From an uncultured Saprospiraceae bacterium (lineage in GTDB: Bacteria; Bacteroidota; Bacteroidia; Chitinophagales; Saprospiraceae), in contig CALIAG010000038.1 in the NCBI GenBank assembly GCA_938041325.1, forward strand, positions 1-54,454: a stretch of 54,454 nucleotides of DNA, read 5' to 3'. The notes below the pieces were generated by a model that was not told the origin of the DNA, did not search any database, and saw nothing but the letters and a program-made list of their open reading frames with translations. Of this stretch, positions 1 to 54,454 are shown one piece after another. How positions within the stretch are numbered: the stretch's first letter is position 1; each line of letters begins with the position of its first letter. The translations under genes and the position numbers were made by a program.

Positions 1-76
1 AAAGAGGTGTTTGTGTATTATTGACAATTCTACGACGAAAATAACCACGAATTTAGAAGCAAATGTTTAACGAAAG

Positions 77-108
77 TTTGGATTTTGTTTAACAATGGCT
101 TATTTTTG
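77..108 (+). promoter_or_regulatory. Bacteroidota-type promoter of the first sigma-factor gene
   Basis: TTTG at 77-80 is followed after 20 nt by TATTTTTG at 101-108. This fits the Bacteroidota housekeeping consensus (-33 TTTG, -7 TAnnTTTG). Transcription would start near 113-116, leaving a leader of about 35 nt before the ATG at 152. The -7 box lies inside the inverted repeat at 83-118. Confidence 0.6.
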
Positions 109-118
109 TTAAACAAAA
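83..118. repeat. Perfect 12-bp inverted repeat over the -7 box
   Basis: TTTTGTTTAACA at 83-94 is the exact reverse complement of TGTTAAACAAAA at 107-118, with a 12-nt centre. The repeat covers the -7 box and the probable start site of the sigma-factor gene. It could be an operator for a dimeric regulator or, if transcribed in part, a leader structure. It is not followed by a T-run in a place that would make it a terminator for a known upstream gene. Confidence 0.55.
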
Positions 119-151
119 GGGTATATCCCCAAAACGATTAAATTCAAAATT

Positions 152-688
152 ATGTCTTCGATAGAGTTTTATGACAGGTTCCACCAAATGAGTAAGCTAC
201 TTCATTCCTTTGCTTATAACTTGACTAAGAATGTAGAAGATTCAAAGGATTTATTTCAGGAAACGGCTTTTAGAGCTCTTACGAACAGAGACAAATTCAG
301 ACCTGATACCAATTTCAAAGCTTGGTTGTTTACTATTATGAAAAACATTTTCATCAACAACTACAGAAAGAAAATGAAGGCCAACACCATAATGGATTCT
401 ACCGATAACATGTATTATATTAATTCTGGAAGTGTAGTCGTATCGAATAGTGCGGGGTCTAATATAATGATGAAAGAGTTGGAAAAAATGATTTCTAAAT
501 TGGATGATGGTATACGAATTCCTTTTCTTTTACATTATCAAGGATACAAGTACCAAGAGATTGCGGAACAATTAGAGTTACCATTAGGAACAGTAAAGAG
601 TAGAATTTTCTTTGCAAGAAAAGAGTTGAAAGATGTAATTCAAAAAAGGTATTCGAATATAGATAACCTTAAAAGAATGAGAGGTTAA
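152..688 (+). CDS. ECF RNA polymerase sigma factor, SigP-like
   Basis: A 178-residue group 4 (ECF) sigma-70 factor that would direct core RNA polymerase to a specific promoter set. Region 2 spans roughly residues 10-80, with the QETAFRAL and FKAWLFTIMKNIFINNYRK stretches for core and -10 binding. Region 4 spans about 105-165, with a helix-turn-helix ending in LPLGTVKSRIFFARKEL. Length and the NIFINNYRK signature match the widespread Bacteroidota family that includes Porphyromonas SigP, which is linked to T9SS gene control; membership here is my recognition, not a computed match. No anti-sigma gene is adjacent. Promoter boxes and an inverted repeat lie directly upstream. mutY follows 71 bp downstream on the same strand. 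Confidence 0.9.
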   Translation: MSSIEFYDRFHQMSKLLHSFAYNLTKNVEDSKDLFQETAFRALTNRDKFRPDTNFKAWLFTIMKNIFINNYRKKMKANTIMDSTDNMYYINSGSVVVSNSAGSNIMMKELEKMISKLDDGIRIPFLLHYQGYKYQEIAEQLELPLGTVKSRIFFARKELKDVIQKRYSNIDNLKRMRG

Positions 689-759
689 AATAATAGGATT
701 AATTTATAAAAAGGGGAGTTACATTGCGTTTCTCCCCTTTTCTATTTTACTTTTGTTTT

Positions 760-1857
760 ATGCAGAAGCGTACTAAAAAAAGAGAAAAACAAACTTATTT
801 TGCTTCCCAAATTTTAGCATGGTATTCAGAAAGTGAACGACCTTTACCTTGGAAGGAAGAAAAGAATCCATACTTTATCTGGCTGTCAGAAATTATTTTA
901 CAGCAGACGAGAGTGGAGCAAGGTTTACCTTATTTTGAAAAATTTAAAAAAGCATTTCCTAAAATTGAAGACCTTGCAAATGCTTCTGAAGATCAAGTTA
1001 TGAAGTTATGGCAAGGCCTTGGTTATTACAGTCGTGCCCGAAACCTTCATTATACCGCGCAAATTGTTGCTAAGGACTATGCAGGAAAGTTTCCCGATAC
1101 GTATGAAGAAATATTAGCGCTTAAGGGAGTTGGGCCTTATACTGCAGCAGCTATTTCCTCTTTTGCTTTTGACCTTCCTTATGCTGCTGTTGATGGAAAT
1201 GTTTACCGTGTTTTATCACGGTATTTTGGTGAGTCTACACCTATAGATTCTTCACTTGGAAAGAAAATTTTTCAACAATTGGCAAATCAGCTGATCGATG
1301 AAAAAGCCCCAGGTAGATACAATCAAGCACTGATAGATTTTGGAGCAACTCATTGTAAACCTAAATTGCCAAAATGTACAGATTGCCTACTCAATTCGAC
1401 TTGTGTCGCCTATAAAGAAGATGCAATAACCAATTATCCAGTTAAAACTAAAAAGATAATTAAGCGGGATCGATATTTCAATTACTTGCTTGTCAATTTT
1501 GATGAAACAATACTGATTAAGAAAAGAGTAGAAAAAGATATTTGGCAAAACCTCTATGAATTTTTGTTGATAGAAGGCGATTGTTTATTGGAGCAAAAGC
1601 AGCTTGTTGAGAACGAAGTCTTTTCAAAGCTTTTTGAAAGCCAAAAATTTGAAATTCGAACCGTTTCCAAACCTTTTAAACATATTCTTACCCATCAAAA
1701 TATTTATGCAAGATTTTGGGAGTTAGACCTGAAAAAGCCATTAAAGAACAAGCCAGAAGCTTTTGAAATAATACCCAGAGAAAGCATTTCAGAATATGCT
1801 GTTCCTCGTTTGATTGATTGGTATTTACAGGATAATTCGCTATATTTAAAATTGTAA
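760..1857 (+). CDS. mutY: A/G-specific adenine glycosylase MutY
   Basis: Removes adenine mispaired with 8-oxoguanine in base-excision repair. Counted from the chosen start, the helix-hairpin-helix glycosylase core carries SEIILQQTRV (catalytic Glu) near residue 40 and LKGVGPYTAAAISSFAFD with the conserved Asp near 120-140. A [4Fe-4S] cluster loop with spacing C-x6-C-x2-C-x5-C lies near 200-220 (HCKPKLPKCTDCLLNSTC). A C-terminal NUDIX-like domain that reads 8-oxoG fills the last 120 residues. An in-frame TTG at 724 would add 12 hydrophobic residues unlike the family, so the ATG at 760 is chosen. It begins the mutY-ssb-gldE-gldD run often conserved in Bacteroidota. Confidence 0.96.
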   Translation: MQKRTKKREKQTYFASQILAWYSESERPLPWKEEKNPYFIWLSEIILQQTRVEQGLPYFEKFKKAFPKIEDLANASEDQVMKLWQGLGYYSRARNLHYTAQIVAKDYAGKFPDTYEEILALKGVGPYTAAAISSFAFDLPYAAVDGNVYRVLSRYFGESTPIDSSLGKKIFQQLANQLIDEKAPGRYNQALIDFGATHCKPKLPKCTDCLLNSTCVAYKEDAITNYPVKTKKIIKRDRYFNYLLVNFDETILIKKRVEKDIWQNLYEFLLIEGDCLLEQKQLVENEVFSKLFESQKFEIRTVSKPFKHILTHQNIYARFWELDLKKPLKNKPEAFEIIPRESISEYAVPRLIDWYLQDNSLYLKL

Positions 1858-1951
1858 GATGTGTTAAAGATTGTTTCCGTTTTGTGGATAAATCATGGAA
1901 ATTTATGAATCTTTGCACCAACATTAATTCAACAGATATTAAACATACAGA

Positions 1952-2416
1952 ATGGTAAATAGAGTAATACTCGTAGGAAATTTGGGAAAAGACCCAGAAG
2001 TACGTCGCCTAGAAAATGGCGCAGCGGTAGCTAAGTTTTCAGTTGCTACCAATGAAGGATATAAGGACAAAAGTGGAGAATGGCAAAACCTTACGGAATG
2101 GCATGATGTTGTTGTTTGGAGAAATCTTGCTGAAAGAGCGGAGCGGGATTTGAAAAAAGGATCTAAAATATATTTGGAAGGTAAGTTAACACACCGGAAA
2201 TGGCAGGACAAAGAGGGAAATAATCGCCGTACGACAGAAGTAGTCGCCGCAATGTTCAGGTCTCTTGATAGAAGAGAAAACGCAGGAGCTGGTGCAGAAG
2301 GTGCATTTCCAAGTAATGAAAACCAATCTTCAAATGCTGGAGCACCGGTTTCACAATCAGAGCCAGCAAAGGTGAGTAATAACGCCAACGCTCCTGAAGA
2401 CGATCTTCCTTTTTAA
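1952..2416 (+). CDS. ssb: Single-stranded DNA-binding protein
   Basis: Binds ssDNA during replication, recombination and repair. The 154-residue protein has an N-terminal OB fold (residues 1-105, opening VNRVILVGNLGKDPEVRR), a disordered Gly/Ala/Asn/Ser-rich linker and the acidic DDLPF tip that recruits partner proteins such as RecO, PriA and exonucleases. Length is slightly short of the usual 160-180. It lies 94 bp after mutY. A strong hairpin-T-run terminator follows at 2428-2471, so ssb can form its own transcription unit. Confidence 0.97.
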   Translation: MVNRVILVGNLGKDPEVRRLENGAAVAKFSVATNEGYKDKSGEWQNLTEWHDVVVWRNLAERAERDLKKGSKIYLEGKLTHRKWQDKEGNNRRTTEVVAAMFRSLDRRENAGAGAEGAFPSNENQSSNAGAPVSQSEPAKVSNNANAPEDDLPF

Positions 2417-2427
2417 AAAGAACAAGG

Positions 2428-2471
2428 TTAAACGAGTATCTTTTACAAAGGATACTCGTTTAAATTTTTTT
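2428..2471 (+). terminator. Rho-independent terminator after ssb
   Basis: A 13-bp perfect stem pairs TTAAACGAGTATC (2428-2440) with GATACTCGTTTAA (2451-2463) around a 10-nt loop and is followed by A then a run of eight Ts. It lies 11 nt after the ssb stop and only 17 nt before the proposed gldE start, so gldE needs readthrough or a promoter embedded here. Confidence 0.85.
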
Positions 2472-2487
2472 AATCAAACCCAATTTA

Positions 2488-3909
2488 TTGGAACCTGAAC
2501 CGGGATATTTACAATATTCTTTTTTAATTCTCTTCTTCTTCCCTTTAACGATTAATTCAGTTTTTGGTTTAGTATCAGCTATTGTGCTAGTACTACTTCT
2601 TTTAGTTAGCTCTGCCATGATATCTGGATCAGAGGTAGCTTACTTTTCTTTGTCACCAAATGATCTGGAAAAACTAAGAAATGAAAACGGAATTAGAACT
2701 AAAAAACTTCTTGGATTAGTTGAGATTCCTAGGAAATTATTGGCAACTATTTTAATTAGCAACAACTTTATCAACATTGGTATTGTCATGCTTTTTAATT
2801 TCATTTTCAAACAAATACTTTCTAATGAATTGACTTATTCTTGGGCCAATGGTTTAGTGGATTTGTTTGGATTGAAGGAGTGGATTTCAATTGAAATTTT
2901 AGCTGATACAATTTATTGGTTTATCACTATCGGTGTAGTGACCTTCTTGTTGGTACTATTTGGTGAAGTAGCCCCCAAAGTTTATGCTCGATTCAATAAT
3001 GTGAAATTGGCCAAGACCATGTCTGGGATTCTGACCTCAATGGTTCGATTATTTACACCTTTAAGTACTATACTAGTAAGTGGTACAAATCTGATCGAGA
3101 ATAGATTGTCTAGCAAAAGTAAAAATGGAAGTGAGACGAGTCGGGAGGTCATAGATCAAGCGATTGACTTAACCGTGAAAGGTGGCTTGGACTCTGAGCA
3201 AGATAAAGATATGCTTAAAAGTATTATCAAGTTTGCTGATGTATCTGCAAAGCAAATAATGTGCTCGCGTGTAGATGTTATAGCCGTAGATATTAAAGTT
3301 TCATTTAGGAAATTATTGAAAGTCGTAAAGGAATCTGGTTTTTCTAGAATACCTGTTTATGAGGAAGATTTTGATAATGTTAAAGGAATACTTTACGCCA
3401 AAGATTTATTAATCCATCTCAATCAAAAAGATGATTTTAATTGGCAAGAACTTATCCGGACCAATTTGACTTATGTACCGGAGTCAAAAAAGATCAATGA
3501 TCTTTTGCGAGAGTTCCAGGTCAATCGAATGCATATGGGAATAGTGGTAGATGAATATGGGGGAAGCTCTGGCATTGTCACCTTGGAGGATATCATGGAA
3601 GAAATCATTGGTGAAATCACTGATGAGTTTGATGAAGAAAGTATAGAGTATCAAAAACTAGATGAGTTCAATTATATCTTTGAAGGAAAGACTTTGCTAA
3701 ATGATTTTTGTAGAGTAGTTGGATTGGATACCTCTACATTTGACGATGTAAAAGGAGAGTCTGATTCTGTAGCGGGGTTAGTTTTGGAAATAACAGGTCA
3801 AATTCCGAACAAAGGAAGGGTTACGAATTATAATGATTTCATTTTCAAAGTCGTTAGTGTAAGTAAGAGGCGAATTGAAAAAATTAAAATCACTTTACCA
3901 CAAAAATAA
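2488..3909 (+). CDS. gldE: Gliding motility protein GldE (CNNM/CorC-type CBS protein)
   Basis: A membrane protein of the DUF21-CBS-CorC_HlyC family that Bacteroidota use in gliding motility and T9SS; reported as functionally tied to GldD. Four hydrophobic segments occupy about residues 10-190 (DUF21). Tandem CBS domains follow at about 245-370, including MCSRVDVIAVD and MGIVVDEYGGSSGIVTLEDI. A C-terminal CorC/HlyC domain (about 385-470) has the YIFEGKTLLNDF opening. The start is an inferred TTG at 2488; the next in-frame ATG (2617) would fall inside the first membrane segment and give a protein too short for the family. gldD begins 4 bp after the stop, suggesting coupled translation. Confidence 0.92.
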   Translation: MEPEPGYLQYSFLILFFFPLTINSVFGLVSAIVLVLLLLVSSAMISGSEVAYFSLSPNDLEKLRNENGIRTKKLLGLVEIPRKLLATILISNNFINIGIVMLFNFIFKQILSNELTYSWANGLVDLFGLKEWISIEILADTIYWFITIGVVTFLLVLFGEVAPKVYARFNNVKLAKTMSGILTSMVRLFTPLSTILVSGTNLIENRLSSKSKNGSETSREVIDQAIDLTVKGGLDSEQDKDMLKSIIKFADVSAKQIMCSRVDVIAVDIKVSFRKLLKVVKESGFSRIPVYEEDFDNVKGILYAKDLLIHLNQKDDFNWQELIRTNLTYVPESKKINDLLREFQVNRMHMGIVVDEYGGSSGIVTLEDIMEEIIGEITDEFDEESIEYQKLDEFNYIFEGKTLLNDFCRVVGLDTSTFDDVKGESDSVAGLVLEITGQIPNKGRVTNYNDFIFKVVSVSKRRIEKIKITLPQK

Positions 3910-3913
3910 ATCA

Positions 3914-4504
3914 ATGGTTAGATATTTTCTTCTTTTAATAGGCGCATTCCTATTATTTGCTTGCGGTGACGATACCGTGTACACGCCTAAACCAAGGGCC
4001 TTTCCTAAAGTCATATACCCAGAGCGTTCTTATGTTAAGTTCCAGGAGAATTATTGTGATTTTAATTTCGAATATCCCAAGCATGCTAAAGTTGTCCAGG
4101 ATCAAGACTTCTTTGACGAAAAAGCACTTAATCCTTGTTGGTTTGATTTGTCAATAGATCATTTTAATGCTACGGTTCACTGTAGTTATTTTCCTATTGG
4201 AAAAGAAAACACATTGGATAAACTAAAAAATGACGCATTTGTTCTAGCGAATAAACACAACATTAAAGCCAATTATATAGATGAATTGCCAATTGACAAA
4301 GGGGATGATGTAAAAGGTTTCTTGTTTAGTATCGAGGGCCCCGTAGCAACTCCTTTACAGTTTTATTTAACTGATGAGAAAAGTCATTTCTTGAGAGGGT
4401 CATTGTATTTTAAGACACAAGCAAAACCCGATTCTTTGGCTCCAATAGTGGATTATGTTCGGGAGGATGTATTGCATATGATCAACACTTTCTATTGGAA
4501 TTAA
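3914..4504 (+). CDS. gldD: Gliding motility lipoprotein GldD
   Basis: A 196-residue lipoprotein required for gliding and T9SS function in Flavobacterium-type bacteria; its biochemical role is unknown. The signal sequence MVRYFLLLIGAFLLFAC ends in an LFAC lipobox, followed by GDD and a YTPKPRAFPKV stretch typical of GldD, then a globular domain with conserved Cys and aromatic residues. An upstream in-frame TTG (3875) lies inside gldE and would bury the signal peptide, so the ATG at 3914 is preferred. It is the last gene of the run; a bidirectional hairpin follows before convergent recA. Confidence 0.93.
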   Translation: MVRYFLLLIGAFLLFACGDDTVYTPKPRAFPKVIYPERSYVKFQENYCDFNFEYPKHAKVVQDQDFFDEKALNPCWFDLSIDHFNATVHCSYFPIGKENTLDKLKNDAFVLANKHNIKANYIDELPIDKGDDVKGFLFSIEGPVATPLQFYLTDEKSHFLRGSLYFKTQAKPDSLAPIVDYVREDVLHMINTFYWN

Positions 4505-4560
4505 CTGAAAAATTATATTTGTTTTTAGTTCGAGTTTAGTTCTTCAAACTAGTTAAAACT

Positions 4561-4593
4561 AAAAGGGCAACCTCAAATCGAGGCTGCCCTTTT
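4561..4593. terminator. Bidirectional terminator between gldD and recA
   Basis: AAAAGGGCAACCTC pairs with GAGGCTGCCCTTTT around AAATC, with one A-C mismatch. The flanking A- and T-runs let it act on both strands, ending gldD transcription on + and recA transcription on -. It is the only strong structure in the 116-bp gap between the two stops. Confidence 0.85.
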
Positions 4594-4620
4594 ATAATAT
4601 TTAGTCAAAAAATGAGTGGA

Positions 4621-5727
4621 TTACTTTCCTTTCTTTTCTGTACCATTCAAACTCATTTCTGGTTCTTCTGATGGAGGAGTATCCATATCAGGCATTTCTG
4701 GTTCTGGCTCATCTTCTAAATCACCGCTAAGTTTAGCTTTGATTTTAGCTTCAACCTCAAGTGCTATTTCTGGGTTATCCGCAAAAAATTGTTTTGCCGA
4801 TTCTCGACCTTGAGCAATCTTAGTACCGTCGTAACTGTACCAGGCACCGCTTTTTTCAACGATATCACAATCTACTCCTATGTCAACAATTTCACCAGTC
4901 TTGGAGATACCTTCACCATACATGATGTCAAACAAAGCAATGCGGAAAGGAGCGGCTAATTTGTTTTTAACTACTTTTACTTTCACGTGATTACCTACCA
5001 CGTTTCCTTCTTTGTCTTTGATTGCTGATCCAGTTTTTCTAATATCCAATCTTTGTGATGCATAGAACTTCAAAGCGTTACCACCAGTAGTTGTTTCCGG
5101 GTTACCGAACATAACTCCAATTTTTTCACGCAACTGATTAATGAAAATACAGCAGCAGCCAGTACGGCCAATTGCTCCTGTTAATTTTCTCATTGCTTGA
5201 GACATTAACCTTGCTTGAAGACCCATTTTAGAGTCACCCATTTCTCCTTCGATCTCACTTCTTGGTACCAAAGCAGCAACGGAATCAATAACAATCATGT
5301 CAACTGCTCCTGAGCGAATCAGGTTCTCAGCGATTTCTAGTGCTTGTTCACCATTATCTGGTTGAGAGATCAATAAGTTCTCTGTATCTACGCCAAGCGC
5401 CTCTGCGTAGAATCTATCGAATGCATGCTCAGCATCTATGAATGCTGCAATGCCTCCATTCTTTTGACATTCTGCAATTCCATGAATCGCCAATGTTGTT
5501 TTTCCTGATGATTCAGGACCATAAATTTCAATCACACGGCCTTTTGCAAATCCGTTGACGCCTAGAGCAATATCTAGACCCAAAGAACCTGTAGAAATAG
5601 TTTCAACTTCGACGACTTTCTTGTCACCTAGTTTCATTACGACTCCCTTCCCGTATGTTTTTTCTAACCGATCAACGGTTAGCTGCAGTGCTTTTAATTT
5701 GGACTCTTTTTCGTTTTTCTTTGCCAT
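4621..5727 (-). CDS. recA: Recombinase RecA
   Basis: ATP-dependent strand-exchange protein for homologous recombination and repair. The 368 residues include Walker [10 protein letters not shown] at about 70-78, Walker [11 protein letters not shown] at about 145-154, the L1/L2 loop region with [28 protein letters not shown], and the C-terminal domain with the [13 protein letters not shown] stretch. The last 25 residues are acidic and Pro-rich ([20 protein letters not shown]), longer than in many RecAs. Promoter boxes at 5789-5820 and a leader hairpin at 5756-5770 precede the gene. I see no recognisable LexA box. Confidence 0.99.
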
Positions 5728-5755
5728 TGTATTAGTGTTAATTGATTAGTGTATC

Positions 5756-5770
5756 GGACCTAATCGGTCC
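5756..5770 (-). promoter_or_regulatory. Leader hairpin of recA mRNA
   Basis: GGACC (5756-5760) pairs with GGTCC (5766-5770) around a 5-nt loop. It lies downstream of the predicted start site and 29 nt before the recA ATG. Two copies of ATTAGTGT sit between it and the start codon (5730-5753). It may be a 5' stabilising structure, or a DNA operator; nothing in the sequence decides between them. Confidence 0.4.
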
Positions 5771-5788
5771 TGCATATTTGATTCACGA

Positions 5789-5820
5789 CAAAACTAAACA
5801 AAATGTTTTATTAAAACAAA
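5789..5820 (-). promoter_or_regulatory. recA promoter
   Basis: Read on the minus strand, TTTG (5820-5817) is followed after 20 nt by TAGTTTTG (5796-5789), a full match to the Bacteroidota -33/-7 pattern and the same spacing as at 77-108. It predicts a leader of about 55 nt. Confidence 0.65.
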
Positions 5821-6113
5821 TAATTTTAATATTTAATTTGTTAAAAAAACAAAATGTTCTCTCATTGTATAAAGGAAAGATACTTAGTTGAGGGCTAAAT
5901 TTTCTTTTTTAAAACAATTATTTTTCGAATAATAATAAGGTTACTCTATTAATGGTAAGATATAACTGGGTTAACAATAAAGCGCTATCGGTTTTAGTAT
6001 TTATCGTCTTGTAGTTGAATTTAATTCTGCGAGGTTTAAACCATGGAGCAAAAAGATTTGCAAAGAAACGAACAGCAATTAGAATACATTACTTAATAAT
6101 TATAGTAGAATCA
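5821..6113. other. Non-coding stretch upstream of recA
   Basis: Apart from the recA promoter next to it, this AT-rich stretch holds no supported gene. A 17-codon ORF (6043-6096, plus strand) is preceded by the palindrome GGTTTAAACC but has no other support. No tRNA, repeat or protein-like frame is apparent. Confidence 0.5.
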
Positions 6114-6149
6114 AAAAACCCACCCTGAATAGCTCCAGAGTGGGTTTTT
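6114..6149. terminator. Hairpin terminator below the 78-residue gene
   Basis: AAACCCACCCTG (6116-6127) pairs with CAGAGTGGGTTT (6136-6147) with one mismatch, flanked by A6 on the left and T5 on the right. On the minus strand it sits 26 nt beyond the stop of the small gene at 6175-6411 and ends in a T-run, so it most simply terminates that gene; it could also work on the plus strand. Confidence 0.8.
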
Positions 6150-6174
6150 GCTCGTTAATTTTGTTCGTCTACAT

Positions 6175-6411
6175 TTAGTGTTGAGGTTCTACTGCGCTTA
6201 ATGCGCTGTATGAAAGTATATTTTGAATCGTAGATTCCGATGGGCTAAAAGTTGCTTTAGGCATTGCTTTGTAGCTTTCAACCATCTCCTGATACTTTTC
6301 ATACATAAGGCGATCAGATCTTAAATCATTTCTGATTGCCAATGTTTCAATTGCAGAAGTCTCGTTATAGATGTAGCGAAGTAAACGGTTAGGTGTAAAC
6401 TTTCGCTTCAT
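6175..6411 (-). CDS. Small conserved-looking protein of unknown function
   Basis: A basic, helical protein of 78 residues with no signal peptide or membrane segment. The N-terminal RLLRYIYNETSAIETLAI stretch and the Pro-Ser-rich end with ILSYS resemble, loosely, the cytoplasmic N-termini of small anti-sigma-like proteins in Bacteroidota, where a YxYxETS motif precedes two short helices; this is only an impression and there is no neighbouring sigma gene. It is a single-gene unit with its own terminator at 6114-6149. Coding is supported by the clean terminator and amino-acid composition. Confidence 0.65.
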   Translation of the reverse strand: MKRKFTPNRLLRYIYNETSAIETLAIRNDLRSDRLMYEKYQEMVESYKAMPKATFSPSESTIQNILSYSALSAVEPQH

Positions 6412-6567
6412 GCAAATGAGTTTAAATTAAATAATACGTTTTCCTTTTTAAAATCATTTATTAAACATTCTTATTTAAGTATTTATTGTATAGCCATAAA
6501 AAATTCTCTGAGACTAGCATACATAAACAAGAAATAAATGCAAATTAGTTAGTCCTGTAAACTGAAC

Positions 6568-7002
6568 TTAGTCTACTTTAAACCATGTTTGAGTTCTATA
6601 TAAACCCGTCCAATGCTTTCCTCTAACTCTTAATTCATCGGTCTTTCCTTCTTCAAACCAAATGCTGCAACCATATTCTTTTCCATTTTCTGGATCCAAA
6701 ATAGTTCCGTTTTTCCAATATGCTTTGACCGGAACCAATTCTTCTAAAATAACCATACCCAATATTGGTTGATTGTGTTTTTTTCCTTTACACTCATCGC
6801 AAAGTGTGCCGGGGTCAGATTTTAGAAGCTTGGTAATCTTACCATAAAATTTACCTCCTTCTTCATAAACTTCAATATGCGATTTTGCTTCGCCTGTATT
6901 ATCATCTACTGTTTTCCAAGTACCAGCAGGGGAGGTTTGTCCATATAAAAAAGGACTCATGAGTATTGCAAAAAATAAAATGCAAATAGTTTTATTGTTC
7001 AT
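6568..7002 (-). CDS. Secreted DUF2147 domain protein
   Basis: A 144-residue exported protein. A signal peptide (MNNKTICILFFAILMSPFLYG, then QTS) precedes a DUF2147 lipocalin-like domain: PAGTWKTVDDNTGEAKSHIE at the start, the paired Cys DECKGK region and a GKEYGCSIWF segment. The function of DUF2147 is not established; it is a periplasmic beta-barrel family. The frame stays open upstream to 7056, but the ATG at 7002 places the signal peptide at the N-terminus and is preferred. Neighbours on both sides are single genes. Confidence 0.85.
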   Translation of the reverse strand: MNNKTICILFFAILMSPFLYGQTSPAGTWKTVDDNTGEAKSHIEVYEEGGKFYGKITKLLKSDPGTLCDECKGKKHNQPILGMVILEELVPVKAYWKNGTILDPENGKEYGCSIWFEEGKTDELRVRGKHWTGLYRTQTWFKVD

Positions 7003-7088
7003 ATTTAAAATGTGGTTAAGTGAATGGTTAGCTAAAATAAGGATTTTTTTATTCAATTGCTATAACGATAGAAATAGGATTAGATTGT

Positions 7089-7125
7089 AGAAAGGCTTTG
7101 CGAAATTGAATCACAAAGCCTTTCT
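7089..7125 (-). terminator. Terminator after the DUF922 gene
   Basis: A perfect 12-bp stem, AGAAAGGCTTTG (7089-7100) with CAAAGCCTTTCT (7114-7125), lies 24 nt beyond the minus-strand stop at 7150. The T-run is poor, but stem strength and position fit termination of the gene above. Confidence 0.65.
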
Positions 7126-7149
7126 AATTAATGCTGATTATTATATGGT

Positions 7150-7695
7150 TTACTCAGAATACTCTTCTAGTAGCGACAATTCCATTGCAACCCTATAAAA
7201 CCACTCTGTTTGTTTCTCGTGGTCCATACTATGACGGCTCATCAAATCGTAAGCCTGTTGGTCGATTTGCCAATTATCAGTCATGGCTTGTACGAAAGAA
7301 TCAAAAGCGGCTTCTTCTCCACATTTAAACTCTCTTTCAGATAAAGCTTTTCGAAGCTTTCTCGCATTGAGTTCTGTAATATCGAAATGCAATTGTTCAT
7401 GTTCGAGATGATGTTGTGTCAAAGCTTCCTGTTTCACCCAAGATTCTTTTTTCTCAAAATAGGCTTTTACCTTATAAATGATTTTCCCTTCTTTACAACC
7501 TGCGTAGTGGATAATGCCAGAGGAAGTTAATGCAGAAATATCACTGTAGTCCCATCTCGGATTCCCTTCAAAGTCAGCCCAACTTAATCGTTCATTTCCA
7601 TTCCAATAAATTACATCAGGAGTGTTGGCACTCGTGCCAAAGAAAAGAAAAAAGATGCCTAACAAATAACCAATTCCTATCGTTGTCTTCTTCAT
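7150..7695 (-). CDS. Secreted DUF922 putative metalloprotease
   Basis: A 181-residue exported protein: signal peptide 1-23 (MKKTTIGIGYLLGIFFLFFG), then a DUF922 domain. The family is proposed to be Zn-dependent proteases, and here HHLEHEQLHFDITEL contains HEQLH, an HExxH zinc site, at about residues 103-107. The WNGNERLSWADFEG opening is typical of the family. Two Cys (CKEG and KCGEE) could pair. Proteolytic activity is inferred from the motif and family only. It stands alone with a downstream hairpin. Confidence 0.82.
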   Translation of the reverse strand: MKKTTIGIGYLLGIFFLFFGTSANTPDVIYWNGNERLSWADFEGNPRWDYSDISALTSSGIIHYAGCKEGKIIYKVKAYFEKKESWVKQEALTQHHLEHEQLHFDITELNARKLRKALSEREFKCGEEAAFDSFVQAMTDNWQIDQQAYDLMSRHSMDHEKQTEWFYRVAMELSLLEEYSE

Positions 7696-7819
7696 ACTTC
7701 CATTTTAAAGTAGAATAGTGAACAGCGTTGATTAAGATAATTAACCAATGTAGTTGAGAGAGATGCTCATCACAATTCCGTGGGTGAAAAACCGCCCGTT
7801 AAGAAATTTCAAAATGGCT

Positions 7820-8143
7820 TCAAAGTTCGTCTGCAGGTTTCCAAACTAAGTTGTCAAAATCTTGAACAACATGGTTTTCAATTTTGACTCCTTCATTTTC
7901 TAAGAGCTTCTGCATTAAATCCGGATGAGGGAAATGATGTCTTCCACTCAATTCACCTTTTCTATTGACGACTCTGTGAGCCGGAACGTCTTTTCCTGTG
8001 AAGCTTTTATTCAATGCCCATCCAACCATTCTGGCTGAGCCTAAGGCTAAATAATCGGCAATAGCTCCATAAGTACTAATTCGTCCAAAAGGTATTTTCC
8101 TGGTTAATTCATAAACCGCTTCGTAATAGTTTTTCTTTTTCAT
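7820..8143 (-). CDS. Alkyltransferase-like (ATL) DNA-lesion binding protein
   Basis: A 107-residue protein equal to the C-terminal DNA-binding domain of O6-alkylguanine-DNA alkyltransferase. Motifs include IPFGRISTYGAIA and SARMVGWAL with the arginine finger (R39). The reactive PCHR motif reads PAHRVV at residues 54-59, so the acceptor Cys is Ala and no alkyl transfer is possible. Known ATL proteins (which commonly have Trp there) bind O6-alkylguanine and hand it to nucleotide-excision repair; that role is inferred here. A TACTTTTG -7 box lies at 8177-8170. Confidence 0.9.
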   Translation of the reverse strand: MKKKNYYEAVYELTRKIPFGRISTYGAIADYLALGSARMVGWALNKSFTGKDVPAHRVVNRKGELSGRHHFPHPDLMQKLLENEGVKIENHVVQDFDNLVWKPADEL

Positions 8144-8169
8144 GCTATACTTTTTTTAGTGCAACAAGT

Positions 8170-8177
8170 CAAAAGTA
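8170..8177 (-). promoter_or_regulatory. Candidate -7 box for the ATL gene
   Basis: On the minus strand TACTTTTG matches TAnnTTTG and lies 26 nt from the ATG at 8143. No clear TTTG is found at the usual -33 distance, so the call is tentative. Confidence 0.35.
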
Positions 8178-8384
8178 ACAATTTTGTACATTTACGGTTT
8201 ATGCAGTTGGCATGCGGTGTTAGGGGGGTGTTTAGATGATAGGTGTTATTATTGTTTAAACAAATACTATGCCCGTCAATTAGGAAAATCCCTATATGTT
8301 TAACTAAAACAGTCATTCTTTGTTCCAAATTGCCTAAAATATTGTTTTTCTTTTTTTAATTTTTATCAAATTTCATAAGGTCTT

Positions 8385-9026
8385 ATGCTAAAAATACAAA
8401 CTAAAGCAAGTCAAATCAGTAATTTGACAGATGCACGCTATTTTGCAGCTTGGGATGTCAACTGGCTCGGCTTCAACCTTAACCCGGAAGCGGAGAGCAG
8501 ACTTTCTGCTGTAGAAATGAAAGCAATTAAAGAATGGGTAGAAGGGCCAAAGATGATCGGGGAGTTTGGAAATCTTAATGATAAGGATCAATTGATCTCT
8601 GCGGTAAGTGTTTTAGAGCTTGATGGAATTCAAGTCGGTATGTTTACAGAAATAGATGTATTGGAAGGATTAGAAAAGGTTTATGTAATTCAAGAATGGG
8701 TTTTGGAAAAAGCGTCTGATTTAGAATGGATGGAAGAAAAATTAGCGGAACGAAAAGAATGCGTCAATTCTTTCCTTCTTAACTTAAGCACAAATGGAAT
8801 AGAGCTAGACCTTTTGGACGAAGCGGGAAGAACATTACTTAAAAAGCTCTGCAGTGAATTCAATATAATATTGAACGCGAATATAAAACCAGAACAATTG
8901 GATTTTATTCAAAACGAATTAAACCCAGAAGGAATTAGTGTTACAGGAGGGGAGGAAGAGAAAGTCGGTTTTAAATCTTTTGATGAATTGGATGATCTTT
9001 TTGAAGCGCTAGAAATAACGGTTTAA
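8385..9026 (+). CDS. Degenerate phosphoribosylanthranilate isomerase (TrpF)-like protein
   Basis: A 213-residue protein with the length and block order of TrpF, a TIM barrel of tryptophan synthesis. Recognisable blocks: KIQTKASQISNLTDARYF (TrpF KICGIT..), LGFNLNPEAESRLS (GFvF.p.SpR.v), NSFLLNLSTNGIEL (fLLDs..GGTG), IILNANIKPEQL (LAGGL.peNv) and GISVTGGEEEKVGFKSF (gvDvsSGvE..pG.KD). The general-base Cys is Gln5, the general-acid Asp is Asn, and the phosphate-binding glycines are mostly lost, so normal isomerase activity is unlikely. No trp genes are nearby. It converges on rsmG with a 7-bp gap. Confidence in the fold is moderate, and function is unknown. Confidence 0.7.
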   Translation: MLKIQTKASQISNLTDARYFAAWDVNWLGFNLNPEAESRLSAVEMKAIKEWVEGPKMIGEFGNLNDKDQLISAVSVLELDGIQVGMFTEIDVLEGLEKVYVIQEWVLEKASDLEWMEEKLAERKECVNSFLLNLSTNGIELDLLDEAGRTLLKKLCSEFNIILNANIKPEQLDFIQNELNPEGISVTGGEEEKVGFKSFDELDDLFEALEITV

Positions 9027-9033
9027 TCTCCAA

Positions 9034-9663
9034 TTATAAACCTTGCACGTAAACCACATATTTTTCATTAAAAAATGCTTCTTCAAAATAATCGGATAAA
9101 GCATACATTTCGATATACTCTTTGTTAGGCAATCCTTTAATTTCTGCTTTTAAATTTCCTCCTTTCAATGTGATTAATCCGTTCGGAACAGCATGACGTT
9201 GTTCCTTTTTGAGTAATGATTTTGCCCAAGGAATTAAACGATCCAATCCAGTTACTGCTCGGCAAACAACGAAATCAAATTTTTGCTTGAGCTCTTCCGC
9301 TCTGACCTGCTTAGCTTCAACATTCTTTAGACCAACTGCAGAGATGATTTCATTTGCAACACGTATCTTTTTTCCAGTTCCATCAACCAATAAGAATTTT
9401 GTTTCCGGAAATAGAATAGCCAAAGGAATTCCAGGCAAACCACCTCCCGTTCCTAAATCAAGGATCTCAGCGTCTTCTTTAAAAGAAAACTCTTTAGCGA
9501 TGGCCAATGAATGAAGAATATGATGAGGATAAATATTTTGAATGTCTTTTCTCGAAATGACATTAATTTTCTCATTCCATTCATGATAGAGTGGACCCAG
9601 TTGCGATAACTGATCAATTTGAAGAGGAGTGAGGTTCGGAAAATATTTTTGGACAGATTGCAT
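9034..9663 (-). CDS. rsmG: 16S rRNA m7G527 methyltransferase RsmG
   Basis: Methylates N7 of G527 in 16S rRNA using S-adenosylmethionine. The 209 residues show the family start (YHEWNEKINVISRKD), the SAM-binding loop EILDLGTGGGLPGIPLAI at about 66-83, TKFLLVDGTGKKIRV, and the FVVCRAVTGLDRL segment with the conserved Arg. It is a single-gene unit; the hairpins at 9705-9809 insulate it from the upstream operon. Loss of this enzyme typically gives low-level streptomycin resistance. Confidence 0.97.
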   Translation of the reverse strand: MQSVQKYFPNLTPLQIDQLSQLGPLYHEWNEKINVISRKDIQNIYPHHILHSLAIAKEFSFKEDAEILDLGTGGGLPGIPLAILFPETKFLLVDGTGKKIRVANEIISAVGLKNVEAKQVRAEELKQKFDFVVCRAVTGLDRLIPWAKSLLKKEQRHAVPNGLITLKGGNLKAEIKGLPNKEYIEMYALSDYFEEAFFNEKYVVYVQGL

Positions 9664-9704
9664 ATTTGTTTTTACTATTCTGTCGCGAAGGTAGGTATAA
9701 AGAA

Positions 9705-9752
9705 ATTTAGGAGTTCTGAAAAGACGTCAATAATTTTCCAGAACTCCTAAAT
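9705..9752 (-). terminator. Terminator-like hairpin downstream of the lpxK operon
   Basis: ATTTAGGAGTTCTG (9705-9718) is the exact complement of CAGAACTCCTAAAT (9739-9752), a 14-bp stem with a 20-nt loop. It is the second of two hairpins beyond the sigma-factor stop at 9888, read on the minus strand. Confidence 0.65.
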
Positions 9753-9770
9753 ATTTTTCTTTGACTTAAA

Positions 9771-9809
9771 CAGTTAGTCAATTTGTATTAATACAAATTT
9801 GGCTAACTG
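9771..9809. repeat. Long interrupted palindrome
   Basis: CAGTTAG (9771-9777) pairs with CTAACTG (9803-9809), and the centre AATTTGTATT/AATACAAATT (9780-9799) is a perfect 20-bp palindrome. RNA would form a 17-bp interrupted stem with almost no loop. It lies 79 bp beyond the sigma-factor stop. It could be a terminator, an mRNA 3'-end stabiliser or a protein-binding palindrome. Confidence 0.6.
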
Positions 9810-9887
9810 CTTAATCCGATGGATTTGTCAAAGTACTTTTTTGTTAAAACTTAAAAAGTAATGTTTATTCTCAAATTCAGATATTTT

Positions 9888-10580
9888 TTATTCAGAAATT
9901 GCTGCTTCCAAAAAAGCTGCTTTTTTCTTGGCCTTTTTCTTAGGCTTGCGTGTGGTATTATCCAAATACGCTTTAGCACCAGGTTGTTGAAGAAGGTTAT
10001 AAAGAATTTCTTTAGCTCTAAACAATTGAGCTTTGACTGTACCCAAAGGAATATCTAGTTCCTTAGCGATCTCATCATAGCTTAATTCTTCAAAGAAGCG
10101 AAGTTCAATCATCAAACGATATTTCATATTTAATTTGGTAAGAACTGTTCTCATCAAATTGACACGTTGTTTGCGAATGAATCTTTCTTCAGGATCTAAT
10201 GCACCTGATTTAATATTGTTGGAATAATCGTGAGCGCCATTTGGCTCGATAGGATCATCAATTGAAAGCAAATGCAATCTTTTCTTCCGGATATGATCTA
10301 TACAGTTATTGATGGCAATTTTAAATAACCATGTTGAGAAAGCATAACGAGGTTCGTAGCTAGGAAGCTTATTGAAAGCTTTCCCGAATGCTTCTAACGT
10401 TAAATCGTCAGCATCTTCGCGGTTGTTAACCATCTTTAGCATCATGTGGAATATAGAACTGCGGTAGCGTTCCATTAGTGTTGCGTAGGCTTTTTGGTCT
10501 CCCTGGATAGCCAACTGAACCATTTTGTAATCTTCTTGTGCGCGCGGGGATAAATTCGTTGCTTTTGCTTTTAATTCCAT
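9888..10580 (-). CDS. ECF RNA polymerase sigma factor
   Basis: A 230-residue group 4 sigma factor. Region 2 lies at about residues 20-95 (MVNNREDADDLTLEAFGKAF, then YAFSTWLFKIAINNCIDHIRKKR) and region 4 at about 140-200 (LSYDEIAKELDIPLGTVKAQLFRAKE). The Lys/Ala-rich tail (KPKKKAKKKAAF) is longer than usual. It is the last gene of the lpxK operon and its start overlaps the glycosyltransferase stop by 10 bp, so it is co-expressed with envelope genes and may report on or regulate the envelope. No anti-sigma gene is seen. Confidence 0.93.
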   Translation of the reverse strand: MELKAKATNLSPRAQEDYKMVQLAIQGDQKAYATLMERYRSSIFHMMLKMVNNREDADDLTLEAFGKAFNKLPSYEPRYAFSTWLFKIAINNCIDHIRKKRLHLLSIDDPIEPNGAHDYSNNIKSGALDPEERFIRKQRVNLMRTVLTKLNMKYRLMIELRFFEELSYDEIAKELDIPLGTVKAQLFRAKEILYNLLQQPGAKAYLDNTTRKPKKKAKKKAAFLEAAISE

Positions 10581-11683
10581 GTCTCTGTTTTTCCTTTAAG
10601 TGAAATTGGTGCGAAAGCCAGATAGTAGAAAAGATAAGCCAAATCGAGAAAAGGAATCCAGAGTAAAAGACCTCGTTCATCTAACTTCCTCATTATTAAG
10701 CTACTAAGCGACAAAATAATGGACATTCTCACCAAATACAATAGTGTTACAAATATTGTGCTAGTTTTTAATATGACTAGAACAATTCCTCCAGTTAAGT
10801 GTATAAAATGAGACAAAGCCAATGCCCCCAGAAGAATCTGGTGTTTCATTTTATAGTGTTTCCCGGTAGTGTGATGTCTTCTCTTTTGTCTGTAATAGGA
10901 AATCCAAGACGTCTTTGGATCTGAATATACAAAGCTATTAGTATGCAATGTGATAGCAACATTTTTGGAATGCGCTACCGCATTTATAAATAAATCATCA
11001 TCGCCAGAAGCGACATTGAGATGCGATTTAAAACCGCCAACCTTTTTGAATAGTTTTTTTTGATAGATAAGATTACGCCCTACACCCATGTAGGGAAGTC
11101 CAGACAATGCGAAGGAAAAATATTGGATTGCTGTATACACTGCCTCAAAGCGTATAAAACGATTCAGCAAACCTTTAGTTTTGTAGTAAGGACCGTATCC
11201 AAGACCAATTTGTTTTGGATCTTGAAGGGTCCCTTGCATATGTCTTAACCAGTCAGAACTCTTGGGACTACAATCTGCGTCTGTCAATAACAACGTTTCG
11301 TTTTGTGCCAATTCTATGCCTTTACTTAGCGCATATTTTTTACCCAAAACATTTTTTGGTTTCTCTCTCAAATTGACAATGCACAAGATAGGGTAATTTG
11401 CAGATAATTTCAACAGCACATTTTGGGTGTTGTCAGTGGAACAATCATTCACCACTATAACCTCAAAGGAACGGTAGTTTTGATTTAGGATACGGGGCAA
11501 ATTTTTTTCAAGATTTTTTTCTTCGTTCCGTGCACAAATTATTATTGACACAGGAACCTCGTTTTTATGCCCAGAATGATCCGGTTCTTTGTAAAAAGCC
11601 AAACGAGAAAAAAAGAGGAGCCAGTAACCAATTTGGACAATTGTAGCGATTACATAGGCATAGAAAAGTAGGTTTAAAATCAT
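10571..11683 (-). CDS. Membrane-bound family 2 glycosyltransferase
   Basis: A 370-residue processive-type GT2 enzyme. An N-terminal membrane segment (1-25) precedes the GT-A domain: VSIIICARNEEKNL nucleotide-binding start, VIVVNDCSTDNT, LLTDADCSP (DxD-like metal site) and ASGDDDLFI acceptor-side Asp motif. A QKRRH stretch sits where QxxRW is usual, and about three C-terminal membrane segments follow (280-365). The sugar and acceptor are unknown. The ATG overlaps the acyltransferase stop by 4 bp (ATGA), implying translational coupling. Context with lpxK suggests glycolipid or surface-polysaccharide work. Confidence 0.9.
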   Translation of the reverse strand: MILNLLFYAYVIATIVQIGYWLLFFSRLAFYKEPDHSGHKNEVPVSIIICARNEEKNLEKNLPRILNQNYRSFEVIVVNDCSTDNTQNVLLKLSANYPILCIVNLREKPKNVLGKKYALSKGIELAQNETLLLTDADCSPKSSDWLRHMQGTLQDPKQIGLGYGPYYKTKGLLNRFIRFEAVYTAIQYFSFALSGLPYMGVGRNLIYQKKLFKKVGGFKSHLNVASGDDDLFINAVAHSKNVAITLHTNSFVYSDPKTSWISYYRQKRRHHTTGKHYKMKHQILLGALALSHFIHLTGGIVLVILKTSTIFVTLLYLVRMSIILSLSSLIMRKLDERGLLLWIPFLDLAYLFYYLAFAPISLKGKTETWN

Positions 11684-13023
11684 GTCTTATTTTTGGTACT
11701 ATATAAAGGCATGTTTTCTTTCATCAGGAGCATAATCTCGTTGCGGAGCTTTTGGTTTTTTATAAAAAGACCTGATTGAGTCTTGTAGATTTTTTTTACA
11801 TTTTTTAATTCTTTCCACGATACAAATAACTCTTTATAATACCAGGCAATTAATCCTGAAACGGGCAGGCTGATAAAATACAATAAACTAATGATATTGT
11901 TGGAGAAGAAGTCATGGACCAGCCAAACTTGCAACGAATAGAAAAGTGGAAAAGAGATTAAACTGGCTAAGACTTTAATGGTGGCAGTGTATCCCGGATA
12001 CAGTTTTATTTTTTTAAGAACCAACAACGAGAAATGACTTGCTAAGAAATTATTGACATAGCCATATAGAAAAATAGGAAAGCCAATGAGTAATAAGATT
12101 TTTTTAAAAAGACCAAATTGAATTCCTTTTCCAAGATTGTAAATTGGTTTATCTTTTATCTTAAGAGATTGGATAGAGTTGAAGTATTCAGTCAATTTTG
12201 TTTGAAAAGTATTCCAACTTTTCTTTTCCTTTTGTTCCCAAGAACGAAGTTGAGCTAAAGTTGTTTTTGATCTTTGGAATTTCTTATCAAAGGGAAGTTC
12301 ATTCTCGCTTTGTTGTAAAACTTCAACTTTAAAAAGTAACTCTTCTTCTACTTGATCTTCGGTATTAATGATAAGATCTTCGAGTGCGGATTTGATGTCT
12401 TCGGTGAGTTGATCTACAGCTTCTCGTGGGTCTTTCCGAAACAAGTCTTTGTAATCGGCAACACTAATGTGATTGCCAGCATTCACTAGCATTTCACTTC
12501 TAAAAGTATGTTGATCAGAATAAGCAATTCCACCCGGAAGAATAGTTAAGCCGAGTTTGAAATCATTCGCTGCTTCGGTATTCAAAGCTATCCTAGCTGC
12601 ACCTGTTTTAACTTTTCCTATCCTTCTCATAATCTCACTTCCTCCTTGCACTGCAATATAAATGGAGCCACCTTTAGTCAAGTGTTCGATTGCTTTTTGA
12701 AAACTATCTGTATTGTTTACGGCTCGATCTCCTTTGTCTACATTTCGTTTAATTGGAATACAAAAGGTACTTGAGAAAAACCAGTTTCCAAATGCACTTT
12801 CAAACATTCCTGCATTCGCTAAAAAGAAAACAAGCGATTTAATTCGACAAGCAAATCCAAAAGGATCAATTAAGGTATTAGGGTGGTTAGAAACAGGAAT
12901 GCAAGGGTTTTTAAAATCAAGCGTCTTTCTATTGAGAACATAGATTTTAGAAAAAAATATTCCAAAAACAAATTTGATCAGAGACTTAACAGAGTTGTAA
13001 AAAAGCCGCAGAAAGGTGTTCAT
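11680..13023 (-). CDS. PlsC-family (LPLAT) acyltransferase with C-terminal membrane domain
   Basis: A 447-residue lysophospholipid-acyltransferase-superfamily protein, likely acylating glycerol-3-phosphate or a lysolipid. The acceptor motif is PVSNHPNTLIDPFGF near residues 43-57, with H and D separated by five residues rather than the standard four; a similar spacing is found in the yeast Gat1/Sct1 type. Block II/III equivalents are IPIKRNVDKGD and IYIAVQGGSEIMRRIGKVKTGAARIAL, with QGGSE where FPEGT is usual. Two or three membrane segments lie at about 305-400. At 447 residues it is much longer than PlsC (about 240). lpxK is 8 bp upstream. Confidence 0.85.
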   Translation of the reverse strand: MNTFLRLFYNSVKSLIKFVFGIFFSKIYVLNRKTLDFKNPCIPVSNHPNTLIDPFGFACRIKSLVFFLANAGMFESAFGNWFFSSTFCIPIKRNVDKGDRAVNNTDSFQKAIEHLTKGGSIYIAVQGGSEIMRRIGKVKTGAARIALNTEAANDFKLGLTILPGGIAYSDQHTFRSEMLVNAGNHISVADYKDLFRKDPREAVDQLTEDIKSALEDLIINTEDQVEEELLFKVEVLQQSENELPFDKKFQRSKTTLAQLRSWEQKEKKSWNTFQTKLTEYFNSIQSLKIKDKPIYNLGKGIQFGLFKKILLLIGFPIFLYGYVNNFLASHFSLLVLKKIKLYPGYTATIKVLASLISFPLFYSLQVWLVHDFFSNNIISLLYFISLPVSGLIAWYYKELFVSWKELKNVKKIYKTQSGLFIKNQKLRNEIMLLMKENMPLYSTKNKT

Positions 13024-13031
13024 AAAGAGAA

Positions 13032-14099
13032 TCAGTTTCTAAAATTAAGGAGATAGTTTTTTATTTCTTCATTAAAATTTTCACCTTCATTGAAATGAAA
13101 AGCGACTTCTACCGGGATTGCGAAAATGGGTAACTTATTCGCGACTAAAAAATCTTTATGCAATTCTAATCGCATGGCGTCTTTCTCTGTCGTAAGAATA
13201 ATTTTATTATTCGAGTCAAATTTTTCGTATTCCTGTTTTAAATGAGAAAGATCAAATTTTGTAAAATAGTGATGATCTTCATATTCTAAAGTGTGCACTT
13301 CATTGACATGCTCTTCCAAGTGATCAACAAGGTATTCCGTTCGGGCGATTGCACAAATTAAGATGATATCTAAATCTTTACTCAAGTTGATTTTTAAGTT
13401 GTGATTCAGGATGTGGAAAGGGTTTAAATATTTATAGTAAGAAAAAAACAAACGCTGATGGGCGAGTGGTTTTATTTCTTGAATAAAAGTATTTCGATCT
13501 GCTTCATCCACAAAGTTAGGACACTTCGAAATAATGATTAGGTCTGCTCTTTTATAAGCACTTCTCCATTCCCTGAGTCTGCCGGAAGGCAGAAGAAAAT
13601 CCCTGGTAAAAGGATAGTGAAATTCGGTCAATAGAATATTCAAACCTGGTTTTATAGATAAGTGCTGGAAGGCATCATCTAACAATACCGTATGCAAGCT
13701 TGGAAAATCCATTATCATTTTGGGAATAGCAAAAGTTCGACTCTCCGCAACACTAACCAATACTTGAGGAAACTTGCGTTTATATTGCAGAGGTTCGTCC
13801 CCTACCCTTTCTGCATCATATCTTGATTCTACCTTGACATATCCCTTCGTTTTTCTTTTATAACCTCGACTTAGCGTAGCAACATTAATATAAGGTTGTA
13901 GCAATCTGATTAAGTACTCAATATGAGGTGTTTTACCAGCGCCACCGATACTCAAGTTGCCAACAGAGATGATAGGAAGATCAAATTCTATCGCTTTTAA
14001 TACATCTGTTTTATAGAAGAAATTACGCAGACTTATACCAATTCCATAGAGCAAGGAAAAAGGAAGCATAAGTAATTTGAAAAGCTTGTTTTGAATCAT
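13032..14099 (-). CDS. lpxK: Tetraacyldisaccharide 4'-kinase LpxK
   Basis: Phosphorylates the 4' position of the lipid A disaccharide precursor at the inner membrane. The 355-residue protein has an N-terminal membrane anchor (residues 8-26), a P-loop in ISVGNLSIGGAGKTPHIEYL at about 44-63, RGYKRKTKGYV, and VLLDDAFQHLSIK carrying the catalytic Asp-Asp..His cluster. Family length is about 330-350. It is first in a four-gene minus-strand operon (lpxK, acyltransferase, glycosyltransferase, sigma factor). Confidence 0.96.
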   Translation of the reverse strand: MIQNKLFKLLMLPFSLLYGIGISLRNFFYKTDVLKAIEFDLPIISVGNLSIGGAGKTPHIEYLIRLLQPYINVATLSRGYKRKTKGYVKVESRYDAERVGDEPLQYKRKFPQVLVSVAESRTFAIPKMIMDFPSLHTVLLDDAFQHLSIKPGLNILLTEFHYPFTRDFLLPSGRLREWRSAYKRADLIIISKCPNFVDEADRNTFIQEIKPLAHQRLFFSYYKYLNPFHILNHNLKINLSKDLDIILICAIARTEYLVDHLEEHVNEVHTLEYEDHHYFTKFDLSHLKQEYEKFDSNNKIILTTEKDAMRLELHKDFLVANKLPIFAIPVEVAFHFNEGENFNEEIKNYLLNFRN

Positions 14100-14216
14100 C
14101 TATAGGTTAAATTCGCTTAGTGTGCTAAAAATCCGAAAATTATTGGTCTAAGTCGACAGATATTAGTTTTATTTGTATTTTCAAGAACTATTTTGATTAG
14201 ACAAAACAGGAAAACT

Positions 14217-14957
14217 ATGAGAGCAATGATCCTTGCTGCTGGATTGGGCACAAGGTTGAGGCCACTTACTAACAATAAACCTAAAGCCTTGGTTGAAGTA
14301 AATGGAATGCCTCTGCTCGAAATAGTAATAAAACGTCTCAAGTATTTTGGTTGTTCTAATATTATTATAAATGTTCATCATTTCGCAGATCAGATTGAAG
14401 CATTTTTACTTAAAAACAACCATTTTGATATCAACATCCAAATTTCGGATGAACGCCAAAAACTGCTAGAAACCGGAGGTGGCTTAAAAAAAGCATCTTG
14501 GTTTTTTGAAAACGGTGAACCATTTCTCCTCTGCAATACCGATATTCTGACAGACCTTGATTTGACTGCTCTGTATGAAGCTCATCTCGCCAAGCCCAAT
14601 GCTTTGGCAACACTAGCGGTGAGTAATCGATCTACGTCCCGATATTTAATTTTTGATAAAAAGGGAATAATGAATGGTTGGTTAAACATTAAGACCGGAG
14701 AAATGAAAATGCCTAGGAAAGGAGCGGAAGAATTAGAGTTGAAGGCGTTTAGTGGAATTCATGTGATTAGTCCCAAGATATTCGATTTAATGCCAGCAGC
14801 AGAAAGTCCATTTTCAATTATAAAGACTTATTTGGAAACAGCTGAAAAATTTGAATTATTTGCCTATCCACACGAAGCACGTTGGCTTGACGTTGGCCGA
14901 AAATCAAATTTGGAAGAAGCCCAAGAACTATTAAAAACCATAGAATTAGAAGATTAA
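14217..14957 (+). CDS. Sugar-1-phosphate nucleotidyltransferase (MurU/RmlA-like)
   Basis: A 246-residue nucleotidyltransferase that makes an NDP-sugar. The start MRAMILAAGLGTRLRPLTNNKPKAL carries the G-x-G-T-R-x-x-P-L-T signature and the conserved Lys; LETGGGLKKA and FLLCNTDILTDLDL (metal-binding Asp) follow, and WLDVGRKSNLEEA ends the fold. Size and the EARWLDVG tail resemble MurU (MurNAc-1-phosphate uridylyltransferase) and mannose-1-phosphate guanylyltransferases; the usual partner kinase is not adjacent, so the substrate is open. An in-frame TTG at 14193 would add eight residues; the ATG at 14217 is preferred because it directly precedes the motif. It diverges from lpxK. Confidence 0.87.
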   Translation: MRAMILAAGLGTRLRPLTNNKPKALVEVNGMPLLEIVIKRLKYFGCSNIIINVHHFADQIEAFLLKNNHFDINIQISDERQKLLETGGGLKKASWFFENGEPFLLCNTDILTDLDLTALYEAHLAKPNALATLAVSNRSTSRYLIFDKKGIMNGWLNIKTGEMKMPRKGAEELELKAFSGIHVISPKIFDLMPAAESPFSIIKTYLETAEKFELFAYPHEARWLDVGRKSNLEEAQELLKTIELED

Positions 14958-15062
14958 AACTTTGCTACTCTGTCCCCTCATTTTAGCTTGGTTGAAAGCC
15001 AATTGAAATCTCGATTTTGATTAGGCTACTACCAATATTTTTTTTGACAAAAAACCAAAACA

Positions 15063-15479
15063 ATGAAACTGAAAAAAATGACCCCAATTTTGGATGCCAT
15101 AAAAATTCAGGAGACAGAAATTTTTTATTGTGAATATCTTGGCTTCAAAAAAATCAGTGAAGAACTCGACAAAAACAACAACCCTTATTGGATGCATTTG
15201 GTAAATGACGAGATGGAGATAATGCTCTACCAGGCTTATGAACCGTTGAAAATAGAGGCAAAAAAGAAAAGTGGCTTTTATGATTTTATATTGTATTTTG
15301 AAGTAGAGGATATTGAAAGTTTACATAAAAATCTAGGTGAATTGGGCTGTAAGGTCAGCGACTTTGGAACTACAGAGTATGGTATGCAAGAATTCTACTT
15401 GAAAGATCCAAACGGAAACCAATTGACTTTTGGTCAAGCGATCATTGCAGAGCAAAACCACAACCCAGAATTAAACTAG
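15063..15479 (+). CDS. VOC (glyoxalase/bleomycin-resistance fold) protein
   Basis: A 138-residue protein with two beta-alpha-beta-beta-beta modules. Module 1 begins KMTPILDAIKIQETEIFYCEYLGF, module 2 has LYFEVEDIESLHKNLGELGC and ends FYLKDPNGNQLTFGQ, the common VOC closing. The usual N-terminal metal His is not evident (MTPIL where H is common), while the DPNGN/LTF segment keeps only part of the second site, so metal-dependent catalysis is uncertain. No substrate can be named. It is a plus-strand gene before the DUF554 gene. Confidence 0.82.
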   Translation: MKLKKMTPILDAIKIQETEIFYCEYLGFKKISEELDKNNNPYWMHLVNDEMEIMLYQAYEPLKIEAKKKSGFYDFILYFEVEDIESLHKNLGELGCKVSDFGTTEYGMQEFYLKDPNGNQLTFGQAIIAEQNHNPELN

Positions 15480-15586
15480 AGTCACAGCATTTTTTCAAAC
15501 AAGGACACTAAAAATGTTTTCCTGATCTTATGGTTATGGTAGGACATTTTAAGTATCTTGCGCTTGCTCAGTAAAGGCAAAATACT

Positions 15587-16309
15587 ATGAAAAAACTTCC
15601 CGTTGGTACTTTCATTAACATGGGTACAATCGTAATCGGTACCCTAATAGGTTTATTGGTTCAGCAGGTTTTCCCTGAAAGCATTCAAACAATTACTCTT
15701 TTGGCTGTTGGATTAGGCATTCTTCTGATTGGGGCAAAAATGGCCCTTAAGCTACCAGATGAATTGTGGATTGTATTTTTGCTGAGCTTAATAATTGGTG
15801 GTGTTTTCGGAGAGTTGATTGGAGTAAAACCTTTCTTAGATAGTTGTGAGATTTTCATCAGAGAAAACATAAGTATAGGGCAAAAGAAGAAGTTTGGCGA
15901 AGGATTAATCGCAGCATTTATTCTTTTTTGCGCCAGCCCTATCACGATCATAGGAGCTATTGAGGAAGGTCTGCAAAACAAAAAAGATTTACTATTTGTC
16001 AAATCCCTTTTAGATGGAGTAATGTCAATTGCCCTCGCTTCTGTGTATGGCATCGGAGTTATGTTTGCAATTATTCCACTACTAATAATTCAAGGAGGCT
16101 TTACTCAAATTGCCGGCAATGCTAAATCCCTTTTCACTAAAAACGTATTGGCATTAATAAGTGCAGTTGGCGGAGTATTATTGATTGCTTTGTCTCTGAA
16201 GATTATGGATATCAAAGACATCCCCGTAGGGAATTTACTCCCCTCTTTATTCTTTGTTGTATTACTTGCCTGGAGCTTTAATAAGATTTCCTTGCCTAAA
16301 GGAAGGTAG
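15587..16309 (+). CDS. DUF554 family membrane protein
   Basis: A 240-residue integral membrane protein with about six or seven hydrophobic segments. The start GTFINMGTIVIGTLIGLLVQ and the FCASPITIIGAIEEGL motif in the middle are hallmarks of DUF554, a transporter-like family of unknown function. The LLDGVMSIALASVYGIGVMF segment is also typical. The TAG stop is part of the repeat tract at 16307-16397. Confidence 0.9.
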   Translation: MKKLPVGTFINMGTIVIGTLIGLLVQQVFPESIQTITLLAVGLGILLIGAKMALKLPDELWIVFLLSLIIGGVFGELIGVKPFLDSCEIFIRENISIGQKKKFGEGLIAAFILFCASPITIIGAIEEGLQNKKDLLFVKSLLDGVMSIALASVYGIGVMFAIIPLLIIQGGFTQIAGNAKSLFTKNVLALISAVGGVLLIALSLKIMDIKDIPVGNLLPSLFFVVLLAWSFNKISLPKGR

Positions 16310-16397
16310 ATTTCTAGACGCTAGATTTCTAGAGTGTTAGACTACTAGACTACTAGACCGTCCTTTCTAACCATCTAATCGTCTAATCGTCTAATCA
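16307..16397. repeat. Short-unit repeat tract between convergent stop codons
   Basis: The tract holds TAGATTTCTAGA twice (16307-16318, 16322-16333), TAGACTAC in 2.6 copies (16338-16358) and TCTAATCG in 2.9 copies (16374-16396). TAGAC and GTCTA units are complementary, so the left and right halves can fold on each other. The stop codon of the DUF554 gene (16307-16309) and that of the DUF2851 gene (16397-16395) both lie within the repeats. It may act as a bidirectional 3' structure or be a remnant of a mobile repeat. Confidence 0.75.
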
Positions 16398-17666
16398 AGC
16401 CCTCAGCAAGGCTGCTCCAATATTACATTCTGTACATCGCTTGTTGTCGCAATAATGCTTTTTTAATTGCAAGAGCGCCTGAGTTTCATAAGCGGAGATA
16501 CTCGTCATATCCAACTTCGTCCAACCTTCAATAACTGTATTTTTTTCGGCTGGAATTTCCTGCAATAAACGAAAAGCCAAATCCTTGAACCTTTGTTCAT
16601 CTTTCATTTTACCATAGAAAAAAAGAAAAGGAACTATTGTATTTATACTAATTAGGTGAATCGTCGATTTGCCAAGGGATTTTTTGCGTTTCACAGAAAT
16701 CTTGTCAAATCGGTAATGCTTTTCCCAATAATTCGAAATCTTTAAAGAAAGCATATTTTCAATCTCTTTTATATTTTGGACCGCAAGAACTTTGCTAAAC
16801 AAATGATTGCTTTGGAAAATTAATTTTGCCAATTGAGCAATTCTTACACTTGGAAAGTTTGCCGGACGAAGTCTCAAATATTTCCAGTTGACCAAATCCA
16901 TTTGTTTCAAACTATATTTTTCTCTTAAAAAAGAGTATTCCTTTTTCAATTGATTGGGATAAAGTTCTTCGAAATTTTTTTCGAGCATTCCTGCCTGCCC
17001 AAAAAGCAGCGCTTCAAGTTGAAATAGATTTTCTTTATGTTTTCTCAACAACCCTAATGGACAGATTCTACTCAAAATTTCGAAAGCTTGTGCATTGACT
17101 TTAGTGCCTAGGCTTTTAGCGACACATTGGAAGAAGGTTTCTTCCCAATCTGATTTGTTTTGATTCCAGAGTTCAGAAATGGATTGCGTTTTTTCTTCTA
17201 GCCGCTCAACTAAAATTCTATCCAACCAAAGCTTTTTTGTGAGTAGATTTATTTTATGCAAATGATATTCGCAAGAGATCCAATGCTCACTAGAAAGCAA
17301 GCGAAGATAGTTGGCCTGTAATTTTGGAGAGATGCGTTCTTTCAATTCAAGGCAAGGAATAATAGCACCTGTTTTCCTTTTTATTTTAAGGTCTTCCTCT
17401 AAGACAACATGCAGAATTACGTTGTCGTACGCAGGATCATTTTGATGTTGATGTTTGATCCAATCCGAGGTTTTTAAATGTATCTCTACATTACCCGCCC
17501 ACAAAGTCGTTCCGATTTTTAACCTGGCATTGAGGAAATCGGGCCCTGCATTTTTATTGTATTCTCCGTTGTTGATCAGTTGAATCTTATCTCCGGAAGT
17601 CGTGGTTAATGAATCTAAATTAAAAGATTTCATTCTCCATATATAGTGTAAAAAATCTTCTCGCAT
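16395..17666 (-). CDS. DUF2851 family protein
   Basis: A 423-residue protein of the Bacteroidota-rich DUF2851 family, of unknown function. It shows the family opening MREDFLHYIWRMKSFNL, then GEYNKNAGPDFLNARLKI, WAGNVEIHLKTSDW and YDNVILHVVLEED (a conserved core with charged residues reminiscent of nuclease folds, an inference), and ends with the Cys cluster HYCDNKRCTECNIGAALL, which could bind a metal. No signal peptide or membrane segment. It is a single gene, convergent with the DUF554 gene. Confidence 0.88.
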   Translation of the reverse strand: MREDFLHYIWRMKSFNLDSLTTTSGDKIQLINNGEYNKNAGPDFLNARLKIGTTLWAGNVEIHLKTSDWIKHQHQNDPAYDNVILHVVLEEDLKIKRKTGAIIPCLELKERISPKLQANYLRLLSSEHWISCEYHLHKINLLTKKLWLDRILVERLEEKTQSISELWNQNKSDWEETFFQCVAKSLGTKVNAQAFEILSRICPLGLLRKHKENLFQLEALLFGQAGMLEKNFEELYPNQLKKEYSFLREKYSLKQMDLVNWKYLRLRPANFPSVRIAQLAKLIFQSNHLFSKVLAVQNIKEIENMLSLKISNYWEKHYRFDKISVKRKKSLGKSTIHLISINTIVPFLFFYGKMKDEQRFKDLAFRLLQEIPAEKNTVIEGWTKLDMTSISAYETQALLQLKKHYCDNKRCTECNIGAALLRA

Positions 17667-17847
17667 GATGATTTTGTCTTCGTTAGTATTTAAAGATATA
17701 GCTAACCTTATTTTTTATTCTCCCAAGAATAGGATCAAATAAAACAACAAGGCCTCTACTAACAAGACGCAGGAATTGGAGAAATTCCATAAATTTTAGA
17801 GAAAAAAATTAAAAAATATTTTAGTGAGACTTAAAAAGCGACCTTAT

Positions 17848-18342
17848 TTACCTTACGCGTTCATATAATTTGAAAACATAATCGTATTCATTTTTTTCGT
17901 CAGCTTGGTGGGCATCTTCACTAACTAATTTCCATTCCTCAGGGGCTAATGTTGGGAAATGAACCGTTCCTTCTACTTCGGCATCAACGCTTGTTAAATA
18001 TATTTTATCTAAAAAAGGCAGAGCCAATTCATAAATTTTACCTCCTCCAATGATGAAAACCTCTTCTTCGTTATGGCTTTTAGCCAAGTCAAGAGCTTCT
18101 TCGAAGGAATGAACGGTCAGGCAACCCGTCGCAATAAAAAACGGATTGCGGGTCATAATGATATTGGTTCGCTTTGGCAACGGTTTTCCGATAGATTCGT
18201 AGGTATTCCGACCCATTATAATGTGTCGGTGCAAGGTTGTTTTTTTAAAATACTTTAAATCAGCTGGTAAGTACCAAGGGATATCATTGTCATTTCCAAT
18301 GACATTGTTTTTAGCCGTAGCGACGATCGCGGAGATTATCAT
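17848..18342 (-). CDS. folA: Dihydrofolate reductase
   Basis: Reduces dihydrofolate to tetrahydrofolate with NADPH. The 164 residues show IVATAKNNVIGNDNDIPWYLPADLKYFKKTT with the catalytic Asp of the DLKYF element, MGRNTYESIGKPLP (nucleotide binding), EEVFIIGGGKIYELAL and the YLTSVDAEVEGTVHFP end. It starts 1 bp after the stop of the CapA-like gene, so it is the last member of the mre operon here. Confidence 0.97.
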   Translation of the reverse strand: MIISAIVATAKNNVIGNDNDIPWYLPADLKYFKKTTLHRHIIMGRNTYESIGKPLPKRTNIIMTRNPFFIATGCLTVHSFEEALDLAKSHNEEEVFIIGGGKIYELALPFLDKIYLTSVDAEVEGTVHFPTLAPEEWKLVSEDAHQADEKNEYDYVFKLYERVR

Positions 18343-18343
18343 A

Positions 18344-19489
18344 TTAATTATAGTTCAACTTTTTAATGGGACCCATTTCCTGCAAAGATATTTTTCTTTC
18401 TTTACAAACAGAACTAGAAAAACGTTTTCTAAGTTTTCTAACAGAATCATTCATTTGCTTGATGTCTCTGGGCAACATAGACAATAAGTTTTCAGCATCA
18501 TTTTCAAAAACAGAAATAGGCAACGTGAAAAATTGAACCTTTTTTCCAGGCGGTCTAAAAATATATCTATAGATCGGAATGTAGTTGTGTTTGTCAAGTC
18601 TGGTTACTTTGTTTTCTTTCACTAAAGTGATTTCAAATAAGATTCCAATATCTGTATTGGGTTTCATTTGATGTGAAATTAAGTTGCCTAAAGAATATAC
18701 AACAAGTACTGGTTCTTCTTGAGTTCCCGAATCAAGCTCTTTGATTGGTTGAATAACATGTGGGTGAGCGCCAACGATTAAGTTTGCTCCCCATTTCTCG
18801 ATGTCTTTTGCTAGGCTGGTTTGAAAGTCATTTTCGTTCAAGTTTGACTCACTTCCCCAGTGTACAACTACAATAGTGAAATCCGGTTTTAATTTTTTTG
18901 TAAGTGCTAAATCCGCTTTAATTTTATCCTTATCCAACATGTTGACAATCGTTGGTGAATGCGTAGGAATACCATTCGTTCCGTAAGTATAATTCAGCAC
19001 AGCGATTTTAAATCCTTTTTTGAAAATGAGTAAAGGGTGATACAATTCTTTTTCCTCAGGGGTGGCGTAGGTGCCTGTAAATAGAAAATCGTTTTTTTGC
19101 AAAGTTTTTAAGGTGTTGGAAACACCAAATTGACCACCATCATTTGAATGATTATTTGCGGTGACCAAGACATCAAAACCCGCCTTTTTAATGGAAGAAG
19201 CCAATTGATCCGGACTTCTAAAAACAGGATAGCCTTGATAAGGTGGTTTGCCAGGGAAGGTTAATTCGAGGTTCCCGATGGCTAAATCTGCTGATTCAAG
19301 AATAGGGCTGATGTACCTGAAACAATGGTCGTAATCATATTCTTTGTCGGGAGTAATTTCCGCAGATTTGATCTGAAGAATATGATTCATTATATCTCCG
19401 GCAAATATTATCGTTAAACTATCCGGGGCAGAGATTTGAGCTTGTAGGCTAGTTGAGATTAGAAAGAAAACAAAAAGGCTTTTTTTCAA
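18344..19489 (-). CDS. Secreted CapA-family protein (calcineurin-like fold)
   Basis: A 381-residue exported protein of the PGA_cap/CapA family, known from poly-gamma-glutamate capsule synthesis and many uncharacterised envelope roles. Signal peptide MKKSLFVFFLISTSLQA; phosphoesterase-like blocks follow: TIIFAGDIMNH, DLAIGNLELTF, VTANNHSNDGG, VVVHWGSE and VGAHPHVIQPI. These are the usual metal-site loops, so it may hydrolyse something in the periplasm. No polyglutamate genes are near. It lies between mrdA (10 bp) and folA (1 bp), suggesting an elongation-related role by context only. Confidence 0.88.
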   Translation of the reverse strand: MKKSLFVFFLISTSLQAQISAPDSLTIIFAGDIMNHILQIKSAEITPDKEYDYDHCFRYISPILESADLAIGNLELTFPGKPPYQGYPVFRSPDQLASSIKKAGFDVLVTANNHSNDGGQFGVSNTLKTLQKNDFLFTGTYATPEEKELYHPLLIFKKGFKIAVLNYTYGTNGIPTHSPTIVNMLDKDKIKADLALTKKLKPDFTIVVVHWGSESNLNENDFQTSLAKDIEKWGANLIVGAHPHVIQPIKELDSGTQEEPVLVVYSLGNLISHQMKPNTDIGILFEITLVKENKVTRLDKHNYIPIYRYIFRPPGKKVQFFTLPISVFENDAENLLSMLPRDIKQMNDSVRKLRKRFSSSVCKERKISLQEMGPIKKLNYN

Positions 19490-19499
19490 AATTGTTTTT

Positions 19500-21350
19500 T
19501 TAGGGAATAATATGCAGGTTGGTATTTATCATTTTTTCTTCCAAATACGCTTTAGAAGGACTGATTTCTTTATTCAGGTATTTTTCTATCATCAATCCAG
19601 CAATTGGAGCGGCATATCGGGCTCCCCAAACGCCGTGTTCCACGTACACAGCAATGGCTATTTCAGGGTTATCTCTAGGTGCGAAAGCAAAGAAGACTGA
19701 ATGATCTTTTCCATGCGGATTTTGAGAAGTTCCCGTTTTTCCACAAACAATGGTGCCACTTACTCTTGCGTTGGTAGCTGTACCTGATTCGACCGCTAGT
19801 TGCATTCCATCGATTACCGATTCATAAAACTTAGGATCAACACCAGAATCAAAAACCTCATATTCAAATTTTTGTTTTGATCCGTCTGACCGGATAATGG
19901 ATTCGCCGAGATGTGGTTGGGTATAAGTTCCTCTGTTGGCCATAATGGCTGCCAAGTTGGCCATTTGCAAGGTGGTCATTTCTATTTCTCCTTGTCCAAT
20001 TCCAATAGACATTACAGTTGGTGATTTCCAACTTCCTTTGACCTTCGGATAAAGTTTATCATAGTAGGCTGAGGTCGGAATGTTGCCTTCCAATTCGTTA
20101 GGCAGATCGACGTTTAATTTTTTACCAATACCAAAATTTGCCAAATGATAATCAAAGGAATCCAATCCTTGATGCGGATTATAAAAACCATATTTATCAA
20201 TAATATCTCTTATCGTTTGGTAGAAATAAGAGTTGCAACTATGTTGAATAGCCCGAGCTACGTTGTATGGAGCAGGGTGTTGGTGACAACCAAAAGGGAC
20301 GGTTTTGTAATAATAAGTCCCATTGCAAGTCATCGGACGGCCTGGGTATAGGACTTCCTCGTGCATTGCGATTAATGAAACCACTGTTTTGAATATTGAA
20401 CCGGGAGGATATTTAGCCATTAAGGAACGGTCTAAAAATGGTTTTAACGAATCTTGTAGCAATTCATTGAACGCAGCTCCTCTGTTTCTATTGATGGTTA
20501 AAAGGTTTGGGTCATAATATGGAGCACTGACCATAGAAAGAATTTCACCGGACTTTGGCTCAATAGCTACAATACTTCCAGACTTATTGCTCATTAATAA
20601 TTCTGCATATTCTTGTAAATCAATATCCAATGTTGTCACTAAATCATTTCCAGAGATAGCAGCAGAATCTAACTTCCCTGATTTATAAGAACCAACCTCT
20701 CTACCCAAATTGTCTTTCAAAACGAACTTTACTCCTTTCTTCCCTTTAAGCGCATCTTCGTAAGACTTCTCTAGTCCAGTTGCACCGATGTAATCACCTT
20801 TTACATATTTATCTTTGTATTTGTCTAACTGTGCTTGATTGACTTCACTTAAATAACCCAAGACATGTGCTGCTGATTTATGGGGATAGCCTCTTACGTT
20901 TCGGAGCTGAATTGCAAAACCAGGGAACTCATACATAGACTCTTGAAATCCAGCATAAGTTTCTGAAGATATTTTCGATAAGAAAACAAAAGGGACGGAC
21001 TTGGAATATCGAGCACTTCGGAAATTCTTGTTCAGATTCTTTTTAAAAGTTTCTACATCGATATTTAAAAGCTTACAAAATCGCATTGTATCCATTTTAG
21101 GATCAATTTGATTATAGGTTACTTTCAAATCATACATAGCATTATTGTTGACCAGAAGCTTTTCGTTCCGATCTAAAATTAAACCTCTACTAGGGTAAAG
21201 AATGTACTTATCGATTGCAGTCGTTCTTGCACGATCTTGATAAGAAGTATCCAAAAGTTGAATCTGGATTGCTTTGAACAATAAGATGAGGTAAGCTACT
21301 ATAAAAAATAGCTGTATATATCGTTGTCGTATTTTATAATTGTCTTTCAA
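19500..21350 (-). CDS. mrdA: Penicillin-binding protein 2, elongasome transpeptidase
   Basis: Cross-links peptidoglycan during sidewall growth. The 616-residue class B PBP has an N-terminal membrane segment (about 13-30), a dimerisation/pedestal domain with the RGLILDRNEKLL box near 55-66, and a transpeptidase domain: SIFK with nucleophile Ser318, SCN (SxN) at about 371 and KTGTSQNPHG at about 550. It sits 15 bp after mreD in the mre operon. rodA, its usual glycosyltransferase partner and frequent next gene, is absent here. Confidence 0.96.
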   Translation of the reverse strand: MKDNYKIRQRYIQLFFIVAYLILLFKAIQIQLLDTSYQDRARTTAIDKYILYPSRGLILDRNEKLLVNNNAMYDLKVTYNQIDPKMDTMRFCKLLNIDVETFKKNLNKNFRSARYSKSVPFVFLSKISSETYAGFQESMYEFPGFAIQLRNVRGYPHKSAAHVLGYLSEVNQAQLDKYKDKYVKGDYIGATGLEKSYEDALKGKKGVKFVLKDNLGREVGSYKSGKLDSAAISGNDLVTTLDIDLQEYAELLMSNKSGSIVAIEPKSGEILSMVSAPYYDPNLLTINRNRGAAFNELLQDSLKPFLDRSLMAKYPPGSIFKTVVSLIAMHEEVLYPGRPMTCNGTYYYKTVPFGCHQHPAPYNVARAIQHSCNSYFYQTIRDIIDKYGFYNPHQGLDSFDYHLANFGIGKKLNVDLPNELEGNIPTSAYYDKLYPKVKGSWKSPTVMSIGIGQGEIEMTTLQMANLAAIMANRGTYTQPHLGESIIRSDGSKQKFEYEVFDSGVDPKFYESVIDGMQLAVESGTATNARVSGTIVCGKTGTSQNPHGKDHSVFFAFAPRDNPEIAIAVYVEHGVWGARYAAPIAGLMIEKYLNKEISPSKAYLEEKMINTNLHIIP

Positions 21351-21365
21351 TTTTGATGAAAGGTT

Positions 21366-21887
21366 TTAATCTGTTGGATCAAAAAGGTATTGGTACATAA
21401 TAATGAAAATCATTGATACCAAAAAGCTAAATATTGTTTTTAAGATAATTGTGAGTATGAATTTAAAAGCAAAGGCTTCTACTGAAAAGTAGAATGCTAA
21501 ATGGGCCAACATAATTATCATGGAATAAATAAAAAACCAATTTATACCAAACCGTTTTTTCGTAGGGCTATGATTTATATTATAGCCTCCTCTTGGTTCG
21601 AGTGCTGCAATGACATAGGGTCGAATCCAAGCAGAAAAAGCGCCTGCACTTGCATGTACACCTAAAGAGTCATAGAATATATCAACACTAAAACCGATTA
21701 AAAATCCGAGGAAAACCAATAAAGCGTGTGGCGTACGGATGGGCAATAGGAGTATAAAAATCGGATAGGCAATGACGTTGATGTAGTTGAAATTTTCGAA
21801 ATCAAAAGAAATCCTTTTCAACACCAATACTTGCAACAACAATAATCCAATAAATCGGAGTCCATTTGAAAAGAGAACACTATTCAT
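21366..21887 (-). CDS. mreD: Rod-shape protein MreD
   Basis: A 173-residue inner-membrane protein of the elongasome with about five hydrophobic segments. Sequence is poorly conserved in the family; recognition rests on position between mreC and mrdA, size, and the FLIGFSVDIFYDSLGVHASAGAF stretch, which matches the family's G.l.Dl....lG..a motif. Its ATG overlaps the mreC stop by 8 bp. Confidence 0.88.
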   Translation of the reverse strand: MNSVLFSNGLRFIGLLLLQVLVLKRISFDFENFNYINVIAYPIFILLLPIRTPHALLVFLGFLIGFSVDIFYDSLGVHASAGAFSAWIRPYVIAALEPRGGYNINHSPTKKRFGINWFFIYSMIIMLAHLAFYFSVEAFAFKFILTIILKTIFSFLVSMIFIIMYQYLFDPTD

Positions 21888-22713
21888 CTTTCACCCCCTC
21901 CTCTAGTATAAGTTGCTCTTCCTTCATTAAATTATCAATAACGTAAACGTATTTTGCACGGCTCAGGTCATTGACCAGCATTACATCAATAGTATAAAAA
22001 TTACTTCCCGGTTCTTTCCAAAAAGTATCAATTTTTCCAATAAGAATTTCTTCTGGGAATATCGCAGAATAACTGCTGGTATAAATAGAATCTCCGACTA
22101 CAAGATTTGCATGTTTAGGAATCGCATCCAATTGTACATGTCGCGGGTTATTGCCTTTCCATAAGATAGAACCGTGAAACCCGTTGCGTTTAATTCTTGC
22201 AGAGATGCGCGACTCCTTGTGTAAAATGGAAAGTACCGTTGAAAATCGAGGGGAAGTGTCCAAAATTATTCCGACCACACCACCTTTTGGACTAATTACG
22301 CCCATTCTCGGTTTTATTCCGTGTGTACTTCCTCGATTCAAAGTCAATGTATTATTAAGTCGATTAATTGAATTGTTTTTTATGGACGCAGCTATATAAG
22401 TGAACTGTTGCAATAGCTTTTCTCTATCCGAAGTATCGCGCAAAACAGTTTCCCGAAACTTTGCATTTTTGAGTTCCGACCGAAGCATTGCATTTTCTTC
22501 TGCCAAGCTATCTGCTACTGAGGAAAGCCGGACATATTGAGCGAGACCATCATATTTTGTATAAAGGTAACCACTGACTAGGTTGGAAGAACTTAAGTAG
22601 ATTTTACGTTGATTTGCATTGTATTGAACCACCAAGTACATGCACAGTATTTCCAGGAATAGGAATACTATGAAGCCTCCATACTTTATGAATAGAAATA
22701 TTAAATTTCTCAT
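21880..22713 (-). CDS. mreC: Rod-shape protein MreC
   Basis: A 277-residue periplasmic elongasome scaffold that links MreB to the PBP2 synthase. One N-terminal membrane segment (about 8-30), a coiled coil around SLAEENAMLRSELKNAK (80-100), then the beta-barrel core with LNRGSTHGIKPRMGVISPKGGVVGII and SSYSAIFPEEILIGKI. It follows mreB by 66 bp and overlaps mreD by 8 bp. Confidence 0.95.
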   Translation of the reverse strand: MRNLIFLFIKYGGFIVFLFLEILCMYLVVQYNANQRKIYLSSSNLVSGYLYTKYDGLAQYVRLSSVADSLAEENAMLRSELKNAKFRETVLRDTSDREKLLQQFTYIAASIKNNSINRLNNTLTLNRGSTHGIKPRMGVISPKGGVVGIILDTSPRFSTVLSILHKESRISARIKRNGFHGSILWKGNNPRHVQLDAIPKHANLVVGDSIYTSSYSAIFPEEILIGKIDTFWKEPGSNFYTIDVMLVNDLSRAKYVYVIDNLMKEEQLILEEGVKDE

Positions 22714-22779
22714 AAGATAATAACGGTAGGTTCAAATTTTAAGGAGCTGATCAGGATTTAATAAAAACGAATCAACAGC

Positions 22780-23811
22780 CTAAACACTTTTTCTGTCTAT
22801 TAAGAAAGAGAATGTATCTGAGTTTTTTAAAGCGATACCCGTTCCTCTAACCACAGCACGCAAAGGATCTTCTGCGATGTGAACAGGTAATTTAGTTTTA
22901 GCAGCAATTCTTTTATCCAAACCACGAAGTAGAGCACCACCTCCGGTTAGGTATAGTCCAGTTTTATAAATATCAGAAGCCAATTCAGGTGGAGTTGTTT
23001 CTAATGCTTTTAGAATAGCATCCTCCACTTTAGAAATGGATTTGTCCAGAGCATGAGCAATTTCCTGATAAGTGATGGTGATTTGTTTTGGAATTCCAGT
23101 CATCAAATCTCTACCATTTACTGCAAAGTCATCTGGTGGGTTTTCTAATTCCTGTAATGCAGAGCCCACATGGATTTTTATTTGTTCTGCTGTTCTTTCT
23201 CCAATCAGGATGTTATGCTGACGTTTCATGTAGTTCATGATGTCAATAGTGAATTCATCACCTGCTGTTCGAATTGATTGGTCACAAACAATTCCAGAAA
23301 GTGCAATGACAGCAATCTCAGTCGTTCCACCTCCTATATCGATAATCATATTTCCAATAGGTTCTTCTACATCCAGTCCAATTCCAAGGGCTGCAGCCAT
23401 TGGTTCATGTATTAAATAAGTTTCTTTAGAATCAACGTGGTCAGCAGAATCGAAGACTGCTCTTTTTTCAACTTCTGTAATCCCAGAAGGAATACAGATG
23501 ACCATTTTCATGTGGGAGAAAAACTTCTTACGATTTCCAGCCATGTTAATCAATCCCTCAATCATACTTTCCGCAGCTTGAAAGTCGGCAATTACTCCAT
23601 CTTTAAGTGGACGAATAGTTTTTATATTTTCATGAGTCTTCTCATGCATTTGCATAGCCTTACTACCAACGGCAATAGTTTCTCCTGTGCGTCGGTTAAT
23701 GGCTACAATAGAAGGTTCATCAACAACAACTTTCCCATCTTGAATAATCAAGGTGTTTGCTGTTCCTAAATCGATTGCTAATTCTTGGGTAAAAAAACTG
23801 AAAAACTTCAT
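22780..23811 (-). CDS. mreB: Rod-shape actin homologue MreB
   Basis: Forms membrane-associated filaments that guide sidewall synthesis. The 343 residues show the actin-fold phosphate loops DLGTANTLI (near 14) and IDIGGGTTEIAVI (near 160), the KRAVFDSADH segment, and LTGGGALLRGLDKR near 290. Length and order are standard. It is the first gene of mreB-mreC-mreD-mrdA-capA-like-folA. A TAAATTTG -7-like box occurs at 23914-23907, about 95 nt upstream. Confidence 0.98.
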   Translation of the reverse strand: MKFFSFFTQELAIDLGTANTLIIQDGKVVVDEPSIVAINRRTGETIAVGSKAMQMHEKTHENIKTIRPLKDGVIADFQAAESMIEGLINMAGNRKKFFSHMKMVICIPSGITEVEKRAVFDSADHVDSKETYLIHEPMAAALGIGLDVEEPIGNMIIDIGGGTTEIAVIALSGIVCDQSIRTAGDEFTIDIMNYMKRQHNILIGERTAEQIKIHVGSALQELENPPDDFAVNGRDLMTGIPKQITITYQEIAHALDKSISKVEDAILKALETTPPELASDIYKTGLYLTGGGALLRGLDKRIAAKTKLPVHIAEDPLRAVVRGTGIALKNSDTFSFLIDRKSV

Positions 23812-23906
23812 TAATGTAGTCTGTTTTGAATAGTCGTCTCTATATGTTTAATCTTGGGAAAGGGTAAGTAAGTTTTGGTTTTTTTCTTTTTCCTATCCGA
23901 TGTCAA

Positions 23907-23914
23907 CAAATTTA
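23907..23914 (-). promoter_or_regulatory. Candidate -7 box of the mre operon
   Basis: TAAATTTG on the minus strand matches TAnnTTTG. No TTTG lies at the expected -33 spacing. The rest of the 292-bp gap between mreB and the M16 gene is AT-rich and shows no other feature I can support. Confidence 0.35.
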
Positions 23915-24103
23915 CTTTAAAATGTAAATAAATTCTAATTCATCATAACAAAAGTGAAAGGAAGAAAAAATCTTTAAAAACTTTGTTAATCAATGTTTTA
24001 CACATTCCTTTTAGTTTAGACGTAAAGATTGACTAAAGGAGCGCTTTATTCGCAAAAAAAAGGTAAAAAATAAAAATTAGGGTTTTTTCTTTTTATTAAT
24101 TAT

Positions 24104-25381
24104 TTAGCTACCGACCACAACTTTCCACATATTTTCTTCATCAAAATATTTATTCGCTAATTCCTGGAGCTCAGAAGGACGAATATTTTGTATGGTTTGG
24201 ATATTTTCATAAAAATCTTCTCTAGTCAGACCTTCAAGAGCTAAGCTTTTGATGACGTCAGCAACATTAAAAGGGCCATCCAAAGCATTAAGAATATTGC
24301 CCATTAAGTAGTTTCTTACCATTTTCAATTCTTCTTCTTCAACTGGTTCTTCTCGGAGTTTTTTCAATTCCTTAAATATTTCGTCCATTGTTGCATTGCC
24401 AAAGTCGTTGCCGACCTCCGTTCCAATATTTAGGTAACCATCATGAAGCATATTGTCAATAGAAGCAAAAATATGATAGGTATATCCCTTATCTTCTCTG
24501 ATATTGCCCATTAATCTCGATCCAAAATAGCCCCCAAGAATAGTTGTGAGGATGTTAAGCCCTTTATAATCTGGATGCTTTCGGGTAAATAGTTTTCTTC
24601 CTATTCTTATCGCTGTTTGTACTTTATTGGGTTTTTCAATCTTTACTAAACCAGGAACATTGTTTGTTTCCTCGAAAGAAGGCAGCATTTTTTCACCTGC
24701 AGGAAGTAGGTTTCCTAAATGTTTATTGGTTATTTCAATTGTTTGGGTATCCACTTTTCCACTAATAAAAATGCTACAGTTTTTTCTAGTATAAGTTTTT
24801 TGAAAATGCTGAACTATATCATCTCTGTTAATTGCTTCATAGGTCTTAGCATCACTGTTGTAGCCATAAGGGTGGTTTTTTCCAAAAATAAATTCGGTAA
24901 TTTTTCTGTAAGCAATTACTTCATTCTTACTTAAGTCAATGGAAAGTTGATGTTTACTGTTTTGAATGAAAGAATCTATTTCCGCTTGTGGGAATATTGG
25001 TTCATTCAAAATGTCTGCAAGAACAACTAAAAGCTTTTCGTAATGCTTTTTTAAGCTGTATAGAGTGAGATTGGCGGTGTCAAGGTTTACCGGAGTAGAA
25101 AGTGTTCCACCGTAAAAATCTATCGTTTCAGCAATTTCCTTTGCCGTTTGAGATTTTGTGCCTTCTTTCAAAAGTTTGCCAGTAGCTCTGCTAATCAGTT
25201 TTTTTCTTTCAAACGGCCTTCCCGCATTAAAAATAATTTCTAACTTAATGATCTCCTGAGTGCCAAGATTGATCAAACCTACCGGGATTCCATTGTCCAA
25301 ATGAAGGTTTTCCACGTCAGGTAAAACTATTTTTTGAATATCTTTTTTCAGTGGGGCTATAGTTCGGTCAGGTATTTGCAT
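24104..25381 (-). CDS. M16-family peptidase homologue without zinc site
   Basis: A 425-residue insulinase-family (M16) protein with the two-half layout of a processing-peptidase subunit. The helix that normally carries HxxEH aligns with RATGKLLKEGT, giving Arg65, Gly68 and Lys69 at the three key positions, so it cannot bind zinc in the usual way. The C-terminal half keeps the family R/Y region (GYFGSRLMGNIREDKGYTYHI), as in non-catalytic beta-type subunits. No signal peptide. A catalytic partner is not adjacent. It diverges from dnaN and has a TATATTTG box at 25409-25402. Confidence 0.88.
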   Translation of the reverse strand: MQIPDRTIAPLKKDIQKIVLPDVENLHLDNGIPVGLINLGTQEIIKLEIIFNAGRPFERKKLISRATGKLLKEGTKSQTAKEIAETIDFYGGTLSTPVNLDTANLTLYSLKKHYEKLLVVLADILNEPIFPQAEIDSFIQNSKHQLSIDLSKNEVIAYRKITEFIFGKNHPYGYNSDAKTYEAINRDDIVQHFQKTYTRKNCSIFISGKVDTQTIEITNKHLGNLLPAGEKMLPSFEETNNVPGLVKIEKPNKVQTAIRIGRKLFTRKHPDYKGLNILTTILGGYFGSRLMGNIREDKGYTYHIFASIDNMLHDGYLNIGTEVGNDFGNATMDEIFKELKKLREEPVEEEELKMVRNYLMGNILNALDGPFNVADVIKSLALEGLTREDFYENIQTIQNIRPSELQELANKYFDEENMWKVVVGS

Positions 25382-25401
25382 AGTATAAAATCGTTATATG
25401 A

Positions 25402-25409
25402 CAAATATA
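25402..25409 (-). promoter_or_regulatory. Candidate -7 box of the M16 gene
   Basis: TATATTTG on the minus strand, 20 nt upstream of the ATG, matches TAnnTTTG; no clear -33 TTTG is present. Confidence 0.35.
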
Positions 25410-25494
25410 ATTCTTTTATGCTCGGAAAGGAGAACTCATTTTTAACTTAAAGGTGATTTCACGCAGATAATGGTGTTTTTCCGGCAATAAGGCT

Positions 25495-25502
25495 TATTTT
25501 TG
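25495..25502 (+). promoter_or_regulatory. Candidate -7 box of dnaN
   Basis: TATTTTTG matches TAnnTTTG and predicts a leader of about 30 nt before the ATG at 25541. The -33 region is weak. Confidence 0.4.
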
Positions 25503-25540
25503 TCTTCTTATGTATTATAAAATATCTTAATTAAAATACT

Positions 25541-26656
25541 ATGAAATTCAGTGTTTCTTCTTCCGACTTGTTGAAACAGCTTCAAATTGCCGGTGGAGCT
25601 ATTGGTTCAAATCCGGTCTTACCAATCCTTGAAGATTTCTTGTTTACTCTTTCCAATAATAAACTAGTCATTTCTGCTACAGATTTGGAGACTTCAATTA
25701 CAAATGAAATTGAAGTTACCTCTGAAGGGGATGGAAAGGTCGCAGTTCCTGCAAAGATTCTAATGGATACATTAAAGGAATTGCCACAACAGCCAATTAC
25801 ATTTTCAGTAAATAATGAAAATTTTGGAATCGAAATCACTTCTGCTTATGGAAAATATAAGTTAGCAGGCGAGAATGGAGCAGATTTTCCGGAAATACCA
25901 AAACCAGATACGGTGGATACTGTATCCCTTTCTGCTCAAATGTTGTCAGATGCTATTACGAAATCTCTTTTCGCAACCAGCAGTGATGAATTAAGACCAG
26001 CAATGACCGGTGTTTATTTTCAAGTAGATTTTAATAAACTCACTTTTGTTGCGACGGATGCGCACAAGTTGGTGAAGTTTACTTGTACGGAAGTTCAAAG
26101 TGAAGTTGCGACTTCTTTTATAGTACCTAAAAAAGCATTGAATCTTTTGAAGTCAGCATTGACAAACAAAGACGATGTAAAAGTGGCGTTTAATAAAGCC
26201 AATGCCTTTTTTAATTTTGGAAATGTAAATTTAGTTTGCCGATTAATTGATGCAAGATATCCGGATTATAATGCGGTGATTCCCGTAGATAACCCAAATA
26301 CATTGACGTTAAGTCGTGTTGATTTCTTGAACTCTCTTAAAAGGATCGCTATTTATGCGAACAAAACAACAAATCAAGTTATCCTCAAAATAAATAATGA
26401 CAATTTATCTGTCTCTGCGCAGGATTTAGATTTCTCTAATGAAGCAAACGAGCAATTGAGTTGTACCTACGAAGGTGATCCTTTAACAATAGGTTTCAAT
26501 GCTAAATTTTTAATTGAGATGCTCAATGTTTTGGAAAGTGACGACGTCAAGATGGAATTGTCTTCCCCTACTCGTGCAGGAATTTTATTGCCAACAGAAG
26601 GAGGAGATGGAGAAGAAATTTTAATGCTAGTGATGCCAGTAATGTTAAGCAATTAA
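25541..26656 (+). CDS. dnaN: DNA polymerase III beta subunit (sliding clamp)
   Basis: The ring-shaped processivity clamp of the replicative polymerase. The 371-residue protein has three topologically equal domains; recognisable parts include MKFSVSSSDLLKQLQIAGGAI, LVISATDLETSITNEI, FVATDAHKLVKF and the C-terminal LVMPVML strand that forms part of the partner-binding pocket. dnaA and recF are not adjacent, as is common in Bacteroidota. A lipoprotein gene starts 12 bp downstream. Confidence 0.98.
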   Translation: MKFSVSSSDLLKQLQIAGGAIGSNPVLPILEDFLFTLSNNKLVISATDLETSITNEIEVTSEGDGKVAVPAKILMDTLKELPQQPITFSVNNENFGIEITSAYGKYKLAGENGADFPEIPKPDTVDTVSLSAQMLSDAITKSLFATSSDELRPAMTGVYFQVDFNKLTFVATDAHKLVKFTCTEVQSEVATSFIVPKKALNLLKSALTNKDDVKVAFNKANAFFNFGNVNLVCRLIDARYPDYNAVIPVDNPNTLTLSRVDFLNSLKRIAIYANKTTNQVILKINNDNLSVSAQDLDFSNEANEQLSCTYEGDPLTIGFNAKFLIEMLNVLESDDVKMELSSPTRAGILLPTEGGDGEEILMLVMPVMLSN

Positions 26657-26668
26657 TCTAATTGTCAA

Positions 26669-27094
26669 TTGAATTCTACACTCAATTTTTATATAAGCAT
26701 TGCAATCGTTGGACTGTTCTTGATACAAGGATGCGCCAGCGAACCATCAAACAAAAAGGAACTTCCAAATACACCGGAGACTGTTGCCACGCAATGGCTA
26801 AATGATTATTATAATGACCGATTTACAGAGGCGAAGGTGCTATCAACAAAAGAAACTCAATTGATGATAGATACAGTGAAATCGATGTTGATTCCTTTAG
26901 ATCCCGGTGAACTAGAACCGAAAATTTCGATTAAGGGAATGAATTGTTCAATGAAAAAGAATAATTCTGCTTACTGCAATTATTTTTACCATGAGGAAGG
27001 TTTCGAACCAGCCAAGGAAGAAATTTTTTTATTAAAAGAAAAAGGTCAATGGCTTGTTGATGAAACACAGGGCTCTGACCAAATAGATCAATAG
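26669..27094 (+). CDS. Small lipoprotein of unknown function (DUF4878-like)
   Basis: A 141-residue lipoprotein: hydrophobic leader ending in the lipobox LIQGC at about residue 22, then one small alpha+beta domain beginning TPETVATQWLNDYYNDRFTEAKVLS and ending LLKEKGQWLVDE. This layout resembles NTF2-like DUF4878 proteins in which a helix (wl..y...d...a) is followed by a curved sheet; that assignment is inference. The start is a TTG at 26669, chosen because no in-frame ATG precedes the signal peptide. It lies between dnaN (12 bp) and nadD (18 bp), likely one transcript. Confidence 0.75.
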   Translation: MNSTLNFYISIAIVGLFLIQGCASEPSNKKELPNTPETVATQWLNDYYNDRFTEAKVLSTKETQLMIDTVKSMLIPLDPGELEPKISIKGMNCSMKKNNSAYCNYFYHEEGFEPAKEEIFLLKEKGQWLVDETQGSDQIDQ

Positions 27095-27112
27095 ACTTTA
27101 ATCTAATTGCTG

Positions 27113-27688
27113 ATGAAAATTGGTTTATTTTTCGGATCATTCAATCCTGTCCATGTTGGTCATATGATTATCGCTAATTATATGTTGACTCAAACTGATT
27201 TGGAAGAAGTGTGGATGGTCGTAAGTCCTCAAAACCCGCATAAGTCTAAAAAATCCTTGGCAAAAGATTATGACCGATTGCATTTGGTAAAATTGGCAAT
27301 AGGAGACAATCCAAAACTAAAGGCTTCCAATATAGAGTTTGGACTTCCCAAACCATCTTATACCATAGACACACTTACTTATTTAAAAGAAAAATACCCT
27401 GCAAAAGAATTTGTCTTGATTATGGGAGGAGACAATTTGGCCTCTCTTCATCGATGGAAAAATTACGAATTGATTTTGGCTCACCATGAAATTTTCGTTT
27501 ACAAAAGACCGTCTTACGAACTCGGAGAATTAGAAAACCACAAGAGTGTAAGTGTTTTTGAAGCACCTTTAATGCAAATTTCGGCGAGTTACATCAGGAA
27601 ATGTAGAAAAGAAGGGAAGTCTATTCAATACTTAGTTTGCGAATCGGTGTTTGAACACATCAATGCCAGCGGCTTGTATCGAAATTGA
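27113..27688 (+). CDS. nadD: Nicotinate-nucleotide adenylyltransferase
   Basis: Makes deamido-NAD from nicotinate mononucleotide and ATP. The 191 residues show the nucleotidyl-transferase signature GLFFGSFNPVHVGHM with its HxGH, WMVVSPQNPHK, VLIMGGDNLASLHRWKNYELIL and the ISASYIR end (SxTxxR-type motif). ATG at 27113 is chosen over a TTG at 27107. It follows the lipoprotein gene closely. Confidence 0.95.
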   Translation: MKIGLFFGSFNPVHVGHMIIANYMLTQTDLEEVWMVVSPQNPHKSKKSLAKDYDRLHLVKLAIGDNPKLKASNIEFGLPKPSYTIDTLTYLKEKYPAKEFVLIMGGDNLASLHRWKNYELILAHHEIFVYKRPSYELGELENHKSVSVFEAPLMQISASYIRKCRKEGKSIQYLVCESVFEHINASGLYRN

Positions 27689-27833
27689 TACTGTCAAAAA
27701 ACAGACAATTGAACAACAATAATCAGTTGAAAATCCTGTTATTGTAGTGTTCCAGATGATCAAATTTTTTATTTCCGTGTTCTACTGCTCTATTAATCCT
27801 TAAATTTACGTTCTGTAAAAAAGGATAATCAAA

Positions 27834-30176
27834 ATGAATATTGTATCAATGAAGTGTATTTACAAAAAGACATTCATTTTTAGCATGATAGCTTTAATGA
27901 ATGTAAGTCTTGTTTTTGCTCAAAGTGATTTGAAGTTAGGCCAGTGGAAATCTTATTTACCCTATAAGTTGGGCCGCTACGTCACACAAAGCGAAAATGA
28001 AGTCTATATCGCTACAGAATGGTCGATCATCGTATATGACAAGCAAGAATATTCGTTTGACTTTTTGTCAAAAATAGAGGGCTTGAGTGAAACGGGAATG
28101 GGGCCAATTAAATACATTAAACAAAATAATACGCTTCTCGCAACCTACCGAAATAGTGAGTTTGACCTTATTACAGAAGACGAGGTGATCACTTTTACGA
28201 ACTTAAAAGAAGATGGAAATTTCTTTGATCGAAGAATTTTAGATGTTCACCTTTTCAAAGATTCGATGGCTTATTTTTCTACGGCCTTCGGAGTTGTGGA
28301 ATTTAATACCGGAACACAAAAATTCGGATTCACCGCCAATTTTGGAATCCCAGTAAATTCATTCAATGTTTATGATGGCTATTACTTTGCAGCAACAGAT
28401 GAAGGCCTATATCGTGCCTTGGATAACCCTGCCGTAAATCACAAAGATTTGGGCAATTGGGTTTTGATGGATGTTGCCGATGGTTTTCCTGCAGTGTATG
28501 GGGCAAATGCGACTCAAAATTTTGAAGATAAAATGTTTCTTGAAATCGGAGACTCCTTATATACCTGGACCGAAGACGATGGTTTGAACTTAGAATTTAG
28601 CGAAGAAAGTTTTGGGATATCCTATCTGACTGCTGATGGAGAACATTTAATAATAGGACAGGAGTGTTATTCGAATTGCAATGGAAAAGTTCGGTATTAC
28701 AAAGATGGAGCAATCCAAGGAGCATTGAATCAAGATTGTATTACAAGACCTTTATATGGAGTAGAAGATCAGTACGGTCAGGTTTGGATGGCAGATAACA
28801 GAAATGATTTTCGGGTGGCAGATATTGCTAATGGAGATTGTAGAAGGTTCGAAGTTAACTCTCCTCTCACCCAGCGAGTCACTCAAATCGTTTTGAACGA
28901 TAATGACGTTTGGTTAACGACAGAAGTCATCAGTCCAACCAATAATAATGCAAGCTTCCTAGGGGATGGTATTTTCTTAAACAGAGAAAACGATTGGACT
29001 TATTATAACAGGAGCAACAACTCTGCATTAGGAGCAGACAACACCTTGTCTTTTTATCAAATGGCGATTCATCCTGAAAACAAAAAAGTGTACGTAGCAA
29101 CTTTATGGAATGGTTTGGTTGAATGGGATGAAGGAGCTATTCAAGTTTTTGGTAAAAACAATTCTTCCTTGCAAGTATCAGCAGATACCAATAGGGTTAG
29201 GGTTGCTGGTTTGGCTTTTGATAGTGGCAATAATTTATGGATGACAAATAATACTGCATTCAAACCCATATCAGTATTTAAAGCAGATGGCACCTGGACC
29301 AATGATTTTAATTATCAAGGATTGCCTTCGAACGCAATGCGACAAATAACCATTGATCTGAATGGCTACAAATGGATCGCCATGGATTCTCGGGGGCTTT
29401 GGGTGTATGATGATAATGGTACAATTGATGATCCAAGTGATGATCGCCGCAAACATATTAATGCAGGAAATAGTGAACTGCCTACAGACAGAATCCGGTC
29501 TATTGAAATTGACAACGATGGAGATGTATGGGTAGGAACGACAGAAGGAGTTGTTGTTTTTGAATGTGGTGGAAATGTTTTTGATGACAACTGTATTGGA
29601 TTTCGTAGGGCAGTCGATGTAAATGGAATTCTAGGATTTTTACTAGAGACAGAAAGTATCAATTCAATTGCGGTAGACGGAGCTAACCGAAAATGGTTTG
29701 GTACCAATAGTGGGATCTTTGTTCAATCTCCAAATGGAGAAGATCAAATTGCTTTTTTTGATGAACAGAATAGTCCATTATTTGATAACCTGATAAATGA
29801 TATTGAAATAAATGGTGAAACAGGAGAAGTCTACATTGGCACAGGAAAAGGTTTAATGTCTGTTCGAGGAGAAGCATTGGATGGTGCACCTTTTCAAAAC
29901 AAAGACAATATTTATGCTTATCCCAATCCCGTTCGACCAGATTATGAAGGGCCTATTGCGATTAAAGGACTTGCTGAAAATGCGAATATAAAGATTACGG
30001 ATGTTAGTGGTCAGCTTATGTTTGAAACTACGGCACTTGGTGGTCAGGCGATATGGGATGGCAAAGACTACAACGGTCGCAAAGCGGCTTCAGGAGTTTA
30101 TTTGGTATTCAGTACGAGAACAAGTGGGATCGCTGGATCCGATGCAATAGCAACGAAAATTCTTTTATTAAACTGA
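27834..30176 (+). CDS. porZ: T9SS component PorZ
   Basis: A 780-residue surface protein of the type IX secretion system. In Porphyromonas, PorZ binds anionic LPS and helps the sortase attach it to cargo. After a signal peptide (about 1-30, ending VFAQ) come two seven-bladed beta-propellers built of short WD-type blades (e.g. WLTTEVIS, KWIAMDSRGLWVYDD, VWVGTTEGVVVF, KWFGTNSGIFV), then a C-terminal sorting-type domain from about 700: AYPNPVRPDYEGPIAIKGL, VSGQLMFET, GVYLVFST and ATKILLLN. Length equals that of known PorZ. Its last 9 bp overlap the convergent bshA stop. A start at 27849 is an alternative. Confidence 0.92.
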   Translation: MNIVSMKCIYKKTFIFSMIALMNVSLVFAQSDLKLGQWKSYLPYKLGRYVTQSENEVYIATEWSIIVYDKQEYSFDFLSKIEGLSETGMGPIKYIKQNNTLLATYRNSEFDLITEDEVITFTNLKEDGNFFDRRILDVHLFKDSMAYFSTAFGVVEFNTGTQKFGFTANFGIPVNSFNVYDGYYFAATDEGLYRALDNPAVNHKDLGNWVLMDVADGFPAVYGANATQNFEDKMFLEIGDSLYTWTEDDGLNLEFSEESFGISYLTADGEHLIIGQECYSNCNGKVRYYKDGAIQGALNQDCITRPLYGVEDQYGQVWMADNRNDFRVADIANGDCRRFEVNSPLTQRVTQIVLNDNDVWLTTEVISPTNNNASFLGDGIFLNRENDWTYYNRSNNSALGADNTLSFYQMAIHPENKKVYVATLWNGLVEWDEGAIQVFGKNNSSLQVSADTNRVRVAGLAFDSGNNLWMTNNTAFKPISVFKADGTWTNDFNYQGLPSNAMRQITIDLNGYKWIAMDSRGLWVYDDNGTIDDPSDDRRKHINAGNSELPTDRIRSIEIDNDGDVWVGTTEGVVVFECGGNVFDDNCIGFRRAVDVNGILGFLLETESINSIAVDGANRKWFGTNSGIFVQSPNGEDQIAFFDEQNSPLFDNLINDIEINGETGEVYIGTGKGLMSVRGEALDGAPFQNKDNIYAYPNPVRPDYEGPIAIKGLAENANIKITDVSGQLMFETTALGGQAIWDGKDYNGRKAASGVYLVFSTRTSGIAGSDAIATKILLLN

Positions 30177-31310
30177 TTTGTAAACAGCCTGTTCTATTAT
30201 TTGCTCGTAGTATTGTTCGTATTGAGGTAGAATGTTTTTTAAGTCAAATTTACGGGCTTGAGCCAAGGCGTTTTGGCTGAAGCTTTCAAGCATTTCTGGG
30301 TTTTCTAAAATTTTAATTGCGTTAGCTGCCATTCCTTCTACATCACCCAAGTCACTTAAAAATCCGGTCTCACCATGAATATTTACTTCTGGTAAACCTC
30401 CTACATTGGTAGAGATAACGGGGACCTCACATGCCATAGCTTCTAATGCAGCCAATCCAAAACTTTCACTAGCCGATGGCAATATGAATAAGTCTGCCAA
30501 AGCAAGGAGTTCTTCTACAGCATCTTGCTTTCCTAAAAAGCGTATTTCATGACAAAGCCCAATTTCACGGCATAAAGATTCCATACTTTGCCTTTCAGGG
30601 CCATCTCCAATCAACAATAATTTTGAAGGCACTTTTTCATAAACGCGTTTAAATATTTTAATTACATCTTCTACCCTCTTTACTTTTCTGAAGTTAGAAA
30701 CATGAATTAATATCTTTTCTCCATCAGGAGCAATTGCTTTTTTAAAATGGTCTTTATTGCTTTTATTGAAACGACCAAAATCTATGAAATTATAGATGAC
30801 CTTTATGTCCTTGTTTATATTAAAATACTCATGAGTCTGATCTTTCAAACTTTGAGAAACCGCCGTAACACCATCTGACTTGTTGATTGAAAATTCAGCT
30901 ACAGGTGCAAACGCTTTATTAGATCCGACTAAAGTAATATCTGTACCATGCAAAGTTGTTACGACAGGAACGTACCGACCTTGAGTCAATAGAATTTTTT
31001 TAGCCATATAGGCAATAGCTGCATGAGGAATTGCATAGTGTACATGTAGTAAATCCAATTTTTCATAATTGACAACATCCACTAATTTACTAGCTAAGGA
31101 AGTATCATAAGGAGGGTATTCGAATAATGGATAGTCATCAGCAGAGACTTCATGGTAATAAAGGTTCTCATGAAAGCCTGTCAACCTAGCGGGTCGCCTA
31201 TAAGTGATGAAATGTATTTGATGTCCTTTTTGGGCAAGGCCCATCCCTAACTCCGTTGCCATCACGCCACTTCCACCATATGTAGGATAACACACAATAC
31301 CAATTTTCAT
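30168..31310 (-). CDS. bshA: N-acetyl-alpha-D-glucosaminyl L-malate synthase BshA
   Basis: First step of bacillithiol synthesis: joins GlcNAc from UDP-GlcNAc to L-malate. The 380-residue GT4 enzyme shows the BshA opening MKIGIVCYPTYGGSGVMATELG, LHVHYAIPHAAIAYMAK, VTTLHGTDITLVG, and the donor-site end LPSASESFGLAALEAMACEVPVIS. bshB and bshC are not in the window. It overlaps the 3' end of porZ by 9 bp on the opposite strand. Confidence 0.96.
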   Translation of the reverse strand: MKIGIVCYPTYGGSGVMATELGMGLAQKGHQIHFITYRRPARLTGFHENLYYHEVSADDYPLFEYPPYDTSLASKLVDVVNYEKLDLLHVHYAIPHAAIAYMAKKILLTQGRYVPVVTTLHGTDITLVGSNKAFAPVAEFSINKSDGVTAVSQSLKDQTHEYFNINKDIKVIYNFIDFGRFNKSNKDHFKKAIAPDGEKILIHVSNFRKVKRVEDVIKIFKRVYEKVPSKLLLIGDGPERQSMESLCREIGLCHEIRFLGKQDAVEELLALADLFILPSASESFGLAALEAMACEVPVISTNVGGLPEVNIHGETGFLSDLGDVEGMAANAIKILENPEMLESFSQNALAQARKFDLKNILPQYEQYYEQIIEQAVYKSV

Positions 31311-31397
31311 ACAAATAGAGTTTTATTTGTTCAAATACTATTTAAAGAAACAAGAAATAGAGGTCGAATGTTTCAAAACAGACCAATGTAAAATTAA

Positions 31398-31426
31398 AAA
31401 AGGGAATGAATAATTCACTCCCTTTT
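31398..31426 (-). terminator. Terminator of the T9SS cargo gene
   Basis: AAAAGGGAATGAA pairs with TTCACTCCCTTTT around TAA with one mismatch, 24 nt beyond the minus-strand stop at 31450, followed on that strand by TTTAATTTT. Confidence 0.8.
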
Positions 31427-31449
31427 CAACTGATAAAAAATTATTTTTA

Positions 31450-34400
31450 TTATCTATTTATTATCAATTTCTTGGTTGCGATTGCTTCTCCTACCGAAAC
31501 TCTAATAAAATACATCCCTTCAGGATATCCATTTAAGTTGATATCGAAGTTGGCCTGAGTTGTATTTTGTGAGTTGCTGGTAAAAATAAGTTTGCCAACA
31601 GCATTAAAAATAGTGTAATTGACGTTGCTTGCTTCAGACATATTTACTTGCAAACTACTATTACCCGTTGTAGGATTCGGAAACAGACTAATCGCAGTAT
31701 TCTTTTCTAGTTCTTCAAAACCAACTCCAACATCAACTGTAATTTCTAAATCTTCAGAACATCCATTTGCGTCAGTAACTCTTACGGTATAAACTCCTGC
31801 AGTTACGTTTGAAAGGATATTGGTTGTTTCTCCAGTAGTCCAAAAATAGGTGTAAGGTCCTGAGCCCCCTGTAGGACTAAGCGTTATTTTTCCGTCAAAA
31901 GCATTGTCATTGGTTTCGGGAAAGATATTAATATCAACACCTAAATTGGCTGGGCAGGTTACAATTTCTACGTCAAGATCTCCGGAGCATCCAAGCGCAT
32001 CCGTAATAGAGACGGTATAGATACCCGTTTCCAGACCACTGATTGTATTCCCCATATCTCCATTGCTCCAAGCAAAAGAATAAGGTCCAGTTCCTTGAGT
32101 GGGATTGATGAAAATACTTCCATCCATTTCTCCACTTGCTGTTTCACCAGATACAACAGGGTCAACACCAAATTCGTCTGGACAACCAATAATATTTATG
32201 TTGTCCAAATCAATCCAGTAATCACCAGAACCATGAGTTGCTAAGAATCTTATTCTAATTACTTCTCCCGCATATGCATCTAAATCAACAGTAACATTAG
32301 CAAAGTCTGCTGAAACAGTATGATTGGTGTTGTCGATAGTCTGAACAGAAAAGTAACTGCCTTCACTTCCACAATCCGTAGAAATTTGAATTTGAAGGTT
32401 GTCATTAGCGCCAAGTGTAATACCTTCAGTACCCTGTGGCCAATCTGTATAACGGTAATCAAAGGTTAAACTGTCCCCTGGATTGATAGGTCCTAGATTA
32501 GGAGTGGTAGTCGTATAAGTAGAGCCTGTGATAAATAAATTTCTAAATAAGGCAAAAGAAGGTAAGTTGTGTCCATTACCAAGGCCACCGTCCGTTTCCC
32601 AACCATTTGGAATTGTGCCTTCTTCAAAGTCTTCGACTAAAGGCAAAGCTTGAGGATCTACTGTTGTAAAAGATAAACGGGTTGTATCATTAAAAAAGTT
32701 TTCTTCAAGTGAAGAGGAAACCCATGCAACTATATTGAATTCCGTTTCGAAAGATTGAGAATTAAACGACGTTGCAAAAGTATGAATATAGGAGTCACCT
32801 GGCAGTATTGTTAAATCAATAATTTCTTCAGTGATTGGAAGCCCTGCATTTACGGTATAAGAGACTACGATGTCGGTTTGTGGAGCAAGGCCTGAATTGC
32901 GAATTTCAAGAACAACATTGTCTAGAGTTGAACCACATTCCGGATCACCAGAGTGTTCAACATTTAAAGCAGCAAGATCATTTTGCAATGGAATACTAAT
33001 AAGAATATCGTCAATGGCAACTCCCTCAAAAGTAGCAGATCCGTCGGAATCGAATGCGAACCTAAACAAAATGTCATCCTGCCCTTCAAAACCTATTAAT
33101 TCATGTTCTGCTTTTATCCAACCGCCAGAATTTCCAGCCCACACTTCGCCAAGACCTGTATTGTTGTTTTCAAAATTATACCAATTTAAACCAGATCCCA
33201 TCGTACCAATTTTAACCCAAGTATTTCCACCATCAGGGCTTCCTTCTAGCCATATTCCATCCCAATTCAATTCTGTGTCAAAATTAATTGAGAAACTAAT
33301 ATTAGGCGTTTCTGTTATTCCGCTGAAATCAATGCAAGGAGAAACTAAATAGGAAAGCTCGTTATTATTATAATCGTCTGTGAGGTTGGTAACCCAAGCA
33401 TTGATTCCACTTGCAGCTTCTGTAATTAGAGTTGCGTTAGGTGTTCCAAATTCCCAAGTTGAGTTTTCACTTTCTTCACCGATGCCCCATCCACCGTCCC
33501 AAACTTCAAAATCGATAAAGTATGGAAGTTCGCTAATTATTGGAATACTACTTATTTCTAAATAGGAAGTATCATTAGAGGTTTGACTATCTCCAGCGTG
33601 CTCTGTCCATGATGCAATAGTATATGGACCAGGTTGAGAAAAGTCAAACATGGCTTCAAATTCAATCGTTGTACTGCTATCTTGACTTAAGACTCCGGTG
33701 TAAAAACCATCAAGAGGTACATTTATATTGACTGGAATTCCATTCACACTATAAAAGAAGGAAATCAAAGATTGGGGTAAAGCACCATAATTGGTCAAAG
33801 TGACTTCAATCACATCAGTACCTAATCCACAACCAGTTGCAGGGCTTAAAACAGCCGAGACTCCTACATCAATTAGGTAAATAGTTTGAAAACTGAAGGG
33901 TCCAAGATATGCGCTGGTATCACCATTCATACAAGCAGTAGAAATATAGAAATCATAATTTGAGTTTTCAGCTAAGCCAGTTAAGGTAGCTGAAGTCGCA
34001 GGAGTTGGAATAAGAGTTCCGGTTCCCATTCCAGGAGTAAAGCCGCTAAGGCCATATTCAACAATATAAGATCCAATTGAATCTGATGCAGTCCAGCTTA
34101 TATCAGCGGTCAATGCAGCCACATCGTCTATAGAAACATCTGTCGGTCCAGGGCAAGTAGGACAAGCAAAGAAGGAAAACACATCACCAACTGCTGGGTT
34201 AGGACCATCACTAAATATTTCATTTCCGTCTGGATCTAAAATAGAATAGGAGACTTCCCCTTGGAATGCACCAGGGCTATAACTTAATTGGATAAATTCA
34301 TTTTGAGTAAATGTTACATTAAAATTGGCTCCAACGCCGTCATCAATTGTGTAATCAGTAGATACACCGCCTACAGTTACCGTTAAAATTGATCCGTTCC

Positions 34401-34596
34401 AGCCATCACCAAAGGAATCAAAAAGGTCAAGGGTATAATCACAATCCATGACAACCGCACTTGTTGAAGGGTTTTCTGAAATCGGAAGCTCAGTTGCATT
34501 TAATGTGGAAAAGCTAATAAACATTAAAAACAAAGGGAGCGAAAGGCCGATAGATTTTAAACTCTTAAGAATAAAGCTATTGTAAAATGATTTCAT
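31450..34596 (-). CDS. Large secreted T9SS cargo protein with SprB repeats
   Basis: A 1048-residue exported protein. Signal peptide about 1-35; a LFDSFGDGWNGS module (50-140); a fibronectin type III domain (about 150-235); CARDB-like beta modules (about 240-345 and 540-640) alternating with MAM-like or jelly-roll modules (about 355-535 and 650-805, the latter with YWIDLDNINIIGC); two SprB-type repeats (about 810-880 and 885-955) with YSFAWSNGD..TISGLETGIYTVSITDALGCS; and a type A sorting domain (FPNPTTGNSSL... EGMYFIRV... KKLIINR) at 970-1048. It is probably placed on the surface or released by the T9SS; cargo function, perhaps adhesion, is inference. Alone on its strand, with its own terminator. 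Confidence 0.9.
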   Translation of the reverse strand: MKSFYNSFILKSLKSIGLSLPLFLMFISFSTLNATELPISENPSTSAVVMDCDYTLDLFDSFGDGWNGSILTVTVGGVSTDYTIDDGVGANFNVTFTQNEFIQLSYSPGAFQGEVSYSILDPDGNEIFSDGPNPAVGDVFSFFACPTCPGPTDVSIDDVAALTADISWTASDSIGSYIVEYGLSGFTPGMGTGTLIPTPATSATLTGLAENSNYDFYISTACMNGDTSAYLGPFSFQTIYLIDVGVSAVLSPATGCGLGTDVIEVTLTNYGALPQSLISFFYSVNGIPVNINVPLDGFYTGVLSQDSSTTIEFEAMFDFSQPGPYTIASWTEHAGDSQTSNDTSYLEISSIPIISELPYFIDFEVWDGGWGIGEESENSTWEFGTPNATLITEAASGINAWVTNLTDDYNNNELSYLVSPCIDFSGITETPNISFSINFDTELNWDGIWLEGSPDGGNTWVKIGTMGSGLNWYNFENNNTGLGEVWAGNSGGWIKAEHELIGFEGQDDILFRFAFDSDGSATFEGVAIDDILISIPLQNDLAALNVEHSGDPECGSTLDNVVLEIRNSGLAPQTDIVVSYTVNAGLPITEEIIDLTILPGDSYIHTFATSFNSQSFETEFNIVAWVSSSLEENFFNDTTRLSFTTVDPQALPLVEDFEEGTIPNGWETDGGLGNGHNLPSFALFRNLFITGSTYTTTTPNLGPINPGDSLTFDYRYTDWPQGTEGITLGANDNLQIQISTDCGSEGSYFSVQTIDNTNHTVSADFANVTVDLDAYAGEVIRIRFLATHGSGDYWIDLDNINIIGCPDEFGVDPVVSGETASGEMDGSIFINPTQGTGPYSFAWSNGDMGNTISGLETGIYTVSITDALGCSGDLDVEIVTCPANLGVDINIFPETNDNAFDGKITLSPTGGSGPYTYFWTTGETTNILSNVTAGVYTVRVTDANGCSEDLEITVDVGVGFEELEKNTAISLFPNPTTGNSSLQVNMSEASNVNYTIFNAVGKLIFTSNSQNTTQANFDINLNGYPEGMYFIRVSVGEAIATKKLIINR

Positions 34597-34751
34597 ATAA
34601 CGATTTTTAACATGGTTTTAAAACCTAATGTACTTGCTAGTATTTTGACTCAGATTTTTATTGATACAGGGGATAAATTTGAAGAATTGAAAGGCCTGTT
34701 TAAAAGGAAATAAAAATAGTTAAATTATTAGAAATATGTTTTTCCACCCGT

Positions 34752-34871
34752 TTAAATCTGGTTTTTTTTTGATCTTTCTTCTAATTCCTGACATATTTGT
34801 TGAACAATCTGTTTAATTTGTTGAACATTTTCCCTTAGCTGCTGTTGTTCTTCTGTTATTTCATGGGTCAT
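34752..34871 (-). CDS. Candidate 39-residue coiled-coil small protein
   Basis: An ATG-initiated frame on the minus strand encodes a highly charged, Gln/Glu-rich peptide beginning MTHEITEEQQQLRENV and ending ERSKKNQI. Its hydrophobic positions (Ile, Leu, Val) fall at a/d-type spacing over nearly its whole length, so it would form one amphipathic helix. It lies in the 326-bp gap between the T9SS cargo gene and the divergent MerR gene. No family is recognised and no promoter is clear. It may be chance, but the periodicity is better than expected for random AT-rich sequence. The rest of the gap shows nothing I can name. Confidence 0.4.
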   Translation of the reverse strand: MTHEITEEQQQLRENVQQIKQIVQQICQELEERSKKNQI

Positions 34872-34922
34872 GTGCGTTTCGGAATATCATCGTAAAGGCC
34901 TGATTAAAAACAACTTATATTA

Positions 34923-35828
34923 GTGGCAGTTTATTCAATTAAAGACTTAGAAAAGCTGTGTGGTATCAAGGCGCATACCATTCGGATTTGGGAACAACGT
35001 TATGGCATAGTCAAACCACAACGAACGCAAACCAATATCCGCTACTATCAAGACGAAGATTTAAAGCACCTGCTCAATGTTGCTTTACTCAATAAAAATG
35101 GGATTAAAATCTCAAAGATTGCAAAAATGTCCTTGGAAGAGATCGCCAGAAAGGTTTCTTCTATTTCAGAAATTAACTTTGAATACGATACTCAGCTTGA
35201 TGCGCTTACTATTTCGATGATTGAAATGGATGAGTATAAGTTTGATCGAATAATCTCCACCAACATTCAACAAATCGGATTTGAAAAAACGATGATGGAA
35301 GTTATTTATCCGTTTTTGGATAAATTAGGAGTCTTGTGGATGACCGGGTCTATAACACCTGTTCAGGAAAATTTCATGTCTTACTTGATTCGGCAAAAAA
35401 TTATTTGCGCCATTGACAATGAACCAATTTCTATCGGTAAGCACGTCAATAAATTCATCGTATATCTTCCGGAAGGAGAAACGCAGGAATTGAATACATT
35501 ATTCATGCATTATCTATTAAAATCAAGAGGAAACCACGTGGTTTACTTGGGACAAAATATTAGTTTGCATGATTTGAAAGATGCCTGTAATATTCATCGT
35601 CCTCAATATATTTTTACGATGATCAGTGAAACGTACTCAAAACGCCCTGTTCAAAAATATGTAGACGAACTTGCAACGTCCTTTCCTGATGCGCAATTAT
35701 TGATTTCTGGATACCAAGTTGTTGTGCAAGGAGTCCAATCTCTAAAAAACATTAACATTCTTAATAGTCTTGATGACACCATTAATTTCTTAAATGAAAT
35801 GAAAATCAAGCAACTTCGCCAACGTTAG
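34923..35828 (+). CDS. MerR-family regulator with B12-binding-like domain (CarH/LitR type)
   Basis: A 301-residue regulator: MerR winged helix (1-72, YSIKDLEKLCGIKAHTIRIWEQRYGIVKPQR), a helical bundle (about 90-170) and a cobalamin-binding-type Rossmann domain (175-295). Light-sensing CarH uses W-x9-EH in the bundle and E/DxHxxG in the Rossmann part to hold adenosyl-B12. Here these read W139-x9-E149-N150 and E186-T-Q188-E-L-N, so both key His are missing and B12 sensing is doubtful. Homologues control carotenoid or photolyase genes; none are adjacent. The start is GTG at 34923, the first usable codon after an in-frame stop. A YceI lipoprotein gene follows. Confidence 0.9.
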   Translation: MAVYSIKDLEKLCGIKAHTIRIWEQRYGIVKPQRTQTNIRYYQDEDLKHLLNVALLNKNGIKISKIAKMSLEEIARKVSSISEINFEYDTQLDALTISMIEMDEYKFDRIISTNIQQIGFEKTMMEVIYPFLDKLGVLWMTGSITPVQENFMSYLIRQKIICAIDNEPISIGKHVNKFIVYLPEGETQELNTLFMHYLLKSRGNHVVYLGQNISLHDLKDACNIHRPQYIFTMISETYSKRPVQKYVDELATSFPDAQLLISGYQVVVQGVQSLKNINILNSLDDTINFLNEMKIKQLRQR

Positions 35829-35890
35829 ACTCGTCTAATTCTATATTATCACTAATTAAATAGGTTGATTCATATAAATCTCTTGTAAAA

Positions 35891-35923
35891 TTGAGATTAG
35901 CTTCAGATTTAACTCTATTTTTG
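35891..35923 (+). promoter_or_regulatory. Promoter of the YceI gene
   Basis: TTG at 35891-35893 and TATTTTTG at 35916-35923, spaced by 22 nt, match the Bacteroidota -33/-7 pattern. The predicted leader is about 45 nt. Confidence 0.5.
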
Positions 35924-35973
35924 CGAATCAAAATTTTATCTAATACTTTATCTAACTAAAAACATATTAATCA

Positions 35974-36660
35974 ATGAATTATTTATTGAAAATTACTTTC
36001 CTTTTTCTAGGACTAGGATTAGTGGTTTCTTGCTCAAATAAACCAGCAGGAGCAGACGCAAAAACAGGAGATGCTGTAGGAAAAGCTGCTCAAGCTGCAG
36101 CTGACGCTAAAGTTTACAAAGTCTCAAATACAACAAGCCAAGTACTTTGGACTGGTTCCAAACCAACTGGTCAACATACAGGAACAATCGGAATTTCTAA
36201 TGGATCTCTTTCTGTGGAAGGCAACAAGATCACAGGAGGAAATTTTGATCTAGATATGACCTCAATTACAGTGACTGACCTTAAGGCGGAAGACGGTAAA
36301 GGAGACTTAGAAGGCCACTTAAAAGGCTTGAAAGATGATAATGCGGATCACTTTTTCAACACAAGAAAATTTCCTACTGGTAAATTTGTGATTACAAACG
36401 TAGAAGCAGTTTCTGGAAACCCATCTGCTACACACAAAATTACAGGTGATCTTACCCTAAAAGGAATTTCTAAAAGTGTAACGTTTGATGCTTCCGTAGG
36501 AATGGCTGGAAATAAACTTTCTGCTGTAACTCCAGCATTCAAAATCAATAGAACTGAATGGGGAGTAAACTATAAATCTAAGTCAGTATTTGACGACTTA
36601 AAAGATAAGTTTGTAGATGACGATATTGCTCTTGTTATCAATATCGATGCAAATATGTAG
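35974..36660 (+). CDS. YceI-family lipoprotein
   Basis: A 228-residue lipoprotein: leader MNYLLKITFLFLGLGLVVSC with the VVSC lipobox, an Ala/Asp/Lys-rich linker (21-47), then the YceI lipocalin-like domain: SQVLWTGSKPTGQHTGTIGI, GGNFDLDMTSITVTDL, HFFNTRKFPTGKFVITNVEA, GDLTLKGISKSVTFDA. YceI proteins bind long isoprenoid or other amphipathic molecules; the ligand here is unknown. It has its own promoter and a strong terminator, and follows the MerR regulator on the same strand. Confidence 0.93.
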   Translation: MNYLLKITFLFLGLGLVVSCSNKPAGADAKTGDAVGKAAQAAADAKVYKVSNTTSQVLWTGSKPTGQHTGTIGISNGSLSVEGNKITGGNFDLDMTSITVTDLKAEDGKGDLEGHLKGLKDDNADHFFNTRKFPTGKFVITNVEAVSGNPSATHKITGDLTLKGISKSVTFDASVGMAGNKLSAVTPAFKINRTEWGVNYKSKSVFDDLKDKFVDDDIALVINIDANM

Positions 36661-36682
36661 AAGGAATTCTATAAAATAAAAG

Positions 36683-36723
36683 AAGGGGCATTTCTCAATA
36701 ATAGAGAAGTGCCCCTTTTTTAT
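36683..36723 (+). terminator. Rho-independent terminator after the YceI gene
   Basis: AAGGGGCATTTCTC (36683-36696) pairs with GAGAAGTGCCCCTT (36704-36717), 14 bp with one G-T pair and a 7-nt loop, directly followed by a T-run. Confidence 0.92.
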
Positions 36724-36787
36724 TATTTTCACTTGGGTTTCTTTCCTTTTAGAGGGATTTATACAAAACCAAAACTTTAAACAACAA

Positions 36788-38563
36788 ATGGATTTCAGGC
36801 GTTTATTTGATCTTTTTAATTATCAAAAAGACCGTTACCCACAGCAGGCGGCTCTTGTCCATAAGGTCAATAACAAGTGGAAAACCTTTTCAACGGATGA
36901 TGTCATTAACGAAATCAATCGATTAAGTGCGGGGCTTTTAGATTTGGGATTGAAAAAAGGGGACAAGGTCGCCATCATCACATATATAGGACGTCCCGAG
37001 TGGAATATCGTCGATTTTGCATTGCAGCAAATTGGTGTTATTGTGGTACCGATTCATGCAACTTGTCAGGTCGCAGATTTGATTTACATCCTAAATAATT
37101 CTGATGCTAAATTTTGCTTTGCCGGCAATCAGGATTTGTTTGCCAAGATTCATAAAAACCTGGACCAAATAAATAATACTTTAAAATTATTTACTTTAGA
37201 TAAGGTTGCAAACTCAACTCATTGGACAGATATTCAAACCCATCCTTTGGAAACCCATGAAGAGCAATTTCACATTCTTAGAGGCACGATACATGAGGAT
37301 GACATTGCTACCATAATTTATACCTCAGGAACCACCGGTCAACCAAAAGGGGTAATGCTTTCCCATAAAAACATTGTTAGTAATATTAAGTCAATCATAT
37401 CTTTAGTACCAATTAATAGAAACAAAAGAGTGCTTAGTTTTTTACCAATGAGTCACATCTTTGAACGTATGGTGACTTACACCTACATAGCTGTAGGTGC
37501 GACCATACATTATGCAGAGCACATAGATAAAGTGACTGAAAATCTGGTTGAGGTCAAACCTCATTTCTTTACTTGTGTTCCCCTTTTGCTAGAGAGAATG
37601 TACGATAGGATTTTGAATGAATCCAGTTCTTCAGGAGGCTTTAAAAAAAGAGTTTTGAATTGGTCATTAAAATTAGGAGAACGATATGAATCCAAGCGGT
37701 CAATTGCATATCGAATTCAATTATTAATAGCGGATGTTTTAGTCTATAGAAAATGGAGAAAAGCTTTGGGAGGAAAGGTTGAAGGAGTCGTGGTAGGGGC
37801 TGCAGCTTTACAACCAAAACTAGGAAAGTTATTTTCAGCAGCAGGAATTGCAATACGGGAAGGATACGGAATGACAGAAACTTCTCCTGTAATATCTTTT
37901 AACCGTTTTGAACCAGGAGGGGTAAGGTTTGGAACAGTTGGAATTCCAATTCCTGGCATAGATCTGAAGATTGAAAATAGCAACGAAGAAGGGCAAGGTG
38001 AAATATGGGTACGGGGACCAGGTGTGATGTCTGGCTATTATAAAAATGAAGCAGCGACCAATAATGTGATAAATGAAGAGGGTTGGTTCAACACAGGAGA
38101 TATTGGAGTGATCGTACACAAAAGATTTTTAGAAATAACAGATCGAAAAAAAGATATTTTTAAAACAAGCAGCGGTAAGTACATTGCTCCACAACTTATT
38201 GAAAACCTTTTGCGAAGTTCTCCTTTTGTTGAACAATGTATGGCGGTTGGTTTTAATAAATCTCATGTTGGTGCATTGATAATTCCTAACTTCGAACAAT
38301 TAAAACATTGGTGCGATGAAAACAATGTGCATTGGACTGCCCCTCAATTTATGGTTATCAACCCCAAAGTAGTCCAAATGATGGAAGGAATCGTTAATGC
38401 AATTAATGATAAATTAAAAAGAGAAGAAAAAATAGAGAAAATCCATATTCACCATGAACTGTGGACGCCGGAAAGCGGAGAGATTACACCAACCCTCAAG
38501 CTAAAAAGGCCATTTATCAAAGAAAAATTCAAAAAAGAGATCGCAGAACTCTTCCCCCAATAA
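36788..38563 (+). CDS. Long-chain acyl-CoA synthetase, copy 1
   Basis: Activates long-chain fatty acids to acyl-CoA through an acyl-AMP. The 591 residues show the AMP-binding P-loop TIIYTSGTTGQPKGVMLSHKNI at about 178-199, REGYGMTETSPVISF, GWFNTGDIGVI with the ATP-binding Asp, and the hinge DRKKDIFKTSSGKYIAPQ; the C-terminal Lys region is LTPTLKLKR-like (EITPTLKLKRPFI). It is followed after 181 bp by a paralogue with the same plan, a tandem duplication. Confidence 0.94.
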   Translation: MDFRRLFDLFNYQKDRYPQQAALVHKVNNKWKTFSTDDVINEINRLSAGLLDLGLKKGDKVAIITYIGRPEWNIVDFALQQIGVIVVPIHATCQVADLIYILNNSDAKFCFAGNQDLFAKIHKNLDQINNTLKLFTLDKVANSTHWTDIQTHPLETHEEQFHILRGTIHEDDIATIIYTSGTTGQPKGVMLSHKNIVSNIKSIISLVPINRNKRVLSFLPMSHIFERMVTYTYIAVGATIHYAEHIDKVTENLVEVKPHFFTCVPLLLERMYDRILNESSSSGGFKKRVLNWSLKLGERYESKRSIAYRIQLLIADVLVYRKWRKALGGKVEGVVVGAAALQPKLGKLFSAAGIAIREGYGMTETSPVISFNRFEPGGVRFGTVGIPIPGIDLKIENSNEEGQGEIWVRGPGVMSGYYKNEAATNNVINEEGWFNTGDIGVIVHKRFLEITDRKKDIFKTSSGKYIAPQLIENLLRSSPFVEQCMAVGFNKSHVGALIIPNFEQLKHWCDENNVHWTAPQFMVINPKVVQMMEGIVNAINDKLKREEKIEKIHIHHELWTPESGEITPTLKLKRPFIKEKFKKEIAELFPQ

Positions 38564-38689
38564 TATTTTGACTTAATTTCTTTTATCCAAAGAATAAAAA
38601 AATTATTTTAGGCATTGATTAAATTTATTTCGCTGGGCAAAATTGTGATTTAGAGATAAACCAAACATTATTTCCTTTTATGTGTAGGA

Positions 38690-38697
38690 TAGTTTTG
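38690..38697 (+). promoter_or_regulatory. Candidate -7 box of acyl-CoA synthetase copy 2
   Basis: TAGTTTTG, the same sequence as the recA -7 box, lies 47 nt before the ATG at 38745. No -33 TTTG is evident. It suggests the second copy can be transcribed separately. Confidence 0.35.
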
Positions 38698-38744
38698 ATT
38701 TATTTCCGAAGAATAAAGCCTTGTTCCTTTTTTAAATTAAGAAA

Positions 38745-40577
38745 ATGAAAGTAGAAGCAGATCCAAAAAGATTATTTGATTTTATTTATTACCAAAAAAA
38801 TAATTTTCCACAACAAAAAGCTTTTGGTCAACGAGAGAATGGACAATGGAAATATTATAGCACAGATGAAATTTTAGAAGCTGCCAATAAAGTGAGTTGT
38901 GGCTTACTCAATATTGGAGTAAAAAAAGGAGATAAGATAGCCTTAATTGCTTATACCAATCGGGTAGAGTGGTCTATTATGGATATCGGAATGATGCAAG
39001 TCGGAGCGATAAATGTTCCGGTCTATCCAACGATTAGCCCTTCAGACTATGAATATATTTTCAATGATTCAGAAGTCAAACATTGTTTCGTGGGAGCCAA
39101 TGATTTGTACGATAAAGTGATGAAGGCCAAACCCAATATTGCCAGCCTGCAAAATATCTACACATTTGATAAAGTAGAAGGTCGCCCTTATTGGAAAGAT
39201 ATTTTTGCGGAAGGAAGAGAAGACGAAGTGGGAGAGATCATGGCTTCGATTAAAGAAGAAGAGATGGCAACGATTATATATACTTCAGGGACTACAGGAA
39301 ATCCAAAAGGCGTAATGCTATCTCATACCAACATCGCTAGCAATGTAAAAAGTGTAAAAGAACTATTGCCGATTACTGCTGGACAAATCGCACTAAGCTT
39401 TCTTCCAATGTGTCATATTTTCGAACGAACGGCATCTTATTCCTATGCATACAATGGTATTAATATCGTATTCACAGGAACGGATAATTTGGGAGGAGAT
39501 GATGGAGATTTAAGAGCGGTAAAGCCACATTTTTTTACTACAGTCCCGAGGTTGTTGGAAAAAGTTTATGAAAAAATTTACAACAAAGGTTTGACTCTTA
39601 CTGGGATGAAAAAGAACCTCTTTTTCTGGGCTTTATCATTGACAGATGATTTTCAATATGACTCCTCTTATGGCTTTTTCGGAGACATTAAAAAATCAAT
39701 TGCTGATAAATTAATTTTTAGCAAATGGCGCGAAGCATTAGGCGGCAACGTAGAAGGAATTCTTACAGGTGCAGCTCCTTGTCCAGTAAAAATGGCGAAG
39801 GTATTTTCTTACGCAGGAATTCCAATTCGAGAAGGATATGGTTTGACGGAGACTTCTCCGGGCTTGACAATTGGTAGGTATGATAAACATGGTGCAATGC
39901 TTGGCACAGTTGGTCCAGCCTTACCTCATGTAGATGTTTTTATTGATGCAAGTGATGGCAATTATAGGGAAGGTGAAGGAGAGATTCTGGTAAAGGGACC
40001 CAATATAATGATGGGTTATTATAACCAACCAGAAAAAACAGCTGCAGTAACAAAGACGATGGATGGAGTTGACTGGTTTTGCACTGGAGATGTTGGAAAA
40101 ATGGTTGATGGCCCTGGTGGCAAACAGTTTTTAAAAATTACAGATCGTAAGAAAGAGCTATTAAAAACTTCTGGTGGTAAATATGTTGCTCCGGCTCCAA
40201 TTGAAAATAAATTCAAAGAAGATTTTCTCATTGAGCAAATGATGGTGGTAGGAGAAAAGCAAAAATTTGTTTCTGCATTAATAGTACCAGCAGATGAAGC
40301 TTTAATGGCTTGGTGCAAGGAAAATGACGTTAACTGCAGCACTGTAGGTGAAGCGATTCAAAACCCGAAGGTCATTGGCAAATACCAGGAAATAATTAAC
40401 GAATTCAATCCTTTATTCAGTCATATTGAACAGATAAAGAAATTTATTTTGTTGGATGCTGCTTGGGAGCCTTCCAAGGAAGATGGTTCAAATGCAGAGC
40501 TGACTCCTACGATGAAGCTTAAAAGAAGGGTGATTAGAGAGAAATTCGACAAAGAAATCGATTCGATTTATAGCTAA
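38745..40577 (+). CDS. Long-chain acyl-CoA synthetase, copy 2
   Basis: A 610-residue paralogue of the gene upstream, with TIIYTSGTTGNPKGVMLSHTNI, REGYGLTETSPGLTIGR, DWFCTGDVGKM and DRKKELLKTSGGKYVAPAPIE. The opening, PKRLFDFIYYQKNNFPQQKAF, lines up with RRLFDLFNYQKDRYPQQAAL in copy 1, showing common origin. Differences around the acyl tunnel (e.g. ITAGQIALSFLPMCHIFERTASY against INRNKRVLSFLPMSHIFERMVTY) may mean different chain-length preference; that is inference. A perfect palindrome terminator follows. Confidence 0.94.
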   Translation: MKVEADPKRLFDFIYYQKNNFPQQKAFGQRENGQWKYYSTDEILEAANKVSCGLLNIGVKKGDKIALIAYTNRVEWSIMDIGMMQVGAINVPVYPTISPSDYEYIFNDSEVKHCFVGANDLYDKVMKAKPNIASLQNIYTFDKVEGRPYWKDIFAEGREDEVGEIMASIKEEEMATIIYTSGTTGNPKGVMLSHTNIASNVKSVKELLPITAGQIALSFLPMCHIFERTASYSYAYNGINIVFTGTDNLGGDDGDLRAVKPHFFTTVPRLLEKVYEKIYNKGLTLTGMKKNLFFWALSLTDDFQYDSSYGFFGDIKKSIADKLIFSKWREALGGNVEGILTGAAPCPVKMAKVFSYAGIPIREGYGLTETSPGLTIGRYDKHGAMLGTVGPALPHVDVFIDASDGNYREGEGEILVKGPNIMMGYYNQPEKTAAVTKTMDGVDWFCTGDVGKMVDGPGGKQFLKITDRKKELLKTSGGKYVAPAPIENKFKEDFLIEQMMVVGEKQKFVSALIVPADEALMAWCKENDVNCSTVGEAIQNPKVIGKYQEIINEFNPLFSHIEQIKKFILLDAAWEPSKEDGSNAELTPTMKLKRRVIREKFDKEIDSIYS

Positions 40578-40624
40578 GGAACGGATAAGAAAGGTGACTT
40601 TATATCCGTTAAACTTTTGAAAAA

Positions 40625-40660
40625 AATTAACCCTCTTTTAAATTTAAAAGAGGGTTAATT
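40625..40660. terminator. Perfect 36-bp palindrome terminator
   Basis: Two 18-bp arms, AATTAACCCTCTTTTAAA and its exact complement, meet with no spacer; in RNA the AT centre would form the loop. It lies 47 nt after the acyl-CoA synthetase stop and is followed by ACTTTTTT. It can act on both strands. Confidence 0.85.
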
Positions 40661-40966
40661 ACTTTTTTGACATTTTTGCGTCTCTATGCAGTAGGCCCTT
40701 AGAACTACACATACAGGAGAAAGAATTCAAAATAAGAGGCGTTTTAGTAAAAATTTAAGAATATCCCCCTTTACAAGAACAACAAAGCCCCTTATCTTTG
40801 CGATATCCTCTTGTCAATCCCCTTCTAAACATGTTGGTTTTTTTTAAAGCGTTAAGTACTGTATTTGTGGTATTTTGATCAGTATTTTAACTTTTTTTGG
40901 AAAGGTTTTTGCTTTATTTTAGCAAACACACATTCTAAAAACCGATTGACTTAAACAGCGGAAACT
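40661..40966 (+). other. Intergenic stretch with a TATCTTTG promoter box
   Basis: TATCTTTG at 40793-40800, followed by CG, is a strong match to the Bacteroidota -7 consensus, though a clear -33 TTTG is missing. The implied leader of about 160 nt before the lipoprotein gene contains only a 15-codon ORF (40830-40877) of hydrophobic residues that I cannot support further. No tRNA or repeat is seen. Confidence 0.4.
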
Positions 40967-41812
40967 ATGTTCGAACACAAAATGACACCATTAATAGCTG
41001 CATTGCTATGCCTTTTCTCATTGACATTTTATTCATGTCAAGAAGATGGCTTTGATCCAATTAAGCCTAGTGAAATCACCAAACAAGACCGAGAGGACCT
41101 GGGAGATCGTATTTTTGTAGCCATCAAAAATGCACCTGAAGAGTTTCCTGTAATTCCAAATATTCCACCTTACGACACATCCGTTTATTACTTCGTTCAA
41201 AGATTATACGATCAAGTTAGCAATCCGATCAGACATGACAACCGGGCTGCAACGACCAATCAATGGGATAAAGAACGATCATGGAAAATTACGGTATTGG
41301 ACTTAGAGGATAAAGATGCTTTTACTTTGCCAGGAGGATATTTGTTTATCACAAAAGGAATGCTCTTACATTTAAAAGAAGAATTTGAATTGTATTATGT
41401 ACTTGCTTTTGAAGCGACTTTGATTGACGAAAAATATTTGTTGACCAGGTTGATCAATAGCTATAATACAGAAGTTATAAACGACATAAGCAATGGGGTT
41501 ATGGAAGATGGTGTTCCAACTGCATTGGATCTTGCTGATGTGCTTTCAAATTTGGAAATGGAAGCAGAAGATGTATTGACAATGGATCAGGAGGTCGCTG
41601 AATTAATTTGTAAGTCCTCCGTTTTCGATAGAAAAGGAATCATTTCTATTTTACAAAATACTTTCGATGACAGTATGCTTTGGTTAAATAAGAAAAACTA
41701 CCTCAATCGTTCAGGTACCATCAATAGTTTATTGGATGATGAGTTGAATGAATGCGGAGATTTTCAAACCAATGGCAATTACCAACGATATATCTTAGAT
41801 ATCTTAGAATAG
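40967..41812 (+). CDS. Lipoprotein related to M48 metallopeptidases, zinc site lost
   Basis: A 281-residue lipoprotein (FYSC lipobox, Cys24). Residues 105-160 follow the M48 pattern closely: WKITVLDLEDKDAFTLPGGYLFITKGML matches the 'nAf.lPgG.i.v..Gll' block that precedes the zinc helix, and EFELYYVLAFEATLIDE matches 'EaELa.VLaHEigHv'. HExxH reads FEATL (148-152), so both zinc His are gone while the Glu stays. It is therefore probably a non-enzymatic relative, for example a chaperone-like or structural lipoprotein. It stands alone, convergent with mnmG. Confidence 0.78.
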   Translation: MFEHKMTPLIAALLCLFSLTFYSCQEDGFDPIKPSEITKQDREDLGDRIFVAIKNAPEEFPVIPNIPPYDTSVYYFVQRLYDQVSNPIRHDNRAATTNQWDKERSWKITVLDLEDKDAFTLPGGYLFITKGMLLHLKEEFELYYVLAFEATLIDEKYLLTRLINSYNTEVINDISNGVMEDGVPTALDLADVLSNLEMEAEDVLTMDQEVAELICKSSVFDRKGIISILQNTFDDSMLWLNKKNYLNRSGTINSLLDDELNECGDFQTNGNYQRYILDILE

Positions 41813-41821
41813 AAGAAACAA

Positions 41822-41843
41822 GGGACGCAAATTCTAGCGTCCC
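41822..41843. terminator. Hairpin between convergent lipoprotein gene and mnmG
   Basis: GGGACGC (41822-41828) pairs with GCGTCCC (41837-41843) with an 8-nt loop. It overlaps the mnmG stop codon (41836-41834). T-runs are short, so it is only a probable terminator. Confidence 0.5.
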
Positions 41844-43699
41844 ATATGAATTAGCAATACTGAAATATCTGATGGAGAAACGCCGCTGATTCGGCTGGCT
41901 TGACCAATGGTTCTTGGTTGCAATTGATTCAGCTTTTCTCTAGCTTCATTGGACAAACTAACCAGTTGATTATAGTCAAAACCTTCTTTTAAAATGACGC
42001 TTTCAAGGCGGCTCATTTTATCTACCATTTCCTGTTCCTTTTGAATATAACCTTCATATTTAGAATTGATTTCCGCAATTCTAACCGTTTCATCATCGTA
42101 TTGGTTCAAGTAGTCATTTAGTCTCGGAATACTTTTGCGAAGGTCGTCTAAAGAAATTTGTGGACGAGATAGCACATTGATCAATTTCATTTTTTGCTTC
42201 ATCGGAGCAGAGCCTTTGCTCTCCAACATCGGATTCAATTCATCCGGCCCCACACTTTCTTTTCTAAAATGTTTTTGAATGATAGCAGTAATCTCTGTTT
42301 TATGATTTACTCGATCCAAGCGATTCTCCATATGGGCCATTCCTAATTTCTTCGCAAGTGGAGTAAGCCTTAAATCAGCATTGTCTTGACGCAGAAGAAT
42401 TCGGTATTCAGCACGGGAAGTAAACATACGGTAAGGTTCGTCGGTCCCTTTGTTTACAAGGTCATCAATCAGTACACCTATATAAGCTTCAGATCTTTTG
42501 AGTACAAAAGGCTCTTTGTCATTGATTGCGTTATGCGCATTTATTCCAGCTATAAGGCCTTGGCAAGCAGCTTCTTCATATCCTGTTGTACCATTGATCT
42601 GACCAGCAAAGAATAGGTTTTTAACCAAGCGAGTTTCTAACGAAACCTTTAATTGTGTTGGTGGAAAATAATCGTATTCAATTGCATAACCAGGACGAAA
42701 CATCTTGGCTTTTTCAAATCCAGGAATGAGCTGCATGGCTTTGTGCTGAACATCTTCAGGAAGAGAGGACGAAAATCCATTTACATATATTTCTACTGTG
42801 TCCCAACCTTCTGGTTCCACAAATAATTGGTGACGATCTCTGTCTGCAAACCGATCAATTTTGTCTTCAATAGAAGGGCAATACCTCGGACCAACTCCTC
42901 TGATTCTGCCATTAAACATTGGTGAACGATCAAAGCCCGTTCTTAATATATCATGAACTTTTTTATTGGTATACGTCACATGGCATGGACGTTGCTTCTC
43001 CGGAAGACTTGTATTTGTAAAAGAAAATCTTCCTGGGTTTTCGTCTCCTGGCTGAATTTCCATTTTATCCCAATCAAGACTTCTGCCATCCACTCTTGGA
43101 GGTGTACCGGTTTTCATTCTACCAGATTCAAAACCAAGTTCAAGAAGTTGTTCTGTAATTCCTGTACTTGCGCGTTCTCCTGCCCTACCACCACCAAATT
43201 GTTTTTCACCAATATGAATGATCCCATTCAAAAATGTACCATTGGTTAGAACGACACTTTTGGTTTCAATCTCCATTCCTATTCCCGTTCGCACACCGAC
43301 AGCTCGGCCATCTTTCACCACAATTCCAGTGACCATCTCTTGCCAAAAATCAATGTTTTCATTTGCTTCAAGCATCAAACGCCACTTATTAGCAAATTGC
43401 ATTCTATCACTTTGTGCTCTTGGACTCCACATTGCAGGCCCCTTAGACAAATTCAACATTCTGAATTGAATCATGGTTTCATCGGTTACAATCCCCGAAT
43501 AACCACCAAGTGCATCGATTTCACGAACAATTTGTCCTTTTGCTACTCCACCCATTGCTGGGTTACAGGACATCTGAGCGATCGTCTGCATATTCATCGT
43601 TGCCAGTAAAACTTTGGACCCCAAGTTGGCAGCAGCAACAGCCGCTTCACAACCAGAATGCCCAGCACCTACTACAATTACATCGTATTTTGGAAACAT
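41834..43699 (-). CDS. mnmG: tRNA uridine-5-carboxymethylaminomethyl enzyme MnmG (GidA)
   Basis: With MnmE, modifies the wobble uridine of several tRNAs, using FAD and methylene-THF. The 621 residues show the FAD dinucleotide motif VIVVGAGHSGCEAAVAAA, the MSCNPAMGGVAKGQIVREIDALGG signature, RVDGRSLDWDKM, GPRYCPSIEDKI and AGQINGTTGYEEAACQGL, plus the helical C-terminal domain ending ISGVSPSDISVLLIHM. An in-frame TTG at 43720 is upstream, but the ATG at 43699 puts MFPKYDVIVVG at the usual position. A TAATTTTG box (43725-43718) precedes it, and a MITE-like element abuts that promoter. Confidence 0.98.
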   Translation of the reverse strand: MFPKYDVIVVGAGHSGCEAAVAAANLGSKVLLATMNMQTIAQMSCNPAMGGVAKGQIVREIDALGGYSGIVTDETMIQFRMLNLSKGPAMWSPRAQSDRMQFANKWRLMLEANENIDFWQEMVTGIVVKDGRAVGVRTGIGMEIETKSVVLTNGTFLNGIIHIGEKQFGGGRAGERASTGITEQLLELGFESGRMKTGTPPRVDGRSLDWDKMEIQPGDENPGRFSFTNTSLPEKQRPCHVTYTNKKVHDILRTGFDRSPMFNGRIRGVGPRYCPSIEDKIDRFADRDRHQLFVEPEGWDTVEIYVNGFSSSLPEDVQHKAMQLIPGFEKAKMFRPGYAIEYDYFPPTQLKVSLETRLVKNLFFAGQINGTTGYEEAACQGLIAGINAHNAINDKEPFVLKRSEAYIGVLIDDLVNKGTDEPYRMFTSRAEYRILLRQDNADLRLTPLAKKLGMAHMENRLDRVNHKTEITAIIQKHFRKESVGPDELNPMLESKGSAPMKQKMKLINVLSRPQISLDDLRKSIPRLNDYLNQYDDETVRIAEINSKYEGYIQKEQEMVDKMSRLESVILKEGFDYNQLVSLSNEAREKLNQLQPRTIGQASRISGVSPSDISVLLIHMGR

Positions 43700-43717
43700 G
43701 CTTTTAAATTTGAAGTG

Positions 43718-43725
43718 CAAAATTA
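43718..43725 (-). promoter_or_regulatory. -7 box of mnmG
   Basis: TAATTTTG on the minus strand matches TAnnTTTG and gives a leader of only 10-15 nt. The -33 position would be about 43746-43749, directly at the border of the inverted-repeat element that starts at 43750. Confidence 0.5.
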
Positions 43726-43749
43726 CAAAAAACTAACCCATCGTGCTTA

Positions 43750-43914
43750 TAAGTAGTTCACGGAATTAAGTTAACTAATAAATTGAATGAACAATTTTCT
43801 TGATCCTTCGTTGAAAATACTCGTCGATGCTATGGCATCGCCTGGGTTTTTCAACTCGTCTAAATCAAATTTTCTTTCCAATTTATTGTAAACCCAATTT
43901 CCGTGAACTACTTA
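43750..43914. mobile_element. 165-bp MITE-like inverted-repeat element
   Basis: TAAGTAGTTCACGGAA (43750-43765) is exactly complementary to TTCCGTGAACTACTTA (43899-43914). The arms continue to match imperfectly inward (AATAAATTG at 43777-43785 with CAATTTATT at 43880-43888). The centre forms another hairpin: GTTGAAAA (43810-43817) with TTTTCAAC (43848-43855), and CGATGC (43825-43830) with GCATCG (43835-43840). The element is bounded by TA on both sides (43750-43751, 43913-43914), compatible with a TA target duplication as made by IS630/Tc1-type transposases. It has no ORF. This is the usual make-up of a miniature inverted-repeat transposable element; a large RNA hairpin is the alternative. Confidence 0.7.
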
Positions 43915-43975
43915 CCTTGCAAATACTTTGAACAACTTCATAACCTTTTTGCTCAGTGATTCGTTTAGAAAATGA

Positions 43976-43983
43976 TATTTTTG
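43976..43983 (+). promoter_or_regulatory. -7 box of the gene at 44058
   Basis: TATTTTTG matches TAnnTTTG, with TTTTTG 24 nt upstream (a little far). It lies outside the MITE-like element. The leader would be about 70 nt. Confidence 0.4.
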
Positions 43984-44057
43984 TTGTACTGGACTGAATT
44001 TTATTCATTTCAACACTCCAATACCAGTATTCTTAAATTAAAGCATCTTTACTATAT

Positions 44058-45479
44058 ATGGCTAGACAAGCACTGGAAACTGAACAAAAAGCCCTCGAAA
44101 TAAACCTAGACGATAAAGTCTATGGCACTTTTGCTGAAATTGGGGCAGGGCAGGAAGTTGCAAGGCATTTCTTTACTGTCGGCGCTGCAGCTGGGACAAT
44201 TGCAAAGACAATGTCGGCTTATGACAAGGTCTATTCGGATAAAATATATGGAGTAGAGGCCAGTGGCAGATACGTTTGTGAATCTCGTCTCTATAAAATG
44301 CTGGATCATGAATACGATCTTATGATGAATCGGCTTCAAGACGAGCGACCAGATACCAACTTTTTTGTATTTGCGGATACCATTTCTGCATTAAATTATT
44401 CTCGGACGATTTTAGGAGACGGTTGGTTAGGAATTAGATTCCAACTGCATCCTGATGGGGAGACCAATGATTTGATGCTTCACGTAAAAATGTTGGATAA
44501 CGATACCCAACTTCAAGCGCAAGCAATAGGAATTTTAGGGGTAAACCTAGTTTATGGTTGTTATCATTATAACCACGATTTAGAAACCTTATTAGAATCT
44601 CTTTTGGATAATTTACATGGCCGTGTGAAAGTGGATATGGTTAGATTGAAAGGACCTGACTTTACAGATATCGATAACCGGTGGCTCTGCTTGCTATTGG
44701 TAAAGCATAAGCTAACGGATGTGACCATTTTTGATTCAAATGGTCAAGGAATTCATGCCTCTGAATTTTTATATAAAAAAGATGTTCTCATTGTAAGAGG
44801 GAGTTTCCGTCCATCTACTTTGGTGAATGAAGACATGATAAAGACCAGCTATAAACAGTTTCGAAATGAAAAAGAAGTAGATCCGCGACGCACATTCTTG
44901 TTGACAGAAATTACGATGGACAATCTTTGCGCAGAAGGTCATCTTGATGAAAAAGACTTTATGGATCGGGCAGAGTTATTGTGCGCAATGGGTCAAAATG
45001 TAATTATTTCAAATTGTGATAAATACTCAAAACTAATAACCTACTTTTCTGACTTCAAAGTGAAGCACTTGGGATTAGTTGTTGGGGTGCGACAGTTATT
45101 GAAAATCATTAATGAAAAATATTACAACAATTTAGACGGGCATTTACTTTCTGCTTTTGGAGACTTGTTTAATCGCCATGTACAAATGTATGTTTATCCA
45201 TCTTTGCAAGAAGGAAGTGCTGAATTAATGACTGCAAAAAATCTTCCTATTCCAGATGGAATAAAGTTTCTCTTTCAGCACCTATTGGATAATGGGCAGA
45301 TCAAGGATGTTGAAGGATTTGAAGAAGAAATTCTCCATATCTATTCAAAACAAGTCTTAGAGATGTTGCGTTCAGATGAGGAAGGATGGGATAAAATGGT
45401 TCCTGAAAAGGTAGCAGAGTTGATCAGAGATAAATGTTTATTTGGATATCCTTATAAACAAATGGAATTCGAATATTAA
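44058..45479 (+). CDS. Conserved cytoplasmic protein of unknown function
   Basis: A 473-residue soluble protein with no signal peptide or membrane segment. I recall close relatives in Bacteroidota and other phyla under conflicting names (TonB-dependent receptor, NMN adenylyltransferase), neither supported by the sequence: no barrel strands and no HxGH-type nucleotidyl motif. Very characteristic stretches are YGTFAEIGAGQEVARHFFTVG and AAGTIAKTMSAYDKVYSDKIYG near the N-terminus, FFVFADTISALNYS and GWLGIRFQLHPDGETNDLMLHVKMLDND in the middle, and a Gly-rich GILGVNLVYGCYHY segment. The GAG and GAAAGTIAK segments could bind a nucleotide or phosphate; that is a guess. An M15 lipoprotein gene starts 7 bp after it. 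Confidence 0.85.
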   Translation: MARQALETEQKALEINLDDKVYGTFAEIGAGQEVARHFFTVGAAAGTIAKTMSAYDKVYSDKIYGVEASGRYVCESRLYKMLDHEYDLMMNRLQDERPDTNFFVFADTISALNYSRTILGDGWLGIRFQLHPDGETNDLMLHVKMLDNDTQLQAQAIGILGVNLVYGCYHYNHDLETLLESLLDNLHGRVKVDMVRLKGPDFTDIDNRWLCLLLVKHKLTDVTIFDSNGQGIHASEFLYKKDVLIVRGSFRPSTLVNEDMIKTSYKQFRNEKEVDPRRTFLLTEITMDNLCAEGHLDEKDFMDRAELLCAMGQNVIISNCDKYSKLITYFSDFKVKHLGLVVGVRQLLKIINEKYYNNLDGHLLSAFGDLFNRHVQMYVYPSLQEGSAELMTAKNLPIPDGIKFLFQHLLDNGQIKDVEGFEEEILHIYSKQVLEMLRSDEEGWDKMVPEKVAELIRDKCLFGYPYKQMEFEY

Positions 45480-45486
45480 AGAATTT

Positions 45487-46317
45487 ATGGATAGTTTAAA
45501 AAAGTATTTTGGCTTTATTGTTTTAGGGTTTTTGTTTTACAGCTGCGGGGTAGAGACGAGTAATCAAATGGAATCTAACTTGTTAAAAAAAGTAAAAGCC
45601 GAGATTAAAGTTGAAGAGAAACCGGAGGTCACGACTCAAATTGATACTACCATAAGTTTGGCTTTTTTAATGGGCCAATTTGATGCAAAAAATCACCCAG
45701 ACTTTACGGCCATCAAAGTTCCTTTTGGAATAAGAACAGGAATGTATTTGCAAAAAGAAAGTTATAATGCCTTTAAAAAAATGCACGAAGCTGCGAAGAA
45801 AGAAGGAATTAATTTAAGCATCATATCTGCTACCCGTTCTTTTTCAAGTCAAAAAAGTATTTGGGAAGCAAAATGGGAAGGAAGAAAGAAAAATGGAGGA
45901 AAATTATTGCCCAAATCGATGACCGATCCCAATGAAAAAGCCTTGACAATATTGAATTGGAGTTCAATGCCTGGATCCTCCAGACACCACTGGGGAACGG
46001 ATATCGATATAAACAAACTAAATAATGCTTACTTCGAAAAAGGCCAAGGATTGAAAGAATACGAATGGCTCATGCAAAATGGAAGTCGTTTTGGTTTTTG
46101 CCAGACCTATACTGAGAAAGACAGCAATCGTCCAAATGGTTACAATGAAGAAAAATGGCATTGGTCTTATTTTCCATTATCAAAAAAGTATACTTTGCAA
46201 GCAGACCTACGTCTCAAAGATGAGATGATCAATGGTTTTAAAGGATCAGAGGTGGCGAGTGAAATCGGGATTGTTGACAAATACATTTTAGGAATAAACA
46301 AAGCGTGTTTGCATTAA
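45487..46317 (+). CDS. M15-family D-Ala-D-Ala carboxypeptidase lipoprotein (VanY-like)
   Basis: Predicted to trim the terminal D-Ala of peptidoglycan stem peptides in the periplasm. 276 residues: lipoprotein leader MDSLKKYFGFIVLGFLFYSC with lipobox FYSC, a linker, then the zinc peptidase domain. The metal and catalytic residues appear in SSRHHWGTDIDIN (SxHxxGxxxD) and EKWHWSY (ExxHW), with ISATRSFSSQ before them. The ATG at 45487 is preferred over one at 45442 inside the previous gene because it places the signal peptide correctly. It follows the unknown gene by 7 bp, suggesting a shared transcript. Confidence 0.92.
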   Translation: MDSLKKYFGFIVLGFLFYSCGVETSNQMESNLLKKVKAEIKVEEKPEVTTQIDTTISLAFLMGQFDAKNHPDFTAIKVPFGIRTGMYLQKESYNAFKKMHEAAKKEGINLSIISATRSFSSQKSIWEAKWEGRKKNGGKLLPKSMTDPNEKALTILNWSSMPGSSRHHWGTDIDINKLNNAYFEKGQGLKEYEWLMQNGSRFGFCQTYTEKDSNRPNGYNEEKWHWSYFPLSKKYTLQADLRLKDEMINGFKGSEVASEIGIVDKYILGINKACLH

Positions 46318-46350
46318 ATAAATGTACTTTTACAAGCAAAATACAACGAT

Positions 46351-46908
46351 ATGTCTTTAACAGAATCTAACATGCTGGAATTAGGAACTTCGGCACCTGA
46401 CTTTAATTTACCAGACACCGTTTCTAACGGTAGTTTCACTTATAATGATATTAAAGGAGCAGCAGGAACTGTAGTCATGTTTATCTGTAATCACTGTCCA
46501 TACGTTATACACGTGAACGAAGAGATCAATAGGATTGTAAAAGATTATAAAGACAAAGGAATTGGGTTTGTAGGAATCAGTTCAAACGATGTAGAAAATT
46601 ATCCTCAAGATAGTCCGGAAAAAATGAAAGCACATGCTGAACTTACAGGATATGATTTCCCCTATTTATATGATGAAAGCCAAGAAGTAGCAAGAGCTTA
46701 TGATGCTGCTTGCACGCCAGATTTTTATCTTTTTAATGCAGCAAATGACTTGGTGTATAGAGGTCAAATTGATGGCTCTCGCCCCAATTCTGGAATTCCG
46801 CTTACTGGTGAAGATTTGCGTAAAGCAATCGACACCATGCTTGAAGGAAAAGATATCAGTCACTTGCAAAGACCGAGTGCAGGTTGCAATATTAAATGGA
46901 AAAGATAA
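46351..46908 (+). CDS. Cytoplasmic thioredoxin-fold protein (AhpC/TSA-like)
   Basis: A 185-residue redox protein of the thioredoxin/peroxiredoxin superfamily. FNLPDTVSNGSFTY opens the fold; the active site is FICNHCPYVIHVNEE, a CxxC at about residues 48-51. GFVGISSNDVENYPQDSPEKM, CTPDFYLFN and the C-terminal PSAGCNIKWK with a third Cys are typical of this group. No signal peptide, so probably a cytosolic thiol reductase or peroxidase-like enzyme; bacillithiol (bshA is in the window) is a possible partner, by inference only. Confidence 0.9.
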   Translation: MSLTESNMLELGTSAPDFNLPDTVSNGSFTYNDIKGAAGTVVMFICNHCPYVIHVNEEINRIVKDYKDKGIGFVGISSNDVENYPQDSPEKMKAHAELTGYDFPYLYDESQEVARAYDAACTPDFYLFNAANDLVYRGQIDGSRPNSGIPLTGEDLRKAIDTMLEGKDISHLQRPSAGCNIKWKR

Positions 46909-46953
46909 CATTTCGTTTTTAATCTTCGTTAATAGATAACTTGATCAAGAAGA

Positions 46954-47547
46954 ATGACGCCGGAACGATTTGTTGCCATATTTATATTTTTTTTGTTTTT
47001 CTTAGGAAAAACGGAAGGTCAAGAATCCCAAGAAGATTTTTCAAAGCACCATATTGGCCTCTCGATTGGATTCGGGAATCAAACAGGAATCAAAGTACCT
47101 TATGTCTACGAGGTCATTTTGATTCAGCCTCAATATTTTTATACCCTCAAAAAACGTAATAACTGGAGTACAGAACTTAGTGCTCATCCTCAGTTTAACT
47201 GGACTCGTTTTACAGAAAGCGAGGCTAATCCAACACTAGTGGATGGTATTGAATTAGGTATAAATTTTGGGTTTTTGATGCGAAAGCATTTTAATAACAA
47301 TAAAATGAGTTGGTATGGAGGAGTAGGAGTTGGGCCTCATTTTATCTCAAAAGCACCGAAAAGACAGGCAAAAGGATTCATTTTTTCAGATAATATCTAC
47401 ACTGGAATAACTTTTAACATTTTTAAAGATTTTATTCTAGACTTCCGGCCTGGTTTTCGACACATTTCTAATGCAAATCTCGTACTACCTAATGGAGGGG
47501 TCAATACCTTCTTGCTTAACATTGGGTTTATGAAGAAGATAGATTAG
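46954..47547 (+). CDS. PagL-like outer-membrane barrel (lipid A deacylase family)
   Basis: A 197-residue outer-membrane protein: signal peptide MTPERFVAIFIFFLFFLGKTEG, then an eight-strand-type barrel. The end FRHISNANLVLPNGGVNTFLL aligns with the PagL catalytic block, in which the Pseudomonas enzyme has His-x-Ser-Asn-Ala and Glu 14 residues after the His. Here His170, Ser172 and the PNxG spacing are kept, but the Glu position is Asn184. PagL removes the 3-O acyl chain of lipid A. Whether this variant is active is open. It precedes the OmpA/PD40 gene. Confidence 0.82.
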   Translation: MTPERFVAIFIFFLFFLGKTEGQESQEDFSKHHIGLSIGFGNQTGIKVPYVYEVILIQPQYFYTLKKRNNWSTELSAHPQFNWTRFTESEANPTLVDGIELGINFGFLMRKHFNNNKMSWYGGVGVGPHFISKAPKRQAKGFIFSDNIYTGITFNIFKDFILDFRPGFRHISNANLVLPNGGVNTFLLNIGFMKKID

Positions 47548-47590
47548 GAACAAACGATACATTTACCCCTGCGACTTAAAACATTTACTA

Positions 47591-49273
47591 ATGATACTTC
47601 GAAAAGTACTACCGATATTAATTGCCTTTTTTCTTTTTGGCGGCCAAGCACAAGGCCAAAAAGAGTACAAAGTGGAACGTCTAAATGGAGGTATAAATAC
47701 TTCTGGTTATGATGAAATATCTCCTGTTGTAAGTCTAGATGGAAAAACACTTTACTTTACCAGAATTGCGTATCCGGACTTTGATAAAACGTTGGTGGAA
47801 GATGGTGAAAACCTTTACGAAACCTTGTCGACTTCGGAGTACGAAAGTTATATTAGAAATATCTACAGTCAAATATCTGGAAGGAGTGAATATGATATCA
47901 CTAAATCTCGTTTCAATCAAGATGTTTGGATAGCTGAATCTACAGATGGAAAATTTGACAAAGTAGTCCACCCTGGATACCCACTTAATAATGCCCTTCC
48001 CAATAGTATAAGTGCATTGACTCCTTCAGAAAATGAGTTGATTACAATCAATCAATTTGTGAAAGAAGGAGGGATGAAAAAAGGTTTTTCCATAGTACGA
48101 AAAACTTCTGATGGTAGTTGGACCTTCCCTGAGGGAATGCAAATCAATAATTACCATAACTCAGGACCAGACGTAAGTATTACCATGAGTGCGGATGGAG
48201 AAGTTCTAATCATTTCATTAGAACGAGAAGACAGCAGAGGTAAAAGCGACCTGTATGTAAGTTTCCGACAAGGAGAGCAATGGACGACCCCTAAAAACTT
48301 GGGGAGTAAAATTAATTCTTCTTATAGAGAAACGACACCTTTTCTTTCTGAAGACAAGTCCTTGTTGTTTTTCTCTTCTGACCGTCACGGGACGATTGGT
48401 GGTAACGACTTGTTCATGGTTGAACGTCTTGATGACAGTTGGACCAATTGGTCACAAACGCGAAGATTTGTAGAACCGATCAATTCAAAAGGACATGAGA
48501 CACAACCCTTTTTCAACTCTGCAACAGGGTACATGTATTTTACCTCTAACAGAAACGGAACCAACGATATTTATCGCGCAAAGCTGGCCGGAGCTAACCC
48601 AAGATGGGTCACTATAAGAGGTAGAATTCTAAATTCCAAAACAGGGGAACAGGTCAGCGCAGAAGTATTATCTGGTGCGAAATTATCAAGTAACAAGAAT
48701 ATTTATGTTTCGGATGATGGGACTTATGAAATGAAATTAGCGAAAGGAATCCAATATGAATTCCTTCCTAAAAAGGCTGGGTTTACTGGACGTACGGAAA
48801 TCGTTTCATTCAAAAAAAGATATGCGTATTTCAAAACCTATAATATTGATTTGTTTTTGGACCCTTTAGAAGAAGGAGCTGTCTTGGCACTTGATCCGAT
48901 TTATTTTGAGCAATCGAAAGCATTCGTTTTAAAAAGTTCCCATTCAGTTTTGGATGAACTGGCCACCTTTTTAAATGAGAATTTAAACATTTACGTAGAG
49001 GTGAGCGGACATACAGATAATCAAGGATCAGAAAAATCTTTGATAAAATTATCGCAGGACAGAGCCAATGCAATCAAGAATTATTTAGTGAAAAAGAGAA
49101 GTGTGAATCCTTTGCGGATTTCAGCCGTGGGTTACGGAGCTTCGCAACCTATAGCAGATAACAAGAAGGAAAATCTTCGATCAAAAAACCGAAGAGTTGA
49201 AGTTAAGATTACGTCAGTAGAAGATACCAATATTACTGCGGGATTAAAATCCAAAGGAAAAAAGAAAGAATAG
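47591..49273 (+). CDS. PD40-repeat OmpA-family protein
   Basis: A 560-residue envelope protein anchored to peptidoglycan. Signal peptide about 1-22; WD40-like PD40 blades (ISPVVSLDGKTLYFTR, DVSITMSADGEVLIISL, TPFLSEDKSLLFFSSDRHGTIGGNDLF, QPFFNSATGYMYFTSNRNGTNDIYRA) to about residue 340; a carboxypeptidase-regulatory-like domain (about 345-420, IRGRILNSKTGEQVSAEV); and a C-terminal OmpA domain (IYFEQSKAFV, VEVSGHTDNQGSEKSLIKLSQDRA, ISAVGYG, NRRVEV). This resembles T9SS PorE and related Bacteroidota proteins but lacks the N-terminal TPR part, so it is not called porE. Confidence 0.91.
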   Translation: MILRKVLPILIAFFLFGGQAQGQKEYKVERLNGGINTSGYDEISPVVSLDGKTLYFTRIAYPDFDKTLVEDGENLYETLSTSEYESYIRNIYSQISGRSEYDITKSRFNQDVWIAESTDGKFDKVVHPGYPLNNALPNSISALTPSENELITINQFVKEGGMKKGFSIVRKTSDGSWTFPEGMQINNYHNSGPDVSITMSADGEVLIISLEREDSRGKSDLYVSFRQGEQWTTPKNLGSKINSSYRETTPFLSEDKSLLFFSSDRHGTIGGNDLFMVERLDDSWTNWSQTRRFVEPINSKGHETQPFFNSATGYMYFTSNRNGTNDIYRAKLAGANPRWVTIRGRILNSKTGEQVSAEVLSGAKLSSNKNIYVSDDGTYEMKLAKGIQYEFLPKKAGFTGRTEIVSFKKRYAYFKTYNIDLFLDPLEEGAVLALDPIYFEQSKAFVLKSSHSVLDELATFLNENLNIYVEVSGHTDNQGSEKSLIKLSQDRANAIKNYLVKKRSVNPLRISAVGYGASQPIADNKKENLRSKNRRVEVKITSVEDTNITAGLKSKGKKKE

Positions 49274-49337
49274 GAAACGCTCAAATGAAAAGTTGAAGAA
49301 TTCCCGTTCTGGTTAAAAATATCTTTGTTTTCATGTT

Positions 49338-50096
49338 TTAATATCCATCTATATCATCCGTTTCGGAATCTGAATCGGGCAACGCCTGACTACCTTGAAA
49401 ACGGACCATGGCATCATTCAACATTGTTGCGGTCGCTGTAGCTCCGACCCGAGTTACTCCCCAGCTTTTTACTTTTAAAAGATCATCCAAACTTCGCACA
49501 CCTCCTGCGGCTTTTATTTGAACCTCAGGGGAAGAATGCTTTCGCATTAGTTTCAAATCATATTCCGTTGCACCTTTGTAAGAATAATTTCCATCAGCTC
49601 CTTTTACCATTCCATAGCCAGTAGACGTTTTTACAAAAGCCACTTTGAGTTCACTGCAAATTTCGCAGAGTTTAATTTTGAATTTATCCTCTGTTAAAAA
49701 GTCGTTTTCGAAAATAACTTTCAATACAGCACCCTTGCTAACCGTTGCTTCGTTGATTAATCTGATTTCATTTTTTACATAATCCCATTCTTCGCCCAAT
49801 ACTTTACCAATATTGACGACCATGTCAATTTCTACTGCGCCATCCTTACAAGCTTGTTCTGTTTCTATAAGTTTAATTTCTGTCGTGTTGCCTCCTTGTG
49901 GAAAGCCAATGACCGTACCGACCATTACGTCAGATCCTTCGAGCCATTTAACTGCTTTTTTTACAGCATAAGGCTTTATACAAACAGAAGCGACGTTGTA
50001 TTTTTTTGCCAGTTCACAACCAGCTTTAAGCTTTGCGTCATCCATGGTAGGGTGCAACAAAGAGTGATCGATCATTTTAGCTAAGGTGTTTACCAT
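49338..50096 (-). CDS. deoC: Deoxyribose-phosphate aldolase
   Basis: Cleaves 2-deoxyribose-5-phosphate to glyceraldehyde-3-phosphate and acetaldehyde in deoxynucleoside catabolism. The 252-residue class I aldolase has IDHSLLHPTMDDAKL, CIKPYAVK, VIGFPQGGNTTEIK, VDMVVNIGKVLG and the Schiff-base Lys in VAFVKTSTGYG at about 160; the AAGGVRSLDDLL phosphate site follows. An acidic tail (DSDSETDDIDGY) is unusual. It starts 4 bp after the isomerase gene, forming a two-gene sugar operon. Confidence 0.96.
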   Translation of the reverse strand: MVNTLAKMIDHSLLHPTMDDAKLKAGCELAKKYNVASVCIKPYAVKKAVKWLEGSDVMVGTVIGFPQGGNTTEIKLIETEQACKDGAVEIDMVVNIGKVLGEEWDYVKNEIRLINEATVSKGAVLKVIFENDFLTEDKFKIKLCEICSELKVAFVKTSTGYGMVKGADGNYSYKGATEYDLKLMRKHSSPEVQIKAAGGVRSLDDLLKVKSWGVTRVGATATATMLNDAMVRFQGSQALPDSDSETDDIDGY

Positions 50097-50100
50097 TTTG

Positions 50101-51024
50101 TTATTTTTCTTTTGGTATAAATTGTCTTAAATAAGTATAACTCTGTCTCAATGCTTGTTTTCGTTTTTCAAGTGCACCTTCATAAGCTCGGTCCTCCACT
50201 TCAACGCATACTGGTCCATCATAACCTGCACTGGTAAGCACGGAAAAAAATTGCCCCCAATCAACTTGTCCTAAACCAGGTAGTTTTGGGCTATGCCATT
50301 TGTTGGGAGGCGCCATTATACCAAATTCATTTAGTTTGTGATGATCAATACGAACATCTTTTGCATGAATATGGAAAAGTTTATTTGAAAAATTTCTCAT
50401 TGGTGCTAAATAATCCATATGCTGCCAAATCATGTGAGAAGGATCATAATTTAAACCAAAATAATCGCTTGGAATTGATTCATACATGCTCCTCCAAATG
50501 TCAGGACTTGTCGCTAAATTCTTACCTCCAGGCCATTCATCATTGGTGAAAATCATTGGGCAATTCTCAATTCCAATATGCACTTTTCTTTCTTCTGCGT
50601 AAGCAATAATATCTTTCCACGTTTTTTCAAATTTTGGCCAATTGTCTTCTACCGATTTTGTATGATCTCGACCTACAAAAGTATTGGTTTTGTAAATCCC
50701 CAATAGAGCAGACGCTGAGATGACTTTTTTTATATGATCGATATAAATTTTTGCTTCTTCCTGATCCTCAACTAAAGGATTAGGGTAATATCCGAGGGCG
50801 CTAATGGACACACCGTAAGTCTTTGCGAGATCATTTATTTCGTTTGCTTTTTCTATTGAAAAATCGTTGACATCGATGTGTGTAATTCCAGCATATCTGC
50901 GTTCAGCTTTGCCTTGAGGCCAGCACATCACTTCAATACAATCGTATCCAGTTTCTTTTGCAAAGGCAAAAACCTCTTCTAGGTTTAAGTCAGGTAAAAT
51001 GGCTGAAACAAAACCGAGTTGCAT
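50101..51024 (-). CDS. Sugar phosphate isomerase/epimerase (AP endonuclease 2 superfamily)
   Basis: A 307-residue TIM-barrel protein of the xylose isomerase-like family. Key pieces are [50 protein letters not shown] with a metal-ligand Glu, YDPSHMIWQ (Asp-x-x-His metal site), [12 protein letters not shown] and [12 protein letters not shown] with the last Glu. The substrate is unknown. The longer frame to 51159 adds a sequence unlike the family, so the ATG at 51024 is preferred. Its partner deoC lies 4 bp downstream. Confidence 0.9.
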
Positions 51025-51237
51025 GGTTAAAAAGTTTTTGGATGAAAGAAAACAATCAAGAGTTAGGAGATTGGGAATATTGATTTCTTCTAAATTTATG
51101 AAAATAAGTGGAGTATTTATTAATATAAACCGGCTTACTGTTCTAATAGTATAAGCCAAAGAAGAAAGAAAATGAATTTAACTTGAAAATTAGAAAGGTA
51201 AGAAGTAGGTTTGTAGTTGAATCAATTGAACTCTCAT

Positions 51238-51900
51238 ATGCTTCGATTTTTGGCGTATATTTTTACCATAGTTTTTCATCCTTTATTGATGTTGACTTAT
51301 ATGCTCGTCCTATTGTTGTTGGTGAATCCATATCTTTTTGGCGTTCATAAAATGATGGATGGACATTTTCTGGTTCTTTTGGTTTTCCTCTCGACTTTTG
51401 TAATTCCTGCTTTTGCGATTATGATGATGCGCTTTTTGGGCCTGATTAGTTCCATTGAAATGGAAGATAAACAAGAACGAATTGGGCCTTACATTGTAAC
51501 AGGCATTTTTTATTTATGGATGTTTAGAAATCTTTTGGACAATCCAGATATTCCGACCGCCTATAAAATCTTTGTTTTAGGAGCAACAATTGCTCTTTTT
51601 GTAGCCTTCTTTATTAATAATTTTTCCAAAATTAGCCTCCATGCAGTTGGTATGGGAGGCTTGGTCGCGATGGTGCTGATTACTACCTTACAATACAGTT
51701 ACGGAAGTTTTTTACTAAACACCTTGTTTTTCGGTTACATAGAAGTGAGTATGATTAGTCTTTTATTAATGAGCATACTGTTGACAGGGATAGTGGGAAC
51801 GTCAAGATTGATTTTGAAAGCTCATGAGCTACAAGATATTTCTGGAGGAGTTTTGGTAGGATTCGCTTCTATGCTAGTCGCAATGTATTTCTTGACCTAA
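51238..51900 (+). CDS. PAP2-superfamily-like membrane protein
   Basis: A 220-residue integral membrane protein with six or seven hydrophobic segments. Its motifs fit divergent type 2 phosphatidic acid phosphatases: DKQERIGPY for the K..RP element, ISLHAVG in place of PSGH, and SRLILKAHELQD, which exactly follows SR-x5-H-x3-D. So it may dephosphorylate a lipid phosphate or polyprenyl phosphate, though the first two motifs are altered. A TTG at 51217 could add seven residues; ATG at 51238 gives the N-terminus MLRFLAYIFTIVFHPLL. It is convergent with the DUF1499 gene. Confidence 0.75.
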   Translation: MLRFLAYIFTIVFHPLLMLTYMLVLLLLVNPYLFGVHKMMDGHFLVLLVFLSTFVIPAFAIMMMRFLGLISSIEMEDKQERIGPYIVTGIFYLWMFRNLLDNPDIPTAYKIFVLGATIALFVAFFINNFSKISLHAVGMGGLVAMVLITTLQYSYGSFLLNTLFFGYIEVSMISLLLMSILLTGIVGTSRLILKAHELQDISGGVLVGFASMLVAMYFLT

Positions 51901-51910
51901 TTAAAAAGTG

Positions 51911-52369
51911 TCAATAAATTTCCTTCCAAGCTGCTACAACTTTTTTCATTCTTCGCTTATTGGCATTGAAGTCATACCATCCTTTTTGGGAAGCAGATTT
52001 GTAATGGATCAGTGAAGACCCTTCATCAAAATAGAATTCAACGTCATCTACAAATTTTCCAATCTTTGTCTTAAATGTAAAGTGTAAATAACAAGTTTTC
52101 TCTTCCGCTAAGGTCGCTTCTTCAAAAGTTGCCATAATCGATTTGATTTCTACCTTCGACAGTTCAATTGACTTTCTCATTATCAAAGCTAATTTTTGCT
52201 TTGAATATTTAGAAGCAGTTGTGCTCACACAGTTAGGAGATTTTGGACAATCGGTGATTGGATTGTCTCCGCAAATCTGTACTTGACAAATTAGGCTATT
52301 GTTGATGAAAAACAATAGAAGTAAGATTGATATGATTTTGAAACTAAGGGATCGGAACTCCATTGGCAT
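51911..52369 (-). CDS. Secreted DUF1499 protein
   Basis: A 152-residue exported protein. A signal peptide (about 1-28) precedes the DUF1499 domain: CPKSPNCVSTTAS near residue 41, FVDDVEFYFDEGSSLIHYKSASQKGWYDFNANKRRM at about 110-145. DUF1499 has no established biochemistry; the VDDVEF and S.sr.G..D..aNr.R motifs are its hallmark. The ATG at 52369 (or 52363) lies inside the 3' end of the DUF2461 gene, so the two genes are likely translationally coupled. Confidence 0.87.
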   Translation of the reverse strand: MPMEFRSLSFKIISILLLLFFINNSLICQVQICGDNPITDCPKSPNCVSTTASKYSKQKLALIMRKSIELSKVEIKSIMATFEEATLAEEKTCYLHFTFKTKIGKFVDDVEFYFDEGSSLIHYKSASQKGWYDFNANKRRMKKVVAAWKEIY

Positions 52370-53021
52370 CTGTTGTTAGTACTTCACTCATGTAGTTGAA
52401 AAATGGCTGCATGGCCTTAAATACTTTGACTAAGTTTTTAAGAAACTTAGGATCATGCACTTCTTGATCGGTAAAAGAGTGGGTTAAAAGAAATTGTTTG
52501 TGGCGAAGCAAATCAATAGCGGGGTGTTCTTTTGAGAAGCCTTTTGGAGAAGTCTTTACTGCATCTCCCGTCATCTCTCCAAAGTTCTTTTTAAAGCTAG
52601 CGGAGCTTAAAATTTTGCGTAGAGGTTTGTCATCTCTTGCTATTTCTTCGCGAATACGTTTTAAGTCAGCGGGGTTTGGAGACCAGAATCCGCCTCCTGC
52701 AAAAGATTTTCCCGGTTCAAAATGAAAATACATTCCTCCCCTTTTCCATTTTGTCGCTCGCTTAATTCCTCCGCTAAAAGAATTTTTATAAGGTGATTTA
52801 TCTTTTGAAAAACGGACATCCCTATAAATTCGAAAGGTCTTTACTCCTTCGATTTCATCAATATGAGACATTTCATCCTGCAGTGTTTTTCCAAACGCTT
52901 TGACCTCTTCATTGCAAACGATGTATTGCGGTTTGTTGCTATTGAACCATTCCCGATTATTGTTTTTGGAAAGTGCTTTTAAAAATTTGAAGGTGTTTTT
53001 AGAAATGCAAGTAGTTTTCAT
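52344..53021 (-). CDS. DUF2461 (TIGR02453-type) protein
   Basis: A 225-residue protein of the DUF2461 family, function unknown. Signatures are FLKALSKNNNREWFNSNKPQY at the start, FRIYRDVRFSKDKSPYKNSFSGGI in the middle, GGMYFHFEPGKSFAGGGFWSP and the KGFSKEHPAIDLLRHKQFLL end. No signal peptide or membrane segment. It overlaps the DUF1499 gene by 26 bp. A TATATTTG box lies at 53074-53067. Confidence 0.9.
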   Translation of the reverse strand: MKTTCISKNTFKFLKALSKNNNREWFNSNKPQYIVCNEEVKAFGKTLQDEMSHIDEIEGVKTFRIYRDVRFSKDKSPYKNSFSGGIKRATKWKRGGMYFHFEPGKSFAGGGFWSPNPADLKRIREEIARDDKPLRKILSSASFKKNFGEMTGDAVKTSPKGFSKEHPAIDLLRHKQFLLTHSFTDQEVHDPKFLKNLVKVFKAMQPFFNYMSEVLTTDANGVPIP

Positions 53022-53066
53022 ATATAATGTTTAAGATCACAAAAATCGAAATTCGATCTTGAAAGA

Positions 53067-53074
53067 CAAATATA
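53067..53074 (-). promoter_or_regulatory. Candidate -7 box of the DUF2461 gene
   Basis: TATATTTG on the minus strand matches TAnnTTTG, the same octamer as before the M16 gene. The small palindrome ATCGAAATTCGAT (53045-53057) lies just downstream in the leader. No -33 box is clear. Confidence 0.4.
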
Positions 53075-53115
53075 AATTAGATTTTTGGAAAACGTTGACG
53101 ATTTGAACGATAAGG

Positions 53116-54454
53116 TTAAAGGCTTAACCAATAGTTCAATTTAAGAACAAGAGCTCGGTTGATAATGTTCAAGCCACTTGTATCATAATTGTTGGTGTAG
53201 ACGATGTAAAGATCCGACATGGGTTTGAATCGCCAATTGAAGCGGCTATTGATATTGAAATTCTCTGTTTGGGTATTGAATTGCAAGAACGTTGTGAAGA
53301 AGAGGTTTTTATTAAAAGACAACTCTATTTTAGAACCAATTAAATCAAAAGTCGCTTGGCCATATCTTTCAGGAAAGCCGGATAATTGCCGATAAGAATA
53401 GTGGAGACCAAATACGAAATTATGATTGTGCCTGTAGTTCAAGTCGCCTTCCAATTGGAGTAAGTTACCCATATATATTCCACCATAATTGATGGATCCA
53501 GATCCGAAAATCTTTTTGCGTTGCCCACTTCGGTATTCGAATTCTATGTTTTTGTTTGGATATAAATCTACAGGCAATGCTTTAGATAATCCAGTCAACT
53601 GAAAAGGAAAATACAACCTAGAACTGAAATCAGTAAACGTCAATTCAAACTGACTTGTATTGATCATGCTTAATAAGTAACCAATGTTGATATTGTGTTC
53701 TTGGTAGTTTAAATTTTTGTCAAGGAAAAAATCAACAGAATATTTTGGACCGTAATAATCAATGCCGTTTTTCTTTTTTGAAAAATGCCTGAAATATCCT
53801 TTCGTTCTTACCTCCGTATATCCAATCCGTTGGATTGTATCTCGGATTTGATTTCTATGATATAGCCTTGGTACAAAACCTAAATCTGTAATGTAATTTT
53901 GACCTACTCTGTCTATTGCCGCGAGAAGGCTGAATTTTTTTGCTCGAAACCTGGTTTTTGCACTCATGACAAATGCATCAGAGAGCTTCTCTTGGTTGTT
54001 GGTATAATGGAGGAAATACTTTCCAGTCCACTTGGAATTTTCTGATCGATAATCAAGTTCAATTCCTCCTGTTCGATTGTATGCAAAATCCTCTGTGCGC
54101 TCTATGTTTACGGTTTGCTTGTTGGTTAAGAAGGCATTGATCGTTGAGCCTTTCCAAATATTTTTTTGAAGACTTAAAACGGAATAATTTAATGCTGGAA
54201 CCGATTGTTCCTCATCAGCTTTCGTTTGTGTATTCATCAAACCAACTCGCCAATCTTTATTGATTTGCCCGCTAAGGCGAGCCCCCCATTGAATGTTTAA
54301 TGGAGCATTGCCTACACTTCCTACTCGTCTAGAAAAGAAAGGTCTAATTCGAGTACTGCCCAGTCCTTCAAAAATATCAGAGTTTTCTAAAAAGAAAATA
54401 CGTTGTTCTGGAAAGAATAATTCGAAACGGCTGAGGTCGATAACTTGTTCATCA
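53116..54454 (-). CDS. DUF5916 outer-membrane protein, N-terminus outside the window
   Basis: A gene running off the right edge: the frame is open without a stop to 54454, giving at least 445 C-terminal residues. The stretch nearest the edge, RFELFFPEQRIFFLENSDIFEG followed by RPFFSRRVG, is the hallmark of DUF5916 proteins, which carry an N-terminal CBM9/DOMON-like carbohydrate-binding domain (not visible here) and a large outer-membrane barrel. The rest alternates aromatic/polar strands (FELTFTDFSSRLYFPF, HNHNFVFGLHYSYRQL) and ends in an aromatic strand (KLNYWLSL), as barrels do. It may act in glycan uptake or surface binding, by family context. The true start is unknown. Confidence 0.88.
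   Translation of the reverse strand, partial: DEQVIDLSRFELFFPEQRIFFLENSDIFEGLGSTRIRPFFSRRVGSVGNAPLNIQWGARLSGQINKDWRVGLMNTQTKADEEQSVPALNYSVLSLQKNIWKGSTINAFLTNKQTVNIERTEDFAYNRTGGIELDYRSENSKWTGKYFLHYTNNQEKLSDAFVMSAKTRFRAKKFSLLAAIDRVGQNYITDLGFVPRLYHRNQIRDTIQRIGYTEVRTKGYFRHFSKKKNGIDYYGPKYSVDFFLDKNLNYQEHNINIGYLLSMINTSQFELTFTDFSSRLYFPFQLTGLSKALPVDLYPNKNIEFEYRSGQRKKIFGSGSINYGGIYMGNLLQLEGDLNYRHNHNFVFGLHYSYRQLSGFPERYGQATFDLIGSKIELSFNKNLFFTTFLQFNTQTENFNINSRFNWRFKPMSDLYIVYTNNYDTSGLNIINRALVLKLNYWLSL

Follow-up and report, generated by a model that had tools for sequence, protein, structure and literature searches.

What usually defines a miniature mobile element is its pair of ends, the inside being free to vary, and ends shared with an autonomous element are common, though not universal, among MITEs. 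A 2-bp TA duplication is the mark of the IS630/Tc1-mariner group, and among plant MITEs the Stowaway elements (Tc1/mariner) duplicate TA, whereas the Tourist elements (PIF/Harbinger) duplicate 3-bp TNA/TWA targets. These two target-duplication classes parallel the two end classes of the core-bearing elements described below, with the differences that the present elements are bacterial and that both end classes carry one core.

We analysed a stretch of 54,454 nucleotides (the window) from an uncultured Saprospiraceae bacterium, in which a short palindromic unit lies beside mnmG. The RUP elements of Streptococcus pneumoniae with IS630-Spn1 and the Correia/NEMIS elements of Neisseria are nearest in kind to this element. 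RUP is likewise non-coding, about 100-160 bp long, intergenic and strongly folded, with IS630-like inverted ends and TA borders; it differs in its sequence, its length of 107 bp and its single end type in one species, and the accessible parts of these papers describe no core that RUP has in common with elements of another transposase family (PMC2229807, PMC3049150). Correia/NEMIS elements share a length of about 155 bp, a TIR of 24 bp, TA termini, a long RNA hairpin and an internally shortened derivative, whereas their sequence is another one, and a centre conserved across genera between varying ends belongs to the window element (PMC2229807). MITECca01 of Cardinium is also a miniature element of the Bacteroidota with an insertion-sequence parent, but this parent is IS982, and the element is 240 bp long, lineage-specific and derived directly from it (PMC9769881). 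The BOX elements of pneumococcus resemble the present ones in their modular repeats, variable inner module and RNA fold; their module number varies, and the accessible part of the source describes no swapping of ends from one transposase family to another (PMC3049150).

From its sequence we read the window element as a MITE with IS630/Tc1-mariner-type ends that was probably (at roughly 85%) moved in trans by an IS630 with duplication of TA, that has an old core known with several end types, and that is most likely neutral near mnmG. This reading as a MITE is right and makes the element ordinary in kind; its added value is the long-lived core, the changeable ends and the strand-fixed wobble pairs.

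Build and copies of the unit

The unit at 43750-43914 reads TAAGTAGTTCACGGAA...TTCCGTGAACTACTTA (165 bases). Repeat finding returned one 48-nt inverted pair, with arms at 43750-43797 and 43867-43914 that are 73% complementary overall and perfect over the outer 16 nt, giving a left terminal inverted repeat TAAGTAGTTCACGGAA (43750-43765, plus strand) and its perfect complement on the right (43899-43914, minus strand). TA stands at 43750-43751 and at 43913-43914, the left and right copies of a presumed 2-bp target duplication, and the palindromic, non-autonomous element proper therefore spans 43752-43912 (161 bp, no strand assigned), with limits obtained from the copy alignment. Within its core, an outer helix joins GTTGAAAA (43810-43817) to TTTTCAAC (43848-43855), and an inner hairpin CGATGC-TATG-GCATCG occupies 43825-43840. 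Direct sequence reading and repeat finding thus confirmed what an earlier note on this DNA had described, namely a 165-bp unit with perfect 16-bp inverted ends, TA borders, imperfectly complementary arms and an inner hairpin.

Folded as single-stranded DNA the unit reached -35.2 kcal/mol, compared with -11.2 for shuffles (z -9.4), and its minus strand folded as RNA reached -58.8 (z -9.6). A 16-bp inverted pair within 250 bp appeared in none of 20 Markov shuffles of the window, and the copies in the same genome place the unit beyond chance. In this genome (G000), a draft of 6.3 Mb spread over 578 contigs, we found four additional near-full copies (C394, C380, C96 and C183; 92-95% identical), a partial copy (C185), two shorter two-ended forms (C404, of about 70 bp, and C24) and six one-ended fragments (C533, C436, C100, C285, C250 and C578). 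As far as ORFs show, all are intergenic, and they lie at unrelated loci. A short, non-coding element with terminal inverted repeats is dispersed between ORFs in five near-full copies and their derivatives. Five further Saprospiraceae genomes (G183, G208, G204, G243 and G159) contain units that share these ends and are about 162 bp long. The earlier note's expectation of one copy among many was borne out by this genome search. Near relatives of the window element occur in another Saprospiraceae genome, G097, and on one Flavobacteriaceae contig titled Allomuricauda (L156), where the ends are the same and the core is different yet similarly built.

In a scan of all genomes, exact 15-mer end matches outside Saprospiraceae were rejected as mostly chance, for example the partnerless single matches in Arsenophonus; no viral contig carried the core pattern, and the ends were found there in no element-like pair. 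Among the fragments in G000, the right element end follows another left part, which contains a hairpin AGGGGAATTTATTCCCCT, a chimera common to three loci (L014, L016 and L042, on C285, C250 and C578). Solo ends AAGTAGTTCACGGAATTAAAT and 21-bp palindromes AAGTAATTCACGGAATTACTT are numerous between genes in G097, G091 and G219, often flanked by TA (L246-L260, L266-L280); they may stem from deletion, from insertion of one end or from a mobility of their own.

Target sites and IS630-type ends

Among the copies with these ends, TA was found beside 17 of 21 left borders and, from reading the flanks, 19 of 21 right borders. Set in a 3-bp TNA frame, the same copies showed TAA on the left versus TTA on the right, and the flanks are thus not direct repeats in that frame; identical flanking triplets, as left by an IS5-type 3-bp TNA duplication, occurred in none of them. 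Where miniature elements abut, they share a single TA at the junction (L257, L255). These borders fit a presumed 2-bp TA duplication.

The IS630 DDE domain PF13358 was present in 76 of 248 Saprospiraceae genomes. Nine IS630 insertion sequences of the family, those tested being named IS630 by NF033545 and DDE_3 by PF13358, have ends that start with TAAG[T/C]A or a near variant of it, and the ends of the window element are of this type. In G097, one IS630 (L288) has the ends TTAAGTAGGTTTACC, which also bound a second miniature family there, and in G114 the ends of an IS630 (L348) resemble those of a miniature element of the same genome (L239). An insertion sequence with exactly AAGTAGTTCACGGAA ends, one mismatch allowed, was absent among the matches listed from the 248 genomes. 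The assembly of the window itself gave no IS630 match, being a 578-contig draft from which insertion sequences of high copy number may have dropped out. Across genomes, the core and PF13358 were only weakly associated (13 of 33 core genomes versus 63 of 215 others). The copies in G000 may be stranded, or their transposase may be absent only from the draft assembly. The earlier note had proposed movement by a transposase encoded elsewhere with the same ends; the TA borders and the family's IS630 sequences with ends of this type uphold it in part, whereas an IS630 with the exact ends was not among them and none lies in this assembly.

We infer both that the element was moved by transposition and which transposase moved it, the assembly having no such gene. 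In the proposed mechanism, an IS630 transposase supplied in trans would bind the 15-16 bp inverted ends, excise the element and then insert it at a TA, which would be duplicated. The centre of the element is an old structured core that has travelled in miniature elements whose ends belong to several unrelated types, and these end types would change by coevolution or by recombination of ends around the core.

The core and its fold

A search of the 248 Saprospiraceae genomes with the centre alone (43804-43885, plus strand, about 80 bp) recovered this core in elements with unrelated ends from 33 genomes and 24 of 112 genera. Similarity among the carriers stops at the core edges and the ends differ completely, including GAGCTTGTCCAAA, GAGTATGTCTAAA, AGACTTGTTCAACC, TAAGTAGGTGGACA, TAAGTTCTTGGACA, GTAATGG, AGTAACGAT and TATACTCAACGG, while total length stays near 150-170 bp. 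For the end types starting with GAG and GTAATGG, identical flanking triplets (TAA/TAA, TTA/TTA, TCA/TCA) were found in 19 of 28 copies, with Fisher p = 0.009 for TAA versus TTA flanks, and we take these matching triplets from their sequence pattern as a 3-bp TNA duplication (IS5-like). Loci with PF13340 yielded two IS5-family insertion sequences (NF033580) with GAG-type ends, L490, which has ends GAGCCTGTTTAAA and is flanked by TAA at either side, and L491, located in G035, so that the same core appears between IS630-type and IS5-type ends, an unusual situation. No mobiliser was identified for the GTAATGG type, and a pattern search for insertion sequences with GAGYWTGTYYAAA ends returned only miniature-size pairs. 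The idea of the core as a piece of an insertion sequence was rejected, since it was found inside none and just once beside one, as a distinct element adjoining an IS630. One locus in G097 (L254) is a hybrid, its left half coming from another core type and its right half from the present element, which shows how recombination inside cores could swap ends.

Thus 24 genera or more keep the core, although its ends differ among them and the family of the transposase apparently does so too. We tentatively consider that it may be an ancient parasite in its own right, which changes its transposase (IS630-type versus IS5-type ends by lineage) and is foldable on one strand, implying a single-stranded-hairpin function; this is a possible reading, though one to which we give less than even odds. 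If true, the lasting unit is the element and not its parent. Open-access papers yielded neither an earlier report of a core common to elements of two transposase families nor an earlier description of the element in Saprospiraceae.

In the 15 elements with the window's ends, cells of the core helices were paired in 95% of cases, compared with 30-50% when slid, and 39 cells had changed on both sides, compared with 11.3 in shuffles (0 of 500). For the window element this concerns 6 of 6 counted pairs of the outer helix (43810-43855) and 4 of 6 pairs of the inner hairpin. The helices covary as those of known RNAs do, a signal common to RNA and to a DNA palindrome. When all elements were oriented according to their core, the lineage-specific arms by themselves gave the better fold on the minus strand in 49 of 50 cases (49 of 52 with DNA energies), and arm mismatches on that strand comprised 168 G.U versus 40 A.C, a bias that all 10 end types shared, at a G+T content of only 0.50-0.54. 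The excess of G.U over A.C on a fixed strand suggests selection on a single-stranded fold. The orientation of insertions relative to neighbouring genes was random, without bias, and read-through transcription is therefore not the explanation for the strand preference. Its candidate causes are selection on RNA or on folded single-stranded DNA, or a shared ancestral arm pair, the latter being possible as the independence of the end types is unproven. If read correctly, the strand-fixed G.U preference is a direct and testable clue to the role of the core.

These data bear on the alternative that mobility is secondary and that the unit is chiefly a structure of one strand, either a conserved structured RNA or a hairpin of single-stranded DNA, which acts, for instance, as a transcript or a folded intermediate. 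The covariation, the wobble pairs and better folding on one strand, and a fixed length near 162 bp all speak for such a molecule. On the other hand, the copies are scattered, vary from genome to genome and have transposon-like ends with presumed target duplications, the unit matches no Rfam family above threshold and contains no promoter motif, and its orientation to neighbouring genes is random; moreover, paired changes arise anyway in palindromic DNA and the end types may share ancestry. We therefore regard this alternative as rather unlikely. The strong covariation that the earlier note had named as a sign against a mobile element is present, and it accompanies mobility rather than replacing it.

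Three genomes (G097, G068 and G035; L257, L265 and L072) have a G+C-rich palindrome, CCTGCCTGCC...GGCAGGCAGG, inside the core, as a second tiny mobile palindrome nested in the first. A miniature element with AGTAATGG ends lies within a tRNA gene array in G159 and relatives (L220, 1700-2150). Dozens of similar copies occur in G035 and G229, and their frequent position at the ends of contigs suggests that they spread recently. For one copy in G159, which sits in a rearranged tRNA array, a same-genus empty site was not obtained.

The mnmG locus and a rejected Y1 mobiliser

The element lies between mnmG (gidA; 41834-43699, minus strand; PF01134, PF13932) and a divergent gene for 473 amino acids (44058-45479, plus strand) that has no Pfam or NCBIfam match and stands beside mnmG in three relatives as well (G016, G010 and G019). 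The mnmG-neighbour gap measures 276, 184 and 166 bp in these relatives, which keep the gene pair without the element, versus 359 bp in the window, and in G010, a distant relative, the sequence GCTTAT-CTT is continuous across the insertion point as a base-level empty site. The mnmG -7 box TAATTTTG (43718-43725, minus strand) lies outside the element at a distance of 24 bp, and the box CAAANNTA (TAnnTTTG on the mnmG strand) precedes mnmG in 21 of the 30 loci that were compared, relatives accounting for 20 of them. The setting given in the earlier note, about 25 bp from the -7 box and next to a conserved gene, therefore held; its placement of the element edge at the -33 position amounts to a distance only, as there is no TTG/TTTG motif at the edge.

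A regulatory insertion selected to control mnmG would account for the position so close to the -7 box, yet the remaining copies lie at unrelated loci and relatives lack the element here. A scan for the Bacteroidota -7 motif found none inside the element and no outward promoter, the motif being present in 2 of 57 elements per strand overall, and with the -7 box outside and no -33 box at the edge, the role in mnmG transcription suggested in the earlier note is without support. We consider such control very improbable, and the element beside mnmG is most likely a neutral intergenic insertion.

The idea of a REP/REPIN-type element moved as a single-stranded hairpin by a RAYT (Y1) transposase, which could appeal to the GTAG at the end, the solo ends and inverted pairs resembling REP singlets and REPINs, the strand asymmetry of the arms and the Y1 proteins in 13 of 14 genomes tested, can hardly be upheld, as beside 30 Y1 loci just one sequence came within two mismatches of the end (L300), no RAYT gene was flanked by the ends, the remaining end types do not conserve GTAG, and TA borders with long conserved terminal repeats fit DDE transposition; the Y1/RAYT mobiliser was accordingly rejected.

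In G097, three miniature families with different ends form adjoining insertions at ACTTAAGT junctions and nested clusters (L129, L246, L255, L257 and L259).
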